A stretch of DNA of 64,000 bases from Halopseudomonas nanhaiensis (GTDB taxonomy: Bacteria; Pseudomonadota; Gammaproteobacteria; Pseudomonadales; Pseudomonadaceae), in the NCBI RefSeq assembly GCF_020025155.1, contig NZ_CP073751.1, positions 62,001-126,000 on the forward strand, in the 5' to 3' direction. The position numbers and the translations under genes are program-made. Positions 1-64,000 of the stretch are shown here, piece by piece. Below the pieces are notes generated by a model. It was not told where the DNA came from, did not search any database, and worked only from the letters and a program-made list of their open reading frames with translations. How positions within the stretch are numbered: position 1 is the stretch's first letter; each line of letters starts with the position of its first letter.

Positions 1-536
1 GGCGTGGTGGCGCTGATCAGCAGGCAGGGCTCGTCGAACGGATTGCGGAAGCGGTGTGGCTGGCTGCTGTCGAAGTAGTAGCTGTCCCCGGTTTCCAGGA
101 TGTACGCCTCCCCGTTGACGGTCACTTCCAGCCGCCCGCTGACCACGGTGCCCGCTTCTTCTCCCTCATGGTTGAGCATGTCCGTACCGGTATCGGAACC
201 GGGCGGATAGGTTTCATTGAGAAAGGCAAATGCACGGTTAGGGTGGCCTGTACCGACCAGCTTCATGGTCACTTCGCCGGAGCCTATGTCGAGCAGCTCG
301 TCAGCCCGGTAGATGACCTTGCGCTGGCTGTCGTGCTCGACTTCGAGAGAGAAGAAGTCCACCAGGGACATGGGGATGCCCGACAGCACCTTTTTCAGCG
401 AGCTCACCGACGGACTGACGCTGTTCTTCTCGATCATGGATATGGTGCTGTTGGTAACCCCTGCACGCTTGGCCAGCTCTCTCTGGGACAGACCCTTCAT
501 TTTTCTTATCGCTTTCAGACGCGCACCCACATCCAA
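1..536 (-). CDS. pauR: PauR-like HTH/cupin transcriptional regulator (3' end cut off)
   Basis: The minus strand encodes an N-terminal XRE-type helix-turn-helix (LSQRELAKRAGVTNSTISMI) followed by a cupin-2 domain (motif HEGEEAGTVVSGRLEV, then GDSYYFDSSQPHRFRNP). This is the PuuR/PauR layout of polyamine-responsive repressors. The chosen start is TTG at 536, because GGAGG lies 9 nt upstream; GTG at 530 is the alternative. The reading frame leaves the window at base 1 shortly before the expected C-terminus. It lies just downstream of dadX, on the same strand, 112 bp away. In P. aeruginosa, PauR represses gamma-glutamylated polyamine catabolism genes, and a pauB-type oxidase lies in this window. 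The assignment is by motif and context only. Confidence 0.85.
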   Translation of the reverse strand, partial: MDVGARLKAIRKMKGLSQRELAKRAGVTNSTISMIEKNSVSPSVSSLKKVLSGIPMSLVDFFSLEVEHDSQRKVIYRADELLDIGSGEVTMKLVGTGHPNRAFAFLNETYPPGSDTGTDMLNHEGEEAGTVVSGRLEVTVNGEAYILETGDSYYFDSSQPHRFRNPFDEPCLLISATT

Positions 537-602
537 GGTCGGGATCCTCCGGGACGGCTGCGAACAGCCGGATGGTGAGACAAATGTCGATTCAGTGCGG
601 GG

Positions 603-631
603 ATAATTGCACGGCTGTGCAGAATTTTCAA
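603..631 (-). promoter_or_regulatory. Candidate promoter of pauR with a palindrome in its spacer
   Basis: On the minus strand a -35 TTGAAA (626-631) and a -10 AATTAT (603-608) are separated by 17 bp. TGC directly before the -10 makes it an extended -10. The spacer overlaps an inverted repeat, TGCAC-4-GTGCA (608-621), a plausible operator for autoregulation. It sits 67 bp upstream of the TTG start. No experimental support is available here. Confidence 0.5.
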
Positions 632-648
632 CGCGCGAACGATACCGT

Positions 649-1722
649 TCAGTCGGTATACAGGCGCCTGACACGATTGAGATTGCAGAACAGCTGATAG
701 GCGATGGTACCTGCGTGCGCTGCCACTTCGCTGGCGTTGAGCCCATTTCCCCACAAGCGCACGGGCGTGCCGAGCCCGGCCTGTGGAAGATCGGTCAGAT
801 CAACTGTCAGCATGTCCATCGACACCCGGCCGATCAGCTCGGTTCGCTGCCCGCCCACAAGGACCGGCGTGCCGTCGGGAGCATGGCGCGGATAGCCATC
901 GGCGTAACCCATGGCGACCACACCGATTCGCGTCGCACGTCGAGTGACGAAACGCGAGCCGTAGCCGATCGGTTCGCCTGCCTCGACCTGACGTACTGCA
1001 ATGATTCTGGAGTTCAGCTGCATCACCGGCTGCAGGTTCTGCGCGTCTGGCTGCGCAAATTCAAAGGGGGTGGCGCCATACAGCATGATGCCCGGGCGTA
1101 GCCAGTCGCCGTGCGCGGCGGGCCAGGCGAGCACGCCCGGCGAGTTGCATAGGCTGGCCGGACCGCCGAGCGCATCTGTGGTGCGGTGAAAAACCGCCAG
1201 CTGCTCTTCGGTTCGGCCGGTTTCCGGCTCGTCGGCGCGAGCGAAATGGGTCATGCGCGTGAGCGAGGCGACATTCGCGCTGCGTTCCAGGCTGCGCCAT
1301 ATCGCCGGGTATTCTTCCGGCGTGAAGCCGACCCGATGCATTCCCGAGTCGAGCTTGAGCCAGACGTTCAGCGGGCGCGCCAGCTGCACCTGCGCGAGGT
1401 CGGCAAGCTGCCCATGGTGATGAATGACGACCCATAGATCGAGCTCGACGATCAGCTCCAGCTCCAGGGCCTCGAACCAGCCCTCGAGCAGCAGGATGGG
1501 TTTGCTGATACCCGCTTCGCGCAGCTCGAGCGCTTCCTCGATGCAGGCGACTGCGAAGCCGTCGGCCTGTGCCTCGAGCGCTCGCGCACAGGGCACTGCG
1601 CCGTGCCCGTAGGCGTTGGCCTTGATCACCGCCAGCGCTCGCGCGGCCGGCGCCAGGGAACGAGCCAGCTGATAGTTGTGGCGCAGTGCAGAGAGATCGA
1701 TAAGAGCGTGGGCTGGGCGCAT
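649..1722 (-). CDS. dadX: Catabolic alanine racemase DadX
   Basis: A 357-residue fold-type III PLP enzyme that interconverts L- and D-alanine. The N-terminal alanine racemase barrel carries the PLP-binding lysine K34 in [11 protein letters not shown]. The C-terminal beta domain has the conserved IGYGSRF segment with the catalytic tyrosine, and the RPGIMLYG stretch is present. The length is normal for Alr/DadX. It is the last gene of dadA-ridA-dadX, 91 bp after the ridA homologue, so it probably supplies D-alanine to DadA during L-alanine catabolism rather than for cell wall synthesis. A separate biosynthetic alr is expected elsewhere. The start at 1722 has only a weak ribosome-binding site. 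Confidence 0.93.
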
Positions 1723-1813
1723 GGTCGGATCTTGAGAGCAGAGTGGGGCCGAGCGGTCCCGAGTAGCGCTAGCCTATCAGACCCGCTGGCTCACGAGGAG
1801 CACGCCGGATGAG

Positions 1814-2170
1814 CTAGATCGCTGCGATGACGGACATTTCGACGAGTAGCTCCGGCTCGCACAGCAGCGTCTGCACTGTCGCCCGCGCCGGTGCGGTTCC
1901 CTCGGGCAGCCACTGGTCCCATACGCTGTTCATCGCCTCGAAGTCGGCCTCGATGTCCTTCAGAAAGATGGTTACCGAGAGGATGCGTGTTCTGTCGGTC
2001 CCCGCTTCGGCCAGCAACCGTTCGATCGCCGCCAGCGTGCTGCGGGTCTGGGCCGCACAGTCCGCATTCAGGTCATCGTCGTCGGCGACCTGGCCCGCCA
2101 GATATACGGTGTTCTGATGAATGACGATCTGGCTCATGCGCTTGTTAGTGTGCAGACGCTGGACGGACAT
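1814..2170 (-). CDS. RidA/YjgF/UK114-family protein in the dad operon
   Basis: A 118-residue RidA-superfamily protein. Family members hydrolyse reactive enamine/imine intermediates from amino acid metabolism. Visible hallmarks are [10 protein letters not shown] near the N-terminus and the APARATV segment holding the conserved arginine that binds the carboxylate. The start codon at 2170 lies inside the end of dadA (26-bp overlap). A strong AAGGAGG ribosome-binding site 9 nt upstream, within dadA, supports this start. Its place between dadA and dadX suggests it quenches 2-iminopropionate released by D-alanine oxidation, which is an inference. In P. aeruginosa the same slot is held by PA5303. 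Confidence 0.9.
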
Positions 2171-3443
2171 GCCGGCGGGCCTCCTTCGGTCGAGAGTAAC
2201 GGTCGATGCCCAGTCCTTCGGTACGGATGGCGGGCTTGTTGTCGCTCAGCAGATCAGCCAGGAGCTGTCCGGATCCGCAGGACATGGTCCAGCCCAGCGT
2301 ACCATGGCCGGTGTTGAGCGACAGATTGGACAGGCTGGTCGCGCCGATGACCGGCGTGCCGTCCGGGGTCATGGGCCGGAAGCCGGTCCAGAAGCTGGCC
2401 TGACTAATGTCGCCTGCGCCGGGAAACAGGTCGCCGACGACCATTTCCAGCGTCTCGCGTCGCTTGTCCAGCAGCCTGTTGTCGAAGCCGGTCAGTTCGG
2501 CCATCCCGCCGACGCGTATGCGTGAGGCGAAGCGCGTGACGGCCACCTTGTAGGTCTCGTCCATGATGGTCGAGACAGGCGCCCGCGCGGCGTCGATCAC
2601 CGGCAGGGTCAGCGAGTAGCCTTTCACCGGATACACCGGCAGATCGATGCCCAATGGACGCAACAGGGCGGCGGAGTAACTGCCCAGGGCCAGCACGTAG
2701 TGATCTGCGCGCAGCACCTGATCGGCGAGGCGAACGCCGGTGATCCGCTTGCCGTCGCTGAGCAGGCCACTTATGTCGGCGTTGAAGCGAAACTCGACTC
2801 CCAATGCTTTGCACTGCTCCGCGAGACGGCTTGTGAACAGGTGGCAATCGCCGGTTTCATCCCCGGGGAGCTGCAGGCCGCCCACAATGCGATCACTGCT
2901 GTCAGCCAGACCCGGCTCGGCTTCGACGCAGCCGGCCCGGTCAAGGAGCCGATAGGGAACATTGCAGCGCTTGAGCACGGCAATGTCCTTGGCCGCTGCG
3001 TCGAGCTGCTTTTGCGTACGGAAGAGCTGTAGGGTGCCCAGTTGTCGGTGTTCGTAATCGACGCCGCTGTCACGGCGCAACTCAACCAGGCAATCGCGAC
3101 TGTACTCGGCCAGACGCATCATCCTTTCCTTGTTGACCGCATAACGCGCTGCGGTGCAGTTACCCAGCATCCGCGCCATCCAGCGGTACTGCTCGGCTTC
3201 GGCGGTCGGCCGAATGGCCAGCGGCGCATGCCGTGCAGTCAGCCAGCCCACTGCCTTGAGCGGCACGCCCGGCGCCGCCCACGGAGCAGAATAGCCGGGG
3301 GAGATCATGCCTGCGTTGCCAAAACTGGTCTCCAGCGCTGGCCCGGGCTGGCGATCGATGACCGTCACCTGGTGGCCTGCTCTGGCCAGATACCAGGCGC
3401 TGGTCACGCCGATTACACCGCTTCCGAGGATCATCACGTGCAT
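2145..3443 (-). CDS. dadA: D-amino acid dehydrogenase, small subunit DadA
   Basis: A 432-residue FAD-dependent oxidoreductase of the DAO family, associated with the inner membrane. It oxidises D-alanine and other D-amino acids to 2-oxo acids and passes electrons to the respiratory chain. The N-terminus carries the Rossmann dinucleotide motif [17 protein letters not shown], and the C-terminal part has the family motif [14 protein letters not shown]. Length is typical. The ATG at 3443 is preceded by AGGAG. It is the first gene of the minus-strand dadA-ridA-dadX operon, divergent from an lrp gene that probably activates it. The extreme C-terminus is Arg/His-rich and overlaps the ridA start. Confidence 0.95.
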
Positions 3444-3502
3444 GGATAGGCTCCTGACCGGCCCACTTGATTGAATGACTTGCCCTGCTGGGCGATATCA
3501 CT

Positions 3503-3534
3503 ATTCTAGGAGCGGCAGGACTTGCGAAATTCGC
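3503..3534 (-). promoter_or_regulatory. dadA control region: -10 box and short palindrome
   Basis: The 152-bp dadA/lrp intergenic region holds a minus-strand TAGAAT (3503-3508), a good -10 hexamer 60 bp upstream of dadA. Directly upstream lies a small dyad GCGAA-A-TTCGC (3524-3534) with an AT-rich centre, the kind of site Lrp/AsnC proteins bind. No clear -35 is visible, which would fit an activator-dependent promoter. Lrp binding is an inference from the neighbouring lrp gene. Confidence 0.4.
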
Positions 3535-3595
3535 GAATAAAAAAGCGTTTTACGGTGAATCGCTTTGGAAACCGAGCTGGAAACAGGAAAAACCC

Positions 3596-4090
3596 ATGAA
3601 AACCCGCCGAGCCTCCAGCCGCGAGCTGGACAGGATCGATCTGAACATCCTGCGGATCATGCAGGCCGAAGGACGTATCTCCTACGTTGAGCTGGGCGAG
3701 CGGGTCGGCCTGTCCACCACGCCCTGCATGGAGCGCGTCAAGCGGCTCGAGCGAGAGAAATTCATCGTTGGTTATGGTGCCCGACTCAATCCGCAGAAGC
3801 TGCAGGCCAATCTGCTGGTATTCGTCGAGATCAGCCTTGCCTCGAAGTCGGCAGACATCTTCGATGATTTTCGCCGTGCCGCTATCAAGCTGCCGCATGT
3901 GCTGGAATGCCATCTGGTCTCAGGCGACTTCGACTACCTGATCAAGGCGCGCATTTCGGAGATGGCGTCATACCGTAAACTGCTCGGTGACATCCTGCTC
4001 AAGCTGCCGGGGGTGCGAGAATCGAAGAGCTATATCGTCATGGAAGAACTCAAGGAAACGCTGGCCATCCCTATACCCGAGGATGATTAA
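3596..4090 (+). CDS. lrp: Lrp/AsnC-family regulator (DadR/Lrp)
   Basis: A 164-residue Lrp-family transcription factor. The N-terminal winged helix-turn-helix (residues about 10-60; motif RISYVELGERVGLSTTPCMERVKRLE) is followed by the RAM/AsnC effector-binding domain, ending in the KSYIVMEELKET strand typical of Lrp. AGGAAA precedes the ATG at 3596. It is transcribed divergently from dadA. In P. aeruginosa the homologue PA5308 activates dadAX in response to L-alanine, and this arrangement is identical. It could also control pauB downstream, from which it is separated by 59 bp. Confidence 0.93.
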   Translation: MKTRRASSRELDRIDLNILRIMQAEGRISYVELGERVGLSTTPCMERVKRLEREKFIVGYGARLNPQKLQANLLVFVEISLASKSADIFDDFRRAAIKLPHVLECHLVSGDFDYLIKARISEMASYRKLLGDILLKLPGVRESKSYIVMEELKETLAIPIPEDD

Positions 4091-4101
4091 TCGCTAAGCT
4101 C

Positions 4102-4119
4102 TGTAAAATTTTATTTACA
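4102..4119. promoter_or_regulatory. AT-rich palindrome between lrp and pauB
   Basis: TGTAAA-N6-TTTACA forms a dyad with an AT-only core in the 59-bp gap before pauB. It stands out in GC-rich DNA and is placed to be an operator for pauB. The cognate protein is unknown. PauR or Lrp are the local candidates. Confidence 0.35.
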
Positions 4120-4149
4120 TTCTTGAACAGATCCTGAACGGAACCGCCT

Positions 4150-5445
4150 GTGCTGACCCATACGCCTGATCATGCCCCGTCCTACTACGCTGCATCCAGT
4201 AACCGCCACCTTGCGCTACCTGCGCTGGAAGGTGACGTGCAGGTCGATGTCTGCATTGTCGGGGGCGGCTTCACCGGCCTCAATACCGCTATCGAGCTGC
4301 GTCAGCGCGGTCTGTCCGTTGCCTTGCTGGAGGCGCACCGTGTTGGCTGGGGCGCCAGCGGGCGCAACGGCGGCCAACTGATTCGCGGCGTCGGCCACGA
4401 TCTCGACCAGTTTGAAAAAACCATCGGTCGCGACGGCGTGCGCGATCTCAAGCTGATGGGTATCGAGGCGGTGCAGATCGTCCGCGAGCGTGTGCAGGCG
4501 TTCAATATCGACTGCGATCTGACCTGGGGCTACTGCGATCTGGCGAACAAGCCGGCGCATCTCGAGCACTTTCGCGCCGATCGCGAGGAACTCATCGAGC
4601 TTGGCTACGCACATGACCTGCACATCATCGAACCTGACCAGGTGAACAGCGTGGTAGGGTCCAATTGCTATGTCGGTGGCATGACCGACACCGGCTCGGG
4701 CCACCTGCATCCTCTTAATCTGGCGCTCGGTGAAGCTCAGGCGGCGATTGATCTTGGTGCCCGGCTGTTCGAGCAGTCGCAGGTGACGCGCATCGACTTC
4801 GGCCCCACGGTCACCGTGCATGCTGGCCGCGGCCGGGTTCGCGCCGGTCAGCTCGTGATCGGCTGCAATGCCTACATCGGCTCGTTGCATCCTCAGCTCA
4901 GCAGTACGGTTATCCCGGCGGGGAGCTACGTCATCGCCACCGAGCCGCTCGGCGAGGAACGCGCCGCACGTCTGATACCGCAGAACATGGCGTTGTGTGA
5001 TCAGCGGGTGGCGCTGGACTACTACCGGCTTTCCGCGGACCGTCGGCTGCTGTTTGGCGGCGCATGCCATTACTCCGGTCGCGACCCGGCCGATATCCAG
5101 GCGTACATGCGACCGAAAATGCTCAGGGTGTTCCCCGAGCTGGCCGACGTGCGCATCGAGTACCAGTGGGGCGGGATGATCGGCATCGGCGCCAATCGAC
5201 TGCCGCAGATCGGCCGGCTACCGGAGCACGGCAATGTCTTCTATGCGCAGGCCTATTCCGGTCACGGGGTCAACGCTACGCACCTCGCCGCACGGATACT
5301 CGCCGAGGCGGTGAGTGGTCAGGCGAGCCGCGGGTTCGACCTGTTCAGCAGGGTGCCGCACATGCACTTCCCCGGTGGCCAGCGCTTCCGGGCGCCGCTG
5401 CTGGCGATGGGCATGGCCTGGCAGCAGCTCAAGGAGCTGCTCTAG
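4150..5445 (+). CDS. pauB: PauB/PuuB-type gamma-glutamylpolyamine (putrescine) oxidase
   Basis: A 431-residue FAD-dependent amine oxidase of the DAO fold. The FAD-binding motif GGGFTGLNTAIELRQRG lies near residue 38, followed by the GWGASGRNGGQL segment characteristic of PuuB-like oxidases. The C-terminal AYSGHGVNATHLA motif is also typical. It is predicted to oxidise gamma-glutamylated putrescine or other polyamines to the aldehyde. GTG at 4150 is the only good in-frame start after lrp, with a weak ribosome-binding site. It lies three genes beyond pauR and corresponds in position to P. aeruginosa pauB4 (PA5309). Its stop is 7 bp from the end of a convergent gene. The exact substrate cannot be read from sequence. 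Confidence 0.88.
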   Translation: MLTHTPDHAPSYYAASSNRHLALPALEGDVQVDVCIVGGGFTGLNTAIELRQRGLSVALLEAHRVGWGASGRNGGQLIRGVGHDLDQFEKTIGRDGVRDLKLMGIEAVQIVRERVQAFNIDCDLTWGYCDLANKPAHLEHFRADREELIELGYAHDLHIIEPDQVNSVVGSNCYVGGMTDTGSGHLHPLNLALGEAQAAIDLGARLFEQSQVTRIDFGPTVTVHAGRGRVRAGQLVIGCNAYIGSLHPQLSSTVIPAGSYVIATEPLGEERAARLIPQNMALCDQRVALDYYRLSADRRLLFGGACHYSGRDPADIQAYMRPKMLRVFPELADVRIEYQWGGMIGIGANRLPQIGRLPEHGNVFYAQAYSGHGVNATHLAARILAEAVSGQASRGFDLFSRVPHMHFPGGQRFRAPLLAMGMAWQQLKELL

Positions 5446-5452
5446 CTGCCGG

Positions 5453-6790
5453 TCAGTTCTGTTTGACCTCCCGCAGGCCCCATTGCATGTCGGCCACCCG
5501 CGCCGGTTGGGCGGACAGGTCGATCAGGTCGCCATTGGCGGGCACCATGCCCTGCATGCCCAGGCTCCGGGCGAAGTCCAGATGCGCTTGCTGATGATAG
5601 ATTTCACCGTGTACGGGCAAGAGATATCGCGCTTTCAGCCAGCCATACATTCGCCGCAGGTCTTCCTGTGGCGGATGGCCGGATGAATGGATCGGAGCCA
5701 TTTCATCATCGATGATGTTCACACCCTGCTCGGTCAGTCCGCGCCGGATACGCTCCAGCGCTTCCTCGTTTCCCGGAATCAGTCGCGATGAGAACAGCAC
5801 GGTATCGCCTTCTTCCAGGGACAGATGCGGATGGCTGCCACTGGCCAGTCGTCCCAGCGCGGCAGCGGGTTCGCCCTGACTGCCGGTACAGATCCAGAGC
5901 TGCTGCTCGCGCGGCAGATAGCCCAACTCCCAGGGACCGATGAAACCGGGCCTGGGACTCAGGTAGTTCAGTGCCCGACCGGCGCTGTGCATGGTCAGCA
6001 GGCTGCGGCCGAGCAACCCGGCATAGCGGGCAGTGTCGAAGGCGATCTCTGCCAGACTGTGCAGGCGTGCCAGGTTGCTGGCAAAACAGGTGACGATGAC
6101 CCGTTTGCGGCAGGCGCGAATGGTATCGAGCAGTCCGTTCTGCACGTCCGATTCCGAGCGACTCATACCGGGCACCGGCGCGTTGGTGGAGTCACCGATC
6201 ACGGCGTGAACGCCGCTTCTGCCAAGCGCCTGCAGTCGACTCTGCGCTGTCAGCCCGCCCACCACCGGTGCCGGATCGAGCTTCCAGTCGCCGCTGTGGT
6301 AGATGCGCTTGCCGGCGGCCTCGATGACGATGCCATGGGACTCCGGAATGGAGTGCGTCACGGGAATCCATTCGGCCTGAAAGTGGCCGATTCCAACAGG
6401 CTCGAGCGGGCGGATCTCCTTGAGCTGCGGCCACTGCAGGGACGGGTCGAGCTTGTTGCGTATCAGGTGCGCGGCGAACGGGCTGGCGTAGAGGGGGCAG
6501 TTCAGCTGCCGCCACAGATGCGGTATCGCGCCGATATGATCCTCATGCCCGTGGGTTATCAACACGGCCGACAGCTGAATATCATGCTGCTCGAGCGCTG
6601 CCAGGCTGGGGACGGACATGATGTTGCTGCCACTGGCGGTGGACTGCAGGGCGAACCCGCAGTCGACGGCTATCCATTGGCCTGCCGAACCATACAGGTA
6701 GAAGTTTGCGCCGAACATGCCGGCGCCTCCCAGGGCAACGAAGAACGGGCCGGGCTGACGGTGAAGCTGATCGAAACGGGGTGCTGGCAT
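5453..6790 (-). CDS. RNase J-like metallo-beta-lactamase/beta-CASP hydrolase
   Basis: A 445-residue protein with the metallo-beta-lactamase signature THGHEDHIGAIPHLW, further metal ligands in HSIPESHG and YHSGDWKLDP, and late beta-CASP/RMMBL motifs HSSGHPPQEDLRRM and LLPVHGE. These are the motifs of ribonuclease J, a zinc-dependent 5'-exo/endoribonuclease. At 445 residues it is about 100 shorter than classical RNase J, so the C-terminal oligomerisation domain appears to be absent. The ATG at 6790 has AGGA upstream. It could be an RNA- or DNA-processing enzyme. No neighbour indicates its substrate. Confidence 0.8.
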   Translation of the reverse strand: MPAPRFDQLHRQPGPFFVALGGAGMFGANFYLYGSAGQWIAVDCGFALQSTASGSNIMSVPSLAALEQHDIQLSAVLITHGHEDHIGAIPHLWRQLNCPLYASPFAAHLIRNKLDPSLQWPQLKEIRPLEPVGIGHFQAEWIPVTHSIPESHGIVIEAAGKRIYHSGDWKLDPAPVVGGLTAQSRLQALGRSGVHAVIGDSTNAPVPGMSRSESDVQNGLLDTIRACRKRVIVTCFASNLARLHSLAEIAFDTARYAGLLGRSLLTMHSAGRALNYLSPRPGFIGPWELGYLPREQQLWICTGSQGEPAAALGRLASGSHPHLSLEEGDTVLFSSRLIPGNEEALERIRRGLTEQGVNIIDDEMAPIHSSGHPPQEDLRRMYGWLKARYLLPVHGEIYHQQAHLDFARSLGMQGMVPANGDLIDLSAQPARVADMQWGLREVKQN

Positions 6791-6850
6791 GGCGCTGTCC
6801 TGTCCGAAGTCTTTGAGAACAGCTTAACAGATGGGCTGCGGCTGCCCTGC

Positions 6851-8080
6851 TCAGGCAAAGAACCAGTAGCAGACGCCAATCGCCGCCAGCATGCCGGCCA
6901 GATCGGCAAGCAACGCACATCCCAGCCCGTGGCGTACGCGGCGGATGCCTACGGCGCCAAAATAGACCGCCAGAACGTAGAAGGTGGTTTCGGTACTGCC
7001 CTGGAACGTTGCCGCCAGCAGCGCGGGGAAACTGTCCACGCCGTGGGTGTTCATCGTCTCGATCATCATCGCCCGCGCACCGCTGCCAGACAGCGGCTTG
7101 ATCAGGGCGGTCGGCAATGCATCGACAAAGCGTGTGTCCAGCGCCATCGAGGTGGCCAGCCAGCGTATGGCATCGAGAATGGCATCCAGTACGCCGCTGG
7201 CGCGCAGCACCCCGACGGCTACCAGCATGGCCACCAGGTACGGCAGCAGCGACACGGTAAAGCTGAAGCCTTCCTTCGCACCGTCGATGAAGGTGTCGTA
7301 CACATTCACCTTGCGCAGCCAGCCGACCAGCAGAAACAGCATCACAATGCCGAACAGGGTCAGGTTGCCGACGAGCGTCGACGTCGCGGCAAGTGCCTGC
7401 GCAGACATCCCGGCCAGCACCGCAAGCAGCGCGCCGAGGGCCAGCGCACCGCCCACCAGGTAGGCCAGTACCACCGGCTCCCACACCTTGAGGCGTTGCA
7501 TGAGCGCGACGCTGAACAGGCCGGTCAGGCTGGAGGCGGTGGTCGCCAGCAAAATTGGCAGGAATACGGCGGTCGGATCAGCCGCGCCCTGCTGCGCCCG
7601 GTACATGAAGATGGTGACCGGCAGCAGCGTCAGCGAGGAAGCATTCAGCACCAGAAACAGGATCTGCGCGTTGCTCGCGGTGTCGCGGCTGGGGTTGAGC
7701 GTCTGTAGCGAATGCATGGCCTTCAGGCCGATCGGCGTGGCCGCGTTGTCCAGCCCCAGCACATTGGCTGCGAAGTTCATGGTGATGTGGCCCAGCGCCG
7801 GATGGCCGCTCGGTACCTCGGGCATCAGGCGTCGGAACAGGGGATTCAGAACGCGAGCGAGCAGGTCGATCAACCCTGCCTTTTCGGCAATCGCCAGCAG
7901 GCCCAGCCACAGCGTCATGGTGCCTATCAGGACAATGATGATGTCGACGCTCAGCCGCGCCATGTCGAACAGCGCCGCCACCAGCCGGCTGAACACCTCG
8001 GTATCGCCTGCTCCCAGCCACTGCCACAGGGCGGCGGCGAAGGCGGCGATGAAAAAGCTCAGCCAGATTCCGTTAAGCAT
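6851..8080 (-). CDS. SpmAB-type nucleoside-recognition domain membrane protein
   Basis: A 409-residue integral membrane protein with about ten hydrophobic segments and two Gate/nucleoside-recognition-like halves. The first half resembles SpmA (HITMNFAANVLGLDNAATPIGLKAM; written here as its two parts HITMNFAANVLGLD and NAATPIGLKAM). The second resembles SpmB (GSTETTFYVLAVYFGAVG). In Bacillus these are separate spore maturation proteins A and B; fused forms occur in Gram-negative bacteria that do not sporulate, where their role is unclear. It starts 18 bp after the end of the amidase gene on the same strand, implying co-transcription and a possible envelope role. Confidence 0.82.
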   Translation of the reverse strand: MLNGIWLSFFIAAFAAALWQWLGAGDTEVFSRLVAALFDMARLSVDIIIVLIGTMTLWLGLLAIAEKAGLIDLLARVLNPLFRRLMPEVPSGHPALGHITMNFAANVLGLDNAATPIGLKAMHSLQTLNPSRDTASNAQILFLVLNASSLTLLPVTIFMYRAQQGAADPTAVFLPILLATTASSLTGLFSVALMQRLKVWEPVVLAYLVGGALALGALLAVLAGMSAQALAATSTLVGNLTLFGIVMLFLLVGWLRKVNVYDTFIDGAKEGFSFTVSLLPYLVAMLVAVGVLRASGVLDAILDAIRWLATSMALDTRFVDALPTALIKPLSGSGARAMMIETMNTHGVDSFPALLAATFQGSTETTFYVLAVYFGAVGIRRVRHGLGCALLADLAGMLAAIGVCYWFFA

Positions 8081-8098
8081 GGTGCATCCTGCTGGGGG

Positions 8099-8965
8099 TC
8101 ATGGTTCGCGCGGCAATTGCCGGCAGGGGTCGGTTTCTGCTGGAGCCAGCGCCGGTCCGCACCAGTGCGGGGAGGCGACCGCGGCGGGCACGAGCGCGGC
8201 CAGAACGGCTGCGGTCTGACTGTCGGGCTGACCGTCGAAACGCGCGGGACGAAAGCGCATCTGGAACGCTGCAATGACGTTGCGCAGCGCCGGGTCTGCT
8301 TCGCCTTCCGGGGTGGTCGGCGACACGGTATAGCCGAAGCGGGTCAGCGCGTCGGCGAACCAGGCCAGCGGTGGCGTGCGGCCGGCCAGATGGTCCAGAT
8401 GCAGCTGAACGTCGGCGGTCTGCGGCCAGACGGCTACCCCTGCGGCGGCCAGCGCCTGCCAGGGAAACAGTGGGCCAGGATCGAGCTTGCGTTGTGGCGC
8501 GACGTCGCTGTGGCCGATGACGCGGTCAGCGGTCAACTGGTGACGCTGCAGAATATCCCGCAGCAGCATGATCAGCGCTTCGATCTGTTCAGGCTCCCAG
8601 GGATGCCAGAGCCGTCCCTGAGGTGAGTCGGTATAGCCGGGATGCACGAGTTCGATGCCGATGGAACTGGCGTTGAGCCAGGTTCGCCCCTGCCAGCTGC
8701 TGTCACCGGCATGCCAGGCGCGACGGTTCTCGTCGACCAGCCGGTAGACGGTCGCCGGGCTCTGGTCGATCAGGTAATGACTGCTCACCGGTCCGCGGGT
8801 CAGGGTGCCCAGCGAGCGCTCGAATCCCGAGGAGGTGTAATGCAGGACGATGTACTGGACCCGACTGTCCTGGCTGTCGGAGGTATGACGGCTGTCGATG
8901 ACCAGTCCGCGAGCGCAGCCGGCCAGCAACAGTACTGCCAGTGATAGAAGAACGAGACGCTTCAC
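8099..8965 (-). CDS. Lipoprotein N-acetylmuramoyl-L-alanine amidase (AmpD/AmiD type)
   Basis: A 288-residue zinc amidase that cleaves the bond between N-acetylmuramic acid and L-alanine of the peptide stem. Residues 1-17 form a lipoprotein signal with lipobox LLAGC, so it is probably anchored in the outer membrane facing the periplasm. The amidase_2 domain shows the expected zinc histidines (VLHYTSS and the IGHSDV motif) and GIELVHPGY. The C-terminal part (about residues 200-265) is a peptidoglycan-binding_1-like helical domain. P. aeruginosa AmpDh2 (PA5485) is also a lipoprotein amidase in the same neighbourhood. A role in muropeptide turnover and AmpC control is plausible. Confidence 0.88.
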   Translation of the reverse strand: MKRLVLLSLAVLLLAGCARGLVIDSRHTSDSQDSRVQYIVLHYTSSGFERSLGTLTRGPVSSHYLIDQSPATVYRLVDENRRAWHAGDSSWQGRTWLNASSIGIELVHPGYTDSPQGRLWHPWEPEQIEALIMLLRDILQRHQLTADRVIGHSDVAPQRKLDPGPLFPWQALAAAGVAVWPQTADVQLHLDHLAGRTPPLAWFADALTRFGYTVSPTTPEGEADPALRNVIAAFQMRFRPARFDGQPDSQTAAVLAALVPAAVASPHWCGPALAPAETDPCRQLPREP

Positions 8966-9028
8966 CAGGCCCTCGGAGCGATCGAATGAGGCGCTCAGCC
9001 TAGCATAGCGACGGCCCTGCGGACGAAG

Positions 9029-10681
9029 TCAGACGGCTTTGACGATGCGATTGCGTCCGGCTTTCTTCGCCTGGTACATCGCCTGGTCGGCGCGGTCGAA
9101 CACCTTGTCGAGCGAGTCACCGGCATTGAACTGGGTGAAACCCAGTGAAATGGTGATGGTCACCCGCTCAGCCTTGAAGTGAAACGGGCATTGCTCGATA
9201 CCCGAGCGCAACTCGTCGAGCACCAGCGCCCCCTGCTCGACCGTGGTGCCAGGCATCAGCAGGACGAACTCCTCGCCCCCGAAACGCCCGATGAAGTCGG
9301 TCTTGCGCAACCGTGCAGACAGCTGATGAGCGATGAGTCGCAGCACCTTGTCGCCGGCGAGGTGACCGAAGCGGTCGTTGATGGTCTTGAAATGATCCAC
9401 GTCCAGCACGGCTAGGAGCAGTTCGCCCCCGTAGCGATGCCAGCGGTCGAACTCTTCCTCCATGCGCTTCTGCAAGCCTGCCCGATTCGCCAGGCCGGTC
9501 AGGTTGTCGAGCATCGCCCGTTGGCGTTGCTCATCGAGATGCTTGCGGAATGTCTGCGCTTCGACTTCCATCACCTGAATGCGCTCGATCATTGAGCGTA
9601 AGCGGCTGGAGGTTTCCTCCTCCTGATGTTCTCGCGACGAGCGTGCGCGGTCGACATCGAGCAGCAGCGCATCAAGCTTGGACTCGACAGTGGCTTTCAA
9701 TGCTTCGAGGTCGGTGGCCTGGCGAACGTCCCCATGCAGCTCGGCGACCTGCGAACGAATCGCCACCTCGAGCTCCTTGCCAGACTCGAACGACCCCAGA
9801 CAAACGTCATGGGCGGCTTCAAGGTTGCCCTGGAACTGCGCGAGTCGTCTGTTCAGCTGTTGCAGGTAGCGTTCGAAGTCCTGCTGGCGCTTCTGCTGGG
9901 CGTTGAGCACGAGCAGGGTGAGCTCGTCGAGCACGGCAGCCAGCTCATACCAGTTCAGGCCCTGGCTCACCTGCTCGCGCAGCCGCTCGCAACGATTTTT
10001 CTCATCGTCCAGAACCTGCAGCTCGGCGAGCAGATTGATCAGGATGGTTTCGATGTGCCCGGCGACCTGCGAATACTGCTGTTCTTCGCCGCCCACGGGA
10101 CGGCCTGCTGGCAGGGACGTGGCCGCAGCGTCGGGTTCGGCATCCGGCGTCTGCTCGGGGACTGCCGTGGATGACAGGCTCTGCACGTCGCTGCGCTTGA
10201 ACAGGCGCGCCAGCAGGCCGCGGTTTTCCGCACCTGATGGAACCTCTAGAACCAGCTGCTGGACGAGGGCCAGTTCTTCGAGCAGTGCAGGGATCTGATT
10301 GGCGTATTCAATGGGAGCATCGAGTTGTTTCTGCAGTTGCCTCAGCGCCTGCGCAGCCGATCCGGCGGGATGGCGACGCTGCAGGTTCTGCGCCAGAGTC
10401 TGGAGATGCCGGGCAATCTGGGACAGGCGTTCCTGGCGCTCGGCGTCGGCCTTGAGCACGGCGTGTTCCAGTTCCGGCATCAGGTCGGCGAGCAGATGGG
10501 TAGGGGCGTCGGCTCTGAGTGAACCTCTCAGCTCCCGCAAACGGCGGTCAAGCAGCGGGTCGAGCCCGTCCGCAGCAATACTGATGCGAACCAGGCTGCG
10601 CTTTAGGAGTTCTTCATGATCGGCGAGTTGATCCATGGCTTCCTGCCCTGATTGGACAACGTTGTTTCTGGGGTCCGACAT
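9029..10681 (-). CDS. dgcP: Diguanylate cyclase with long coiled N-terminus (DgcP-like)
   Basis: A 550-residue soluble protein. Residues about 385-545 form a GGDEF domain with an intact active-site motif (FGGEEFVLL) and the upstream LTGLANRAGL and DVDHFKTINDRFGH signatures, so it should make c-di-GMP from two GTP. The N-terminal 380 residues are helical and coiled-coil-rich with no membrane segment. A disordered, Ala/Pro-rich linker lies near residues 170-195. The ATG at 10681 follows AGGAG. The neighbourhood (amidase on one side, EEP phosphatase and dsbA on the other) matches P. aeruginosa PA5487/DgcP, a polar-localised cyclase. The name rests on that recalled synteny. Confidence 0.85.
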   Translation of the reverse strand: MSDPRNNVVQSGQEAMDQLADHEELLKRSLVRISIAADGLDPLLDRRLRELRGSLRADAPTHLLADLMPELEHAVLKADAERQERLSQIARHLQTLAQNLQRRHPAGSAAQALRQLQKQLDAPIEYANQIPALLEELALVQQLVLEVPSGAENRGLLARLFKRSDVQSLSSTAVPEQTPDAEPDAAATSLPAGRPVGGEEQQYSQVAGHIETILINLLAELQVLDDEKNRCERLREQVSQGLNWYELAAVLDELTLLVLNAQQKRQQDFERYLQQLNRRLAQFQGNLEAAHDVCLGSFESGKELEVAIRSQVAELHGDVRQATDLEALKATVESKLDALLLDVDRARSSREHQEEETSSRLRSMIERIQVMEVEAQTFRKHLDEQRQRAMLDNLTGLANRAGLQKRMEEEFDRWHRYGGELLLAVLDVDHFKTINDRFGHLAGDKVLRLIAHQLSARLRKTDFIGRFGGEEFVLLMPGTTVEQGALVLDELRSGIEQCPFHFKAERVTITISLGFTQFNAGDSLDKVFDRADQAMYQAKKAGRNRIVKAV

Positions 10682-10734
10682 GGATGCTCCTGCACGCTGT
10701 ACCCCGCGGATTATAGAGCAAATCCGGACCGGAG

Positions 10735-11607
10735 CTAGCGCTTAGTCTCCCGCGGCCGGCACATCTGGTCGGGCAGACGGATATGCATGGCTACCGGCAA
10801 ATGGTCGGATATCGGGTGTGGCAGCACCTCGACCTGCTCGATCGAGAGGCTCGGGCTGAGAAGGATATGGTCGAGCATCCGCGCCGGCTTCCAGCTCGGA
10901 TAGCTGCCTGGCAATGATGCAGTATGCAGGCCACTGCCACGCAGCGGCGAGCGCTCCAGCAGGTCCTCGGCATGGGTGTTCATGTCGCCCATCAGCACCA
11001 CGTGTTGATGATCTGCCACGCGCTCGCGGATGTACGCCAGCTGGTTGTTGCGCGTACGCGGACTCAGCGCCAGATGCATCATCACTACCAGTAAGGAGTC
11101 CTGACCCTGACCGAAACTGGTCAGGATCGCGCCTCGGCCCGGGAGCATGCCCGGCAGCTTGTGATCCTCGACCAGCTCCGGCGCGAAGCGGCTGAGCAAA
11201 CCATTCGAGTGCTGGGCGAAGCGACCAAGATTGCGGTTGAGCTGTTGGTACCAGTACGGGAATTGCCCTTCCCTGGCCAGATGCTCCACCTGATTGACGT
11301 AGCCCGAGCGGATGCTGCCGCCGTCGACTTCCTGCAGCGCCACCAGATCGAAATCGTTGAGCATGCGGGCGATCTGACCCAGCGTTGCCTGGCGGCGGGC
11401 ATGTGGCAGGAAATGCTGCCAGCTACGAGTGAGATAGTGGTGGTAGCGCTGAGTGTTGATGCCCACCTGAATGTTGAAGCTGAGCAGACGCAGCACATTC
11501 GGCAGCGTCTGTTCACAGGATACCCAGTTGGGATTGGTACGCAGGCACGCCGGCGCCATCGAACCATGGGTAGAACGCCGGACAGGGATATTTCCCGCTG
11601 AAATCAT
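10735..11607 (-). CDS. Endonuclease/exonuclease/phosphatase (EEP) family protein
   Basis: A 290-residue EEP-fold hydrolase. Recognisable motifs are LSFNIQVG (N-terminal Asn), ALQEVDGG (metal-binding Glu), VVLMGDMNTH (catalytic Asp/Asn) and SDHLPV (catalytic His) at the C-terminus. These are the Mg-dependent phosphodiesterase signatures shared by DNase I-like nucleases and phosphatases. The start is placed at 11607, with GAGG 6 nt upstream. A longer in-frame ORF reaches back into dsbA but has frame-shadow composition. It follows dsbA by 7 bp and is probably co-transcribed with it. Substrate unknown. Confidence 0.82.
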   Translation of the reverse strand: MISAGNIPVRRSTHGSMAPACLRTNPNWVSCEQTLPNVLRLLSFNIQVGINTQRYHHYLTRSWQHFLPHARRQATLGQIARMLNDFDLVALQEVDGGSIRSGYVNQVEHLAREGQFPYWYQQLNRNLGRFAQHSNGLLSRFAPELVEDHKLPGMLPGRGAILTSFGQGQDSLLVVMMHLALSPRTRNNQLAYIRERVADHQHVVLMGDMNTHAEDLLERSPLRGSGLHTASLPGSYPSWKPARMLDHILLSPSLSIEQVEVLPHPISDHLPVAMHIRLPDQMCRPRETKR

Positions 11608-11614
11608 GGCAACC

Positions 11615-12247
11615 TCAGTTGGATTGCCGTTCCTGCTCCACCAGGTACTCGGCAACCTTGAGCATTTCTTCGAAGCCGCCGGCCATGGCTGCCTCAATAC
11701 GATACTTCCCGTTGACGACCAGCGTCGGAACGCCGGTGGCACGGTAGGCCTTGGACAGGCGCTCGGCCTGGGCCATCTTGCCGCGGACACCCATCGAGGA
11801 CCAGGCACGCTTGAACTGCTTTTCGTCGATACCGTACGGCTCGAGGAACTCGATCATCTCGTCCTGGGTAGCCAGGCGCTTCTTCTCGTTGTGGATCGCC
11901 TGGAACACCGCCTGATGGGTTTCATCGAGCTTGTTCAGGCTTTGCAGAGTGTAGTAAAGCTGACCGTGGGTGTTCCAAACGCCGCCGAAGAATGCGGGGA
12001 CAGGACGGAAATACGCGTCCTCGGGCAGCGTTTTTTTCCACTCTCCGATGACCGGTTCCAGAGAAAAGCAATGGCCGCAACCGTACCAGAACAGCTCGGC
12101 GACCTCGACCTTGTCGACATCCTGGGTCGCGGCCGGCGCGGTGAGTTCCACATAGTGAACTCCGGCTTTATAGGGTGCTTCCTGAGCATTGGCCAGGGCC
12201 AGGCTGCCGACCAGCCACACCAGGGCTATAGAAATCCATGCGCGCAT
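11615..12247 (-). CDS. dsbA: Periplasmic thiol:disulfide oxidoreductase DsbA
   Basis: A 210-residue exported thioredoxin-fold oxidase that introduces disulfide bonds into periplasmic proteins. A cleavable signal peptide covers about residues 1-21 (ends LALANA). The redox motif is CGHC in FWYGCGHCF, and the cis-proline loop reads GVPTLVV. The long helical insertion between them and the overall size fit DsbA. The usual DsbA active site is CPHC; glycine at the second position is discussed in the findings. It lies downstream of cytochrome c4, separated by a Rho-independent terminator, and upstream of the EEP gene. Confidence 0.93.
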   Translation of the reverse strand: MRAWISIALVWLVGSLALANAQEAPYKAGVHYVELTAPAATQDVDKVEVAELFWYGCGHCFSLEPVIGEWKKTLPEDAYFRPVPAFFGGVWNTHGQLYYTLQSLNKLDETHQAVFQAIHNEKKRLATQDEMIEFLEPYGIDEKQFKRAWSSMGVRGKMAQAERLSKAYRATGVPTLVVNGKYRIEAAMAGGFEEMLKVAEYLVEQERQSN

Positions 12248-12342
12248 CTAACTCTCCCGAACGAACACCTGACGGATCGAACGACATCAGCATATGAGGC
12301 TGGTTGCCGTCGCTATCTGTGCAGCATACCCGCTGCACCACG

Positions 12343-12373
12343 AAAAAAGGGTGACCGAAGCCACCCTTTTTTT
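12343..12373 (-). terminator. Rho-independent terminator after cytochrome c4 gene
   Basis: On the minus strand GGGTGGC-TTCG-GTCACCC (one G-U pair) forms a 7-bp stem closed by the extra-stable UUCG tetraloop and is followed by six T. An A-run on the other side lets it work in both directions. It separates cc4 from dsbA. Confidence 0.85.
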
Positions 12374-12405
12374 GAAGCCCACCGCAACACGCGGCAATAC
12401 TTGGG

Positions 12406-13023
12406 TCAGCGAAGACCCTGAATGTAGTTGGCAACGGCTTCGATGTCCTTGTTGCTCAGCTTTTCCGCAACCATCTGCATGATGCGCGTGTCGCCGTCAT
12501 TGGTGCGGTCGCCTTCCCGGAATGCCGTGAGCTGCTTGACCGTGTACGCGGCGTGCTGACCAGCCAGCTGCGGGAAGCCCGCCGGCTCGTTGCCCTTGCC
12601 GGTTGGGGAGTGGCAGCCGGTGCAGGCCGGTAGCCCCGTTTCCAGGCGGCCGCCGCGGTAAAGCTTCTCGCCAAGCTCGGCCAGATCCGGGTCGGCGACG
12701 CCACCGGTCATGGTGTTGGAAGAGAAGTACGCGGCCATGTCGGCCAGGTCCTGCTCATTGAAATTGTCGAGCATGCCGGTCATCTCGACCACCACCCGGT
12801 TGCCTTCCTTGATGTCTACCAGCTGCTTGAGCAGGTAACGATCACCCTGTCCAGCAAGCTTGGGGAAGTTTCCCGAAGTGCTGTTGCCATCGGTTCCATG
12901 GCAAGCGCCACACATGGCCACTTTGCCCTTACCGGCTTCGGCATCCCCTTGCAACGGGGCCTGTGCATAGGCCGAACCGGCCACACCGAGGGATAACACC
13001 AGACTCACGAGTAATTTATTCAT
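12406..13023 (-). CDS. cc4: Dihaem cytochrome c4
   Basis: A 205-residue periplasmic dihaem cytochrome. The signal peptide ends AYA before residue 21. Two tandem class I cytochrome c domains carry haem motifs CGACH and CTGCH, each with distal methionine candidates (EMTGML and IMQMVA). The duplicated fold with the PKLAGQ/PQLAGQ repeats is diagnostic of c4. It shuttles electrons to terminal oxidases, and a caa3-type oxidase operon lies elsewhere in this window. It is transcribed away from engB across a 267-bp intergenic region and ends in a clear terminator. Confidence 0.93.
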   Translation of the reverse strand: MNKLLVSLVLSLGVAGSAYAQAPLQGDAEAGKGKVAMCGACHGTDGNSTSGNFPKLAGQGDRYLLKQLVDIKEGNRVVVEMTGMLDNFNEQDLADMAAYFSSNTMTGGVADPDLAELGEKLYRGGRLETGLPACTGCHSPTGKGNEPAGFPQLAGQHAAYTVKQLTAFREGDRTNDGDTRIMQMVAEKLSNKDIEAVANYIQGLR

Positions 13024-13290
13024 CGGCTAATCCAATTACGGCTAAATAAAAAATGGGCATTGTCCGCAGCTCCGGCTTCGTAGGCCGCGTTATCCAGACG
13101 GACTGCCTCGTTATTCGTTCCCGTCACGCATCAGTGCTAGTAGAGCGCCATGCTATCTGCCACAGGGTGGGGCTGCAATGGGCAGACTGTCGCAGTGCCC
13201 CGGCCGGGATATAAAACCGCAGCAGTATATACTAAGCTACGTCGCGGCGTGAATGTCGTCGCCCCCATGCCCGCTTTAACGGATTGACCG

Positions 13291-13935
13291 ATGCCCCTAG
13301 CAACTCCCCTCGTCTCGCTGTGCCAACGCGCCTCCTTCATCAAAAGTGCCAGCGAAGTCGATCAGTGCCCGCCCGATCAGGGTTTCGAAGTGGCCTTCGC
13401 CGGCCGCTCCAATGCCGGCAAGTCCAGTGCGTTGAACACCCTGACCCATGCGCGCCTGGCGCGAACGTCGAAGACTCCGGGTCGGACCCAGCTGATCAAC
13501 TTCTTCGGTCTCGACGAGCAGCGTCGGCTGGTCGACCTGCCCGGCTACGGCTACGCCAAGGTGCCGCTGGCGCTCAAGGAGCACTGGAAGCAGCATCTGG
13601 ACGCCTACCTGACCCATCGCGATTCCCTGGTAGGGCTGGTCCTGGTCATGGATATCCGTCATCCACTATCGGACTTCGATCAGATGATGCTGCAGTGGGC
13701 CGGGGACAGCAGCCTGCCTACGCTGGTGCTGTTGAGCAAGGCCGATAAGCTCGCGTTCGGCGCATCCAAGAACGAGTTGCTCAAGATCCAGGCACGTGTG
13801 CGCAAGGAGCATGGTGATCTGGTATCGGTGCAGCTGTTTTCGTCACCGAAGCGACAGGGGGTGGACGAGGCCCACGCAGTGCTCGAACAGTGGTTCTTTC
13901 CGGATCTGCTGGATATCGATGAGGCGCAGGGCTGA
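13291..13935 (+). CDS. engB: Ribosome biogenesis GTPase EngB/YsxC (YihA)
   Basis: A 214-residue TRAFAC-class GTPase needed for large-subunit assembly. G1 is [10 protein letters not shown]2 lies in KTPGRTQ, G3 is DLPGYGYA, and the G4 position reads SKADK. Length and motif order are standard. It faces polA across a 235-bp region that carries an sRNA candidate. This engB-sRNA-polA order is also seen with spf in enterobacteria and ersA in pseudomonads. Its start is the only in-frame ATG that preserves the N-terminal [12 protein letters not shown] segment of the family. Confidence 0.95.
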
Positions 13936-13951
13936 TCGCCGAATCGCAGGC

Positions 13952-13995
13952 AAAAAAAACCCCGAACTTCTATGGGGAGGGAAGGTTCGGGGTTT
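13952..13995 (-). terminator. Terminator of the ErsA-type sRNA, also downstream of engB
   Basis: AAACCCCGAAC (13957-13967) pairs perfectly with GTTCGGGGTTT (13985-13995). On the minus strand the stem is followed by eight T, making a strong intrinsic terminator for the sRNA. On the plus strand only TTTAA follows, so it is weaker for engB. Confidence 0.85.
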
Positions 13996-14086
13996 AACGA
14001 CCGGGCTGTGCTAGGAAAGGGTTGCCCGGTTTTCTGCCAACACTAAATCACATCTAAGGAGCAAGAAGGGCTTGACTGGCCATTCC
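13952..14086 (-). ncRNA. ersA: ErsA-like small regulatory RNA (candidate)
   Basis: A non-coding interval between engB and polA. An AlgU/RpoE-type promoter lies directly upstream and a strong intrinsic terminator defines the 3' end. The predicted transcript is about 130-135 nt, starting near 14084-14087. In P. aeruginosa the Hfq-binding sRNA ErsA is encoded at this exact position, is about 132 nt long and depends on sigma-22. The transcript carries a C/U-rich loop (CCTTCCCTCCCC) between the terminator arms and no plausible ORF. Identity rests on position, promoter and size. I could not align it with ErsA. Confidence 0.75.
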
Positions 14087-14091
14087 CAAGC

Positions 14092-14118
14092 TCTGACCGG
14101 CGCCTTTCGCTGAAGTTC
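14092..14118 (-). promoter_or_regulatory. AlgU/sigma-22 (RpoE-type) promoter of the sRNA
   Basis: On the minus strand GAACTT (14113-14118) and TCAGA (14092-14096) are 16 bp apart. This matches the AlgU/RpoE consensus GAACTT-N16/17-TCtGA with one change. A run of seven T lies immediately upstream of the -35. Envelope-stress control of the sRNA is the expected consequence. Confidence 0.8.
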
Positions 14119-14170
14119 AAAAAAATCCGCGGAAACATGAAACTTTTTTGCACGGGCGGACCAAACCGCT

Positions 14171-16918
14171 CTAGTGCGCTTCATCCCAGTTCATGCCGAC
14201 GCCCACTTCAACCGCCAGCGGCACGTCCAGTTTCGCTGCGCCGCTCATCCGCTGGCATAGCCCCGCGCGTACCGATTCGACCTGATCTTCACGTACTTCC
14301 AGCACCAGTTCGTCGTGAACCTGCATGATGACGCGCGCATCCAGGCCGGACGCGACCAGCCAGCTGTCAACCTCGATCATCGCGCGCTTGATGATGTCAG
14401 CCGCCGTGCCCTGCATGGGGGCATTGATCGCCGTGCGCTCTGCAGCCTTGCGCATGGCCTGGTTCTTGGAATTGATATCCGGCAGGTACAGGCGGCGGCC
14501 AAACAGCGTCTCCACGTAGCCCTGCTCGTGCGCCTGGTCGCGGGTCCGCTCCATGTAGCTGAGCACGCCGGGGTAGCGTTCGAAGTAGCGGTCGATATAG
14601 GCCTGCGCTTCTTTGCGGTCTACGCCGATCTGCTTGGCCAGGCCGAAGGCGCTCATGCCATAGATAAGCCCAAAGTTGATCGCCTTGGCGCTGCGCCGCT
14701 GGTCATTGTGCACTTCCTCCAGCGGCACGCCGAATACCTCCGCCGCCGTAGCACGGTGTACATCCAGGTCGTGACGGAAGGCATCGAGCAGCCCGGGATC
14801 CTGCGCCAGATGCGCCATGATCCGTAGCTCGATCTGCGAATAGTCCGCCGCGACCAGTCGATAGCCAGGCGGAGCGATGAATGCCTGGCGGATCCGCCGG
14901 CCTTCGGCGGTACGAATCGGAATGTTCTGCAGGTTCGGATCCGACGACGACAGCCGGCCCGTAGCGGTCACGGCCTGGTGATAGGACGTGTGAATACGGC
15001 CGGTCCGCGCGTTGATCTGCTCCGGCAACCGGTCGGTATAGGTGCTCTTGAGCTTGCTCATGCTGCGGTACTGCATGATCACCTGCGGCAGCGGGTAACC
15101 CTGCTCGGCCAGTTCCGCGAGCACCGATTCGGCCGTCGACGGCTGACCCTTGGCAGTCTTGGACAGCACAGGCAGACCCTGCTGGTCGTAAAGGATGGCA
15201 CACAGCTGTTTCGGCGAACCAAGATTGAACTGCTGCCCGGCAATGTCGTACGCCTTGTGCTCGAGCTCGAGCATCTTCTCACCCAGCTCCCGGCTCTGCA
15301 CGCCGAGCAGTTGAGCGTCGACCAGTGCCCCGTAACGCTCGATGCGTGCGAGCACCGGCATCAGCGGCATCTCTATGTCCTTGAGTACGCTCATCAGGCT
15401 CGGATGCGCCCGCAGCTTCTGCACCAGCGTCTGGTGCAGACGCAGGGTGACGTCAGCGTCCTCGGCGGAGTACGGTCCGGCCTGCTCTACGGCAACCTGA
15501 TCGAAGGTCAGTTGTTTCGCGCCCTTGCCGGCAACGTCCTCGAAGCGGATGGTCGCTTCGCCCAGATACTTCTGCGCCAGGCTGTCCATGTCGTGACGCG
15601 TGGCGGTCGAATCCAGTACGTAGGATTCGAGCATGGTGTCGAATGCCACACCACGCATGTCGATGCCGTAGTGCGCCAGCACGTTCATGTCGTATTTGGC
15701 GTGCTGGGCCACCTTGAGCTTGCTCTCGTCTTCCAGCATCGGTTTGAGCCGGGCGAGTACCGCGTCCCGGTCAAGCTGCTGGGGCGCGCCCATGTAATCG
15801 TGACGCAGCGGCACATACGCAGCTTCATGCGGGTTGACTGCGAATGACACCCCGACGAGCTCCGCTTCCTGCGCGTTCAGGCTGGTGGTTTCGGTGTCGA
15901 AGGAGAACAGTCGGGCGATCGCCAGCTTGTCCAGCCAGCGCTCCAGGTCATCCTGCTCGAGGATGATTGCGTAATGGCGTTCGACCTTTTCAGCCGGCTC
16001 GACAGCCTGGGCCGATCCTGGCTGGGCAGCCGCACGACTCTCGCGCTGCAGATCTTCCACCCAGTTGCGAAACTCCAGCTCGCGGTACAGCTCGAGCAGC
16101 GCCTCTCGGTTGGGCTCGCCCGGGTGCAGGGCATCGACGCGCAGCTCGAGCTCGACGTCGGTCTTGATCGTCGCCAGCTGATGCGAGAGATACGCCGCGT
16201 CGCGATGCTCGGTCAGCTTCTCGCCCAGCTTCTTCGCGCCGCGTATGTCCAGGCTGGCGACCTTCTCCAGATTGGCGTAGATCACGTCCAGCCCGCCGCC
16301 CAGTCCACCGATCAGGCCTACCGCGGTCTTTTCACCGATCCCCGGTACGCCGGGTATGTTGTCCGACTTGTCGCCCATCAGCGCCAGAAAGTCGATGATG
16401 CAGTCGGGACCCACGCCGAATTTCTCGCGCACCCCGGCTTCGTCCAGCACGGTTCCGGTCATGGTGTTGACCAGCGTGATGTGCCCGTCGACCAGCTGCG
16501 CCATGTCCTTGTCACCGGTGGAAATGATCACCGGACAGCCGCGCGCGGCGCTCTGGCAGGCCAGCGTGCCGATCACGTCATCGGCTTCGACGCCTTCCAC
16601 GCACAGCAGCGGCAGCCCAAGGGCGCGCACGCAGGCATGCAGTGGCGCGATCTGGCTGCTCAGCTCGTCGGGCATGGGCGGGCGGTGGGACTTGTAGTTC
16701 TCGAACAGGGCGTCGCGAAAGGTCGGCCCCTTGGCATCGAAGACCACAGCGAACGGGCTGTCCGGATACTGCCGGCGCAGGCTGCTGAGCATGTTGAGCA
16801 CGCCCTTGATCGCGCCGGTGGGCTGACCCTTGGAGGTGGTCAGCGGGGGTAGGGCGTGAAAGGCACGATACAGGTAGGACGAGCCATCCACGAGGATCAG
16901 GGGGGCGGTATCAGTCAT
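14171..16918 (-). CDS. polA: DNA polymerase I
   Basis: A 915-residue family A polymerase for Okazaki fragment processing and gap repair. Three parts are visible. The N-terminal 5'-3' exonuclease spans about residues 1-290 ([21 protein letters not shown], and a helix-hairpin-helix at [10 protein letters not shown]). The 3'-5' proofreading domain starts near residue 320 ([10 protein letters not shown] with the metal-binding DxE). The polymerase domain follows from about 520, with motif A ([15 protein letters not shown]), the O-helix ([19 protein letters not shown]) and motif C ([10 protein letters not shown]). All catalytic residues are present. It is divergent from the DUF2782 gene. Confidence 0.97.
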
Positions 16919-17012
16919 GCGTCAGATCAACGTTCCGGTAAGAAAAAGGGCTAGAATGGCGGTGGGTAGCAAGGCTGCTCCTCCACCTTCCTATGACAGG
17001 ACACAGAGTACC

Positions 17013-17297
17013 ATGACACGTTCAGTATGCCGTTGGCTGGGAGCCATGACCCTCGCGCTGAGTTTGCCCCTGCTGGCCCAGGAGCCGGTCACCGCAGAGC
17101 CCGATGTGACCATTCGCGAGGAAAGCGGTCGACGCGTCGAAGAGTATCGACTCAATGGTTTCCTGTATGCGATCAAGGTATTCCCCAAGAACGGGGAGCC
17201 ATACTTTCTGGTCGCGGTGGACGACGATGGCAATTTTGCCCGCGCCGACCAGGTGCAGGGCATGCGCATCCCTTCGTGGAAGATATTCGAGTGGTAA
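17013..17297 (+). CDS. DUF2782 small exported protein
   Basis: A 94-residue protein with an N-terminal signal sequence (hydrophobic stretch LGAMTLALSLPLLAQEP) and a short beta-rich domain containing EEYRLNGFLYAIKVFP and GEPYFLVAVDDDG. It matches the DUF2782 family found between polA and thrB in pseudomonads (P. aeruginosa PA5494). The ATG at 17013 is chosen over an upstream in-frame ATG at 16917 because it starts a clean signal peptide; the upstream extension would overlap the polA start. Only 9 bp separate it from thrB, so the two are probably co-transcribed. Function unknown. Confidence 0.8.
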   Translation: MTRSVCRWLGAMTLALSLPLLAQEPVTAEPDVTIREESGRRVEEYRLNGFLYAIKVFPKNGEPYFLVAVDDDGNFARADQVQGMRIPSWKIFEW

Positions 17298-17306
17298 GGA
17301 CCGGGC

Positions 17307-18260
17307 ATGTCCGTATTCACGCCGGTTGACCGCAGCCAGCTGGAGGCGTTTCTGGCTGCCTTCGAGCTCGGGTCGCTGATCGATTTCCGTGGCATTGAAG
17401 GCGGCAGTGAGAACAGCAACTTCTTCGTTGACTGCACCGGCGGCTCCTTCGTTCTCACCCTGGTCGAGCGCGGGCCGGCCGATGAGCTGGAGTTCTTCGT
17501 TGCGCTGCTCGAATGTCTGCATCAGGCCAATCTTCCGGTGCCATACGCTATCGCCGATCGGCACGGGCAGACTCTGCATCGACTTGAGAACCGTCCGGCC
17601 CTCATGCAGCCACGGCTGACCGGCCGCCACGTCCAGGCCCCTGAACCGCAGCATTGCGCCGCCGTTGGCCGGATGCTGGCTCAGCTTCACCAGGTCACCA
17701 GCACCTGCGGCCTTGAGCGCAGCAGCGATCGCGGGATGCAGTGGATGGCTGACGAGGCCGAACGCTACCGTCAGGGTGCCTTGCCGATGGAAAGCGAGTT
17801 GCTGGATGACGCCTTCGAGGCGCTGCGGCGGGTTCGCCAGCTCGAGCCCGGCCTGCCGCGAGCGGTACTGCATGCGGACCTGTTTCGCGACAATGTGATG
17901 TTCGAGGGGCACCGGCTGACCGGCATCATCGACTTCTACAACGCGGCCAGCGGCCCGACGCTGTATGACGTGGCGATCTGTGCGAACGACTGGTGTCTGG
18001 ACGCCGAACATCGACTTGACCCGCTGCGCACTTCGGCGCTGCTCGAGGCCTACGCCGGTGAGCGCCCCTTTACCGCCGAGGAAGCGGCATGCTGGCCGGC
18101 CATGTTGCGCGTCGCCGCGCTGCGCTTCTGGCTGTCGCGCTCCCTTGCGGCGCAGGCGCACGCCGACCAGCCCGGTGTGCTGGTCAAGGATCCGATGCAT
18201 TTCATGCAGATTCTGCAGGCGCACCGTCATGTGTCGGTGCGCCTGCCCCGCGCAGCCTGA
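17307..18260 (+). CDS. thrB: Homoserine kinase ThrB
   Basis: A 317-residue homoserine kinase of the aminoglycoside-phosphotransferase (APH) fold, which phosphorylates L-homoserine in threonine synthesis. The motif GGSENSNFFVDC replaces the P-loop, the Brenner-type catalytic motif VLHADLFRDNVMF holds the catalytic Asp, and TGIIDFYNA holds the metal-binding Asp. This APH type is characteristic of pseudomonads and differs from the GHMP-type ThrB of enterobacteria. It abuts the end of convergent znuA with no gap (TGA directly followed by TCA). Confidence 0.93.
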   Translation: MSVFTPVDRSQLEAFLAAFELGSLIDFRGIEGGSENSNFFVDCTGGSFVLTLVERGPADELEFFVALLECLHQANLPVPYAIADRHGQTLHRLENRPALMQPRLTGRHVQAPEPQHCAAVGRMLAQLHQVTSTCGLERSSDRGMQWMADEAERYRQGALPMESELLDDAFEALRRVRQLEPGLPRAVLHADLFRDNVMFEGHRLTGIIDFYNAASGPTLYDVAICANDWCLDAEHRLDPLRTSALLEAYAGERPFTAEEAACWPAMLRVAALRFWLSRSLAAQAHADQPGVLVKDPMHFMQILQAHRHVSVRLPRAA

Positions 18261-19241
18261 TCAGAGTGCTTCGAGGCACTCGGCAAGCGTGCCGCCAAGG
18301 CTCTCCACGAACTCGACGTAACCCTGCGCGCTGACCGGAGCGCTACCGCCCAGCGGATCGAGCTCGCCGGTACGGACGTCCAGGCCGGCGGTTAGCGACT
18401 CGATCAGCCGTGGCGTGAATTGGGGTTCGCTGAATACGCAGCTCGAGCCGGCCTGCTGGAGCTGCTCGCGCAGCTGAGCGACATGCTGGGCACCCGGCTG
18501 TACCTCGTGCGACAGGCTGAAGATGCCCCTGGCACGGATGCCGTAGTGGTCTTCAAGATAGCCATAGCCGTCGTGGAAAACGAAATAGGGCTTGTCGCCC
18601 AGCGGCTCGAAGCGGCGCTGCAGGCGCGCATCAAGCTCGGTCACCTGGCTTTCGAAGCGCTGCGCATTGTCGTTCAGGCGTTCGCCATGGGCGGGGAACA
18701 GGGAAGCCAGATCGGCGGCCATGACATGGGCGATGGCAATCGCGTTGTCGGGCGAGAGCCAGATATGCGCGTCGTGCGTCCCGCTGTGATGGTGCTCGTG
18801 CTCGTCGGCATGGCCATGGTGTTCAACCTTATGCTCGTCATGCCCGTGCTCGGCATGTTCCCGCTGCCCATGGTCATGGCTGTCATGTGCGTGCTCGTCG
18901 GCTGCCTCGGGATCGACCGGACGCAACTTGATACCCTTGGCGTGCATCAGCGCCATGTCGGTATCCCGCGACTCGAGCAGGTGCTCGAGAAACAGCTCAA
19001 GCTCCGGGCCGACCCAATAGGTCCGCTGCGCTTCATCCAGTGCCCTACGCTCGGACGGGCGAAGCGCGTAGCTGTGCGGTGAAGCGCCCACCGGCAGCAA
19101 CAGTTGAGGCTCTGCCACGCCGTCGAGCACCGCCGCGGCGATCAGTTGCAGAGGCTTGATGGTGGTCAGCACGCGTGGCTCATCGGCGCGGGCGGCCACA
19201 GCCAGAGTCAATCCCATGACAACAGCGAAACAGCGAAGCAT
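18261..19241 (-). CDS. znuA: Zinc ABC transporter substrate-binding protein ZnuA
   Basis: A 326-residue periplasmic cluster A-I binding protein. The signal peptide ends about residue 19 (AARA). Predicted zinc ligands lie at ASPHSYALRPS, in the TGHDAHIW-like segment (SGTHDAHIWLSP) and at FVFHDGYGYL. Between the first two is a His/Asp/Glu-rich loop of about 50 residues (residues 115-165), longer and richer than in many homologues and thought to collect zinc. It is divergent from zur across an 82-bp region with a Zur box, so it should be derepressed in zinc starvation with znuCB. Confidence 0.94.
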   Translation of the reverse strand: MLRCFAVVMGLTLAVAARADEPRVLTTIKPLQLIAAAVLDGVAEPQLLLPVGASPHSYALRPSERRALDEAQRTYWVGPELELFLEHLLESRDTDMALMHAKGIKLRPVDPEAADEHAHDSHDHGQREHAEHGHDEHKVEHHGHADEHEHHHSGTHDAHIWLSPDNAIAIAHVMAADLASLFPAHGERLNDNAQRFESQVTELDARLQRRFEPLGDKPYFVFHDGYGYLEDHYGIRARGIFSLSHEVQPGAQHVAQLREQLQQAGSSCVFSEPQFTPRLIESLTAGLDVRTGELDPLGGSAPVSAQGYVEFVESLGGTLAECLEAL

Positions 19242-19267
19242 TGGCAGGTACCTGAAGGGAAGGAAAG

Positions 19268-19282
19268 TGTTATATGATAACA
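19268..19282. promoter_or_regulatory. Zur box between znuA and zur
   Basis: TGTTATATGATAACA is a perfect dyad (6-bp arms, 3-bp centre) and agrees with the Zur operator core of gammaproteobacteria. It contains a -10-like hexamer on each strand (TATGAT on plus, TATCAT on minus), so one bound Zur could close both promoters. Confidence 0.88.
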
Positions 19283-19323
19283 GCTTGTTTATCCTACGAC
19301 AGCCCTACCGGGCGAGGCGAAGC

Positions 19324-19806
19324 ATGAGCGCTACCGATCCGCACACTCCGCACGACCACAGTCATTGCGTCAGCACCGCGCTGGACACCGCCGAGGAGGT
19401 CTGCGCCCGTGATGGCGCTCGCCTGACGCCGCTGCGCAAGCGGGTACTCGAACTGGTCTGGCAGAGCCACAAGCCACTGGGCGCGTACGATATTCTCGAG
19501 ACGCTATCGCGCGAAGACGGTCGTCGTGCTGCGCCCCCGACGGTCTATCGTGCGCTGGATTTCCTTCTTGAGCAGGGTCTTGTGCATCGCATTGCTTCGC
19601 TGAACGCCTTCATGGGGTGTGTGCATCCGGAGCGCGCCCATGAAGGGCAGTTTCTGATCTGCCGCAACTGCCGCATCGCCGTTGAACTGGACCAGCCGCT
19701 GATTCATCGGGCAATCAGTGACAGCGCTGCTGACGTGGGTTTTTCGGTGGAGTCCGAGACCGTGGAAGTAACCGGGCTGTGCGCCCGCTGCAAGGCGGCT
19801 GCATGA
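19324..19806 (+). CDS. zur: Zinc uptake regulator Zur (Fur family)
   Basis: A 160-residue Fur-family repressor. The winged helix contains [14 protein letters not shown] and [20 protein letters not shown]. The C-terminal dimerisation domain has the metal-site segments [18 protein letters not shown] and the final CARC, giving the structural zinc CxxC pair. The N-terminus is His-rich ([10 protein letters not shown]). The ATG at 19324 with GAGG upstream is used; the longer frame runs into znuA. It is first in zur-znuC-znuB and overlaps znuC by ATGA. In P. aeruginosa this gene was called np20. Confidence 0.94.
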
Positions 19807-20606
19807 GCGAATCGTTGCTCGAGTTGAGCGGGGTCGGTCTCACGCGCAATGGCTCGAGCGTGCTGGAGAACATCAGCCTGAGCGTGGCGCCGGGCGAGAT
19901 CGTCACGCTGATCGGGCCCAACGGGGCCGGCAAGACCAGTCTGGTGCGTATCGTGCTGGGACTGCTGCAGGCCGATTCCGGACGGGTCAAGCGCCAGCCG
20001 CGGCTGCGGATCGGTTATATGCCGCAGAAGCTGCATATCGACGCTACGCTGCCGCTGACTGTAGAGCGCTTTCTGATGCTGGCGCCGGGTAGCCGGCGCA
20101 CCGATGTGCGCGAAGCGCTGGAAGAGGTCAACGCTCAGCATCTGCTGCAGCGCCCTCTGCAGCAGGTCTCGGGGGGTGAGCTACAACGCATCCTGCTGGC
20201 CCGCGCCCTGCTGCGCAAGCCGCATCTGCTGGTTCTCGACGAACCGGTGCAAGGCGTAGACGTGAATGGCCAGATCGAGTTGTACCAGCTCATCACCCGC
20301 CTGCGCGATCGCTACGGTTGCGGCATCCTGATGGTGTCCCATGATCTGCACCTGGTCATGGCGACCACCAACACCGTGGTCTGTCTCAACCGCCATGTCT
20401 GTTGCTCCGGTCACCCTGAGCAGGTCAGCCTGGATCCGGCCTTCGTTGCCCTGTTCGGTGAGCAGGCCAGCGCTCTGGCGGTTTACAGCCATCATCACGA
20501 CCATGCCCACGATCTGCACGGCGAAGTCATCGACGAGCCGCTTTCATCGGATACGCCGCGGCTGACGCCCGCACACAAGCACGGACCCTCCTGCAAACAT
20601 GCCTGA
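19803..20606 (+). CDS. znuC: Zinc ABC transporter ATPase ZnuC
   Basis: A 267-residue ABC ATPase. Walker A is GPNGAGKTS, the signature is VSGGELQR, Walker B is LLVLDEP, and the switch histidine lies in MVSHDLH. The start at 19803 overlaps the zur stop (ATGA), which is preferred to an upstream in-frame ATG inside zur. The last 45 residues form a His-rich tail ([13 protein letters not shown] and [10 protein letters not shown]), unusual for an ATPase and probably zinc-binding. It overlaps znuB by 8 bp, so translation is probably coupled. Confidence 0.94.
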
Positions 20607-21384
20607 TTTCCTGATATACGCCCTGGCCGCCGGGCTGGGGCTGGCGCTGGTCGCCGGTCCGTTGGGGTCCTTTGTGGTCTGGCGGCGCATGGCCTACTTC
20701 GGCGACACCCTGGCACACTCGGCGTTGCTCGGCGTTGCGCTGGGAATGTTGCTGGATATCAATCTCACGCTGGCCGTGACCGCCGGATGCGTACTGCTGG
20801 CCGTGATCCTGGTGGCGCTGCAGAACAAGCAGTGGCTGGCCAGTGACACCTTGCTCGGCATTCTTGCCCACAGCACCCTGTCGCTGGGGCTGGTGGTGCT
20901 GGCGCTGACGGACAACGTTCGTGTCGACCTGATGGCTTACCTGTTCGGTGATCTGCTGGCGGTCAGCGAGCGTGACCTGTACTGGATGCTGGGCGGTATG
21001 GTCCTGGTAGTCATTCTGCTTGGTCTGCTCTGGCGTCAGCTGCTGTCGGTCACCGTGCACGAGGAGCTCGCACGCGTCGAAGGCCGACCGGTCACCGCCA
21101 TTCGCCTGGCCTTGATGCTGCTGATCGCGATTGTCATCGCCGTGGCCATGAAGGTCGTCGGAGTGCTGCTGATCACCTCATTACTGATCATTCCGCCGGC
21201 TGCTGCACAGCGGCATGCCCGCACCCCTGAGCAGATGGCAATGGGCGCCAGCCTGCTCGGCTGCCTGGCGGTACTCGGTGGTCTGACAATGTCATGGAAT
21301 CTGGACACGCCGGCCGGGCCGTCCATTGTGGTGAGTGCTGCATTGCTGTTCCTGATCGCCGTGTCCTTGCCTCGTCGCGCCTGA
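20599..21384 (+). CDS. znuB: Zinc ABC transporter permease ZnuB
   Basis: A 261-residue inner-membrane permease of the ABC-3 family with about eight hydrophobic helices. Typical segments are [20 protein letters not shown] near the N-terminus, [14 protein letters not shown], and the late [15 protein letters not shown]. It forms the membrane channel for ZnuA-delivered zinc with ZnuC. It is the last gene of zur-znuCB. No terminator-like hairpin is obvious in the 87 bp before the next gene. Confidence 0.94.
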
Positions 21385-21471
21385 TCCAGGGCAAAAGGAT
21401 GTAACACTCCCGCGCGGCGGTTGTCCCATGTACAGGCATCGAACAGGATGGCTTCATGGTTACACTGCCGC

Positions 21472-22467
21472 ATGCGTGATCCGCTTATCGTTCCGACAGA
21501 CGAAGGTCTCTACTGTCCGGCGGGGGATTTTCATATCGATCCCTGGCGCCCGGTGGCGCGTGCCGTCATCACCCACGCCCATGCCGACCATGCGCGACCG
21601 GGCAATACCGATTACTTCTCCCAGCATGCTGGACTGCCAATACTCCGCCACCGCCTGGGCGAAGGGCACGTCTTTCACGGCCTGGACTACGGCGAACCGG
21701 CAACCTTCGGCCGCACGCGGGTGAGCCTGCACCCGGCTGGGCATGTGCTGGGCTCTGCGCAGGTCAGGGTCGAGCACGCCGATGGCCGGGTCTGGGTGGT
21801 GACCGGTGATTACAAGCGCGACGCCGATCCGACGTGCGCGCCGTTCGAGGTCGTCCAGTGCGACACGCTGATTACCGAGGCCACCTTCGCTCTGCCCTGC
21901 TATCGCTGGCCCCCGGTCGAGCGCGTCGCCGAGCAGATATGGAGCTGGTGGTCCGGCCACACCGATCGCCCCTGCGTGCTGTTCACCTACGCGCTAGGCA
22001 AGGCGCAGCGGGTGCTGGCCGCACTGGCAGCGCATACCGATCGTACCGTCTACCTCCACGGTGCCATGCTGGCTATCACCGATATATACCGCGACGCGGG
22101 CATTGCGATGGTTCCGACCGCCCCGGTGAGCGAGTTGCCGGCCGATCATGATTTTGCCGGCGAGTTGATCCTCGCCCCGCCCTCCGCCGCCGGCTCGCCG
22201 TGGATGCGCCGCTTCCGCGGTGCCAGCACCGGGTTCGCCTCCGGATGGATGCGCATACGCGGCAACCGTCGACGCCGCGGCTATGACCATGGCTTCGAGC
22301 TCAGCGATCATGCCGACTGGCCAGCGCTGTTGCAGACCATTGAAGAAAGCGGCGCCGGTACCATTCTCACTACCCATGGGCGCAGCGAAGAGCTGGTGCA
22401 CTACCTGTGTGAACGCGGTGTCGACGCGCGGGCGCTGACCACTCTGTACGGCGGAGAAGACGACTGA
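21472..22467 (+). CDS. Ligase-associated metallo-beta-lactamase/beta-CASP exonuclease (Exo)
   Basis: A 331-residue MBL-fold nuclease of the ligase-associated exonuclease family (TIGR04122-like). The metal motif THAHADHARPG sits near residue 40, further ligands lie in LHPAGHVLGSAQ and VTGDYKRD, and the C-terminal LSDHADW and TTHGRSEE motifs are present. Start 21472 (MRDPLIVPTDEG) is preferred because the upstream in-frame extension has no conserved character. It overlaps the ligase gene by one base and is first of a four-gene repair cluster. In the equivalent P. putida cluster the four proteins are Exo, ligase, Lhr-core helicase and MPE. Confidence 0.88.
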   Translation: MRDPLIVPTDEGLYCPAGDFHIDPWRPVARAVITHAHADHARPGNTDYFSQHAGLPILRHRLGEGHVFHGLDYGEPATFGRTRVSLHPAGHVLGSAQVRVEHADGRVWVVTGDYKRDADPTCAPFEVVQCDTLITEATFALPCYRWPPVERVAEQIWSWWSGHTDRPCVLFTYALGKAQRVLAALAAHTDRTVYLHGAMLAITDIYRDAGIAMVPTAPVSELPADHDFAGELILAPPSAAGSPWMRRFRGASTGFASGWMRIRGNRRRRGYDHGFELSDHADWPALLQTIEESGAGTILTTHGRSEELVHYLCERGVDARALTTLYGGEDD

Positions 22468-24062
22468 TGCAGGCGTTTGCCAACCTGTATGCCGAGCTCG
22501 ACGCGACCACGCGCACCCAGGCCAAGCTTGATGCCATGGTGCGCTACTTCACTGACGTCGATCCGGCCGACGGCGCCTGGGCCACCTATATTCTGGCCGG
22601 CCGCAGGATGAAGCGGCTGGTTGGTCCGCGCAAGCTTCGCGAGTGGCTGAGCGAGGCCGCCGGGCTGCCCGACTGGCTGGTGGAGGAAACCTATCAGCAT
22701 GTGGGTGACCTGGCAGAAACTATCAGCCTGCTGATGGAAGATGATCGCGAGCGTACAGTTGTCGGCGGCTCGCTTGCCGAATGGATCGACAGCGCGGTTC
22801 TCGGCCTGCTCGACCTCGATGAAGACCAGCGCAGGGCGCATGTGATCCAGCATTGGCGCGAGCTTCCGCGGCCTGCGTGTTTTCTTTACAACAAGCTGCT
22901 CACTGGGAGTTTGCGGGTCGGCGTCTCGCGCGGACTGGTCGAGCGGGCGCTGGCAACACTGAGCGGCAGGCCGCGGGCATTGATTGCGCGTCGGCTGATG
23001 GGCGAATTCGAACCGACGGCGCGCTTCTATGAATGTCTGTTCGACGCCGAGCAGCGCGAGGAGCGCGCCGGCCAGCCGTACCCGTTCTTCTTGGCTTCAC
23101 CGCTCGAAGGTGGCCCGGAGGCGCTCGGCGATCTGCATGAATGGCTGGCCGAATGGAAGTGGGATGGCATCCGTGCGCAATTGATCGCCCGGCCTGCCGG
23201 GATCTGGCTATGGTCCCGGGGCGAGGAGCCGATGGCCGGGCGCTTTCCGGAAGTCGAAGCGGCGGCGAAGCTGTTGCCGGAGGTGGTGCTCGACGGAGAA
23301 CTGCTTGCCTGGGACACCGACGTCCTGCCGTTCTCGCAGATGCAGCGGCGCATCCAGCGCAAGACCGTGGGAGAGAAACTGCTGCGCGAGGTTCCGGTGG
23401 TCTTCCTGGCCTACGACCTGCTGGAAGATCAGGGCGAAGACTGGCGTGACAGGCCGCTGGAGGAACGCCGCTCGCGCCTGAAAGCCATCCTCGCCGAGGC
23501 AGACCATCCGGCGTTGCGCCTGAGCCCGGCGGCCGAGGCGGCGGACTGGGACGCGCTCGGGGTGATGCGAGAGAGCAGTCGCGACCGGCGCGTCGAAGGC
23601 CTTATGCTCAAGCGCAGGCAGAGCCCATACCGCAGCGGCAGGCCGCGCGGCGACTGGTGGAAATGGAAGATCGAACCGCTGTCGATCGACGCCGTGCTGC
23701 TCTACGCCCAACCCGGGCACGGCCGTCGTGCCAATCTCTACACCGATTACACCCTGGCCGTCGTCGATGGCGACAGCTTCGTGCCGATCGCCAAGGCGTA
23801 CTCGGGCCTGACCGATGAGGAGCTGGGCAAACTCGACCGCTGGATCCGCCGCAATACCGTGGAGCGGTTCGGACCGGTTCGCTCGGTCAAACCTGAGCAG
23901 GTGCTGGAAATCGCCTTCGAGGGCATCCAGCCCTCGCCCCGGCACAAGTCCGGGATTGCCCTGCGCTTCCCGCGCATCCTGCGTTGGCGCCATGACAAGC
24001 CGGTCGCCGAGGCAGATACCATCGAGCAGGTTCGGGAGTTGCTGCGTGTCTATGGCAGCTGA
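22467..24062 (+). CDS. ATP-dependent DNA ligase of the Lhr cluster
   Basis: A 531-residue ATP-dependent DNA ligase (TIGR04120-like). The N-terminal DNA-binding domain precedes the nucleotidyltransferase motif I, EWKWDGIR, with the predicted AMP-accepting lysine at residue 231. Motifs III (VFLAYDLLEDQGED), IV (RVEGLMLKR) and V (WWKWK) follow, then an OB-fold with a GIQPSPRHKSGIALRFPRI-type end. It is additional to the essential NAD-dependent LigA expected elsewhere and probably serves repair. It overlaps both neighbours (1 and 11 bp), indicating tight translational coupling. Confidence 0.93.
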   Translation: MQAFANLYAELDATTRTQAKLDAMVRYFTDVDPADGAWATYILAGRRMKRLVGPRKLREWLSEAAGLPDWLVEETYQHVGDLAETISLLMEDDRERTVVGGSLAEWIDSAVLGLLDLDEDQRRAHVIQHWRELPRPACFLYNKLLTGSLRVGVSRGLVERALATLSGRPRALIARRLMGEFEPTARFYECLFDAEQREERAGQPYPFFLASPLEGGPEALGDLHEWLAEWKWDGIRAQLIARPAGIWLWSRGEEPMAGRFPEVEAAAKLLPEVVLDGELLAWDTDVLPFSQMQRRIQRKTVGEKLLREVPVVFLAYDLLEDQGEDWRDRPLEERRSRLKAILAEADHPALRLSPAAEAADWDALGVMRESSRDRRVEGLMLKRRQSPYRSGRPRGDWWKWKIEPLSIDAVLLYAQPGHGRRANLYTDYTLAVVDGDSFVPIAKAYSGLTDEELGKLDRWIRRNTVERFGPVRSVKPEQVLEIAFEGIQPSPRHKSGIALRFPRILRWRHDKPVAEADTIEQVRELLRVYGS

Positions 24063-26514
24063 CGGACTGGAACGAATCGATGCGTGGTTCGCCGCGTTGG
24101 GCTGGCAGGCCGCCGACTTCCAGCGTCAGGCGTGGCAGGCGTTTCGCGCCGGCCGCAGCGGCTTGATCCATGCCTCGACCGGGTCAGGCAAGACCCTCGC
24201 CGCCTGGCTCGGGCCGGTCTCGCTGGCGCTCGAACAGGATCGGGTACAGAGCGGGTTGCGCGTGCTGTGGATCACGCCGCTGCGCGCATTGGCCAGCGAC
24301 ACCGCTGGCCATCTGCAACAGTCGGTCGACGCACTGGGGCTGGAATGGAAAGTCGAGATTCGCACTGGCGATACCAGCGCGAGCGTGCGCGCCCGTCAGC
24401 AGCGCAAGTTGCCGCAGGCGCTGGTGACCACGCCGGAAAGCCTGTCGGTGCTGTTGTCGTACCGCAATGCCGAAGAACAGTTTGCCGGCCTCGATGCGGT
24501 CATTGTCGATGAGTGGCACGAGCTGCTCGGCAGTAAACGTGGAGTACAGCTGCAGCTCTGCCTGGCCTGGCTGCGCGCCCGCCGGCCGGAGCTACCGGTC
24601 TGGGGATTGTCTGCCACACTGGGTAATCTCGAAGAGGCGCTGAGCGTACTTCTGGGCGAAGGCGCCGAGCCCGGCGAGCGGGTCGCCGGAGCCAGCGGCA
24701 AGGAACTGACCGTCCGCGGGCTGTGCCCGCCGAGCATCGATCGCTTCCCCTGGGCGGGACATCTGGGACTGTCCCAGCTCGAGGGCGTGCTGACCTATCT
24801 CGAGCAGGCGCAGACCTCGCTGCTGTTCACCAATACCCGCTCGCAGGCAGAGCTCTGGTTCGAGGCCATTGCCAGAACACGAATGGACTGGATAACCGAC
24901 ATCGGCCTGCATCACGGCTCGATCGATCGCGGACTGCGCAAGCGGCTGGAAGACGGCCTGCGTGAAGGCAGGTTCCGCTGCGTGGTGTGTACATCGAGCC
25001 TGGATCTGGGCGTGGATTTTTCGCCGGTCGACCGCGTGGTTCAGGTCGGCAGCCCCAAGGGCATTGCCCGCCTGATGCAGCGTGCGGGTCGCTCGGGACA
25101 CCGTCCCGGTGCCGCCAGTGAAATCCTCTGCGTGCCCAGTCATGCCTTCGAGCTGGTTGAAATTGCTGCGGCCCGGCGGGCCTGGAATGCCGGGCGCGTC
25201 GAGTCGCGTCGGCCGCTTCGCCTGTGTCTGGATGTGCTGGCGCAGCATCTGGTGACCCTGGCGGCGGGTCCCGGCTTCCGTCCTGATGCAGCGCTCGCCG
25301 AGGCGCGATCGACCCATGCCTTCGCCGATCTGACGCCCGAAATGTTCGACTGGTGTCTGGTGTTCATTACCCGCGGCGGGCCGGTGCTCGAACACTATCC
25401 GCAGTTCCAGCGAGTGATCGAGACCGAGGACGGGCTGTATCGCGTCGACGATGTGGGTATTGCCAGACGCCATCGCATGGCGATCGGCACCATCACCAGC
25501 GACGCGCAGATGCAGGTGCGCTTCATGAAGGGCGGCAGCCTCGGTAGCATCGAGGAAACCTTTATCGCCCGTCTTAACCCTGGTGATGTGTTCCTGTTTT
25601 CCGGCCGCGCGCTGGAACTGATTCGGGTCCGCGACCTGATCGCCTACGTACGCCCGGCTGCTTCCCGGCGGCAACACGTCCCGCGCTGGTATGGCGGTCG
25701 ACTGCCATTGTCCAGCGAACTGGCCGACAGCGTGCTGCAGATTCTGCAGGAAGTGGAAACCGGAGAGTACGCCGATACCGAAGTAGCCGCCGTCGCGCCC
25801 GTACTCGAGCTGCAGAAAGCGCAATCAGCCCTGCCCGCGCCGGACCGCCTGCTGATCGAACGCTGCCGTTCACGGGAGGGCGAGCATCTGTTCGTCTATC
25901 CGTTTGCCGGCAGGCTGGCGCATGAGGGTCTGGCTGCAGTGCTGGCCTGGCGCCTTGGCCAGCAGGTGCCGGCCACCTTCGCCCTCTCGGTCAACGACTA
26001 CGGCCTGGAACTGCTGAGCAGTGCCCGCCTGCCCGAGCTGGACGAGGCGGCCTGGCGGGCGCTGCTCGCACCCGAGCGTTTACTCGACGACGTGCTCGAA
26101 GCGCTCAATGCCAGCGAGCTGGCTCGCCGCCAGTTTCGCGATATAGCACGCATCAGTGGTCTGGTCTTTCAGGGCTATCCCGGGCGCAGCAAGACCGATC
26201 GGCAGTTGCAGGCTTCCACGGGACTGCTGTACGACACACTGCAGCGTTACGACCCACAGCACCGGCTGCTCGATCAGGCGCGCCGGGAAGTGCTCGAGGA
26301 GCAGCTGGACATTCGGCGACTGCGCGAGGTGCTTGAGCGCGCTGCGGCGCAGCATCTGCGCGTCATGTCGTTGGAGCGCTTCTCGCCGCTGGGCTTTCCG
26401 CTGTGGGTGGAGCGCCAGCGCAGCCGCCTGAGCACCGAAGACTGGCGTCAGAGAGTGCAGCGGATGCTCGAGTCGCTGGAACGTAACGCCAGCAAACGCC
26501 GGAAGCGCGCATGA
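24052..26514 (+). CDS. Lhr-like DEXH DNA helicase, ligase-associated
   Basis: An 820-residue SF2 helicase of the Lhr-core type (TIGR04121-like). Walker A is ASTGSGKTLAAW, motif II is VDEWHELLGSKRG (DEWH instead of DEXH with H/A), motif III lies in GLSATLGN, and motif VI is QRAGRSGHRPG. The C-terminal third holds the winged helix and Lhr beta-barrel domains. Start 24052 (MAADGLERID) lies 11 bp inside the ligase gene; the longer in-frame ORF is a shadow of the ligase. Homologues are 3'-5' translocases that unwind RNA:DNA or DNA duplexes. It overlaps the phosphoesterase gene by 4 bp. Confidence 0.92.
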   Translation: MAADGLERIDAWFAALGWQAADFQRQAWQAFRAGRSGLIHASTGSGKTLAAWLGPVSLALEQDRVQSGLRVLWITPLRALASDTAGHLQQSVDALGLEWKVEIRTGDTSASVRARQQRKLPQALVTTPESLSVLLSYRNAEEQFAGLDAVIVDEWHELLGSKRGVQLQLCLAWLRARRPELPVWGLSATLGNLEEALSVLLGEGAEPGERVAGASGKELTVRGLCPPSIDRFPWAGHLGLSQLEGVLTYLEQAQTSLLFTNTRSQAELWFEAIARTRMDWITDIGLHHGSIDRGLRKRLEDGLREGRFRCVVCTSSLDLGVDFSPVDRVVQVGSPKGIARLMQRAGRSGHRPGAASEILCVPSHAFELVEIAAARRAWNAGRVESRRPLRLCLDVLAQHLVTLAAGPGFRPDAALAEARSTHAFADLTPEMFDWCLVFITRGGPVLEHYPQFQRVIETEDGLYRVDDVGIARRHRMAIGTITSDAQMQVRFMKGGSLGSIEETFIARLNPGDVFLFSGRALELIRVRDLIAYVRPAASRRQHVPRWYGGRLPLSSELADSVLQILQEVETGEYADTEVAAVAPVLELQKAQSALPAPDRLLIERCRSREGEHLFVYPFAGRLAHEGLAAVLAWRLGQQVPATFALSVNDYGLELLSSARLPELDEAAWRALLAPERLLDDVLEALNASELARRQFRDIARISGLVFQGYPGRSKTDRQLQASTGLLYDTLQRYDPQHRLLDQARREVLEEQLDIRRLREVLERAAAQHLRVMSLERFSPLGFPLWVERQRSRLSTEDWRQRVQRMLESLERNASKRRKRA

Positions 26515-27161
26515 AACAGACCCTGGACTGGGTGCTGGCTGATGAACCTGTGATGCTCCACGCGAGCAAGGCGTTGTATCTGCCTCGCTGGTCGACGCTG
26601 CTGGTGGCCGACACGCATTTCGGCAAGGGCGCCTTTTTTCGCAGGCAGGGCATCGCCGTACCGAGCGGGCAGAGCGCGGATGACCTGCGTCGGCTCAGCA
26701 CCCTGGTGGACCAGTTCGAACCGCAACGTCTGATCGTGCTGGGCGACGTGTTCCATCACCGTCCGGCGGCAGGCGAGCCGTTCTTCGACCATTTCGACGC
26801 CTGGCAGGCGCGGCATCGGCAGCTGACAATGGAGGCGGTGGTCGGCAACCACGATCGCCATGTGCGCGGCCTGAGCCTGCCCATCGATTGGCACCCGTTG
26901 CTGGACATCGGACCGTTTCGCCTGTGTCACGAGCCGGAGGCGGTGAAGGGTCGGCACGTCATCGCCGGACACATTCATCCGGCCTACGCGCTTGCAGCGG
27001 GCGGTGACCGGCTCCGCGCCCCTGTGTTCTGGATGCGACCGGGCGTGACGGTGCTGCCGTCCTTCGGCGCCCTGACCGGCGGCTGGAACGTGCCGGAGCA
27101 TAGAGATAGCCGCATGGTGATGGTGCTCGACGACCAGCTGTTGCCACTGCCTGAACTTTGA
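26511..27161 (+). CDS. Ligase-associated metallophosphoesterase (MPE/PdeM)
   Basis: A 216-residue calcineurin-type binuclear metallophosphoesterase (TIGR04123-like). The motif ladder is complete: ADTHFGKG (DxH), LGDVFHH (GD), VVGNHDRH (GNHD) and IAGHIHPAY (GHxH). Its P. putida relative MPE is a manganese-dependent DNA endonuclease acting on single strands. It ends the Exo-ligase-Lhr-MPE operon, and the overlap with the helicase (ATGA) supports joint translation. The next gene starts 79 bp later behind its own LexA box. Confidence 0.9.
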   Translation: MKQTLDWVLADEPVMLHASKALYLPRWSTLLVADTHFGKGAFFRRQGIAVPSGQSADDLRRLSTLVDQFEPQRLIVLGDVFHHRPAAGEPFFDHFDAWQARHRQLTMEAVVGNHDRHVRGLSLPIDWHPLLDIGPFRLCHEPEAVKGRHVIAGHIHPAYALAAGGDRLRAPVFWMRPGVTVLPSFGALTGGWNVPEHRDSRMVMVLDDQLLPLPEL

Positions 27162-27210
27162 GCGCCGCCGGTCAGCGACGTGTTGAGCATACCTGCGCTG
27201 TTGCAATAAG

Positions 27211-27226
27211 CTGTATGTCCATACAG
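27211..27226. promoter_or_regulatory. LexA (SOS) box before the radical SAM gene
   Basis: CTGTATGTCCATACAG is a perfect inverted repeat of CTG-N10-CAG form, matching the gammaproteobacterial LexA operator. It lies 14 bp upstream of the ATG at 27241, so LexA would block initiation or the start of transcription. Confidence 0.88.
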
Positions 27227-27240
27227 TTTCGGATGCCGTC

Positions 27241-28455
27241 ATGCAGCTGATCGACAAACTCGCCGTGCTCGCCGACGCCGCCAAGTACGACGCTTCCTGT
27301 GCAAGCAGCGGGGCGCCAAAGCGCAGCTCCAAGGGCAAGAGCGGCATCGGTGCCACCGATGGCATGGGAATCTGTCACAGCTACACGCCGGATGGCCGCT
27401 GCGTATCGCTGCTCAAGGTCCTGCTCACCAACTTCTGTCTGTATGACTGCCAGTACTGCATCAACCGGCGGTCCAGTGACGTACCACGGGCGCGCTTCAC
27501 GCCGGAAGAAGTGGTCAGGCTGACGCTGGATTTCTACCAGCGCAACTACATCAGCGGGCTGTTTCTCAGCTCGGGCATCATTCGGTCGGCCGATTACACC
27601 ATGGAGCAACTGGTGCGCGTGGCCAGGTTGCTCCGCGAGGAGCATGAATTTCGCGGCTATATCCATCTGAAGACGATCCCCGAGGCTGACCCGGCGCTGA
27701 TCGTCGAGGCGGGCCGCTACGCCGATCGTCTGAGCGTGAACATCGAGCTGCCCGACCCGGCCACGCTGATCCGCCTGGCACCGGAAAAGCGCATCGACAG
27801 CATCACCCAGACCATGGGCACGATTGACGATGCCTCGCAGGATTCGCGGGCAGATCGCCGTGCGCCGGCGTTCGCGCCTGGCGGCCAGAGCACACAGATG
27901 ATCGTTGGGGCCGACGCCAGCGATGACCGCACCGTATTATTCAGAGCCGAGTCGCTGTATCGAGACTACCGTCTCAAACGGGTCTACTACTCGGCTTTCA
28001 GCCCGATCCCCAACAGCCCGTCGTCGGTCCCCTTCCAGCCACCGCCGCTGATGCGCGAGCACCGCCTGTATCAGGCCGATTTCCTGCTGCGTGGCTACGG
28101 CTTCAAGGCCGGGGAACTGCTCGGCGAAACACGCGAGCTGTCGCTGGATATCGATCCGAAGCTGGCGTGGGCGCTGGCCAATCGCGAGCAATTCCCCGTC
28201 GATCTGAACCGCGCCGAGGCGGGCATGATCGCCCGCATCCCGGGCATCGGACTGCGCTCGGCACAACGTATTGTCGAGTTGCGTGCCTTGAAACGCGTGC
28301 GATACCAGGACCTGTTGCGTCTGCGCTGCGTGATGGACAAGGCGCGGCCCTTCGTGGTCACCGCCGATTATCGACCGCGCCAGGACACCGTCGAGTCGGC
28401 GGTTTTGCGCACCCACTTGCGTGATCAGCCTGCGCAGATGGGGCTGTGGGGATGA
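27241..28455 (+). CDS. Putative DNA modification/repair radical SAM protein
   Basis: A 404-residue radical SAM enzyme of the TIGR03916 type. The [4Fe-4S] cluster cysteines are C66, C70 and C73 in NFCLYDCQYC (CX3CX2C). Further radical SAM features are LFLSSGI and YIHLKTIP. The C-terminal part has a helix-hairpin-helix DNA-binding motif (MIARIPGIGLRSAQRIVEL), so nucleic acid is the probable substrate. It is controlled by a LexA box just upstream and overlaps the next gene by ATGA. No reaction is established for the family as far as I know. Confidence 0.9.
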   Translation: MQLIDKLAVLADAAKYDASCASSGAPKRSSKGKSGIGATDGMGICHSYTPDGRCVSLLKVLLTNFCLYDCQYCINRRSSDVPRARFTPEEVVRLTLDFYQRNYISGLFLSSGIIRSADYTMEQLVRVARLLREEHEFRGYIHLKTIPEADPALIVEAGRYADRLSVNIELPDPATLIRLAPEKRIDSITQTMGTIDDASQDSRADRRAPAFAPGGQSTQMIVGADASDDRTVLFRAESLYRDYRLKRVYYSAFSPIPNSPSSVPFQPPPLMREHRLYQADFLLRGYGFKAGELLGETRELSLDIDPKLAWALANREQFPVDLNRAEAGMIARIPGIGLRSAQRIVELRALKRVRYQDLLRLRCVMDKARPFVVTADYRPRQDTVESAVLRTHLRDQPAQMGLWG

Positions 28456-29294
28456 GGGTGCTCACCTGCGATGACGACTTCACCCAGTGGCGCAGCCAGG
28501 CGCGCGGTTTGTTGCTGGCCGGGGTCGCGCCGGAGCAGGTCTGCTGGGAAGATGTCGAGGCGCGACAGCTGTTCGACGATCAGCCAAGCGACGGCACGCT
28601 GCCTGTGGTCTCGTCAGGCCCGTCCGTCCGGGTACCGGCCGATCTGCTTCAGGATCTGCAGCTGGCGGGTTGTCATCGCATGCCGGGTCGCTGGAATCTG
28701 CTCTACCGCGTCCTGTGGCGCGTGACGCACGGCGAGCCGGAAGCCCGACTCGCCGGCGACCCGGATGGCAGTGAGCTGCAGCGGCGGATCAAGGCGGTCA
28801 GGCGCGAGGCTCACCACCTGCACGCCTTCCTGCGCTTTCACCCCTGCCCGGTGAATCCGTCGCTGGATTACGTCGCGATTCATGAAGCCGCGCACGACAT
28901 ACTCGGTTGGGCCAGCGAGCATTTCATCGGTCGTCTTGGCAGGCAGCGCTGGATGATCGTGTCCTCGCGCGATGCTGTCTGGTTCGACGGGGAACACCTG
29001 CAGCACCAGCGGAGCTGTCCAGAGCAATGGCGGGCCCTGGCCGACGCGGTGTGTAGCCAAGACGACGCGCTTTGGCAGACCTACTACAGCTGCATCTTCA
29101 ATCCTGCGCGGGTCAACCCGAAAGTGATGCGGGGGCACATGCCGAATCGGTTCTGGTCCGGCCTGCCGGAAGGCAAGCTGATTGCGGGCCTGGTGGGCGA
29201 GGCGCGCCTGGGTGCGCGTCAGGTCGGGCAGGCTGGCAGAGTTTCGGCACAGGGCGGCAAGCGCATCGGCGCCAAGCCGCCCGCCTCCGACTAG
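28452..29294 (+). CDS. DUF4130 (TIGR03915) partner of the radical SAM protein
   Basis: A 280-residue protein of the TIGR03915/DUF4130 family, described as a probable DNA metabolism protein and almost always paired with the radical SAM gene. In some genomes the domain is fused to a uracil-DNA glycosylase domain (UdgX-like fusion). Here the C-terminus is only a short basic tail (GKRIGAKPP) with no glycosylase motifs. The domain contains FLRFHPC and the PHDILGWASEHF-like stretch AAHDILGWASEHF. The start at 28452 overlaps the upstream stop. The stop codon TAG shares the palindrome CTAG with the convergent sco gene. No catalytic residue can be assigned. Confidence 0.85.
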   Translation: MRVLTCDDDFTQWRSQARGLLLAGVAPEQVCWEDVEARQLFDDQPSDGTLPVVSSGPSVRVPADLLQDLQLAGCHRMPGRWNLLYRVLWRVTHGEPEARLAGDPDGSELQRRIKAVRREAHHLHAFLRFHPCPVNPSLDYVAIHEAAHDILGWASEHFIGRLGRQRWMIVSSRDAVWFDGEHLQHQRSCPEQWRALADAVCSQDDALWQTYYSCIFNPARVNPKVMRGHMPNRFWSGLPEGKLIAGLVGEARLGARQVGQAGRVSAQGGKRIGAKPPASD

Positions 29295-29917
29295 CGCTGC
29301 ATCAGCTGCGGCAGGTATCGGGTGACCGATTGGCGCTGCAAGGGGGCGCGCAGAAAACCGGCGTAGCGGCCTTCCGGGTCGATCAACACCACCTGTCCGC
29401 TGTGATCGACCAGATAGTCCTGCTCAGACGTGTCCGGCTCGATATAGGCAATCGACAACGCGCTGGCCAGCTTCTCCAGCTCGGCAGGCTCGCCGGTGGC
29501 TCCGCGAAACTCCGGATTGAAATAGTCGAGGTATTCGCGCAGTCGTGCCGGGGTGTCGCGCTCGGGATCGACGCTCACCAGTGTCACGCGCAGATTGTCG
29601 CGCGCTTGCTCTGGCAGGTCGGCCACCAACTGGCGGAGATCGGCCAGGGTGGTCGGGCAGATGTCCGGGCAGAAGGTGTATCCGAAGAACACCAGATCCC
29701 ACTGCCCACGGAGCTGTTGCTCGGTCCAGTCACCGTTGCCTGCCGCCTGCAGGCGCACCTCCGGCACCGGGCGCGGAGCGTCGAAGACGAAGATGCCTGC
29801 CTGCGATAGCTGCTCGGCGTCCAGATCCGGGGTCCGGGTCATCTTGAACAGCAGCAGACCGAGGATCATCGCGATGATCGCGAGGATGATCCATACCGTT
29901 CTCTGAACGCCGCTCAT
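29291..29917 (-). CDS. sco: SCO1/SenC copper chaperone for cytochrome oxidase
   Basis: A 208-residue membrane-anchored thioredoxin-fold protein that delivers copper to the CuA site of cytochrome oxidase. An N-terminal transmembrane helix (IILAIIAMILGLLLF) is followed by the copper-binding motif FCPDICP (CxxxC) and the distal histidine in DYLVDHSG. The start at 29917 overlaps the cyoE stop (ATGA); a longer in-frame ORF is a shadow of cyoE. It is the last gene of the cox operon. Confidence 0.92.
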   Translation of the reverse strand: MSGVQRTVWIILAIIAMILGLLLFKMTRTPDLDAEQLSQAGIFVFDAPRPVPEVRLQAAGNGDWTEQQLRGQWDLVFFGYTFCPDICPTTLADLRQLVADLPEQARDNLRVTLVSVDPERDTPARLREYLDYFNPEFRGATGEPAELEKLASALSIAYIEPDTSEQDYLVDHSGQVVLIDPEGRYAGFLRAPLQRQSVTRYLPQLMQR

Positions 29918-30819
29918 AACCAGCCGGCGATGCTGGCGTAGTGATCGACCAGCAGTGCCACAAACAGCCACAGCAGGTACCAGAGCGAGTATTTGAACGT
30001 CTTGATGGCCGCGTGAAGCCGACTGTCCTTCCACAGCGCCCAGGCCCAGTCGAGGAAGCGGATGCCCAGCACCAGCGCGACCACCAGATACAGCGGTCCG
30101 CTCATCTGGATGACGTAGGGCAGCAAACTGACGGCCAGCAGGATCAGGGTGTAGAGCAGAATATGCAGTTTGGTGTAGCGCTCGCCGTGGGTGACCGGCA
30201 GCATCGGAATATCGACCTTGGCGTACTCGGCCTTGCGATGAATCGCCAGCGCCCAGAAGTGCGGCGGTGTCCAGGCGAAGATGATCAGCACCAGCAGGAG
30301 CCCTTCGGCGTCGATCTGACCGGTGACGGCGGTCCAGCCGAGCAGCGGGGGTGCTGCGCCGGCAAGCCCGCCGATCACGATGTTCTGCGGAGTGGCGCGT
30401 TTGAGAAAGGAGGTATAGATCACGGCGTAGCCGAGCAGCGAACCAAGTGTCAGCCAGGCCGTAATGGCGTTGACCCATTGCAGCAGTATCGCCATACCGG
30501 CAACACCCAGCAGCATGGCGAACACCACCGCATTGACCGGGTTGACGCGACCCTGGGCCAACGGGCGTCTCTGCGTGCGGGCCATGTGCAGGTCGATACG
30601 GCGATCCACCACATGGTTGATGGCGGCGGCAGAGCCGGCACACAGTGCAATGCCCAGATTACCGGCGACCAGTACCACCCAGGGCACCGCCCCTTCGGTG
30701 GCCAGCAGCATGCCGATCGCCGACGTGATGATCATCAGCGCCACGACCTTGGGCTTGGTCAGCTCCAGGTAATCGCGCCAGCTGGCCTCCAGCTGACCTG
30801 CGTTGGTCAAGCTCCGCAT
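29914..30819 (-). CDS. ctaB: Protoheme IX farnesyltransferase (haem O synthase)
   Basis: A 301-residue UbiA-family prenyltransferase with about nine transmembrane helices. It adds a farnesyl group to haem b to make haem O. The first Asp-rich motif is NHVVDRRIDLHMART (NxxxDxxxD) and the second region contains YTSFLKR. It lies 66 bp after ctaA on the same strand and overlaps sco. Its product is converted to haem A by CtaA, so the operon contains both haem A steps. Confidence 0.95.
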   Translation of the reverse strand: MRSLTNAGQLEASWRDYLELTKPKVVALMIITSAIGMLLATEGAVPWVVLVAGNLGIALCAGSAAAINHVVDRRIDLHMARTQRRPLAQGRVNPVNAVVFAMLLGVAGMAILLQWVNAITAWLTLGSLLGYAVIYTSFLKRATPQNIVIGGLAGAAPPLLGWTAVTGQIDAEGLLLVLIIFAWTPPHFWALAIHRKAEYAKVDIPMLPVTHGERYTKLHILLYTLILLAVSLLPYVIQMSGPLYLVVALVLGIRFLDWAWALWKDSRLHAAIKTFKYSLWYLLWLFVALLVDHYASIAGWL

Positions 30820-30885
30820 CGTGCTCTCCCCCTGACGCTTTTCAAGCGCCTTTATGTTTATTGTGGTCCCAGTATGCGCCAGCCT

Positions 30886-31923
30886 TCAGTGACTGGCCAG
30901 CGCGCTGCCCGGATGCGGTCTGGCAAAGATTGCCTCGTTCCCGGGCGAGCGCAGCCGGTAGTTCACCGCCACCATGACCAGCAGCAGGCAGGCTCCTCCG
31001 GCGTTGTGTGCAACGGCCACCGACAACGGCAGGTGCGCCAGCACGTTGGTCACCCCAAGCGCGACCTGCATCAGCAGTACCAGAACGATCAGGCCGGCCA
31101 TTGTCGGCAGGCCCGAGCGCAGCAGGCGCCATGCCAGAAACAGGACGGTCAGCGTGGTGATCACTGCACCGATCCGGTGTGCGAAGTGAATTGCCGTGCG
31201 TCCTGCGCCGTCCAGTATGCCGCCCAGGTAGTTGGGTCCGATCTCGTGGAAGACATCGAAGCCGGCAGCGAAGTTCATGTCCGGCCACCATTCGCCATGG
31301 CATGTGGGCAGGTCGGTGCAGGCAAGGGCTGCGTAGTTGCTGCTGGTCCAGCCGCCCAGAGCGATCTGGGCGATGACCACCATTAGCGCTATGCGCGCCA
31401 CCAGTCTGACCGGCTGGCGGGAAGGACTCCCCAGGGGACGCAATCCGCCATGCAGGCGCAGGCACAGCAACAGCAGCAGGCTGAGCGTGGCAAAGCCGCC
31501 GAGCAGATGCGCGGTCACCACCTGCGGCCACAGTTTGAGCGTCACCGTCCACATGCCGAATGCTGCCTGGCAGATCACCAGCAGCAACAGGCCAAAGCTC
31601 AGGCCTGCCGGGTACCCGCGCTCTTGACGGTGCCGCAGGCTGAACAGGGCGAGCCCGAGGATGACCAGTCCGAGCGTGCCGGCCGCGTAGCGGTGGATCA
31701 TCTCCGCCCAGGCCTTGAACGACTCGACCGGGCTATCCGGGTAGCGCATCTGCGCCAGTTCAAGTGCCGAATCGCTTCGCGGCACACTGAGAAAGCCGTA
31801 GCAGCCGGGCCAGTCCGGACAACCCAGCCCGGCGTGGGTAAGCCGGGTAAAGGCACCCAGTACGACCACTACAAAACCCAGCAGCAGTGCCAGCACCGCG
31901 AAATTGAACCCCGGTTTACGCAT
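30886..31923 (-). CDS. ctaA: Haem A synthase CtaA/COX15
   Basis: A 345-residue multi-pass membrane protein of the COX15 family, converting haem O to haem A. Eight hydrophobic helices are visible with haem-ligand histidines in RLTHAGLGCPDWPGCYG, MIHRYAAG, TAHLLGG and FAHRIGA. A paired-cysteine loop (CTDLPTCHG) is present. It is separated by 4 bp from the gene upstream. With CtaB and SCO it completes cofactor assembly for the oxidase encoded upstream. Confidence 0.94.
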   Translation of the reverse strand: MRKPGFNFAVLALLLGFVVVVLGAFTRLTHAGLGCPDWPGCYGFLSVPRSDSALELAQMRYPDSPVESFKAWAEMIHRYAAGTLGLVILGLALFSLRHRQERGYPAGLSFGLLLLVICQAAFGMWTVTLKLWPQVVTAHLLGGFATLSLLLLLCLRLHGGLRPLGSPSRQPVRLVARIALMVVIAQIALGGWTSSNYAALACTDLPTCHGEWWPDMNFAAGFDVFHEIGPNYLGGILDGAGRTAIHFAHRIGAVITTLTVLFLAWRLLRSGLPTMAGLIVLVLLMQVALGVTNVLAHLPLSVAVAHNAGGACLLLVMVAVNYRLRSPGNEAIFARPHPGSALASH

Positions 31924-31927
31924 GTGA

Positions 31928-32527
31928 TTACCCTATCTTCGAAACTTTCAGCAGGTGTTTCAGATCATCCAGTATCTGCCGGCCCGGCCGGTCCGGATTG
32001 CGCCTGAGCACCACCCGGCCGAGTGGATCGACCACCCAGAGTTGCGGGCCCTGCTGCCAGTCCTGCGGCTGGCCGTTCAGACTGTCCTGGTAGGCCGACT
32101 GGTTCAATGGCTGTACCGCTAGACGCGGAAAGTCGGTTTCTATCCGTTCGCGGGTCTCAGCCGACAACGGCTGCGCCGGCAGCAGTACGTGCTCCACCCG
32201 GCCGGCCTCCCGGCCCAGCGCCACATTGATCTGCCGCGCTTCATGGACCAGCGCCAGGCACGCCTCGGTGCATTCACCCGGCGTGGTGACAGTCAGTCGC
32301 CACGGGGCGCCATAGCCCAGGGGTTCGACACCGGCGCCCCACGCCTGTACGGACACTTCCTGCTCCAGCAGGTCGGACTTGTTGGTATGGCTCTCCGGCA
32401 CGCCGACGCCCGAGCGTGCCATGATCCAGGCGACGAGTATCGGGCCAACGACCACCCCGAAGACGGCCAGCAGCTTGAGTTGTCCGCGCCGGCGCGGCGG
32501 CGCATCAGATGCGTTATGGTTTTCCAT
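31928..32527 (-). CDS. Membrane-anchored thioredoxin-like protein of the cox operon
   Basis: A 199-residue protein with one N-terminal transmembrane helix (LLAVFGVVVGPILVAWIMA) and a periplasmic domain whose late segment LWVVDPLGRVVLRRNP resembles SCO/thioredoxin-like folds. A cysteine pair occurs in GECTEACLALVHEA (CxxxC, as in SCO proteins). It corresponds in position to P. aeruginosa PA0111. The start at 32527 overlaps the SURF1 gene end by 14 bp. A role in oxidase assembly or copper/redox handling is inferred from context; the copper histidine of SCO is not evident. Confidence 0.75.
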   Translation of the reverse strand: MENHNASDAPPRRRGQLKLLAVFGVVVGPILVAWIMARSGVGVPESHTNKSDLLEQEVSVQAWGAGVEPLGYGAPWRLTVTTPGECTEACLALVHEARQINVALGREAGRVEHVLLPAQPLSAETRERIETDFPRLAVQPLNQSAYQDSLNGQPQDWQQGPQLWVVDPLGRVVLRRNPDRPGRQILDDLKHLLKVSKIG

Positions 32528-33245
32528 GGACGATGGTTCCTTCCGAGTCGGGCCGAAAGCCGGCCCAGATAAACAGGACAATGAGGGCGGCCGCCAGAGC
32601 GAACCACTGGACGGCATAGCCGACATGCTTGGTCGACGTCATCGGGAGCCCGGGCCAGTCCAGCCGCAGGGCGCCGGGACCGCTGTCGGTCAGCCGCGCT
32701 ATCCAGCCAGGGCTGGCCAGCCCGAGCTGCTCGTACAGTCGCTCGGGCTCGACACGCACGATCAGCTTCGGCCAGCCACTGCGATCCGATCCATCGGGCA
32801 GTTCGAAGCCGCGACCGGGCTCGGGCAGGGCTTCCACGGTCAGCGTCACGGTCTGTTCCGGCGTCTTCACCGCGGGGCGCTCGCTACGATCCCGCCATGG
32901 GATCCAGCCGCGGTTGACGATCACCCACTGGCCGGTAGCTTCATCACGAAATGGTTGCAGAACCTCGACGCCCGAGCGGCCGTCGCGGGTCCGGTTGTCC
33001 AGCAGCCAGACATGCTCGACGTCAAATTGACCGCGCAGTCGTAGCTGTCGCCATGCCGCGTCGTCGCCAGGCGGCAGTTGATCAAGTGGGATCGCCGGCT
33101 GGTCCCTGCCCTGGTCGATCCGGGCCTGCAGCGTGCGCTTTTCGTCGGCGCGGTCCAGCTGCCAGAAGCCGAGGGTAATCAGCAGGGGAAGGAAGACCAG
33201 GACGAACAGCCACAGAGGCCAGCCAGGTGCAAAGCGACGGCTCAT
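32514..33245 (-). CDS. SURF1-family cytochrome oxidase assembly protein
   Basis: A 243-residue SURF1 homologue that helps insert haem A into subunit I. It has the family topology: a transmembrane helix near each end (FVLVFLPLLITLGFWQ and YAVQWFALAAALIVLFIW) with a periplasmic domain between. The hallmark RGWIPWRDR and the N-terminal GFWQLDRA motif are present. Start 33245 (MSRRFAPGW) is chosen; the longer ORF overlaps the divergent DUF2909 gene. Confidence 0.9.
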   Translation of the reverse strand: MSRRFAPGWPLWLFVLVFLPLLITLGFWQLDRADEKRTLQARIDQGRDQPAIPLDQLPPGDDAAWRQLRLRGQFDVEHVWLLDNRTRDGRSGVEVLQPFRDEATGQWVIVNRGWIPWRDRSERPAVKTPEQTVTLTVEALPEPGRGFELPDGSDRSGWPKLIVRVEPERLYEQLGLASPGWIARLTDSGPGALRLDWPGLPMTSTKHVGYAVQWFALAAALIVLFIWAGFRPDSEGTIVHGKP

Positions 33246-33314
33246 GGCAGGCGCTCCGGGAGCGCCAACGGCGCTATACTGCGTGGACATTCTGCGAACA
33301 AGGAAACGTCGGTC

Positions 33315-33530
33315 ATGTGGCTCAAGATAACCATTCTGCTGTTGTTGGCCGCGCTGGCGGTAAGTCTGTTCAGCGGGCTGTTCTTCCTCATGAAGGATAC
33401 CGACAACAGTGGACGGCTGGTCAATGCACTCAGTGTGAGGATCGTCCTGACCGTGCTGGTGGTCATCCTGATCGCTTACGGTTTCTGGTCCGGCCAGCTG
33501 GGCTGGAATACCCCCTGGCTGCACGGCTGA
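33315..33530 (+). CDS. DUF2909 twin-helix membrane protein
   Basis: A 71-residue protein with two transmembrane helices (ITILLLLAALAVSLFSGLFF and IVLTVLVVILIAYGFW) and a short loop KDTDNSGR between them. It matches the DUF2909 family embedded in pseudomonad cox clusters (P. aeruginosa PA0109), where it lies on the opposite strand to its neighbours as here. AGGAAA lies upstream of the ATG at 33315. Its stop codon lies inside a strong hairpin. Function unknown; an oxidase-related role is inferred only from location. Confidence 0.82.
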   Translation: MWLKITILLLLAALAVSLFSGLFFLMKDTDNSGRLVNALSVRIVLTVLVVILIAYGFWSGQLGWNTPWLHG

Positions 33531-33542
33531 GCAGCCAGGGGG
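33511..33542. terminator. Strong hairpin between convergent DUF2909 and ctaE
   Basis: CCCCCTGGCTGC pairs perfectly with GCAGCCAGGGGG across an 8-nt loop that contains the DUF2909 stop codon. There is no T-run on either side, so it is at best a non-canonical terminator or mRNA 3'-end stabiliser. Confidence 0.5.
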
Positions 33543-33547
33543 ATCGG

Positions 33548-34447
33548 TCAGACGACGTAGACAAAGATGAACAATCCGACCCAGACCACGTCAACGAAGT
33601 GCCAGTACCAGGCAGCTGCCTCGAAGCCGAAGTGATTGTCGGGAGTGAAATGGCCCTTGATGACCCGTAGCAGTATCACGGTCAGTATCAGCGTACCCAT
33701 GAACACGTGTGCACCGTGAAAGCCGGTGAGCATGAAGAACGTGGCACCGTAGATACCCGAGTTGAGCGTCAGGCCCAGATCGTTGTACGCATGGACGTAT
33801 TCCATGATCTGCAGCCCGAGAAACACTACCGCAAGCACTACGGTCAGCAGCAGCCAGTTACGCAGTGCAGCGCGTTTGCCGGCGCGCAGGGCGTGGTGGG
33901 CCAGCGTCACGGTGACGCTCGAGCTGATCAGGATGATGGTATTGATCAGAGGCAGCTGCCAGGGGCTGATGGTTTCGCGCGGACCGGGGAACGCAGAGGG
34001 ATCAGGATTCTGCATCAGCGGCCAGCTGAACTGGAATTCCGGCCAGAGCATGTTGGAGTAGCCGCGTTCGCCTTCGCCGGAGAGCCACGGGCCGACCAGT
34101 ACGCGGATGTAAAATAACGCGCCGAAGAAAGCGGCAAAGAACATCACCTCCGAGAAGATGAACCAGCCCATGCCCATCCGGAACGAGCGATCCATCTGCG
34201 CGCTGTAGAGTCCCTGGCGGCTCTCGTTGATCACGTTGCTGAACCAGCCGAAGAACATGTAGGCAATGATGGCCAGGCCGGCAATCAGTACCCAGCGTGC
34301 TCCGCCGGCAGGATCGCCGTCACTCAGGTTGTTCATCAGCGTGCCGGCGCCGAGTACGGTTACCAGCAGGCCGATCGAGCCGACGATGGGCCATTTGCTC
34401 TGCGCCGGGACGTAATAGACTTCGTGCTGCGTATCGTGACTTGCCAT
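33548..34447 (-). CDS. ctaE: Cytochrome c oxidase subunit III
   Basis: A 299-residue seven-helix subunit III (COX3). Typical segments are MGWFIFSEVMFFAAFFGALF, HHALRAG and the C-terminal WYWHFVDVVWVGLFIFVYV. The start at 34447 (MASHDTQHEVYYVP) follows GGAGAAC; the upstream ORF extension has no support. It lies 29 bp after ctaG. It stabilises subunit I and supports proton uptake in aa3/caa3 oxidases. Confidence 0.95.
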   Translation of the reverse strand: MASHDTQHEVYYVPAQSKWPIVGSIGLLVTVLGAGTLMNNLSDGDPAGGARWVLIAGLAIIAYMFFGWFSNVINESRQGLYSAQMDRSFRMGMGWFIFSEVMFFAAFFGALFYIRVLVGPWLSGEGERGYSNMLWPEFQFSWPLMQNPDPSAFPGPRETISPWQLPLINTIILISSSVTVTLAHHALRAGKRAALRNWLLLTVVLAVVFLGLQIMEYVHAYNDLGLTLNSGIYGATFFMLTGFHGAHVFMGTLILTVILLRVIKGHFTPDNHFGFEAAAWYWHFVDVVWVGLFIFVYVV

Positions 34448-34476
34448 TGTGTTGTTCTCCTTATCAGGCAGCCTGT

Positions 34477-35043
34477 TCAATTGATGGGCGCGGAGGCCAG
34501 GTCAAGGCTGCCTGCCATGCGCTCGGTCACATCGAATAACGTGTAGGACAGCGTCAACCGCCGGATCTCCCCGGGCATCTCAGGATCGATGATGAAGCGT
34601 ACCGGCATCTCGATGCGCTCTCCCGGTTGCAAAACCTGCTGGGTAAAACAGAAGCATTCGGTCTTGTGGAAGTACGCCGCGGCCTTGGACGGGGCAACGC
34701 TGGGGATGGCCTGAGCGACCATCGGCCGGTCGGTTGGATTGTGCGCAACAAAGCGGATTTCACGGGTTTCACCCGGGTGCAGCGACAGTTCGTCGGCCAT
34801 CGGGCCGAAGCTCCACTGCATGCCCTCGGCGTTGGTCGCGACGAACTGGACCCGCAAGGTGCGTTCGGTATCGACCGACTTGGCTTCGCCCACGTAGGCC
34901 GCCTTGTCGGTCTTGCCGTTGATCCCGAAGGCCTGACACATGACGTCGTAGATCGGCACCAGCAGGAATCCGAAACCGAACATCCCGACCACCAGCAGTA
35001 ACAGCCTGCCTACCAGACGCTTGTTGCTCAGGCCTTCGCTCAT
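34477..35043 (-). CDS. ctaG: Cytochrome c oxidase assembly protein CtaG (Cox11)
   Basis: A 188-residue Cox11-type protein that delivers copper to the CuB centre of subunit I. One N-terminal membrane helix (LLLLVVGMFGFGFLLVPIY) precedes a periplasmic Ig-like domain carrying the copper motif ECFCFTQQ (CFCF). It follows ctaD by 10 bp. The C-terminal strand LTLSYTLFDV is characteristic. Confidence 0.95.
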   Translation of the reverse strand: MSEGLSNKRLVGRLLLLVVGMFGFGFLLVPIYDVMCQAFGINGKTDKAAYVGEAKSVDTERTLRVQFVATNAEGMQWSFGPMADELSLHPGETREIRFVAHNPTDRPMVAQAIPSVAPSKAAAYFHKTECFCFTQQVLQPGERIEMPVRFIIDPEMPGEIRRLTLSYTLFDVTERMAGSLDLASAPIN

Positions 35044-35053
35044 CGCGGACTCC

Positions 35054-36634
35054 CTACTTCACTTCGGGCGGAGTGGTGAAGGTGTGATAGGGCGCGGGCG
35101 ATGGAACGGTCCACTCCAGCCCCTCGGCGCCTTCCCACGGCTTGGCTGCGGCCTTCGGCCCGCCACGAATGCACTTGATGACGATGTACAGGAACAGCAG
35201 CTGCGTGGCGCCGAACATGAACGCACCCACCGAGGACACCATGTTGAAGTTGGCGAACATCATGTTGTAGTCCGGGATACGCCGCGGCATGCCGGCCAGC
35301 CCGACGAAGTGCATCGGGAAGAAGGCCAGGTTCATGCCGACGAAGCTCATCCAGAAGTGCGTCTTGGCCAACACCTCGTCATACATGTAGCCGGTCCACT
35401 TGGGCAGCCAGTAGTACGCGGAAGCGAAGATGCCGAAGATCGCGCCGGGCACCAGCACGTAGTGGAAGTGCGCCACCACGAAGTAGGTGTCGTGATACTG
35501 GAAGTCGGCCGGCGCGATGGCCAGCATCAGGCCGGAGAATCCGCCGATGGTGAACAGGATGACGAAGGCGATCGAGAACAGCATCGGCGCTTCGAACGTC
35601 AGGGATCCGCGCCACATGGTGCTCACCCAGTTGAACACCTTCACCCCGGTGGGCACGGCGATCAGCATGGTGGCATACATGAAGAACAGCTCGCCGGTCA
35701 GCGGAATGCCGACGGTGAACATGTGATGCGCCCAGACCACGAAGGACAGAAAGGCGATCGCTGCCGTCGCATAGACCATCGAGGTGTAGCCGAACAGCGG
35801 CTTACGCGCGAAGGCCGGAATGATCATGCTCACCGCGCCGAAGGCCGGCAGGATCATGATGTATACCTCGGGATGCCCGAAGAACCAGAACACATGCTGG
35901 AACATCACCGGGTCACCGCCACCTGCCGCGTTGAAGAAGCTGGTACCGAAGTGAATATCCATCAGCATCATGGTCACCACGCCTGCCAGTACCGGCATCA
36001 CCGCCACCAGCAGGAAGGCGGTGATCAACCAGGTCCAGACGAATAGCGGCATCTTCATCAGCGTCATGCCGGGTGCACGCAGGTTGAGGATGGTCGCGAC
36101 GATGTTGATCGCACCCATGATCGAGCTGATGCCCGCCAGGTGAATGGCGAAGATGAAGAAGGTCACGCTGGGCGGGGCATAGGTCGTCGACAGCGGCGCG
36201 TAGAAGGTCCAGCCGAAGTTCGGGCCGCCGCCTTCCATCAGCAACGTCGACGCCAGCAGGCCGAATGCCGCCGGCAGCAGCCAGAAGCTGAAGTTGTTCA
36301 TCCGCGGCAGGGCCATGTCCGGCGCCCCGATCATCATCGGGATCATCCAGTTGGCGAGGCCGACGAAGGCCGGCATCACCGCACCGAACACCATGATCAG
36401 ACCGTGCATGGTGGTCATCTGGTTGAAGAACTCCGGCGCTACCAGCTGCAGGCCGGGTTGGAACAGCTCGGCGCGGATGACCATGGCCATGCTGCCGCCA
36501 AGCAGAAACATGGCGAAGCTGAACCACAGGTACATGCTGCCGATGTCCTTGTGGTTGGTGGTCAGTACCCAGCGCATCAAGCCCTTGGCCGGACCATGGG
36601 CATGGTCGGCGTGATGATCGATCACTGCACTCAT
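35054..36634 (-). CDS. ctaD: Cytochrome c oxidase subunit I
   Basis: A 526-residue haem-copper oxidase catalytic subunit with about 12 membrane helices. The CuB His-Tyr crosslink motif GHPEVYIMILPAFG, the paired CuB histidines in WAHHMFTVG, and the haem ligands HFHYVLVPGA are present, as is the N-terminal haem a ligand in TTMHGLIMVFG. The K- and D-channel character fits an A-type oxidase. It lies 10 bp downstream of ctaC in the minus-strand cox operon. Confidence 0.97.
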   Translation of the reverse strand: MSAVIDHHADHAHGPAKGLMRWVLTTNHKDIGSMYLWFSFAMFLLGGSMAMVIRAELFQPGLQLVAPEFFNQMTTMHGLIMVFGAVMPAFVGLANWMIPMMIGAPDMALPRMNNFSFWLLPAAFGLLASTLLMEGGGPNFGWTFYAPLSTTYAPPSVTFFIFAIHLAGISSIMGAINIVATILNLRAPGMTLMKMPLFVWTWLITAFLLVAVMPVLAGVVTMMLMDIHFGTSFFNAAGGGDPVMFQHVFWFFGHPEVYIMILPAFGAVSMIIPAFARKPLFGYTSMVYATAAIAFLSFVVWAHHMFTVGIPLTGELFFMYATMLIAVPTGVKVFNWVSTMWRGSLTFEAPMLFSIAFVILFTIGGFSGLMLAIAPADFQYHDTYFVVAHFHYVLVPGAIFGIFASAYYWLPKWTGYMYDEVLAKTHFWMSFVGMNLAFFPMHFVGLAGMPRRIPDYNMMFANFNMVSSVGAFMFGATQLLFLYIVIKCIRGGPKAAAKPWEGAEGLEWTVPSPAPYHTFTTPPEVK

Positions 36635-36644
36635 GACAGGTCTC

Positions 36645-37769
36645 CTATTGGCCTTCTTTGAATTCGAGGATTTGCAGCGGTGTCACCATCTCGCCGGTAT
36701 CGTTGCCCCAGGCGTTACGTTCGTAGGTGATGACCGCAGCCAGGTCGACTTCGGAGAGCTGCTTGCCATAGGCGGCCATCGCCGTGCCCGGTTTGCCGTT
36801 GACGACGATGTCGATATGCGCGGGAATGTCGGCGGTGGCGATCTGACTGCCCTTGAGCGCCGGGAACATCGGCGGAATACCTTCGCCGCCGGGCTGGTGG
36901 CAGGATGCGCAGGCGCTGGAGTAGATACCTTCGCCGCGCTCCATGAGTTCCTCGAGGGTCCACTCCTTGTCGCGCAATTCGGCTTCCCGGGCTGCCACTT
37001 CCTTCTTCTCGGCCAGCCAGGTCGCGTAATCCTCTTCACTCTTGACCTCGACCACCACCGGCATGAAGGCGTGGTCACGACCACAGAGCTCGGTGCACTG
37101 GCCCCGGTAGATGCCGGGCTCTTCGACGCGGGTCCAGGCTTCGTTGATAAACCCCGGAATGGCGTCCTTCTTCACTGCCAGATCCGGCACCCACCATGAG
37201 TGGATCACGTCCGAGGCGGTGATCAGGAAGCGCACCTTCTGGCCAGCCGGTATCACCAGCGGCTCGTCGACTTCGAGAAGATAGTTCTCGCCCTTGTCGG
37301 TGGTGTTGGCGATTGCCTCGCGGGGTGTGGACATGTTGCTGAAGAAACTGACGTCTTCGCCAAGATAGCGATACTGCCAGCGCCATTGGTAGCCGGTGAT
37401 CATGACGTCCAGATCGGCTTCCTCGGCGTCGTAGATCTCGATCAACGTTCGGGTCGCGGGGATAGCCATGCCGACCAGGATGATCAGCGGGATGACTGTC
37501 CAGGCAATCTCGACGGAAAGATTTTCATGGAATTTCGCGGGCACAGCGCCGCGAGACTTGCGGTGCATGACGATCGACCAGAACATGACGGCGAACACCA
37601 GTACCCCGATGGCGACGCATATCCAGAAGATGGTCATGTGTAGATCGAATACGGAGTGGCTGACCTCGGTCATCCCCCTGCGCATGTTCACGGTCCAATC
37701 GGCACAGGCGGAGCTGCTTAGCCAAAGCAAAGACAGTCCTGCCGGCCAGGCTCTTGCGTGTCGCAACAT
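36645..37769 (-). CDS. ctaC: Cytochrome c oxidase subunit II with fused cytochrome c domain (caa3 type)
   Basis: A 374-residue subunit II. A signal-like N-terminus is followed by two membrane helices and the CuA cupredoxin domain (SDVIHSWWVP and CTELCGRDHAFM supply the copper ligands). The C-terminal 110 residues form a cytochrome c domain with haem motif CASCH, so the enzyme is caa3-type and can take electrons through its own haem c. Start 37769 (MLRHARAWP) fits a signal sequence; the upstream extension does not. It is the first gene of a nine-gene minus-strand cox set (ctaC, D, G, E, SURF1, thioredoxin-like, ctaA, ctaB, sco). Confidence 0.95.
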   Translation of the reverse strand: MLRHARAWPAGLSLLWLSSSACADWTVNMRRGMTEVSHSVFDLHMTIFWICVAIGVLVFAVMFWSIVMHRKSRGAVPAKFHENLSVEIAWTVIPLIILVGMAIPATRTLIEIYDAEEADLDVMITGYQWRWQYRYLGEDVSFFSNMSTPREAIANTTDKGENYLLEVDEPLVIPAGQKVRFLITASDVIHSWWVPDLAVKKDAIPGFINEAWTRVEEPGIYRGQCTELCGRDHAFMPVVVEVKSEEDYATWLAEKKEVAAREAELRDKEWTLEELMERGEGIYSSACASCHQPGGEGIPPMFPALKGSQIATADIPAHIDIVVNGKPGTAMAAYGKQLSEVDLAAVITYERNAWGNDTGEMVTPLQILEFKEGQ

Positions 37770-37820
37770 TCCCGGTCCCCTTTTATTGTTGTTATCGCTT
37801 CCGAAGCGGGGGCAAGCAGG

Positions 37821-37839
37821 CATGACCGGGCCGGTCATG
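37821..37839. promoter_or_regulatory. Palindrome upstream of the cox operon
   Basis: CATGACCGG-G-CCGGTCATG is a perfect dyad with 9-bp arms, 52 bp upstream of the ctaC start. Size and symmetry suit a dimeric repressor such as a TetR-family protein. The binding protein is unknown. Confidence 0.5.
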
Positions 37840-38082
37840 ATACGGCTGAACGGCGAGATCGACCCTGTTCGGTCGAGCTGGCGCGGACGGCAACCCCCAA
37901 GCACTCCAGACTTGTCGAGTATAGACCTGCGAGGCGGCTTGGCAATCCTTCGTTCCGGTTATTTTTGTCCGTTGTCAAGGGCTTTGCAGTCGTCTCGCAC
38001 AGGCTGGAAGAGCCCGGATTCAGTCCGTGCGAGCCGCCTTCCAGTCATCTTTTCAGGAGTTATGGCTCGCGGCTGAGTCACT

Positions 38083-38111
38083 TTGACGGATCAGAACCCC
38101 TCTGCTAGCTT
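38083..38111 (+). promoter_or_regulatory. Sigma-70-like promoter for the 38160 gene
   Basis: TTGACG (38083-38088) and TAGCTT (38106-38111) are 17 bp apart, with the start codon 49 bp downstream. The -35 is near consensus and the -10 is weak. Confidence 0.5.
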
Positions 38112-38159
38112 CAGTCCGATTCGATAATCCTTCCCTGACGCCCTGTCCGAGAGTTGAGC

Positions 38160-38804
38160 ATGAATATCAACGGTCTACGCGAACGTGTGCGCCTGGCTCA
38201 GGAACACGAGCAGAACGAGATTGCCCTGCGCGGCTGGCTGGGTCAGCGGCTACCGGAGCTGCACCAGTCGATTGTCGTCGAGGGTGATGGCGTAGAGACA
38301 CTTTTCAACTTTATCCGCTGCTATATCGAGCATGTTCCGGATGTGATCGAGGCAGCGGAGTCCGTTGCGGAAACGGCCACCCTGCGCACGCAGCTGCTTC
38401 CCGTGCTGAAAGTAGCCGAAGCCTTCTTCCTGCACCCGCCGGACCTGCCGGCAGACCATCAGGGCATGCTCGCCCTGCTCGACGAAGCCTATCTGGCGCA
38501 CCGGCTGGTTGAAGAGGTGAACGACCGCTATGTGGTCAACGGCGGTGAGCAGCTGATACCGATGGATATCACCCGGGCCAATCTGATCGTGCATCACCTG
38601 CTGGGCGAGCCGTTCGCCAATGAACTGGACGCGGCTGTCGATGACGCAGTGCGCGGACTGGTGCCCGACAGCCTGTTCAGCTCGCCGCCGTTTCGCGAAT
38701 ATCAGTCGCGCATCAATCCGGCCATGCGCCGCGAGTTGTGGCAGCAGTGGCCGTGCATGTCGCAAACGCTGGGTGTCGGTATCCGCTGGCGCGACGCAGT
38801 CTGA
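38160..38804 (+). CDS. Conserved hypothetical, mostly helical protein
   Basis: A 214-residue soluble protein I do not recognise as a named family. It is acidic and mainly helical, with no signal peptide, membrane segment or obvious catalytic motif. The sequence begins MNINGLRERVRLAQEHEQNE. ATG at 38160 is preferred to the TTG six bases upstream. A sigma-70-like promoter precedes it, and a convergent zinc-ribbon gene lies 25 bp downstream. Its GC and codon usage look like the surroundings, so it is probably a resident gene. Confidence 0.7.
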   Translation: MNINGLRERVRLAQEHEQNEIALRGWLGQRLPELHQSIVVEGDGVETLFNFIRCYIEHVPDVIEAAESVAETATLRTQLLPVLKVAEAFFLHPPDLPADHQGMLALLDEAYLAHRLVEEVNDRYVVNGGEQLIPMDITRANLIVHHLLGEPFANELDAAVDDAVRGLVPDSLFSSPPFREYQSRINPAMRRELWQQWPCMSQTLGVGIRWRDAV

Positions 38805-38829
38805 CCTGACGCCGCGCCCGCGGGGGAGG

Positions 38830-39093
38830 TCAGGGTTTTTTCAAGCGTGGATTGGGGAAGAACTGTACCGTCTGGGATTTCGACGGTTGGACCGGCTTGG
38901 CCGCGGTCACCCGGGTGGGAATCTCCCGCGGTACGGAATTGCCGCGCACGTCCAGTGTGTCGGCGAAGCCGCAGGCGATGCACTCGCGATGCGGCACACC
39001 CTCCACTTCATACATCTTGATGGTGTCCATTGCGCTGCACGCCGGGCAAACCGCCCCGGCGATGAAGCGTTTGACGATCACGTCGTCGCTCAT
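38830..39093 (-). CDS. YheV-like zinc-ribbon protein
   Basis: An 87-residue protein with two CxxC pairs (VCPACSAMD and RECIACGFAD) forming a zinc ribbon, as in the YheV/DUF2387 family of putative metal-binding proteins. The C-terminal 35 residues are basic and low-complexity. Its start overlaps the prlC stop by 4 bp (ATGA), the same prlC-yheV coupling known in enterobacteria. Function unknown. Confidence 0.85.
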   Translation of the reverse strand: MSDDVIVKRFIAGAVCPACSAMDTIKMYEVEGVPHRECIACGFADTLDVRGNSVPREIPTRVTAAKPVQPSKSQTVQFFPNPRLKKP

Positions 39094-41132
39094 GCCGCTT
39101 CCCCGGTCAGACCGCTGTGGCGTAGCAGCGCGTCGATCGACGGCTCACGTCCGCGAAACGCGACGAACAGCTCCATGGGTTCGCGGCTGCCCCCCTTGCC
39201 AAGGATGTGCTCGCGAAACGCGCGTCCGGTCTCCGGATTCAATACGCCTTCTTCCTCGAACCGCGAGAAGGCGTCGGACGACAGCACCTCGGCCCACTTG
39301 TAGCTGTAATAACCTGCTGCATAGCCGCCGGCGAAGATATGTGCGAAGCCGTTCTGGAAACGGTTCGATGCCGGCGGACGGAGCACCGATACTTCATCGC
39401 GTACGGCATCGAGTACCTGCTGCACGCTGCGCCCGCCTCGGCCCTGCGCATGCAGCTCGAAGTCGAACAGGGAGAATTCCAGCTGGCGCAACATGCCGAG
39501 TCCGGACTGGAAGTTCCTGGCTGCGAGCATCTTCTCGAGCAGATCCTGCGGCAAGGCTTCCCCGGTCTCGTAATGGCCGGAGATCAGCGCCAGTCCTTCG
39601 GGTTCCCAGCACCAGTTCTCCATGAACTGGCTGGGCAGCTCGACGGCATCCCAGGCGACCCCGTTGATACCCGAGGCGGCAGAATAGTCGACCCGCGTGA
39701 GCAGGTGATGCAATCCGTGTCCGAATTCGTGGAACATGGTGGTGACTTCGTCATGGGTCAGCAGCGCCGGCTTACCGCCCACTGCGGGCGTGAAGTTGCA
39801 GACCAGATAGGCGACCGGCGTCTGTACCACACCACCGGGCAGGCGGCGACGGTCGCGAAAGCCGTCCATCCAGGCGCCGCCGCGCTTGTTGCTGCGCGCG
39901 TACAGGTCGAGGAAGAAACGGCCGATGACCTGACCCTCTTCGACCACCTCGAACAGACGGGCGTCCGGATGCCAGCGATCGAACTCGGCGACTTCGCGCA
40001 TCTGCACGCCGTATAGCCGTTCAGCCACGGCAAACATGCCGTCGAGCACGCGGTTGATCGGAAAATAGGGACGCAGCGCTTCCTGGGAGATGGCGTAACG
40101 ATGCTGACGCAGCTTCTCGCTGTAGTAACCGACATCCCAGGTTTGCAGTGCATCGCAACCGTGTTCGGCAGCGAATTCGCGCAGGGACTGCAGATCTGCC
40201 TCGGCAAAGGGTTTGCTGCGTGACGCCAGATCGCGCAGGAAGCCCAGGACCTGGTCGGTGCTTTCGGCCATCTTGGTAGCCAGGGACAGCTCGGCGAAGC
40301 TGGCGTAGCCGAGCAGCTCGGCCAGTTCCAGACGCAGCGCGAGAATCTCGTCTATCAGCGGGCCGTTGTCGAACTCGCCGGCGTTCGGACCCTGATCCGA
40401 CGCGCGAGTCGAATAGGCGGTGTACAGCTCCTGGCGCAGGGCGCGATCATCGGCGTAGGTCATTACCGCGTAGTAGCTGGGAAACTCCAGGGTAATCAGC
40501 CAGCCGTCGAGCCCCTTGGCTTCGGCCGCCTGGCGCGCCTGATCGAGTGCCGATTCCGGCAGCCCCGCCAGGACGCTCCGGTCGGTGATATGTCTGGTCC
40601 AGGCCTGGGTTGCATCCATCACCTGGTTGGAGAATTTGCTCTGCAGCTCCGACAGACGCATCTGCAACTCGCCGTAGCGCTTTTGCTGCGCCGGCGGCAG
40701 CGCGATACCGGACAGGCGGAAGTCGCGCAGCGCCTTGTTGATGATCATCTGCTGGGTGCCGTCCAGCTCGGCGAAGCGGTCGCTTTCCGCGAGCTGGGTA
40801 TAGGCTTCGAACAGCGCCTGGTTCTGTCCCAGCTCGGTGAAATATTCACTCAACATCGGCAGACAACTGTTGTACGCATCGCGCAGCTCCGGCGTGTTCA
40901 CCACCGAATTCATATGGCCGACCGGCGACCAGGCGCGTGACAGTCTTTCGCCGGTTTCATCCAGCGGCTCCATCAGATCTTCCCAGGTCCATTCCGTCGG
41001 CGAGGTGGCGAGCAGCGCGTGAATCTGCGCACGGTTGTCCGCCAGGATCTGCTCGATGGCCGGCTTGACGTGTTCGGCGCGGATCGCGCTGAACGGCGGC
41101 AGGTCATAGTCTTGCAGCAGCGGGTTCGACAT
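39090..41132 (-). CDS. prlC: Oligopeptidase A PrlC
   Basis: A 680-residue cytosolic M3-family zinc metallopeptidase that degrades short peptides, including cleaved signal peptides. The active site HEFGH occurs in TTMFHEFGHGLHHLL with the downstream Glu ligand region ENWCWEPEGL. Length and the N-terminal PLLQDYDLPPFSAIRAEHV are typical of PrlC. It is co-transcribed with the yheV-like gene and divergent from a gamma carbonic anhydrase gene, as around PA0066-PA0067 in P. aeruginosa. Confidence 0.96.
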   Translation of the reverse strand: MSNPLLQDYDLPPFSAIRAEHVKPAIEQILADNRAQIHALLATSPTEWTWEDLMEPLDETGERLSRAWSPVGHMNSVVNTPELRDAYNSCLPMLSEYFTELGQNQALFEAYTQLAESDRFAELDGTQQMIINKALRDFRLSGIALPPAQQKRYGELQMRLSELQSKFSNQVMDATQAWTRHITDRSVLAGLPESALDQARQAAEAKGLDGWLITLEFPSYYAVMTYADDRALRQELYTAYSTRASDQGPNAGEFDNGPLIDEILALRLELAELLGYASFAELSLATKMAESTDQVLGFLRDLASRSKPFAEADLQSLREFAAEHGCDALQTWDVGYYSEKLRQHRYAISQEALRPYFPINRVLDGMFAVAERLYGVQMREVAEFDRWHPDARLFEVVEEGQVIGRFFLDLYARSNKRGGAWMDGFRDRRRLPGGVVQTPVAYLVCNFTPAVGGKPALLTHDEVTTMFHEFGHGLHHLLTRVDYSAASGINGVAWDAVELPSQFMENWCWEPEGLALISGHYETGEALPQDLLEKMLAARNFQSGLGMLRQLEFSLFDFELHAQGRGGRSVQQVLDAVRDEVSVLRPPASNRFQNGFAHIFAGGYAAGYYSYKWAEVLSSDAFSRFEEEGVLNPETGRAFREHILGKGGSREPMELFVAFRGREPSIDALLRHSGLTGEAA

Positions 41133-41256
41133 GGTGTACGGTATCCTGATTCGTAGTAACGGGTTTCACGTGCCATCTTATTGAATACGGCTGGGTTTGG
41201 CACGGCCACTGGATTTATTCAATCGGACTCAGAGTTTCGTTAAATGAGGTGCAGGC

Positions 41257-41808
41257 ATGCATATTCGGTCTTTCGCTGACAAGACGCCGCAATTGGGTCG
41301 GGCCGTATTCGTCGATCCGTCGGCGGTGGTGCTGGGTGATGTGGTACTCGGCGACGATTGTTCGGTATGGCCCGGAGCAGTCATTCGCGGCGACATGCAC
41401 CGCATACGCATCGGCAACCGAACCAGCGTCCAGGACGCAAGCGTGCTGCATATCACCCACGCCGGACCCTACAATCCGGACGGTTTTCCGTTGCTCATCG
41501 GTGATGATGTGACTATCGGCCACAAGGTTTTGTTGCATGGGTGCACCCTGGGAAGCCGGATTCTGGTCGGGATGGGCAGCATCGTCATGGATGGAGCGGT
41601 CATCGAGGACGAGGTGATACTGGGTGCCGGCAGTCTGGTTCCGGCCAGCAAGACGCTGGAATCGGGCTATCTTTATATGGGCAGTCCGGCGCGTCAGGTT
41701 CGTCCGCTGACCGACCGGGAACGCTCCTTTTTCACCTATACCGCCGGCAATTACGTTCGTCTGAAGGACCAGCACCTGCAGCAGGCCTGGGCCGGCGGCG
41801 GAACCTAG
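41257..41808 (+). CDS. Gamma-class carbonic anhydrase family protein
   Basis: A 183-residue left-handed parallel beta-helix protein with hexapeptide repeats. Metal-binding histidines are in VLHITHAG, TIGHKVLLHGC (two His), the pattern of the gamma-CA/YrdA family. A C-terminal helix (FFTYTAGNYVRLKDQHLQ) completes the fold. GAGG precedes the ATG at 41257. YrdA-type members often lack measurable carbonic anhydrase activity, so the reaction is uncertain. Confidence 0.9.
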   Translation: MHIRSFADKTPQLGRAVFVDPSAVVLGDVVLGDDCSVWPGAVIRGDMHRIRIGNRTSVQDASVLHITHAGPYNPDGFPLLIGDDVTIGHKVLLHGCTLGSRILVGMGSIVMDGAVIEDEVILGAGSLVPASKTLESGYLYMGSPARQVRPLTDRERSFFTYTAGNYVRLKDQHLQQAWAGGGT

Positions 41809-41950
41809 CCAGCGTTTCGCCCGGCCTGCTGCCGGATGATCAGGGGCATGAATAGTCCCGCTCCGGCTCTGGAAACCGCGCGGCGCTGGTTTACCATCGA
41901 CGCATACGGGGCCGCCCCGTTCCGTTCACCAACCAAACCGCGAGGGAAAC

Positions 41951-42976
41951 ATGTCTGCCTATACCAACCGCAAGGTCGTTCTCAACCAGCGCCCACAGGG
42001 CGAAATCCAGGATGGCGATCTCGTCCTGAAGGAAGAGCCGGTACGTGACATCAGAGATGGCGAGGTGCTGGTTCAGACTTTGTGGCTGTCGCTGGACCCC
42101 TACATGCGTCCACGCATGAACGACAGCAAGGGTTACATGGATCCCATCGGCATCGGTGAGCCGATTGTCGGTGAGAGCGTCGGTCGGGTCATCGAATCCA
42201 AGTCGGACAAGTATCAGGTTGGCGACATCGTCACCTGCTATTCCGGATGGCAGGAATACTGCACCTTCCCTGGCGACGCGCCGATGGTCTACAAGGTCGA
42301 TGCCGGCAATGTTCCGCTGCAGGCGTACCTGGGCGTGGCGGGCATGCCCGGCCGTACCGGTTACTGTGGTCTGATGTACGTCGGCAAGCCCAAGGCCGGC
42401 GAAACCGTGGTGGTGTCCGCTGCCTCCGGCCCGGTAGGTACCGTGGTTGGCCAGACCGCCAAGCAACAGGGCTGCCGGGTCGTGGGCGTTGCGGGTGGCC
42501 CGGACAAGTGCCGTTTTGTGGTGGAAGAGCTGGGCTTTGACGCCTGTGTCGACTACAAGGCCGGCAACCTTGAGGCTGACCTTAAGGCTGCCTGTCCGGA
42601 CGGCATCGATGTGTACTTCGAAAACGTCGGCGGCGAGGTGACTCGCGCGGTGGCCAAGCTGCTGAACAAGGGCTCCCGTGTGCCGATCTGTGGTTATGTT
42701 TCGGCCTACAATGCCGAAGACGCGAGCAAGGTCGAGACCCCTTTCCACGTGTTTGGCGCCATGGGCGAGAACAAGCCCGAGCATCGCTTCTTCCTGGTCA
42801 CCGAATGGCAGGACAAGCATCAGGAAATCACCAGGCTGCTTGCCGACCAGGTGGCATCGGGCAAGCTCAAGTATCGCGAGACCGTGGCCGAAGGGTTGGA
42901 TAACGCAGTAGAGGCATTCAAGGGCATGCTCAAGGGCAAGAACTTCGGCAAGCAGTTGGTGCACATCGCCGACTGA
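41951..42976 (+). CDS. NADP-dependent MDR-family oxidoreductase (CurA/PTGR-like)
   Basis: A 341-residue medium-chain dehydrogenase/reductase lacking the zinc ligands of alcohol dehydrogenases. The N-terminal segment LSLDPYMRPRMND and the nucleotide loop AASGPVGTVVGQTAKQQG (AxxGxxG) are those of NADPH-dependent alkenal/one reductases such as CurA and leukotriene B4 12-hydroxydehydrogenase relatives. The YFENVGGEVT segment is also characteristic. GAGG lies upstream of the ATG at 41951. It probably reduces alpha,beta-unsaturated carbonyls; the physiological substrate is not apparent. Confidence 0.92.
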   Translation: MSAYTNRKVVLNQRPQGEIQDGDLVLKEEPVRDIRDGEVLVQTLWLSLDPYMRPRMNDSKGYMDPIGIGEPIVGESVGRVIESKSDKYQVGDIVTCYSGWQEYCTFPGDAPMVYKVDAGNVPLQAYLGVAGMPGRTGYCGLMYVGKPKAGETVVVSAASGPVGTVVGQTAKQQGCRVVGVAGGPDKCRFVVEELGFDACVDYKAGNLEADLKAACPDGIDVYFENVGGEVTRAVAKLLNKGSRVPICGYVSAYNAEDASKVETPFHVFGAMGENKPEHRFFLVTEWQDKHQEITRLLADQVASGKLKYRETVAEGLDNAVEAFKGMLKGKNFGKQLVHIAD

Positions 42977-42981
42977 GCCGA

Positions 42982-43034
42982 TGCGCTCCTGCGGGCGGGA
43001 CGCTCGTGTTACCCCGTAGGAGCGCACCTGTGCG
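42982..43034. repeat. Inverted pair of Pseudomonas-type REP sequences
   Basis: CCCGTAGGAGCGCA (43013-43026), continuing into the small hairpin CGCAC-CT-GTGCG, has the look of a pseudomonad REP element. Its inverted partner TGCGCTCCTGCGGG (42982-42995) differs by one base, so the two can pair as a 14-bp stem (BIME-like). The pair lies between convergent genes, just after the reductase stop. Confidence 0.65.
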
Positions 43035-43176
43035 CGATAGCTGAGTCAGACCGCCAGCCTGTTGCGGCCAGCTCGGCGCGACATAGTGGGACCATGCAGT
43101 CTCCATCGCGTCATGCCCGTTCCTTGCCAAGCCCGGCTCCGGTCCGGGTTGTGAAGGCGCGCACCTCGGTACGCAA

Positions 43177-43199
43177 GCGGGGTCCGATTCGGACCCCGC
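43177..43199 (-). terminator. Hairpin downstream of the acyl-CoA ligase gene
   Basis: GCGGGGTCCGA-T-TCGGACCCCGC is a perfect 11-bp inverted repeat 9 bp beyond the ligase stop. There is no T-run, so it may be a terminator aided by Rho or an mRNA 3'-end structure. Confidence 0.5.
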
Positions 43200-43207
43200 A
43201 GCCTTGA

Positions 43208-44875
43208 TCAATCCCGGCCTGCCTTGGCCCACTCCTCTTCCTGCAACGCGCGCCACATGATCTTGCCGGTGGGCGACTTGGGCAGGGCGTCGACGAATTC
43301 CACCAGCTTCGGGCATTTGTACGCCGACATATTGGCCTGGCACCAGGAGAGAATGTCCTCGGCGGTAACCTGATCGTGGCCGGCCTTGCGCACGATGACC
43401 GCTTTGGCCGTTTCGCCACGGCGCTGATCCGGAGCGGAAATGATGCAGACCTCCTGTACCGCCGGGTGGCCGTACAGCAGCGACTCGACTTCCGCAGGCC
43501 ATACCTTGAAACCGGAGGCGTTGATCATCCGCTTGACCCGGTCGACCAGGAAAAAATACCCCTCCTCGTCATAGTGACCGATGTCACCGGAGCGAAAGAA
43601 GCGTTTCCCGTTCAACTCGATGAACGCTTCGGCAGTCGCCTCGTCGCGGCGCCAATAGCCCTGAAATACCTGTTCCCCGTGCAGCACGATCTCGCCGGTT
43701 TCGCCCGGGCCGACTTCCTTGAGCGAGTCCACGTCGATTACCCGGGCGTCCACGCCGATGATCGGGATGCCCAGGCATTGGGGTTTGGCGCGACCCGGTG
43801 GGTTCATGTGAGTGGCGCTGATGGTTTCCGACAGGCCATAGCCTTCGGCGTACTGCAGACCCATCTGCTGCTCGAGCTTGGCTGCGATGGCCGCTGGCAT
43901 GGGCGCTCCGCCACCACCTATGGCCTGCAGGCTGGACAGGTCGTACTGATCGATGGTCGGCTCGGAGAGCAGATCGACCACCATCGTCGAGATATTGCGC
44001 CAGCTGCTGATCTGGAAGTCCTGGATCAGCTGGGCGGCGGTGCGGCGATCCCAGCGGGTCATGATGACCTGCGTGCCACCGATGTAGATCAGGCTGTTCA
44101 TGCACACCTGCATGCCGGTGACATGAAACATCGGCACCGAGACGAGCGCCCGGCTGGAATGCTGGGCGTTGCCCCATACAGAGCAGTACACGGTGGTAGC
44201 CATGACGCTGTGGTGGGTATGTACACAGCCCTTCGGGTTCCCCGTGGTGCCGGAGCTGTAAGGGATCACGCACAGATCGTCGGGTCCGGCGGTGAGCGGG
44301 CCGGGTGCATGCCCCGCGGCGATCGCCTTCTGCCAGCTGGTAATACCTGCGGCCTCCGGAATCCGGCCCGGCAGGCGCACGGCATCGGGCAGCTCGAGCT
44401 CGGTCGGCTCGCTGACGTAGTCGGAATAGGCGGTCGCGACGACCTCTCGCAGCGATCCCTGGCCGATCAGCCCGTCGAAGTTATCCAGTAGCTCCAACCC
44501 GGACAGCGCCAGCTCCGCCTCGGTGTCGCTGATCAGGTATTCCAGTTCTGCCTTGCGGTTCATCGGGTTGACCGGTACCACCACCGCATTGGCGCGCAAT
44601 ATGGCGTAGAAACCGATCACGAATTGCGGACTGTTCTGCATGTACAGCAGCACGCGGCCACCGCGCTTGACGCCGGCCTGCTGCAGATAGCCTGCCAGTG
44701 CCTCGGCCTGCCTTTCCAGTTCACGGTACGACAGCGACGTGCCGTAATAGATGATCGCCGGGTGGTCTGGGTAGCGCAGGGCGGAGATGGTGAGGTTGCT
44801 GTACAGACTGGTCTGGGGCAATTCGAGAAAATGCGGTACCTGGTCAGGCCAGACCTGGTAGTGACGATCGAACAT
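43208..44875 (-). CDS. AMP-forming acyl-CoA synthetase
   Basis: A 555-residue adenylate-forming enzyme that activates a carboxylic acid to acyl-AMP and then acyl-CoA. Core motifs are complete: the P-loop YSSGTTGNPKG, EGYGLSET, the SGDIG aspartate, DRVKRMINASGFKVW (hinge) and the catalytic lysine in SPTGKIMWR. Length and motif spacing fit medium/long-chain fatty acyl-CoA ligases. The substrate cannot be fixed by eye. It stands alone: the two-component genes upstream are 122 bp away. Confidence 0.9.
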   Translation of the reverse strand: MFDRHYQVWPDQVPHFLELPQTSLYSNLTISALRYPDHPAIIYYGTSLSYRELERQAEALAGYLQQAGVKRGGRVLLYMQNSPQFVIGFYAILRANAVVVPVNPMNRKAELEYLISDTEAELALSGLELLDNFDGLIGQGSLREVVATAYSDYVSEPTELELPDAVRLPGRIPEAAGITSWQKAIAAGHAPGPLTAGPDDLCVIPYSSGTTGNPKGCVHTHHSVMATTVYCSVWGNAQHSSRALVSVPMFHVTGMQVCMNSLIYIGGTQVIMTRWDRRTAAQLIQDFQISSWRNISTMVVDLLSEPTIDQYDLSSLQAIGGGGAPMPAAIAAKLEQQMGLQYAEGYGLSETISATHMNPPGRAKPQCLGIPIIGVDARVIDVDSLKEVGPGETGEIVLHGEQVFQGYWRRDEATAEAFIELNGKRFFRSGDIGHYDEEGYFFLVDRVKRMINASGFKVWPAEVESLLYGHPAVQEVCIISAPDQRRGETAKAVIVRKAGHDQVTAEDILSWCQANMSAYKCPKLVEFVDALPKSPTGKIMWRALQEEEWAKAGRD

Positions 44876-44997
44876 GGCATGTCTCCGGTTACGGCGCGGT
44901 CTTGTTCTGGCGAACCGAAGAGGCTAGCGGCCCAGCCTGGCGCTGCAAACGGATAACAGCATCAGTGTTGATGAGTCATAAGCCCAGGCGGGGTTAT

Positions 44998-45693
44998 TCA
45001 GGGCAGCCAGATACGAAACTCGCCGCCGCCCAGGCGACTGTCGTTGGTCAGTTCGATATGGCCGCTGATGCCGTTGCGCTGGTGCAGGCGGGCGATGCGC
45101 TCGCCGAAATACAGCCCCAGGCCCGTGCTGCCCGTACTCATGTCGATGCCCAGCACGTAATCGGACTGTTTCTCGATCATCGCCGGCGGGTACCCCTGAC
45201 CATCGTCGCTGATGGCGATGCATAGCTGCTCACCGTCCATGACCGCTTCCAGATGAATCGCCGATCGCGTGTAACGGATCGAGTTGTTGATCACGTTGGC
45301 CACGACCGAGCCGACCAGCTCCGGATCGAAGTAGCCCATCATGCCGTCGACTTCCACCTCGTAGCTGCCTTCTATGTGCCGCGCGCGCAGAATATCGTCA
45401 TGCCGGGCCAGCTGCGACTCGAGGAAATCTTCTACATCCAGCCAGGTCGGTCGCAGAGGCAGCTGATTCACCCCCAGCTTGTAGAGTCCGAGCATCTGTA
45501 CCAGCATGCCGTTGAGGCGCAGGGACTCATATTCGATGATGCCGTGTTCGCGGGTGTCACTGAGCTCCGGGGGCATCTGCTCGATCGATGCAGTGTATGC
45601 CTGCATCAGCAACGCCAGCGAGTTCTTCATGTCATGCACGGTCGAGGCAATGACCGTGGAAAAGTCCAGAGCAGGATCCGGCTGATCGCTCAT
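44998..45693 (-). CDS. Minimal sensor histidine kinase without sensor domain
   Basis: A 231-residue histidine kinase with no membrane or sensor segment. The phosphoacceptor is probably H20 in TVHDMKNSL (HDxKN-type H-box). A HATPase_c domain follows (N box NVINNSIRYT, G1 ISDDGQGYP, G2 TGSTGLGLYF). The start at 45693 overlaps the stop of the response regulator gene (ATGA), so the pair is translated together. It must receive its signal through a partner protein or internal interactions; the TPR repeats of the regulator could provide that. Confidence 0.85.
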   Translation of the reverse strand: MSDQPDPALDFSTVIASTVHDMKNSLALLMQAYTASIEQMPPELSDTREHGIIEYESLRLNGMLVQMLGLYKLGVNQLPLRPTWLDVEDFLESQLARHDDILRARHIEGSYEVEVDGMMGYFDPELVGSVVANVINNSIRYTRSAIHLEAVMDGEQLCIAISDDGQGYPPAMIEKQSDYVLGIDMSTGSTGLGLYFGERIARLHQRNGISGHIELTNDSRLGGGEFRIWLP

Positions 45694-47294
45694 AGGGATT
45701 CCACCGAGCGCAGCAACTTCTGGTAGCGTTCGAAGCGATGATCGCTCGCAGGCATGCTGCGCACCTGGTCCAGGCAGCGCAGGCATTCGGCCTTGAGTTC
45801 GGGGTCGCGATTGCTGGCCAGCAGACGCAAAAGCGACTGCGCGGTATTCAGCGCAAAGCTGATGTTGCGTGGCTGGCTTGCCAGCGCCTTGCGGAAGGAG
45901 TCCAGCGCCTCGGGGAACTGCTTCTGTTGATACTGCCGAATGCCCTCGCGATTGAGCTTCTGCGCATCGACCCCCGCATTGAGTATGGCGCTGTTGTCGG
46001 TCTGTTCGGCAATACCGGCCATGACCTTCGGATCATCGCCATACATTTCGGCACAGGTGGCCAGCACGTCTTCGGCGCGATCGGCCTGACCGAGTTCGCG
46101 CAACTGGCTGGCGACGGCGAGCGCAACGTCTGCCGGGAAGAAGGTGCTCATTTCGCCCATCCGCTGTGCCGCCTGCTCTGCCAGTCGTCTGGCTTCGTCA
46201 GGCTTGCCGGCCTTGGTCATGGTGCGTGCCTGAACCAGATTTGAACGCACCCCGAGCGCAGGATCGTCGCGCCAGGTCTTGTCCAGCTCGCCGAGAGTCT
46301 GGCGGATTTCCACCAGAGCCCGCGGGTTCAGACTCCCTTCCCCTGCCTGGTCGGTCAGACTGGCGGCAAGGTTCAGGTGATTCTCGGGATCGCGGAAGGC
46401 CGAGTTCTTGCCCAGGTCGACCGCCTGGCGGAATGCCCGCACGGCGCGGTCATGATCCTGATTCTGCAGGGCCAGCTTGCCGAGCTCGGCCTGGCGCCGC
46501 AGCGTGTTGGGCGAAATCTTCACGCCCTGTTCGACGTACTGTTGCGCCTTGCGCGTATCACCTTCGGCCGCAGCTACCGCCGCGAGCCCGTCGTAGAGTG
46601 CGGGCAGCATGGGAAACAGCTCGATCCCCCGCTGATACAGCGCCCGGGCCTTGTCCAGCTGGCCGGTGGTGCGGTAGTGCGTCGCCAGGGCGACCAGCGC
46701 CCAGGGCATCGGGCGGTCATCTACCAGCTTGCTCAGCAGGTTCTCCAGCTCGGCGTGCTGACCCAGCTCGCGCAGCGCGTCGGCGAGGAAGCGCTGACAT
46801 TGAGGCGCATAGCGCGGATGACTGGCCATGATCTCGGCGCTGGCACGCGCGACCCCCCGGTGATCGGATTTGGCCAGGGCGTCCAGGATCGGTTTCAGTG
46901 CCGCCTTGCGCTCCACCAGCTTGTCCAGACGCTGCTGCAGGCTGGCGCGGGTGAAGGGTTTGGTCAGGTAGGCGTCCGGCTCCGTTTCCAAAGCCGCCAT
47001 GACCATTGCCTGGCTACTTTCGGCGGTGACCATGACGAAGATGCAATGCGGACTCAGCAGCTTGGCGTGATGCAGCTCTTCAAGGACCTGCTGGCCGTTC
47101 TTGCCTTCGCCGAGGTTGTAGTCATGCAGGATGATGTCGTAGCTGTTGCGCCGACACTGGGCCAGCGCTTCGTCACCATTTGCAGCGGTATCGACATTCT
47201 GCACCGCCAGTTGACGGAGCATGCCGGTGACCGAGGAGCGGAAGTCGGAGAAGTCGTCGACGACCAGAAAACGTTTCTTGCTGTAGTCGATCAT
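45690..47294 (-). CDS. Response regulator with C-terminal TPR array
   Basis: A 534-residue protein. Residues 1-125 form a receiver domain with acidic pair D13/D14, phosphoacceptor D58 (HDYNLG) and the conserved lysine in YLTKPF. The rest is helical, with TPR-like repeats between about residues 150 and 500 (for example ALVALATHYRTTGQLDKARA; PNTLRRQAELGKLALQNQ). There is no DNA-binding or enzymatic output domain, so output is probably protein-protein binding. The kinase gene follows directly. Confidence 0.87.
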   Translation of the reverse strand: MIDYSKKRFLVVDDFSDFRSSVTGMLRQLAVQNVDTAANGDEALAQCRRNSYDIILHDYNLGEGKNGQQVLEELHHAKLLSPHCIFVMVTAESSQAMVMAALETEPDAYLTKPFTRASLQQRLDKLVERKAALKPILDALAKSDHRGVARASAEIMASHPRYAPQCQRFLADALRELGQHAELENLLSKLVDDRPMPWALVALATHYRTTGQLDKARALYQRGIELFPMLPALYDGLAAVAAAEGDTRKAQQYVEQGVKISPNTLRRQAELGKLALQNQDHDRAVRAFRQAVDLGKNSAFRDPENHLNLAASLTDQAGEGSLNPRALVEIRQTLGELDKTWRDDPALGVRSNLVQARTMTKAGKPDEARRLAEQAAQRMGEMSTFFPADVALAVASQLRELGQADRAEDVLATCAEMYGDDPKVMAGIAEQTDNSAILNAGVDAQKLNREGIRQYQQKQFPEALDSFRKALASQPRNISFALNTAQSLLRLLASNRDPELKAECLRCLDQVRSMPASDHRFERYQKLLRSVESL

Positions 47295-47470
47295 TCAGTA
47301 ACTCATCAGATCCAGTGGGTGCGCAGGCGCTTGCCTGCAGTGTAGCCGATGCGCCCATCCTGGACTGAAAGCATAGTGCCACTATAGCAGCAACCCGGGC
47401 GGCCGGGTCCAGCCCGGTCGTCCGAGAAAATGCGAGCATCCCTGCTCCGGTCGATGCTGCCATCATCGTC

Positions 47471-48865
47471 CTATCTACGCTTTTTGCCTACGTCCGACTG
47501 CGCCGCGCTGCGGAGATTGTTGCGGGCGTCCTCCCTCAGCAGGTACCCGGCGCGCACATTGTCCGCGTCGGAGCGGCGCACGGCGGTCACGTAACGGCCG
47601 TGGTTGCCGTACAGCTCGGACAAGGCCTGGTCATCCAGCGGCTCGTAGCTGCCGAACAGAAAGCAGAACGACTCCCCGGCGTTGCTCCCCGTATTGATTG
47701 CAACGGGCGCTTCGACCTGCGACAACTGGATGCCACCCTGGGCCAGGCCCAGCTCGTTGCGCACCTTGACGGTGCCGTCGAATTCCAGATACGGCGCGGA
47801 GGGTGGAGCCTCGCCGTCGATCCAGTCGACCATGTGGTCATGGGCGGCGGCGATGACATGGTGCAGAGGCACTCGGCTGAACGGCTCTACCAGACAGTTG
47901 TACTGCGGCGCACCATCGGGCAGATCCCGCTCGGACAGGGGCCTGCGATAGCGCTGGCCTTCGTAGCCCGAGTGTGCCGAGCCGGCGACTTCCCAGCGGC
48001 GATAGATCTCGCTGTCCGGACGCCGCCCCGCCGGGGTACGCACGTCAGTTTCGGAGAGGATGTGGAACGCCGGCTCGTCGCCCGCTCGGGACGGCGCCTG
48101 GCCGACGATGAACTCGTAGCCGTCGAACACCGGGTTGTCGATCTGCGGCAGGATGCGGTCGTAGTAGACGGTCATGCGTCCGGCCGACTGCGACGCGCCG
48201 ATGGCGATGATCTTGTCTACCGACAAGCCACCCATGGGATCCGCTCCGTCAGGGTTGCGCACTGCTTCGGCAGCCTGAGCGAAGATCTCGTAGGAAAGTT
48301 CATCGGTCATCCAGTCACCGTCCGCCGTGACATCCAGCGCGCCATAGCGGGTCGGGCTCCAGCCGCGAAGCTGGTTCACACCAACGCGCTGTGCCGAAAC
48401 GCCGATCCAGGTGTAGCCGGCGCGGGTAATCTGCTCGGTCTGCCACAGAGCATCAAGGTCGTAACCTGCCGTCACATTCTGCCACTCCATGAGCACGACC
48501 CCATTGGAACGCGCTTCGGCCGTTGGCCGGCGAACCACGATACGGGTGCGATAGGGAACATCCTCGGCGAGCAGCGAACCGTCTGTCGCGTAGGCATCGG
48601 CTTCACCGGTGAGGTAGAACTCTTCTTCGACGTAACCCCGCTGGGCGAGATTTTCGTAGGTAGCAAAGAACGGGTAGGTGTCGGCCAGGTTCGCTGAAGT
48701 GCGGTCGCCCGGAGGAGTTCCGGGTATCGGGCCTTCGAGCTCTGGCGCGGCCAGCACCGTGGCCGAACAGCTCAGTCCCAGGGTAAGCAGGGCGGCTCTG
48801 ATGCAGGCTGAAGACGTAAAGCGAGACGAGGCGGCGGGTGCCGACTGCGAGTGACAGTAACGCAT
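47471..48865 (-). CDS. Exported alpha/beta-hydrolase domain protein
   Basis: A 464-residue protein with a long signal-like N-terminus (about 39 residues, ending SATVLAA) and an alpha/beta-hydrolase domain of the Abhydrolase_10 type. The nucleophile elbow is IAIGASQSAGR (GxSxxG-like, Ser in GASQSAG). The late HDHMVDW segment may hold the catalytic histidine. Substrate unknown; relatives occur near degradation genes. It is preceded 27 bp upstream by a TetR-type palindrome, so it is probably inducible. The only TetR-like evidence is the operator: no regulator gene lies beside it. Confidence 0.8.
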   Translation of the reverse strand: MRYCHSQSAPAASSRFTSSACIRAALLTLGLSCSATVLAAPELEGPIPGTPPGDRTSANLADTYPFFATYENLAQRGYVEEEFYLTGEADAYATDGSLLAEDVPYRTRIVVRRPTAEARSNGVVLMEWQNVTAGYDLDALWQTEQITRAGYTWIGVSAQRVGVNQLRGWSPTRYGALDVTADGDWMTDELSYEIFAQAAEAVRNPDGADPMGGLSVDKIIAIGASQSAGRMTVYYDRILPQIDNPVFDGYEFIVGQAPSRAGDEPAFHILSETDVRTPAGRRPDSEIYRRWEVAGSAHSGYEGQRYRRPLSERDLPDGAPQYNCLVEPFSRVPLHHVIAAAHDHMVDWIDGEAPPSAPYLEFDGTVKVRNELGLAQGGIQLSQVEAPVAINTGSNAGESFCFLFGSYEPLDDQALSELYGNHGRYVTAVRRSDADNVRAGYLLREDARNNLRSAAQSDVGKKRR

Positions 48866-48892
48866 GGGCGTTCTCCAAATCTGTTGTTGTTA

Positions 48893-48918
48893 TGAGACTG
48901 ACCGGGCGGTCAGACTCA
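48893..48918. promoter_or_regulatory. TetR-family-type operator before the hydrolase gene
   Basis: TGAGACTGACC-GGGC-GGTCAGACTCA is an inverted repeat with one mismatch in 11 bp. Its core TGACC-4-GGTCA is typical of TetR/AcrR-type operators. It lies 27 bp upstream of the hydrolase ATG and over 170 bp from the divergent lipoprotein gene. Confidence 0.65.
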
Positions 48919-49096
48919 TTGAGGAGTAGTCGGCCGTTTCGTTTCGGTCAAGGTCGCTGGTCGTGCCCGAACAACTGATGGCCCCCTGCCTGTCTGCAGG
49001 ACGTAGGCGCGAGGCCTCTGCGCTGGGCAAATCGGGATAGTGAGCTAGGCTAGGAAAGGTTTTACGCCACCTTTTGGCCACTATTGGAGAACACAC

Positions 49097-50914
49097 ATGC
49101 ATCGCGTGATCGCCAGACAGCGTCGGAGCGCGTCTATAGCCGGCGATACCCCCCAGCTGATGCGCTGGCTGGGGCTTGTCATGATCAGTCTCGCCCTGCT
49201 GGGTTGTGCCAGCAGCCCGAAACAGGCTGATAACGACGCTGAGGTCATCCGCCGGTTCGTAGCCGAACCGGCGGCCATTACCGCGGGCCAGACCACGACG
49301 CTCAGCTGGGAGGTCGCTGGCGCCCGGGAAGTCTCGCTGGGCGGCGCGCCCGCTCAGCCGGGCTGGTCCCAGACCACCGTCTCGCCGATCCGCACCACCA
49401 GCTACCGATTGACCGCGGTCACCGCCTCGGGCCAGACGGTGAGCCGGGAGGTGACCGTCAACGTCGAGGACGGGCCGATTCTCGCCAAGGTGGTACTGGA
49501 TGCTGCCGCCAGCGGGCCGGTTCTGCCGAGTGGATTTCTCGGTTTGTCTCATACGGCCGCCCAGGCGCAGCTACTGATGGGCGAGCCCTCGATTGGGGTC
49601 AACCGTGTCTACCGACAATTGCTGGCCAATCTCACCCGGGACAGCGCCGGCCCACTCAATCTGCGCATCGCCAGTCCGGGAGGCGGCAAGGCTCGAGTGC
49701 CTGATCGTTCGCTTACCACTGCCCTGGCAAGCCTGCATCGGGACATGAGTGGTAACGGCGATGGCGTGCGGTACACCCTCGGGCTGGACATGCAGCAGGG
49801 AGTCCCCGGCCTTGCGCGCATGCAGGCTCAGGCCTACCTGCAAGCGCTTGCGCCCGAGGCAATCCATGCATTCGAGATTGGTAGCCGGCCAGACCTGTAC
49901 GTGCAACAGGGTCATCGTGCTGCCGATTATGATTTTGCTGAATATCTGGCCGAGTACCAGTTGTACGCAGCTCAGCTGAAGGAAGTGGCCGGTCCTCGCG
50001 CAGTCACCCTGGCTCCCGCTACCGTTGCAGGTGACGAACGCTTCATTGCGCCTGCTCAACTTGAGCGGCTGTTGATGGGCGCGTTCGATGTGGTCGGCGA
50101 GGTTGGTCAATACCCTGCAACGGGAGAGCGCAACGCCTGTGAGCCGCACGCCTTGCTGCAGTCGGATGTGAGCACTGCCGTGCTCGGTCAGCTGCAAACC
50201 TATCTGAAAGTTGCTCGGCGGGCGGCCAAGCCCTACAGACTGGTCGGGCTGAGCAGCGACATCTGCGCAGCGGACGCCGTTGGTGGCGACAGCTTCGCGT
50301 CAGCGTTGTGGCTGGCGGATGCGCTGTTCGAGCTGGCTTACGCCGGGGTGACCGCAGTCAATGTGCAGAGTGACCTGTGGGCTGCCGATGGTGGCTGGGA
50401 CCGGCAGGCGCTGGTGCACATGGCGATCCCGGCACAGCAGCACAGGGTAGCCGAAGCGCGGGCGGTGCCGCCGGGGGAAGACGCCTTCAGCGCCGACTAC
50501 CAGCTCAGGCGCGCCCTGCCGCAATACTACGCCATGCTCTTCTTTGCCGAGGCCACGGCCGGTCAGGCCGAACTGTTGCCGGTGGCGCTGGCCAGTGACG
50601 CCAATGTCAAGGCATGGGCGACCCGCGACCGGGACACCGGTCGCATCACGGTGGCCCTGATCAACAAGGACAGGGAGGCGTTCGGCCGGGTCCGCCTGGA
50701 CATGCCCGGCTACACCCGCGGCGAAGTGAAACGCCTGGCGGCTCCCTCGCTCGAGGCGCGCGATCAGGTGCGCTTCGGCGGGCAGACCTTTGACGGCAGC
50801 GCAGACGCTGTGCCGGTAGGGGTCGAGCAGCGTGAGCGGGTGACGATGGACGACGGTGTCTTCGAGGTGGCCCTGGCTGCAGGGAGCGCGATGCTGTTGC
50901 GCCTGGAGCGCTAA
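49097..50914 (+). CDS. Glycoside hydrolase-like lipoprotein (GH79-type), possibly inactive
   Basis: A 605-residue predicted lipoprotein (lipobox LALLGC, acylated C37). Residues about 50-135 are an Ig-like beta domain, followed by a TIM-barrel-like region and a C-terminal beta domain (about 520-605, VTVALINKD-type stretch ITVALINKDREAFG ... AGSAMLLRLE) that resembles the GH79 C-terminal domain. The barrel segment AFEIGSRPDLY aligns with the clan GH-A acid/base motif EIGNEPD, but the catalytic Glu position is R264 and Asn is S263. GGAG before the ATG at 49097 supports this start. Family assignment is tentative. Confidence 0.6.
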   Translation: MHRVIARQRRSASIAGDTPQLMRWLGLVMISLALLGCASSPKQADNDAEVIRRFVAEPAAITAGQTTTLSWEVAGAREVSLGGAPAQPGWSQTTVSPIRTTSYRLTAVTASGQTVSREVTVNVEDGPILAKVVLDAAASGPVLPSGFLGLSHTAAQAQLLMGEPSIGVNRVYRQLLANLTRDSAGPLNLRIASPGGGKARVPDRSLTTALASLHRDMSGNGDGVRYTLGLDMQQGVPGLARMQAQAYLQALAPEAIHAFEIGSRPDLYVQQGHRAADYDFAEYLAEYQLYAAQLKEVAGPRAVTLAPATVAGDERFIAPAQLERLLMGAFDVVGEVGQYPATGERNACEPHALLQSDVSTAVLGQLQTYLKVARRAAKPYRLVGLSSDICAADAVGGDSFASALWLADALFELAYAGVTAVNVQSDLWAADGGWDRQALVHMAIPAQQHRVAEARAVPPGEDAFSADYQLRRALPQYYAMLFFAEATAGQAELLPVALASDANVKAWATRDRDTGRITVALINKDREAFGRVRLDMPGYTRGEVKRLAAPSLEARDQVRFGGQTFDGSADAVPVGVEQRERVTMDDGVFEVALAAGSAMLLRLER

Positions 50915-51007
50915 TCGTTCGGGCCGGGGGACGCGTGGACGGGTGAAAGGAACCATGTGTGGATCGCCTACTCACACGGGTTATCAACGTTCCTGTGATC
51001 CTCGACC

Positions 51008-54000
51008 ATGTCCACCGACAGACCTACGCAAATCCGCTCCAGCAGGGATGAGTCAGCAGTGCCTCAGGCCCCGGACGGCCAGGCTCTGCTGACTGCCATC
51101 GTCAACAGCGCCCAGGACTTCGCCATCATTGCCACGGACCTCGACGGGCTCATCACCTACTGGAGCGTCGGGGCAGCCCAACTGCTTGGCTGGTCGGAAA
51201 GCGAGGCCATTGGTCTGCCGAGCAGAGTGTTCTTCACCCCGGAGGACCGGGAGGCGGGACGCCCGCAGGTCGAGATGGAACTGGCCCTGTGTGACGGACG
51301 GGCCGCCGATGAGCGCTGGCACCAGCGCCGCGACGGTTCGCAGTTCTGGGGGCAGGGCCAGACGCAGCCGCTCATGGCCGGTGGGGGCGCCACGATCGGC
51401 TTTCTGAAGATTCTGCGTGACCGGACCGAGCAGTATTTGACTCAGCAGCTGGCGCTCATGCATGACATGCCCGAAGCCGGCCCGGATAGCGCTACAGATC
51501 AGCCAGCGCGGGGTGCGCCCCTGGTCCTGGACCTTCACGGCCGCATCAAATACATGAGTGAGGCGTGCAAGCGGGTCGTCGGGGTCAGCGAGGTATCTGA
51601 GCATGTCGACCAGCTCTGGTCGGAGTGGTGGAGCGAGCCCGAACGTCAGGAGCTGCAGCACGCGGTCGAGCGGGCAAGCCAGGGATGCAGGGGTCATTTC
51701 GAAGGCCTGATCAACCGTGCCGAGGGTGGACCGTGCTGGTGGGAGGTGCAGCTGCTGCCGAGTCTGAATGCCAGCGGTGAGCCGGAGCGAATCATAGCCC
51801 TGGTGCAGGACGTCACCTACGATCGTCTGGCCCTCGGCGAGCGGCGTCGCCAACCGCGCACGCACGCCAGTGTCGAGTCGATCGATTCGGTCGCCTGGAT
51901 CGCCCAGGCAAACGGTGAGATCGCTTCCGGCCAGCCCGGCTGGGAGGCCCTGACCGGTCAGACGTTCGAGCAATATCAGGGCCTCGGCTGGATCAGCGCG
52001 ATCCATCCAGCCGACCTCGACCAGTGGCAGCGCGCCCGACGCTCCGCTGCCGCGGAACGACGCGCCTTTCGTATCGAATGCCGCATTCGCCGGCGGGACG
52101 ACTCCTGGAGCCTGTTCTCCGTCAGCGCGACGCCCCAGCTGGATGAAAACCAGACCATCTGCGCATGGATCATCGCGCTGCATGATCTGTCTGCTCACCG
52201 AGCCATTCGCGATGCACTGAGCCTGGAAACGCGGCGCCTGAGTATTATCAATCGCGTCGGCGCCCGCCTGGCGGCCGAGCTCGACCTCGACCGGCTGGTT
52301 CAGGAGGCGACCGATGCCGGCGTGGCGCTGACCGCGGCGCAGTTCGGTTCGTTCTTCTACAACGTCGTCGATGATCAGGGTGAAAGCTATATGCTGTATG
52401 CCCTGTCCGGCGCGGCGCGTGAAGCGTTTGCGCATTTTCCCATGCCGCGCAACACCAGCGTGTTCAGCGCTACCTTTCAGGGGCTGGGGGTCCTGCGCTC
52501 GGACGATATCACCTTGGACCCGCGTTACGGGCGCAACGCCCCCCATCGAGGCATGCCCGAAGGACACCTACCGGTGCGCAGTTACCTGGCGGTACCGGTG
52601 GTTTCCCGGTCCGGCGAGGTGCTCGGCGGTATGCTGTTCGGCCACGAGCTGGCGGGCATCTTCACCGAAGAGCATGAGCAACTGCTGGTAGGCATCGCCG
52701 GACAGGCAGCCATAGCCATCGACAACGCGCGGCTGTTTCGCTCCGCCCAGGCCGAGGTGGATCAGCGGCGTCAGGCCGAGCGGCTCATGCATCTGCACAA
52801 TGAGCGGCTACGGCTGCTGTCCGCTGCCATTGAACGGATGCCCTCGGCGTTGTCTCTCGACGCGTTGATGCGGGTCATCTCGGACGCCGCCGAGCAGATC
52901 GCCGGTGCCGACGGCAAGGCGCTCGTGCTGCGTGAAGGCGACCAGTCGCGCTACGTTCACAGCAGCGAATCGCGGTGGCGGGGTCGGAGCTTTGCGTTGG
53001 ATGCATGCGTGTCGGGTCTGGCCATGCGCGAGCGGCAGACCGTGGTCGTGGCTGACGTGCATGACGATCCTCGGGTGCAGAGCGAGTTGTACCGGAGTAC
53101 CTCGGTACGCAGCCTGATCATGGTGCCGATTCTAGCCCACGGTGAAGCCATCGCCGCCATAGGGCTGTTCTGGTCCGACACGCATGTCAGTGATGCCGAC
53201 GAAGTTGCAACCCTGGAAGCCATGGCGCGCGCTGCTGGCAGCGTGTTCAAACGTCTCGAGGCCGAGCAGGCGCTGCGTGAACTCAACGAAACGCTGGAAA
53301 GCAAGGTAGCCGAGCGTACTGCCGATCGAGATCGCATGTGGCGGCTGTCCACCGATGTGATGATGGTGGCGCGCTTCGATGGCACCATGACCGCGCTGAA
53401 CCCGGCATGGGAGCGGGTGCTCGGCTGGAGCGAAGCTGAACTGGCTGGTCGCTCCTTCCTGTCCCTCGTCCATCCCGATGATCTGGCGGTGACGCGAGAC
53501 GAGGTCGCCCGCCTTGCAGCCGATGAGACTACCTGGCGATTCGAGAATCGCTACGCGCACAAGGACGGCAGCCACCGCTGGATGTCCTGGACCGCGGTAC
53601 CCGCAGACGGTCTGATTCAGGCCGTGGCGCGGGATATCACCGAGGAGAAGGCGCGCAGCGAAGCCTTGCGCCAGACCGAAGAGGCGCTGCGCCAGGCACA
53701 GAAAATGGAGGCCGTGGGCCAGCTTACGGGTGGCATCGCTCATGATTTCAACAATCTGCTTACCGGTATCATCGGCTCGCTGGACATGATGCAGGTACGC
53801 ATGACGCAAGGCCGCTTCGATACCCTGGAGCGCTATCTGCGTGCCGCCCTGGGGTCGGCCAACCGGGCCGGGACCCTCACTCACAGACTGCTGGCATTCG
53901 CGCGTCGGCAACCATTGGCGCCCAAGCCTGTCGATGCGGGCAAGCTGGTCATGTCGATGGAGGAGCTGTTGCGACGCACCCTGGGCGAGTCGGTGGATCT

Positions 54001-54832
54001 GGAGCTGATCATGGCCGGTGGACTGTGGCATGCGCTCTGCGACCCGCACCAACTGGAAAGCGCCATCCTCAACCTGGCGATCAATGCCCGCGATGCCATG
54101 CCGGGCGGCGGCAAGCTGGTAATAGAGACCTGCAATACCCATCTGGACCGAGCCTATGTGGCACGCTTCCCGTCACTCAAGCCGGGGCAATACATCTGTG
54201 TTGCGGTCACCGACACCGGTACCGGCATGACGCCCGAGGTCGTCGAGCGGGCGTTCGAGCCGTTCTTCACGACCAAGCCTGCGGGCCAGGGCACCGGTCT
54301 CGGATTGTCGATGATCTACGGTTTCGCGCAGCAGTCGGAGGGACACGCGCGGATCTATTCCGAGGTCGGACAGGGCTCCACGGTCAAGCTTTATCTGCCG
54401 CGTACCGAGGGTGAATCCGAGCTTGCGACAGACGCAGCCAGCCTGGGCGATGCCTATCGCAGCCTGGAGGGCGAGACGGTTCTTGTGGTTGAGGATGAGC
54501 CTGTCGTCCAAGCCCTCGTTGTCGAAGTGCTGTCCGACCTCGGCTACCGCACCCTGCAGGCGGCAGACGGGGCGGCCGGCCTCGCCGTCATGCATAGCGG
54601 TCAGGCAATCGATCTGTTGATCACCGACATGGGATTGCCGGGACTCAACGGCCGCGAGTTGGCTGAGCGGGCACGCGAGCTGAGACCGGAACTCAAGGTG
54701 CTGTTCATCACCGGCTATGCAGAGAATGCAACGCAGGCCAGCGGCTTCCTGGAACCCGGGTCGGATATGCTCACCAAGCCCTTCTCGATCGAAGCGTTTG
54801 CCCAGCGTGTGCGCGAGGTGACGGACCGTTGA
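51008..54832 (+). CDS. Multi-PAS/GAF hybrid sensor histidine kinase
   Basis: A 1274-residue soluble hybrid kinase. By eye the order is PAS (about 25-145), PAS (165-280), PAS (290-400), GAF (405-580), GAF (605-765), coiled linker (to 790), PAS with PAC (790-890), HisKA with H912 in GGIAHDFNNLLTG, HATPase_c (NLAINARDAMPGGG, DTGTGM, GTGLGLSM), and a C-terminal receiver with phosphoacceptor D1207 (ITDMGLPG). There are no membrane helices. It starts 93 bp after the lipoprotein gene on the same strand. The start has no clear ribosome-binding site. Likely light, redox or small-molecule sensing; the ligand is unknown. Confidence 0.9.
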   Translation: MSTDRPTQIRSSRDESAVPQAPDGQALLTAIVNSAQDFAIIATDLDGLITYWSVGAAQLLGWSESEAIGLPSRVFFTPEDREAGRPQVEMELALCDGRAADERWHQRRDGSQFWGQGQTQPLMAGGGATIGFLKILRDRTEQYLTQQLALMHDMPEAGPDSATDQPARGAPLVLDLHGRIKYMSEACKRVVGVSEVSEHVDQLWSEWWSEPERQELQHAVERASQGCRGHFEGLINRAEGGPCWWEVQLLPSLNASGEPERIIALVQDVTYDRLALGERRRQPRTHASVESIDSVAWIAQANGEIASGQPGWEALTGQTFEQYQGLGWISAIHPADLDQWQRARRSAAAERRAFRIECRIRRRDDSWSLFSVSATPQLDENQTICAWIIALHDLSAHRAIRDALSLETRRLSIINRVGARLAAELDLDRLVQEATDAGVALTAAQFGSFFYNVVDDQGESYMLYALSGAAREAFAHFPMPRNTSVFSATFQGLGVLRSDDITLDPRYGRNAPHRGMPEGHLPVRSYLAVPVVSRSGEVLGGMLFGHELAGIFTEEHEQLLVGIAGQAAIAIDNARLFRSAQAEVDQRRQAERLMHLHNERLRLLSAAIERMPSALSLDALMRVISDAAEQIAGADGKALVLREGDQSRYVHSSESRWRGRSFALDACVSGLAMRERQTVVVADVHDDPRVQSELYRSTSVRSLIMVPILAHGEAIAAIGLFWSDTHVSDADEVATLEAMARAAGSVFKRLEAEQALRELNETLESKVAERTADRDRMWRLSTDVMMVARFDGTMTALNPAWERVLGWSEAELAGRSFLSLVHPDDLAVTRDEVARLAADETTWRFENRYAHKDGSHRWMSWTAVPADGLIQAVARDITEEKARSEALRQTEEALRQAQKMEAVGQLTGGIAHDFNNLLTGIIGSLDMMQVRMTQGRFDTLERYLRAALGSANRAGTLTHRLLAFARRQPLAPKPVDAGKLVMSMEELLRRTLGESVDLELIMAGGLWHALCDPHQLESAILNLAINARDAMPGGGKLVIETCNTHLDRAYVARFPSLKPGQYICVAVTDTGTGMTPEVVERAFEPFFTTKPAGQGTGLGLSMIYGFAQQSEGHARIYSEVGQGSTVKLYLPRTEGESELATDAASLGDAYRSLEGETVLVVEDEPVVQALVVEVLSDLGYRTLQAADGAAGLAVMHSGQAIDLLITDMGLPGLNGRELAERARELRPELKVLFITGYAENATQASGFLEPGSDMLTKPFSIEAFAQRVREVTDR

Positions 54833-55020
54833 AGATCGATGATGCTGTTAGGTGGATGCTTCTATTTATCGCGACGAAGCGATGATCTGCCTGAATCCTG
54901 AGCATCCGTCTTCACTCGCATCCTGGCGACACCGCCAGCGCGAGGGCTGAGGAATGGACCGAAGCCGGGCGGCTTTGCCGGGTACCAACACGATCAGCCG
55001 GTTGCCGGCCGGGGTGCCAT

Positions 55021-56325
55021 TTGAACATTTCCAACGTGTGGTTTCGCGCCTTCAGGCGCCTGAGCGACAGCATTGCTTTTTACCCCAGCCTTGTTTCGGC
55101 AGGTTTCGTCCTGTTGGCGCTGTTGACGCTGGAGCTTGAAAGCACTGCGGCGTATGCGCCTATAAGGGAGATGCTCCCGGCCGGACTTTCCGACCCGGAC
55201 AACGCGCGGGCCATTCTCAGCACGCTGACCACCGGAATTCTATCGCTGGCAGTGTTCAGTTTCTCCATGGTCATGGTGGTACTCAACGGAGCAGCCTCAA
55301 GGCTCTCACCCCGGGTGCTACCAGGTCTGATCAGGGATTCGCGCAACCGGGTCATTCTCGGTGCCTACCTGGGGAGCACTCTGTTTTTTCTGGTACAGCT
55401 GGCCCACATCGATGCCGGTACACCGCCCAGTGTGCCTTCGCTTGGGGTGCTGCTCTCGCTGGGCGCTGGCGCCCTGTGCATGGCCCTGTTCGTTGTCTTC
55501 ATCAGCTCCGTGTCGCAGTCGATTCGAGTCGACTGGGTCGTCGACAATCTGTTTTCGGCCGCCAGGGCTGAATTGGCAGAACGCAAGCGCCTGGTTGAAC
55601 ACAGCGCGAGCCCGCCTGACGACAGCGACTGGTGGACGCTACGCATGCGCGCGTCAGGCTATCTGCGTGAGATCAATGAAGAGCAGCTCGGCAAGCTGCT
55701 GGCTGCTCGCAATCTCGTCGCCAGGCTGCAAGTCGAGCCTGGTTTTTTTCTGGTCGAGGGTCATCCATTGATTCGATTGAGCGATGCGCTGTCTGATACC
55801 GAGGCGACCCTGATGCTCGATTGCTTCGACTTCGGCACGGATGAGTTCGCTAGTTCGAATGCGGCCTATGGATTGCGCCAGCTTAGCGAGATTGCGGTGA
55901 AGGCGATCAGCCCGGCGATCAACGATCCGGGGACGGCGATGCGGATCATCAATATCATCGGGGTGCTGCTCGCGGAATTGATGAACCTGCCCGCGTTCCG
56001 CCCCGGCTGCTTTGATGGGGCAAAGGCGCGCCTGTACTACCGAGAGCTGACCATGCGGGAAATATTGTTCGCCGTCCTCGGGCCGATCCGAACCTATGGC
56101 TCGCATGACCCGCAGGTTGTCATCGCCGTACTGCAATGCCTGAAGAACGTATTGCATTGCAAGGGAACGCAGCATCAGCTTGAAATCGTGGAAGATGAGA
56201 TTGAGGCCATGCGTGACGCAGCCGCGGCGAACATCGAGGGTGTGCTGGATCGAAAGATCATCAACGAGGCGATCGACCGATTGAACTCGCTGGAGTCGAC
56301 GCGGCGGCGGGTTTCCTTGTTGTAG
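55021..56325 (+). CDS. DUF2254 predicted membrane protein
   Basis: A 434-residue protein of the DUF2254 family. About four hydrophobic helices occupy residues 18-160, and the rest is a cytoplasmic domain containing the family segment KAISPAINDPGTAMRIIN. No ATG fits; TTG at 55021 is the best start, with GGGG upstream. The preceding 188 bp contain no other gene. Function unknown; topology suggests a channel or sensor. The gene is followed by the tandem repeat array, which begins 32 bp after its stop. Confidence 0.82.
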   Translation: MNISNVWFRAFRRLSDSIAFYPSLVSAGFVLLALLTLELESTAAYAPIREMLPAGLSDPDNARAILSTLTTGILSLAVFSFSMVMVVLNGAASRLSPRVLPGLIRDSRNRVILGAYLGSTLFFLVQLAHIDAGTPPSVPSLGVLLSLGAGALCMALFVVFISSVSQSIRVDWVVDNLFSAARAELAERKRLVEHSASPPDDSDWWTLRMRASGYLREINEEQLGKLLAARNLVARLQVEPGFFLVEGHPLIRLSDALSDTEATLMLDCFDFGTDEFASSNAAYGLRQLSEIAVKAISPAINDPGTAMRIINIIGVLLAELMNLPAFRPGCFDGAKARLYYRELTMREILFAVLGPIRTYGSHDPQVVIAVLQCLKNVLHCKGTQHQLEIVEDEIEAMRDAAAANIEGVLDRKIINEAIDRLNSLESTRRRVSLL

Positions 56326-56357
56326 GTGTGCAAAGTCGTTGCGCTGGGGGTACGGCC

Positions 56358-56882
56358 ATTCGACAGGATTGGCTGCGAATCGCTTTGGCGATTCTTGGGG
56401 CTATGCCCCGTCGCCGCGTTGCGGCTCCGCCCAAATCGCTGCGCGATTTGTCGAACGACAGGTTCGGGTGGGAATGTTGTGTTGTCGAGGAGACCACTCG
56501 ACAGGATTGGCTGCGAATCGCCTGGCGATTCTTGGGGCTATGCCCCGTCGCCGCGTTGCGGCTCCGCCCAAATCGCTGCGCGATTTGTCGAACGACAGGT
56601 TCGGGTGGGAATGTTGTGTTGTCGAGGAGACCACTCGACAGGATTGGCTGCGAATCGCCTTGGCGATTCTTGGGGCTGCGCCCCGTCGCCGCGTTGCGGC
56701 TCCGCCCAAATCGCTGCGCGATTTGTCGAACGACAAGTATGGGTGGGGATGTTGTGTTGTCGAGGAGACCATTCGACAGGATTGGCTGCGAATCGCCTTG
56801 GCGATTCTTGGGGCTGCGCCCCGTCGCCGCGTTGCGGCTCCGCCCAAATCGCTACGCGATTTGTCGAACAACAGGTTCGAAT
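56358..56882. repeat. Tandem array of four hairpin-rich ~138-bp repeats
   Basis: Four direct copies start at 56358, 56496, 56633 and 56771 with periods of 138, 137 and 138 bp; the last is truncated after about 110 bp. Within each unit are several perfect stems. In copy 3 they are GAATCGCC-2-GGCGATTC (56652-56669), GGGGC-3-GCCCC (56672-56684) and AAATCGC-3-GCGATTT (56708-56724), bounded by TTCGACA/TGTCGAA-like ends. Copies differ by only a few bases. Long ORFs in several frames arise because 138 is a multiple of three and are not considered genes. No unique spacers exist, so it is not CRISPR. Confidence 0.88.
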
Positions 56883-56898
56883 CTGCCGTCGGAAGCTG

Positions 56899-56941
56899 AC
56901 CAAATGAAAAAGCCCAGCATTGCTGGGCTTTTTCATTTGGT
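56899..56941. terminator. Perfect bidirectional terminator after tRNA-Arg
   Basis: Arms of 21 bp, 56899-56919 and 56921-56941, pair perfectly around a single central base. The GC-rich core GCCCAGC/GCTGGGC is flanked by A5 and T5 runs, so it works in both directions: for the tRNA on the minus strand and against transcripts from the repeat array on the plus strand. Confidence 0.9.
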
Positions 56942-57018
56942 TGGCGCACCCGACAGGATTCGAACCTGTGACCCCTGCCTTCGGAGGGCAGTACTCTATC
57001 CAGCTGAGCTACGGGTGC
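56942..57018 (-). tRNA. tRNA-Arg(CCG)
   Basis: A 77-nt cloverleaf on the minus strand. The acceptor stem GCACCCG/CGGGTGC, the anticodon arm CTGCC-CTCCGAA-GGCAG with anticodon CCG, the T-arm ACAGG-TTCGAAT-CCTGT, and an encoded CCA are all visible. It reads CGG codons. It ends at once in a strong terminator and is bordered by the repeat array, so it stands alone. Confidence 0.97.
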
Positions 57019-57226
57019 GTTGCAGGGGCGCAATAATACGCATTGTGTTGCAGAACGTCCATGCCCTCGGGCGGGTAAAAGCGGCTGGGCTGCGGCGATT
57101 GGCCGCTCTGCGGCCCTTCGCGAGGCGTGGCTATTTTGTCGCCTGTGGGTTTACCGGTATACTCGCGCACAGTGTCAGGGCATCGTACCCAGGCTGCTAA
57201 CGATAGCGATGATGAGGATGTATAAG

Positions 57227-57661
57227 GTGACGACTGTGAAGAAACTACTGGCTGCCTCTGCGGCCTTGCTTGCTCTGGCTGCCGGCAGTGCTTTCGCGGC
57301 CACCGATGAAGCCATTGCCGAGCGTCTGAAGCCCTATGGTGACGTTTGCTATGTCGGCCAGCCGTGTGCCGAGGAAGCTGGTCCGAGCACTGCAGGCGCT
57401 TCCGGCGGCGGCGCGCGCTCCGGTGAAGAGGTGTACGGCAAGTTCTGCACGGCCTGTCATGGTGGCGGTGTACTGGGCGCACCCAAGACGGGTGACAGTG
57501 CCGCATGGGAAAGCCGGCTGGCCAATCATAATGGAAGCCTGGATGAGCTGACTCAATCGGCCATCACCGGCATCGGCGCAATGCCTCCAAAAGGTACCTG
57601 TGCCGACTGTTCGGACGAAGAAATCAAGCTGGCCATCCAGCACATGTCCGGTCTGGAATAA
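57227..57661 (+). CDS. cycB: Cytochrome c5 (class I c-type)
   Basis: A 144-residue exported monohaem cytochrome. The signal peptide ends GSAFA. The haem motif is CTACH, the likely methionine ligand lies in GIGAMPPKGTC, and the c5-specific cysteine pair is in GTCADCSD. GTG at 57227 is preferred because GAGG lies 9 nt upstream; in-frame ATGs at 57209 and 57218 or GTG at 57236 are possible. It is a periplasmic electron carrier. A UUCG-loop terminator follows. Confidence 0.9.
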   Translation: MTTVKKLLAASAALLALAAGSAFAATDEAIAERLKPYGDVCYVGQPCAEEAGPSTAGASGGGARSGEEVYGKFCTACHGGGVLGAPKTGDSAAWESRLANHNGSLDELTQSAITGIGAMPPKGTCADCSDEEIKLAIQHMSGLE

Positions 57662-57674
57662 CGTTCCCGCCGTG

Positions 57675-57701
57675 AAAAAGCCACCTTCGGGTGGCTTTTT
57701 T
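57675..57701 (+). terminator. Terminator of cytochrome c5 gene
   Basis: AAAAAGCCACC-TTCG-GGTGGCTTTTTT: a perfect stem with a UUCG loop and a T-run, 13 bp after the stop codon. The A-run makes it usable also for the convergent rep gene. Confidence 0.93.
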
Positions 57702-57722
57702 GTGGGCGCAGCAAATGCCTGA

Positions 57723-59729
57723 TCAGCTTTTGAGCATGCTGCGGATGTCCGCCAGGGCATTCCGCCCGCGGGCCTGCTTCTGCTCGATCGGCGCATCTTC
57801 GGTTCCTTCCCATTCCAGGTCTTCCCTGGGTAGCTCATCCAGGAAGCGGCTGGGCAGGCAGTCGATGACCTCGCCGAACTGTCGGCGACGCGCAGCAAAG
57901 GTGAAGGTCAGGTTTCGCTTGGCCCGGGTGATGCCGACGTAGGCCAGGCGCCGCTCTTCTTCCACACTGTCCGCTTCGATGCTGGAGCGGTGCGGGAGTA
58001 TTTCTTCTTCCATTCCCATGATGTAGACGTGGGGATATTCCAGGCCCTTCGAGGCGTGGAGTGTCATCAGCTGCACCCGGTCGTTGTCTTCCTCCTCTTC
58101 GTGGCGCTCGAGCATGTCGCGCAGCACCAGTCTGGAAATGGCATCTTCGATATCGGTCTCGCCGGTTTCGTCGCGCTCGATGGTGGTTTTCAGGGCGTCG
58201 AGTAGAAACCAGACATTGCCCATCCGCTTGGCAGCGATCTCGTCACTCGAGCAGTTCTGCCGAATCCAGTTCTCGTAGTCCAGATCCAGCACCATGTCAC
58301 GCAGTACGCCGATCGGCTCTTCCTTCTGGCACCGGGTGCGGATGCCGTCTAGCCAACTCTGGAACCGCTGCAATCGCTCCAGGTAACGAGGCTCCAGATG
58401 CTCGGCCAGACCCATCTCGGCGCAGGCCTGAAACAGGCTGACCTGCCGGTCAGTCGCGTAGTTGCCCAGTTTCTCAAGCGTGGCCGGCCCGATCTCGCGC
58501 CTTGGCACGTTGATCACGCGCAACAGCGCATTGTCGTCATCGGGATTGACCAGCAGCCGGAAGTACGCCATCAGGTCCTTTACTTCCTGCCGGCTGAAGA
58601 AGCTGGTCCCGCCGGAAAGGTGGTACGGAATCTGGTGATGCTGCAGCTTCAGTTCAATCAGTTGGGACTGGTGATTGCCGCGATACAGTATGGCGATGTC
58701 GCGCCAGGCGAGCTTGTGCTTGAGATGCAGGGTCTGAATGTCGCCGGCGACCCGTTCGGCCTCGGCTTCCTCGTTACGGCAACGCACCACGCGAATCGGG
58801 TCGCCGTAGCCGAGTTCGCTCCAGAGCTGCTTGTCGAACACGTGTGGATTGTTGGCGATCAGCGTGTTGGCGGCTCGGAGGATCCGGCTGGTCGAGCGGT
58901 AGTTCTGCTCGAGCATCACCACCTTGAGCGAGGGAAAATCCTCCTTGAGCTGGGCCAGATTTTCCGGTCTTGCGCCGCGCCAGGCATAGATCGACTGGTC
59001 GTCGTCACCCACAACGGTGAAGCGGGACTGGTTGCCGACCAGCATCTTCACCAGCAGGTATTGGCTGGCATTGGTGTCCTGGTATTCGTCGACCAGCATG
59101 TAGCGGATGCGAAACTGCCACTTTTCCAGAACGTCGGGGTGCTCGCGGAACAGCACCACCGGGATCAGGATCAGGTCGTCGAAGTCGACGGCGTTGTAGG
59201 CCTTCAGCGTGCGATTGTAGTGCGTGTACACACTGGCGGCGGTTTGCTCGGCGGGGCTTTTAGCCTGCGCGAGGGCCTCTTCGGGTGTGATCAGGTCGTT
59301 CTTCCACGCAGAAATCTGGGACTGGATGCCCTCGGCACCGTCATCGGCACCGTAATCCCGGTGCATCAGATCGGTGATGAGTGCCGAGGCGTCCTGCTGG
59401 TCGAAGATCGAGAACCCCGGCTTGTAGCCGAGCCGCTTGTGCTCCTTGCGGATGATGTTCAAGCCCAGATTGTGGAATGTCGAAACGGTCAGACCCCGGG
59501 CATCGCTACCCTTGAGCAACTGACCCACGCGTTCCTTCATTTCGCGAGCGGCCTTGTTGGTGAAGGTCACCGCGACGATGTATTGCGCCTTGATCCCGCA
59601 TTCGCGCACCAGGTAGGCGATCTTGCGGGTGATCACACTGGTCTTGCCGCTGCCGGCACCGGCAAGCACCAGCAGCGGACCGCTGATGTAGCGGACGGCT
59701 TCCTGTTGTCTTGGGTTGAGAGTGGACAC
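57723..59729 (-). CDS. rep: ATP-dependent DNA helicase Rep
   Basis: A 668-residue SF1A (UvrD/Rep) 3'-5' helicase. Motif I is GAGSGKTSVI, II is LVDEYQDTN, III is VVGDDDQSIYAWRGA, IV is LEQNYRST, V is MTLHASKGLEYPHV, and VI is VGITRAKRNL. Length and the N-terminal LNPRQQEAVRYISGP favour Rep over UvrD. It assists replication fork progress past bound proteins. A convergent terminator separates it from cycB, and it is divergent from the GGDEF-EAL gene over an AT-rich 159-bp region. Confidence 0.95.
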   Translation of the reverse strand: MSTLNPRQQEAVRYISGPLLVLAGAGSGKTSVITRKIAYLVRECGIKAQYIVAVTFTNKAAREMKERVGQLLKGSDARGLTVSTFHNLGLNIIRKEHKRLGYKPGFSIFDQQDASALITDLMHRDYGADDGAEGIQSQISAWKNDLITPEEALAQAKSPAEQTAASVYTHYNRTLKAYNAVDFDDLILIPVVLFREHPDVLEKWQFRIRYMLVDEYQDTNASQYLLVKMLVGNQSRFTVVGDDDQSIYAWRGARPENLAQLKEDFPSLKVVMLEQNYRSTSRILRAANTLIANNPHVFDKQLWSELGYGDPIRVVRCRNEEAEAERVAGDIQTLHLKHKLAWRDIAILYRGNHQSQLIELKLQHHQIPYHLSGGTSFFSRQEVKDLMAYFRLLVNPDDDNALLRVINVPRREIGPATLEKLGNYATDRQVSLFQACAEMGLAEHLEPRYLERLQRFQSWLDGIRTRCQKEEPIGVLRDMVLDLDYENWIRQNCSSDEIAAKRMGNVWFLLDALKTTIERDETGETDIEDAISRLVLRDMLERHEEEEDNDRVQLMTLHASKGLEYPHVYIMGMEEEILPHRSSIEADSVEEERRLAYVGITRAKRNLTFTFAARRRQFGEVIDCLPSRFLDELPREDLEWEGTEDAPIEQKQARGRNALADIRSMLKS

Positions 59730-59888
59730 CGACTCGTCTCCTGCGTTGGCCGGGCATTCTAACAGTCCAAACGACCCTCGACAGCGAGCCGGTCGAACGA
59801 TAGTCTAGGGATGTATCTTTATTTTTCGAACAAGCTACTTTATAAAGCTTGCGTATATATCTAATTTCGCGAAGTTTTTAATGGATCC

Positions 59889-61589
59889 GTGGGGGATCGT
59901 TTGTCTGCTGACCGTCCGATGCAGCGTATTGTCTTGCTCGATAGCGAGCCAGGTGCTCACCTGCTGCTGTGTCGTCGGCTTTCGGCTATCAAGGCATCCC
60001 CCTTCGAATTGATCCTCTGCGACGACTGGCAGCAGGTGCAGCCGATGATCGCCCAGGGGTCGATCAGTGCGGTGCTGGCGCGCAAGTCGTATCTCGACCC
60101 TCCGCCCGACTGCAGTGCTCCGCTGATCTGTCTCGCCGCCGAACCCGATTTCAACCCGTTGCCCTCCAGTATCGCCGACAGCATATGGGATCAGGCCAGT
60201 GCCAGCGAGCTGGTCCGATGCCTGAACTACGCGATCGAGCGCCACGCCCTGCGTACCGCTCTCGACCACGCTGCCAGCTATGATCCGCTGACCGGCACCT
60301 GCAATCGTCAGATGCTCCACGATCGGCTCAAGCAGGGTATGCGGCGCGCGCTGCGTACCAATCAGCCCTTGGCCGTACTGTTCATCGATCTGGACAATTT
60401 TCGCCACGTCAACGACACGCTCGGCCACGGGGCTGGCGATGCGATCATCTGCGAGGTGGTTTCCCGTCTGCGCGGCGTGCTGCGCAACACCGATACCATC
60501 GGCCGCATGGGCAGTGACGAGTTCGGCGTGATCGTTGAAGACTTCAACAGCCCGGGGAACCTGCTCCAGGTGGCGCAGAAGATCACCAATGAGCTGGCTG
60601 AACCCTTCTTTGTCGAGCAGGAAAGTCTGCTGCTCGGCTGCAGCATCGGCATTGCCACCTATCCCGAGGGCGGCCAGACGGTCGACAGTCTGATGCTGCA
60701 TGCCAACATGGCGATGCAGCAGGCCAAGGCGCACCGCGGCTGCAATTTTCATTTTTACGATGACCGCATCAACCTGCAGGCCAGCAGCCTGATCGAATTC
60801 GAAGGCTCGCTGCGTCAGGCCCTGCGGCGCAACCAGTTCGAGTTGCACTACCAGCCGCGGGTGGATTTGCGTAGCGGCAGGATCGTCGGGCTCGAGGGTC
60901 TGATCCGCTGGCGCCACCCGGAGCGTGGTCTGCTCGGTCCCAACGAGTTCATTCCGCTGGCCGAGGAAACCGGCCTCATCGTCCCGATGGGCTACTGGGT
61001 CATCGCCCGCGCCTGCCACGATCTGACCCAGCTGCGCCGGCGTCGGCTGAACAATATTCACGTGGCCGTGAACATGTCCTTCCGACAGTTTCAGGACAGC
61101 CAGCTGCTGCCCACGGTCAAGCGCCTGCTCGACAAGACCGGCATCGATCCGCATCTGCTGGAGTTCGAGTTGACCGAGACAGCGGTCATGCAGCACCCGG
61201 AGCAGGTTCAGGCAACCATGACCGGCATGACCGGACTCGGCGTGCGGTTTTCGCTGGATGACTTCGGCACCGGCTTCTCGTCCTTCGTACACCTGCATCG
61301 GCTGCCGATCAATCTGCTCAAGCTCGACCGCAGCTTCGTCAAGGGCATCGCCCACCGCGATGGTGACCGGCAGCTGGTCAGCGCCATGATCGACATGGGT
61401 CACAGCCTGGGACTCGAAGTGGTGGCCGAGGGTGTCGAGCACCGCCAGCAGCTGGAGCTGCTGAAGGTGCTGGGATGTGATCAGGTACAGGGTTTCTTCA
61501 TCAGCCCGGCGCTGGCCTTTGAAGAGCTGTGCTATTTCCTCGACGCCTACAGCATGGGGCGCGACGATGTCCGGGCCAACGACCCCTGA
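59889..61589 (+). CDS. GGDEF-EAL c-di-GMP enzyme with receiver-like N-terminus (ProE-like)
   Basis: A 566-residue protein. Residues about 10-125 resemble a degenerate receiver fold (RIVLLDSEPG start, no clear phosphoacceptor). The GGDEF domain (about 135-300) has GSDEF as its active-site motif. The EAL domain (310-560) has EGL in place of EAL but keeps the other catalytic positions (NMSFRQF, ELTETAV, LDDFGTG, KLDRSF, VVAEGVE), so phosphodiesterase activity is likely. GTG 59889 or ATG 59919 could be the start. Position near rep and comM fits P. aeruginosa PA5295 (ProE). Confidence 0.88.
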   Translation: MGDRLSADRPMQRIVLLDSEPGAHLLLCRRLSAIKASPFELILCDDWQQVQPMIAQGSISAVLARKSYLDPPPDCSAPLICLAAEPDFNPLPSSIADSIWDQASASELVRCLNYAIERHALRTALDHAASYDPLTGTCNRQMLHDRLKQGMRRALRTNQPLAVLFIDLDNFRHVNDTLGHGAGDAIICEVVSRLRGVLRNTDTIGRMGSDEFGVIVEDFNSPGNLLQVAQKITNELAEPFFVEQESLLLGCSIGIATYPEGGQTVDSLMLHANMAMQQAKAHRGCNFHFYDDRINLQASSLIEFEGSLRQALRRNQFELHYQPRVDLRSGRIVGLEGLIRWRHPERGLLGPNEFIPLAEETGLIVPMGYWVIARACHDLTQLRRRRLNNIHVAVNMSFRQFQDSQLLPTVKRLLDKTGIDPHLLEFELTETAVMQHPEQVQATMTGMTGLGVRFSLDDFGTGFSSFVHLHRLPINLLKLDRSFVKGIAHRDGDRQLVSAMIDMGHSLGLEVVAEGVEHRQQLELLKVLGCDQVQGFFISPALAFEELCYFLDAYSMGRDDVRANDP

Positions 61590-61592
61590 GTC

Positions 61593-63098
61593 TCAGCGTC
61601 CGGGCTGACGATCCAGTTGACGGTACTGCAGCGCTTCGGCGAGATGCGCTCTCTGCAGCGTGTCGACCCCTTCCAGATCCGCCACAGTACGTGCCACCTT
61701 CAGCGCCCGATGACTGGCTCGACGCGATAATCCCAGCCTTTCGATGGCCTTTTCCATCCAGCGGGCATCTTCGCTGGACACGGCGCAGTGATCCCTGAGC
61801 GCGGCAAGATCCAGATGCGCGTTCAGGCAGCCCTGACGATCAAGCTGAACTGCCCGCGCCGCGGCGACTGCGGCTGCGGCTTCAGCGGTCGTCGGTCTGT
61901 TGTCACCCGACTGCTCCAGCGTGAACGGTTCGTTGTGCATGGCCAGATGCAGGTCGATACGGTCCAGCAGCGGGCCGGACAGTTTGTTGCGATAGCGCTC
62001 CACCTGCTCGGCAGAGCAGCGGCAGCGCCCCGAAGGGTCGCCCTGATAGCCGCAGGGGCACGGGTTCATGGCTGCAATCAGTTGAAAGCGGGCGGGAAAC
62101 GTCAGCTGCTCGCGTGCTCTGGCAATATGCACCGCTCCGGATTCCATCGGCTCGCGGAGCATCTCCAGCACCTTCCGATCAAATTCCGGCAGCTCATCGA
62201 GAAACAGAACGCCGTGGTGCGCCTGACTGATCTCACCGGGACGCGGCTGACTGCCACCTCCGACCAGTGCCGCAGCCGATGCACCATGGTGAGGCGCGCG
62301 AAACGGGCGGGCCGGCCATTGCGTCAGCGGGCCGCGTCCACACACTGATTGTACGGCGGCCACCTCCAGCGCTTCGTCTTCTGCCAGGGGCGGCAGCAAT
62401 CCCGGTAACCGGCTGGCCAGCAGAGTCTTGCCGGTTCCTGGAGGACCGAAGAGCAGCAGGTTGTGCGCACCGCTGGCGGCCACGATCAGGGCGCGCTTGG
62501 CCTGCGCCTGACCCTGGACCTCGGCCAGGTCGGCGTAGCCACTGGCTGGGATGCTGGTGTGTGCCGGCACCGGATGCAGCTCACGTTCGCCGCGCAAATG
62601 CTCACACAGTTCGAGAATGTGATCGGCCGCGACGATATGCACGCCACGGACCATGGCCGCCTCGGCAGCATTGGCGCGGGGCAGCAACAGCGTTCTACCG
62701 GCTTCCCGGCAGGCTATCGCGGCAGGTAACACGCCCTGGACCGGGCGCAGCTCTCCGGACAGTGCCAATTCACCCAGGCACTCGCAGTGCTCGAGACTGT
62801 CGGCGGGAATCTGTCCGCTCGCGGCGAGCAGGCCGAGGGCGATAGCCAGATCGAATCGCCCGCCCTCCTTTGGCAGGTCGGCAGGCGCCAGGTTGATGGT
62901 GATGCGTTTGAGGCTCGGGAAGTCCAGGCGCGCGTTCTGCAGAGCACTGCGCACACGGTCCTTGCTCTCGCGAACAGCTGTTTCAGGTAGCCCGACCAGC
63001 GTCAGGCTGGGCATGCCGTTGGCGAGATGAATTTCGACCGTGACGGTCGGAGCCTGGACGCCGAGCTTGGCACGGCTGTGCACGATGGCAAGGGACAT
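61593..63098 (-). CDS. comM: ComM/YifB-type Mg-chelatase-like AAA+ ATPase
   Basis: A 501-residue AAA+ protein of the ComM family, whose characterised members aid branch migration during natural transformation. The N-terminal Lon-like ChlI domain (GLPETAVRESKDRVRSAL) is followed by Walker A FGPPGTGKTLLA, Walker B LFLDELPEF and the C-terminal Mg-chelatase lid. Start 63098 (MSLAIVHSRAKLG) follows AGGAG. The convergent GGDEF-EAL gene ends 3 bp away. Confidence 0.95.
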   Translation of the reverse strand: MSLAIVHSRAKLGVQAPTVTVEIHLANGMPSLTLVGLPETAVRESKDRVRSALQNARLDFPSLKRITINLAPADLPKEGGRFDLAIALGLLAASGQIPADSLEHCECLGELALSGELRPVQGVLPAAIACREAGRTLLLPRANAAEAAMVRGVHIVAADHILELCEHLRGERELHPVPAHTSIPASGYADLAEVQGQAQAKRALIVAASGAHNLLLFGPPGTGKTLLASRLPGLLPPLAEDEALEVAAVQSVCGRGPLTQWPARPFRAPHHGASAAALVGGGSQPRPGEISQAHHGVLFLDELPEFDRKVLEMLREPMESGAVHIARAREQLTFPARFQLIAAMNPCPCGYQGDPSGRCRCSAEQVERYRNKLSGPLLDRIDLHLAMHNEPFTLEQSGDNRPTTAEAAAAVAAARAVQLDRQGCLNAHLDLAALRDHCAVSSEDARWMEKAIERLGLSRRASHRALKVARTVADLEGVDTLQRAHLAEALQYRQLDRQPGR

Positions 63099-63129
63099 GA
63101 TCGCTCCTTGATCAGGCCCGCCAGGAGGG

Positions 63130-63405
63130 TCAGGCGGGCGGTTGCGGGACGCTATCGTCCGATCGACCGGTGCGTTCCATTTCGGCGACGCGCTTTTCCA
63201 GGGCCTCAAGCCGCTCACGGGTGCGCATCAGCACGACCTGTTGCGTCTCGAATTCCTCGCGGCTGACCACGTCGAGTCGCGACAGGGCGCTCTGCAGCAC
63301 CGCCTTGACCCGCTTTTCCAGCTCCGGCCCAGGGAGGTTGTGCTCACCTGAGAAAAGGCGGCTGGCCTGGCTGGTCACTGCATCGATGAAATCCTTGGGC
63401 AACAT
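63130..63405 (-). CDS. ubiK: UbiK (BMFP/YqiC) ubiquinone synthesis accessory factor
   Basis: A 91-residue coiled-coil protein of the BMFP family. It begins MLPKDFIDAVTSQASRLF and ends in a long helix with the signature VVSREEFETQQVVLMRTRERLEAL (given here to mark its span). The family (E. coli UbiK/YqiC) assists aerobic ubiquinone biosynthesis with UbiJ. Start 63405 is chosen; the longer in-frame ORF upstream has random composition. It lies 31 bp before comM on the same strand. Confidence 0.9.
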   Translation of the reverse strand: MLPKDFIDAVTSQASRLFSGEHNLPGPELEKRVKAVLQSALSRLDVVSREEFETQQVVLMRTRERLEALEKRVAEMERTGRSDDSVPQPPA

Positions 63406-63540
63406 GGCGTGAGTCCCGTAATGACTGGAAGCGGGCGAACGTACCGGCGTAAGCGGAGATTCTAGCACAGCCTCCGGCGCGGCTTTTCCCAACGCGGTCT
63501 CATCCGTGTACGCAAACAGCGCACCTTGATTACGCACGCT

Positions 63541-63555
63541 GCACACTATTGGTGC
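63541..63555. promoter_or_regulatory. NtrC binding site
   Basis: GCACACTATTGGTGC fits GCAC-N7-GTGC, the NtrC half-site pair. It lies about 80 bp upstream of the sigma-54 -24 element, a usual activator distance. Confidence 0.75.
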
Positions 63556-63632
63556 GCCAACGCTGCCGCCGCACCGCTTGATCCTACCCCGTTTAGCCGC
63601 TAATTCATTGAATAAGTTAGGGAATCGCAAAT

Positions 63633-63648
63633 TGGCAGGGATTCTGCA
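63633..63648 (+). promoter_or_regulatory. Sigma-54 promoter for glnK
   Basis: TGGCAGGGATTCTGCA contains the invariant GG (63634-63635) and GC (63646-63647) exactly 10 bp apart, matching the -24/-12 promoter TGGCAc-N5-tTGCa. Transcription should start near 63659. Confidence 0.78.
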
Positions 63649-63895
63649 GAGGACTCCCCAGCTGCCTTCAAAGCCGTGACCCAATTTGGGTATACGGCAA
63701 GAGGCCAGCATGATTTGAGAGACGCATCGTAGGGAGCGCATAAGAAGATGAAGCAGTTGACCTGTGGCTTCACGGCTGTTGAAAAACCCGCTGCTGCCCA
63801 CGGAGCGGACAACTGCGGCAGCGTCTGTGCATTGTCCGTTTCTAAAAGTCGCTAACTCGGCATAGACTTGTCCTGTCCCCCAGGGCAGTCGATAA

Positions 63896-64000
<105 letters not shown>

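Follow-up and report, generated by a model that had tools for sequence, protein, structure and literature searches.

What do a radical SAM enzyme and a DUF4130 protein do together when both are encoded directly behind a candidate SOS operator, and does that operator place them under damage control? The question is raised by a stretch of 64,000 nucleotides from the genome of Halopseudomonas nanhaiensis, which we call the window and for which a preliminary description had drawn attention to the pair. The features on which our argument rests are the following, with coordinates given in the window.

22467-27161, + strand: ligase-associated DNA damage cluster, composed of an ATP ligase (22467-24062), a DEXH helicase (matched part to 26514) and PdeM (26511-27161); TIGR04120, TIGR04121 and TIGR04123 over cut-offs
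27211-27226, + strand: predicted LexA (SOS) box CTGTATGTCCATACAG, exact position; box here in 58/60 family loci, with an information peak over the box
27241-28455, + strand: radical SAM protein with a C-terminal helix-hairpin-helix (HhH), 404 aa, TIGR03916; NCBIfam 540.4 bits, Pfam Radical_SAM 1.5e-8
27298-27402, + strand: three further invariant cysteines, C20, C45 and C54; alignments A1 and A2 and a 90-row alignment
27436-27459, + strand: CX3CX2C codons (C66, C70, C73) of the radical SAM cluster; invariant in A1 and A2
28195-28287, + strand: helix-hairpin-helix, residues 319-349; Pfam HHH_3 2.2e-5, ComEA/RuvA matches in the PDB
28452-29294, + strand: DUF4130/TIGR03915 partner, 280 aa; NCBIfam 174 bits, Pfam DUF4130 1.9e-31

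The preliminary description derived damage-inducibility from a perfect LexA palindrome 14 bp before the radical SAM gene. The 14 bp between the box and the ATG at 27241 are as described, but the palindrome is near-perfect, its 7-base arms matching exactly and its symmetry broken only by a central TC. On its own the box proves nothing, given that the bare core CTGT-N8-ACAG is found once in the 64 kb against 0.71 expected. The whole genome contains 45 such sites against 28 for a reversed-pattern control, a modest excess, and many of them lie inside reading frames and are without meaning (20 of the 45 sites were inspected). The full arms CTGTAT-N4-ATACAG are present in six of the 45 sites, and the window box is among the six. 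Two properties are expected of a member of a LexA regulon: a box near the start codon that is kept in relatives, and the same motif at the genome's own lexA gene. Both were found. The lexA gene of this genome (G000:C1:2026045) is preceded by twin CTGT-N8-ACAG boxes, boxes of the same kind lie upstream of its imuA and umuD-like genes, and another of the 45 sites precedes a gene that is presumably yebG.

TIGR03916 was matched in 15 of the 37 genus genomes, over cut-off in 14, and in 174 of 298 genomes sampled from the family, over cut-off in 171. We read 60 family loci: all 14 full-length loci of the genus, 25 other family loci with the best scores, L065 and 20 loci chosen to cover other genera. 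In 58 of them CTG-N10-CAG lies shortly before the start codon, with a degenerate left arm in one (L124); the two boxless loci, L037 and L038, belong to a single AT-rich genus on a divergent branch. Information content is 1.44 bits per base inside the box against 0.22 outside; the six core positions served to select the rows and are therefore biased, and unbiased neighbors are conserved as well (e.g., 2.0 bits at -3). The occurrence of the box just before the start codon in 58 of 60 loci of the same family, together with the genome site counts and the background comparison across lineages described below, rules out a chance box. All 14 full-length genus loci are boxed (a fifteenth, fragmentary match was excluded), so the finding that the preliminary description had named as fatal to its proposal, close relatives that keep the genes and lack the box, did not materialize. 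Comparative genomics strongly supports SOS control of the pair.

Whether LexA boxes recur before TIGR03916 genes had been proposed as a survey, and outside the family other LexA-type motifs do so in other lineages. Named genomes were scanned through the best 80 of at least 591 relatives, 79 of which gave readable loci, and the counts that follow hold for this sample. Among gammaproteobacterial and betaproteobacterial loci, CTG-N10-CAG lies within 60 bp at 21 of 23, against 61 of 2526 background windows, and the strict CTGT-N8-ACAG at 15 of 23, against 2 of 2526. In the two loci that lack CTG-N10-CAG within 60 bp, it lies at -77 from the called start (L145) and inside the called gene start (L201). 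Alphaproteobacterial loci have GAAC-N7-GAAC or GTTC-N7-GTTC within 120 bp at 44 of 48 (background 11 of 2747) and within 60 bp at 40 of 48 (background 10 of 4856). GTTC-N4-GAAC, which we take to be the Verrucomicrobia LexA motif, precedes the gene at 2 of 4 Verrucomicrobia loci and occurs in 0 of 308 background windows, and the lone planctomycete locus has none of the CTG, alphaproteobacterial or Verrucomicrobia motifs. An overlapping sample took the best-scoring loci of searches at class and phylum level; of these 35 loci, 31 carry an operator of the CTG (6) or the alphaproteobacterial type (25), and L063, L064, L079 and L100 have neither. The portion of PMC9578287 available to us counts both GTTC-N7-GTTC (Caulobacter) and the motif of Pseudomonas aeruginosa among SOS boxes.

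In a quick tree of 110 proteins, with labels set by us, modest support for the containing forks and some long branches of unsure position, the CTG label needs five changes, at least three of which are forced by starred branches. Loci of Comamonadaceae and similar bacteria fall within the mainly alphaproteobacterial part of this tree, yet they carry the CTG box. Given the forced changes, transferred genes seem to have acquired the box of their new host, and the sequences are most simply read as gene transfer after which the LexA of the new host took over control. Operator type tracks host lineage, which argues that damage control has been conserved via operator replacement, and the breadth of this replacement is the strongest new argument of our analysis. 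Viral contigs encode a relative in 2 of 37 candidate stretches; one of these, L208, is placed by the tree next to a Sphingomonas-like row and could be host sequence.

A fourth type of site is present in Xanthomonadaceae, where three named loci (L151, L164 and L171) and L100 have the palindrome GTCTCA-N5-TGAGAC before the gene and none of the CTG, alphaproteobacterial or Verrucomicrobia motifs. Exact copies, including the one at the TIGR03916 gene, number three in the Stenotrophomonas genome, two in Xanthomonas and one in Pseudoxanthomonas, and copies with one mismatch number 13, 6 and 6, respectively, with none for the reversed control in either search; several copies with one mismatch are located at unrelated genes or within reading frames. 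Other copies are found before uvrA, imuA (in Stenotrophomonas), a PA0069-type radical SAM gene and DEAD/DEAH helicase genes, each in at least one of the three genomes. By eye we also identified SRAP peptidase-like and ribonucleotide reductase subunit-like genes with the palindrome, and the SRAP peptidase-like gene had no NCBIfam match at E<=1e-10. Sites of another kind (TTAG-type; GTACAAATGTAC) accompany the lexA genes of the three genomes, and in one of these genomes a copy of the palindrome with two mismatches lies before a lexA-like gene. Based on these sequences, we take GTCTCA-N5-TGAGAC to be a putative separate damage operator. Because damage-type operators of four kinds precede the gene in different lineages, the TIGR03916 enzyme very likely belongs to a real DNA damage pathway.

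The ligase-associated cluster upstream is probably a unit separate from the SOS pair. A PdeM relative is encoded within 1.5 kb upstream at 9 of the 14 full genus loci, and none of the three cluster genes was found in the 4 kb upstream of any of the 11 named Pseudomonas loci, L128-L138 (among the best 80 of at least 591 relatives). On the latter ground we reject a dependence of the pair on this cluster.

The upstream protein of the pair is a member of TIGR03916 well over its cut-off (343.5 bits), and the preliminary description was right to call it a radical SAM enzyme, since its CX3CX2C motif (C66-x3-C70-x2-C73) is invariant in A1 (30 rows) and A2 (63 rows). From their invariance, C20, C45 and C54 are possible ligands of an auxiliary Fe-S cluster. 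The C-terminal HhH that had been described is a qualified assignment: HHH_3 matches 52 of 63 aligned TIGR03916 relatives at E<=0.01, but in the window member the match of 24.9 bits lies below the Pfam cut-off of 27 bits. In a profile search of the PDB, which returned no convincing structural relative by sequence for either protein of the pair, the best matches of the radical SAM protein were the HhH parts of ComEA and RuvA (E 0.0089 and up). Its predicted fold is that of a radical SAM enzyme, and the nearest rows (Foldseek, VIA-align) are LipA, HydE and BioB, with RlmN rows as well. Enzymes with these folds act on cofactor, RNA and protein substrates, which would suit an SOS-induced enzyme that works on RNA or protein and not on DNA; the HhH, the fusion to a uracil-DNA glycosylase described below and the recurrent location in damage regulons favor DNA as the substrate, and we regard such an enzyme as highly improbable.

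The fold comparison also bears on whether the protein is a SplB-like enzyme that reverses thymine dimers. The genome encodes a PA0069-type radical SAM protein of a family that we take to be SplB-like, and its gene has its own LexA-type box (L008) and may already serve the SplB role. A profile comparison between this protein and the window member, in a single-sequence comparison, aligned 16 columns around CX3CX2C only, and spore photoproduct lyase (SPL) is absent from the 50 fold rows listed, the nearest of which are LipA, HydE and BioB. A SplB-like activity would agree with a radical SAM enzyme under SOS control that is linked to uracil-DNA glycosylases (UDGs), and the accessible parts of two papers lend it some context: a 2013 study tied DUF4130 to UDGs and to radical SAM proteins of the SplB-like kind in an SOS setting (PMC3765255), and splB is under apparent SOS control in alpha- and betaproteobacteria (PMC3323433). 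Weighing these points, we consider thymine dimer reversal by a SplB-like enzyme quite improbable.

The downstream protein is a TIGR03915 member, also over its cut-off (112.25 bits). Its ATG at 28452 overlaps the TGA of the radical SAM gene (ATGA), an arrangement that makes translational coupling plausible; of the co-translation put forward earlier, the overlap stands as stated and the coupling is plausible from the sequence. The GTG start at 28446 listed by the ORF tool is unnecessary. The predicted fold of DUF4130 bears a faint likeness to the DHH phosphoesterase group (RecJ, Cdc45). No DHH motif was seen among the conserved DUF4130 residues, no DHH family was matched by any of 50 members in Pfam at E<=10, hhalign against the genome's own RecJ as one sequence gave a probability of 0.2, and the best match of the DUF4130 profile in the PDB was one ribosomal chain (E 0.065). 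Alignment A3 and a piece of an integron integrase, an arbitrary negative comparison, gave no match.

The two genes are closely tied. TIGR03916 is present over cut-off in 53 of 299 sampled Pseudomonadota genomes, and in all 53 a TIGR03915 gene lies downstream on the same strand (within 600 bp in 49, within 3.1 kb in the rest); TIGR03915 over cut-off and without TIGR03916 occurs in three genomes of the sample. Caulobacter vibrioides, included as a control genome, has matches to the two families. A TIGR03914 UDG directly follows DUF4130 in 38 of the 53. In one of the other 15 the locus is cut by a contig end, and in 14 the DUF4130 frame does not exceed 343 aa, which leaves no room for an extra glycosylase domain. 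We surveyed tails at 80 loci with a readable radical SAM gene (79 named, from the best 80 of at least 591 relatives, and one viral): a motif-A glycosylase tail is present in 51, was not found by pattern in 24 and could not be sought in 5 for which no partner was read, with the proviso that four of the 24 have tails of 202-257 residues and may be fused after all and that some are cut by contig ends. GEQPG occurs in 50 of the 51 tails and KRRIH or KRRLH in 36, and these are motifs given for UdgX, the cross-linking uracil-DNA glycosylase, in the text available from PMC10359453.

One reading of this association is that covalent DNA-protein adducts, UdgX-DNA among them, would be the substrate of the pair, with the cross-link released by the radical enzyme or by DUF4130. 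The 38 of 53 genomes with an adjoining UDG and the UdgX motifs of the tails agree with it; the UdgX-less loci argue against it. As the preliminary description had stated, the gene in the window has no UDG domain, and at E<=0.001 TIGR03914 has no match in the whole genome, which accordingly has no UdgX cassette, defined by a TIGR03914 domain within or next to the DUF4130 gene, although the two genes and the box have been retained. All 10 named Pseudomonas loci with a readable partner (among the best 80 of at least 591 relatives) also have no glycosylase tail. We judge adduct resolution improbable. Since the genome has no TIGR03914 match, the window pair is a UdgX-less variant, and an essential role of the glycosylase is rejected on the same ground. 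Judged by length, the family contains both fused and unfused forms, and even close relatives can differ in this respect (L050, 286 aa; L056, 459 aa); this, together with the Pseudomonas loci and the window's genome, leads us to regard UdgX as accessory.

Based on these observations, we favor, as somewhat probable, a two-gene SOS unit in which a LexA-repressed radical SAM enzyme and DUF4130 directly process damaged DNA bases and UdgX is optional. LexA bound at 27211-27226 would repress the promoter, as sequence and conservation suggest; upon DNA damage, LexA self-cleavage would release both genes, the products of which would be made together from the overlapping frames. Judging from motifs and fold, a [4Fe-4S] cluster on C66, C70 and C73 would cleave SAM to give a 5'-deoxyadenosyl radical, an auxiliary cluster would probably reside on C20, C45 and C54, and the HhH would hold DNA. 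DUF4130, the constant partner, is most likely a DNA- or lesion-binding subunit. Our guess is that damaged DNA bases are the direct target of the pair, which would reverse the lesion or convert it by radical chemistry. Where fused, UdgX may handle uracil at the same site, such as that left by cytosine deamination within a pyrimidine dimer. Because cytosine deaminates easily when it is part of a dimer, an enzyme of direct reversal would expose uracil, which would explain both the fusion and its dispensability; that the uracil step is dispensable follows from the window's genome doing without UdgX.

A more specific version of the two-gene unit is a dedicated radical lesion repair system of two proteins that is not SPL, in which a LipA/HydE-like enzyme with an auxiliary Fe-S cluster and an HhH is guided by a catalytically dead RecJ/Cdc45-like DUF4130, UdgX is optional for uracil left after reversal of dimers with deaminated cytosine, and repeated operator replacement has kept the system in the damage regulon across Proteobacteria; in this full form we hold it to be unlikely. 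Alternatively, the pair could install a modified base or alter SOS mutagenesis as a programmed DNA modification. The NCBIfam name leaves modification open, a figure legend in the available part of PMC3765255 calls DUF4130 a predicted mutagenesis-related enzyme, and imuA is boxed alike in the window's genome and has the Xanthomonadaceae palindrome in Stenotrophomonas; by way of argument and not of result, damage-induced control suits repair more than a standing mark, and we think programmed modification rather improbable. Of the radical-based DNA repair or modification proposed in the preliminary description, the role is upheld by context, the HhH and the UdgX association, but a specific reaction is not.

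Direct DNA repair is, to our knowledge, a rare activity among radical SAM enzymes, with spore photoproduct lyase as the clear case. A damage alarm set over a radical enzyme and its partner, with what appear to be other switches in many distant relatives, points to an unsolved kind of DNA repair, and the pair is common, as the 53 of 299 Pseudomonadota genomes attest. The UdgX-less Pseudomonas form separates the core pair from the glycosylase, so the function of the pair, and indirectly the role of UdgX, is directly testable. The earlier statement that the system is undescribed was too strong, given that NCBIfam names the family and that PMC3765255 and PMC8565304, in their accessible parts, cover the concept and its control in part. 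In addition, the available text of PMC13130816 reports that a gene annotated with the TIGR03916 family name is upregulated on desiccation in Acinetobacter. The literature we searched, with subscription papers mostly outside it, yielded no experimental study of the pair, and we do not claim that none is in print. Concept and control are partly in print; new are the breadth of operator replacement, the UdgX-less variant, the three extra invariant cysteines and the faint RecJ/DHH-like fold of DUF4130.

Among known systems, lipoyl synthase, HydE and biotin synthase differ from the TIGR03916 protein in substrate and in that the latter has a C-x24-C-x8-C spacing and an HhH tail, whereas the PA0069-family protein (NF033668) of the same genome shares a LexA-type box and resembles it around CX3CX2C alone. 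UdgX is fused to DUF4130 in many relatives and is absent from the window's genome; of the NCBIfam series TIGR03916, TIGR03915 and TIGR03914 (rSAM_link_UDG, SAM_7_link_chp and UDG_fam_dom), the window shares the first two and their gene order and is without the third. Another precedent involves COG4277, which we assume to be the TIGR03916 radical SAM family. SOS control of a COG1573-COG4277 operon was inferred in Bacteroidetes in 2021 in the accessible part of PMC8565304, which cites earlier reports of a UDG-based system under SOS control in Verrucomicrobia and Alphaproteobacteria. In that operon an SOS operator precedes a unit that is associated with a UDG and probably includes the TIGR03916 family, whereas the window has another LexA motif and no UDG, with DUF4130 alone. 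The window pair is a UdgX-less form of a known SOS cassette, biochemically uncharacterized as far as the literature searched extends.

The TIGR03916 radical SAM gene lies directly downstream of a ligase-associated DNA damage response cluster (window 21385-27161), in which the frame at 21385-22464 is probably the exonuclease, an assignment made by position only. In 9 of the 14 full-length loci from the genus, a gene for a PdeM relative is found a short distance before the radical SAM gene. A strongly diverged form of the radical SAM gene occurs in three genomes of this genus (loci L022, L023, and L024), that of L022 showing 51% identity in the alignment; these versions fall on a different branch of the tree, yet all three loci have a LexA box of the same kind.

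The window's genome encodes a second radical SAM protein, a member of the PA0069 family (NF033668; L008, G000:C1:2598932-2602932), and a LexA-type box, CTGTCTGGATATACAG, at position 2001 of this locus, lies approximately 20 bp upstream of the gene start. Elsewhere in this genome, the LexA-type box CTGTACGTCCATACAG precedes a gene interrupted by an in-frame stop that, judged by eye, looks like an integron integrase (L004, G000:C1:2494936-2498936). The full-arm LexA box CTGTATTTACATACAG (L001, G000:C1:1408795-1412795, box at 2001) is flanked on one side by metG and on the other by frames without assigned identity; inspection of both flanks revealed no recognised SOS gene.

In three Xanthomonadaceae genomes, the TIGR03916 radical SAM gene is preceded by a rare palindrome, GTCTCA-N5-TGAGAC, which was located as follows.

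L151, L164, L171, and L100: palindrome upstream of the TIGR03916 radical SAM gene
L211, L213, L214, L230, L237, L238, and L250: palindrome at further loci

The same palindrome precedes uvrA, imuA, a PA0069-type radical SAM gene, and DEAD/DEAH helicase genes in at least one of the three genomes, and a copy with two mismatches precedes a lexA-like gene. The sites before the lexA genes of these genomes differ from it. GTCTCA-N5-TGAGAC looks like a further DNA-damage operator.
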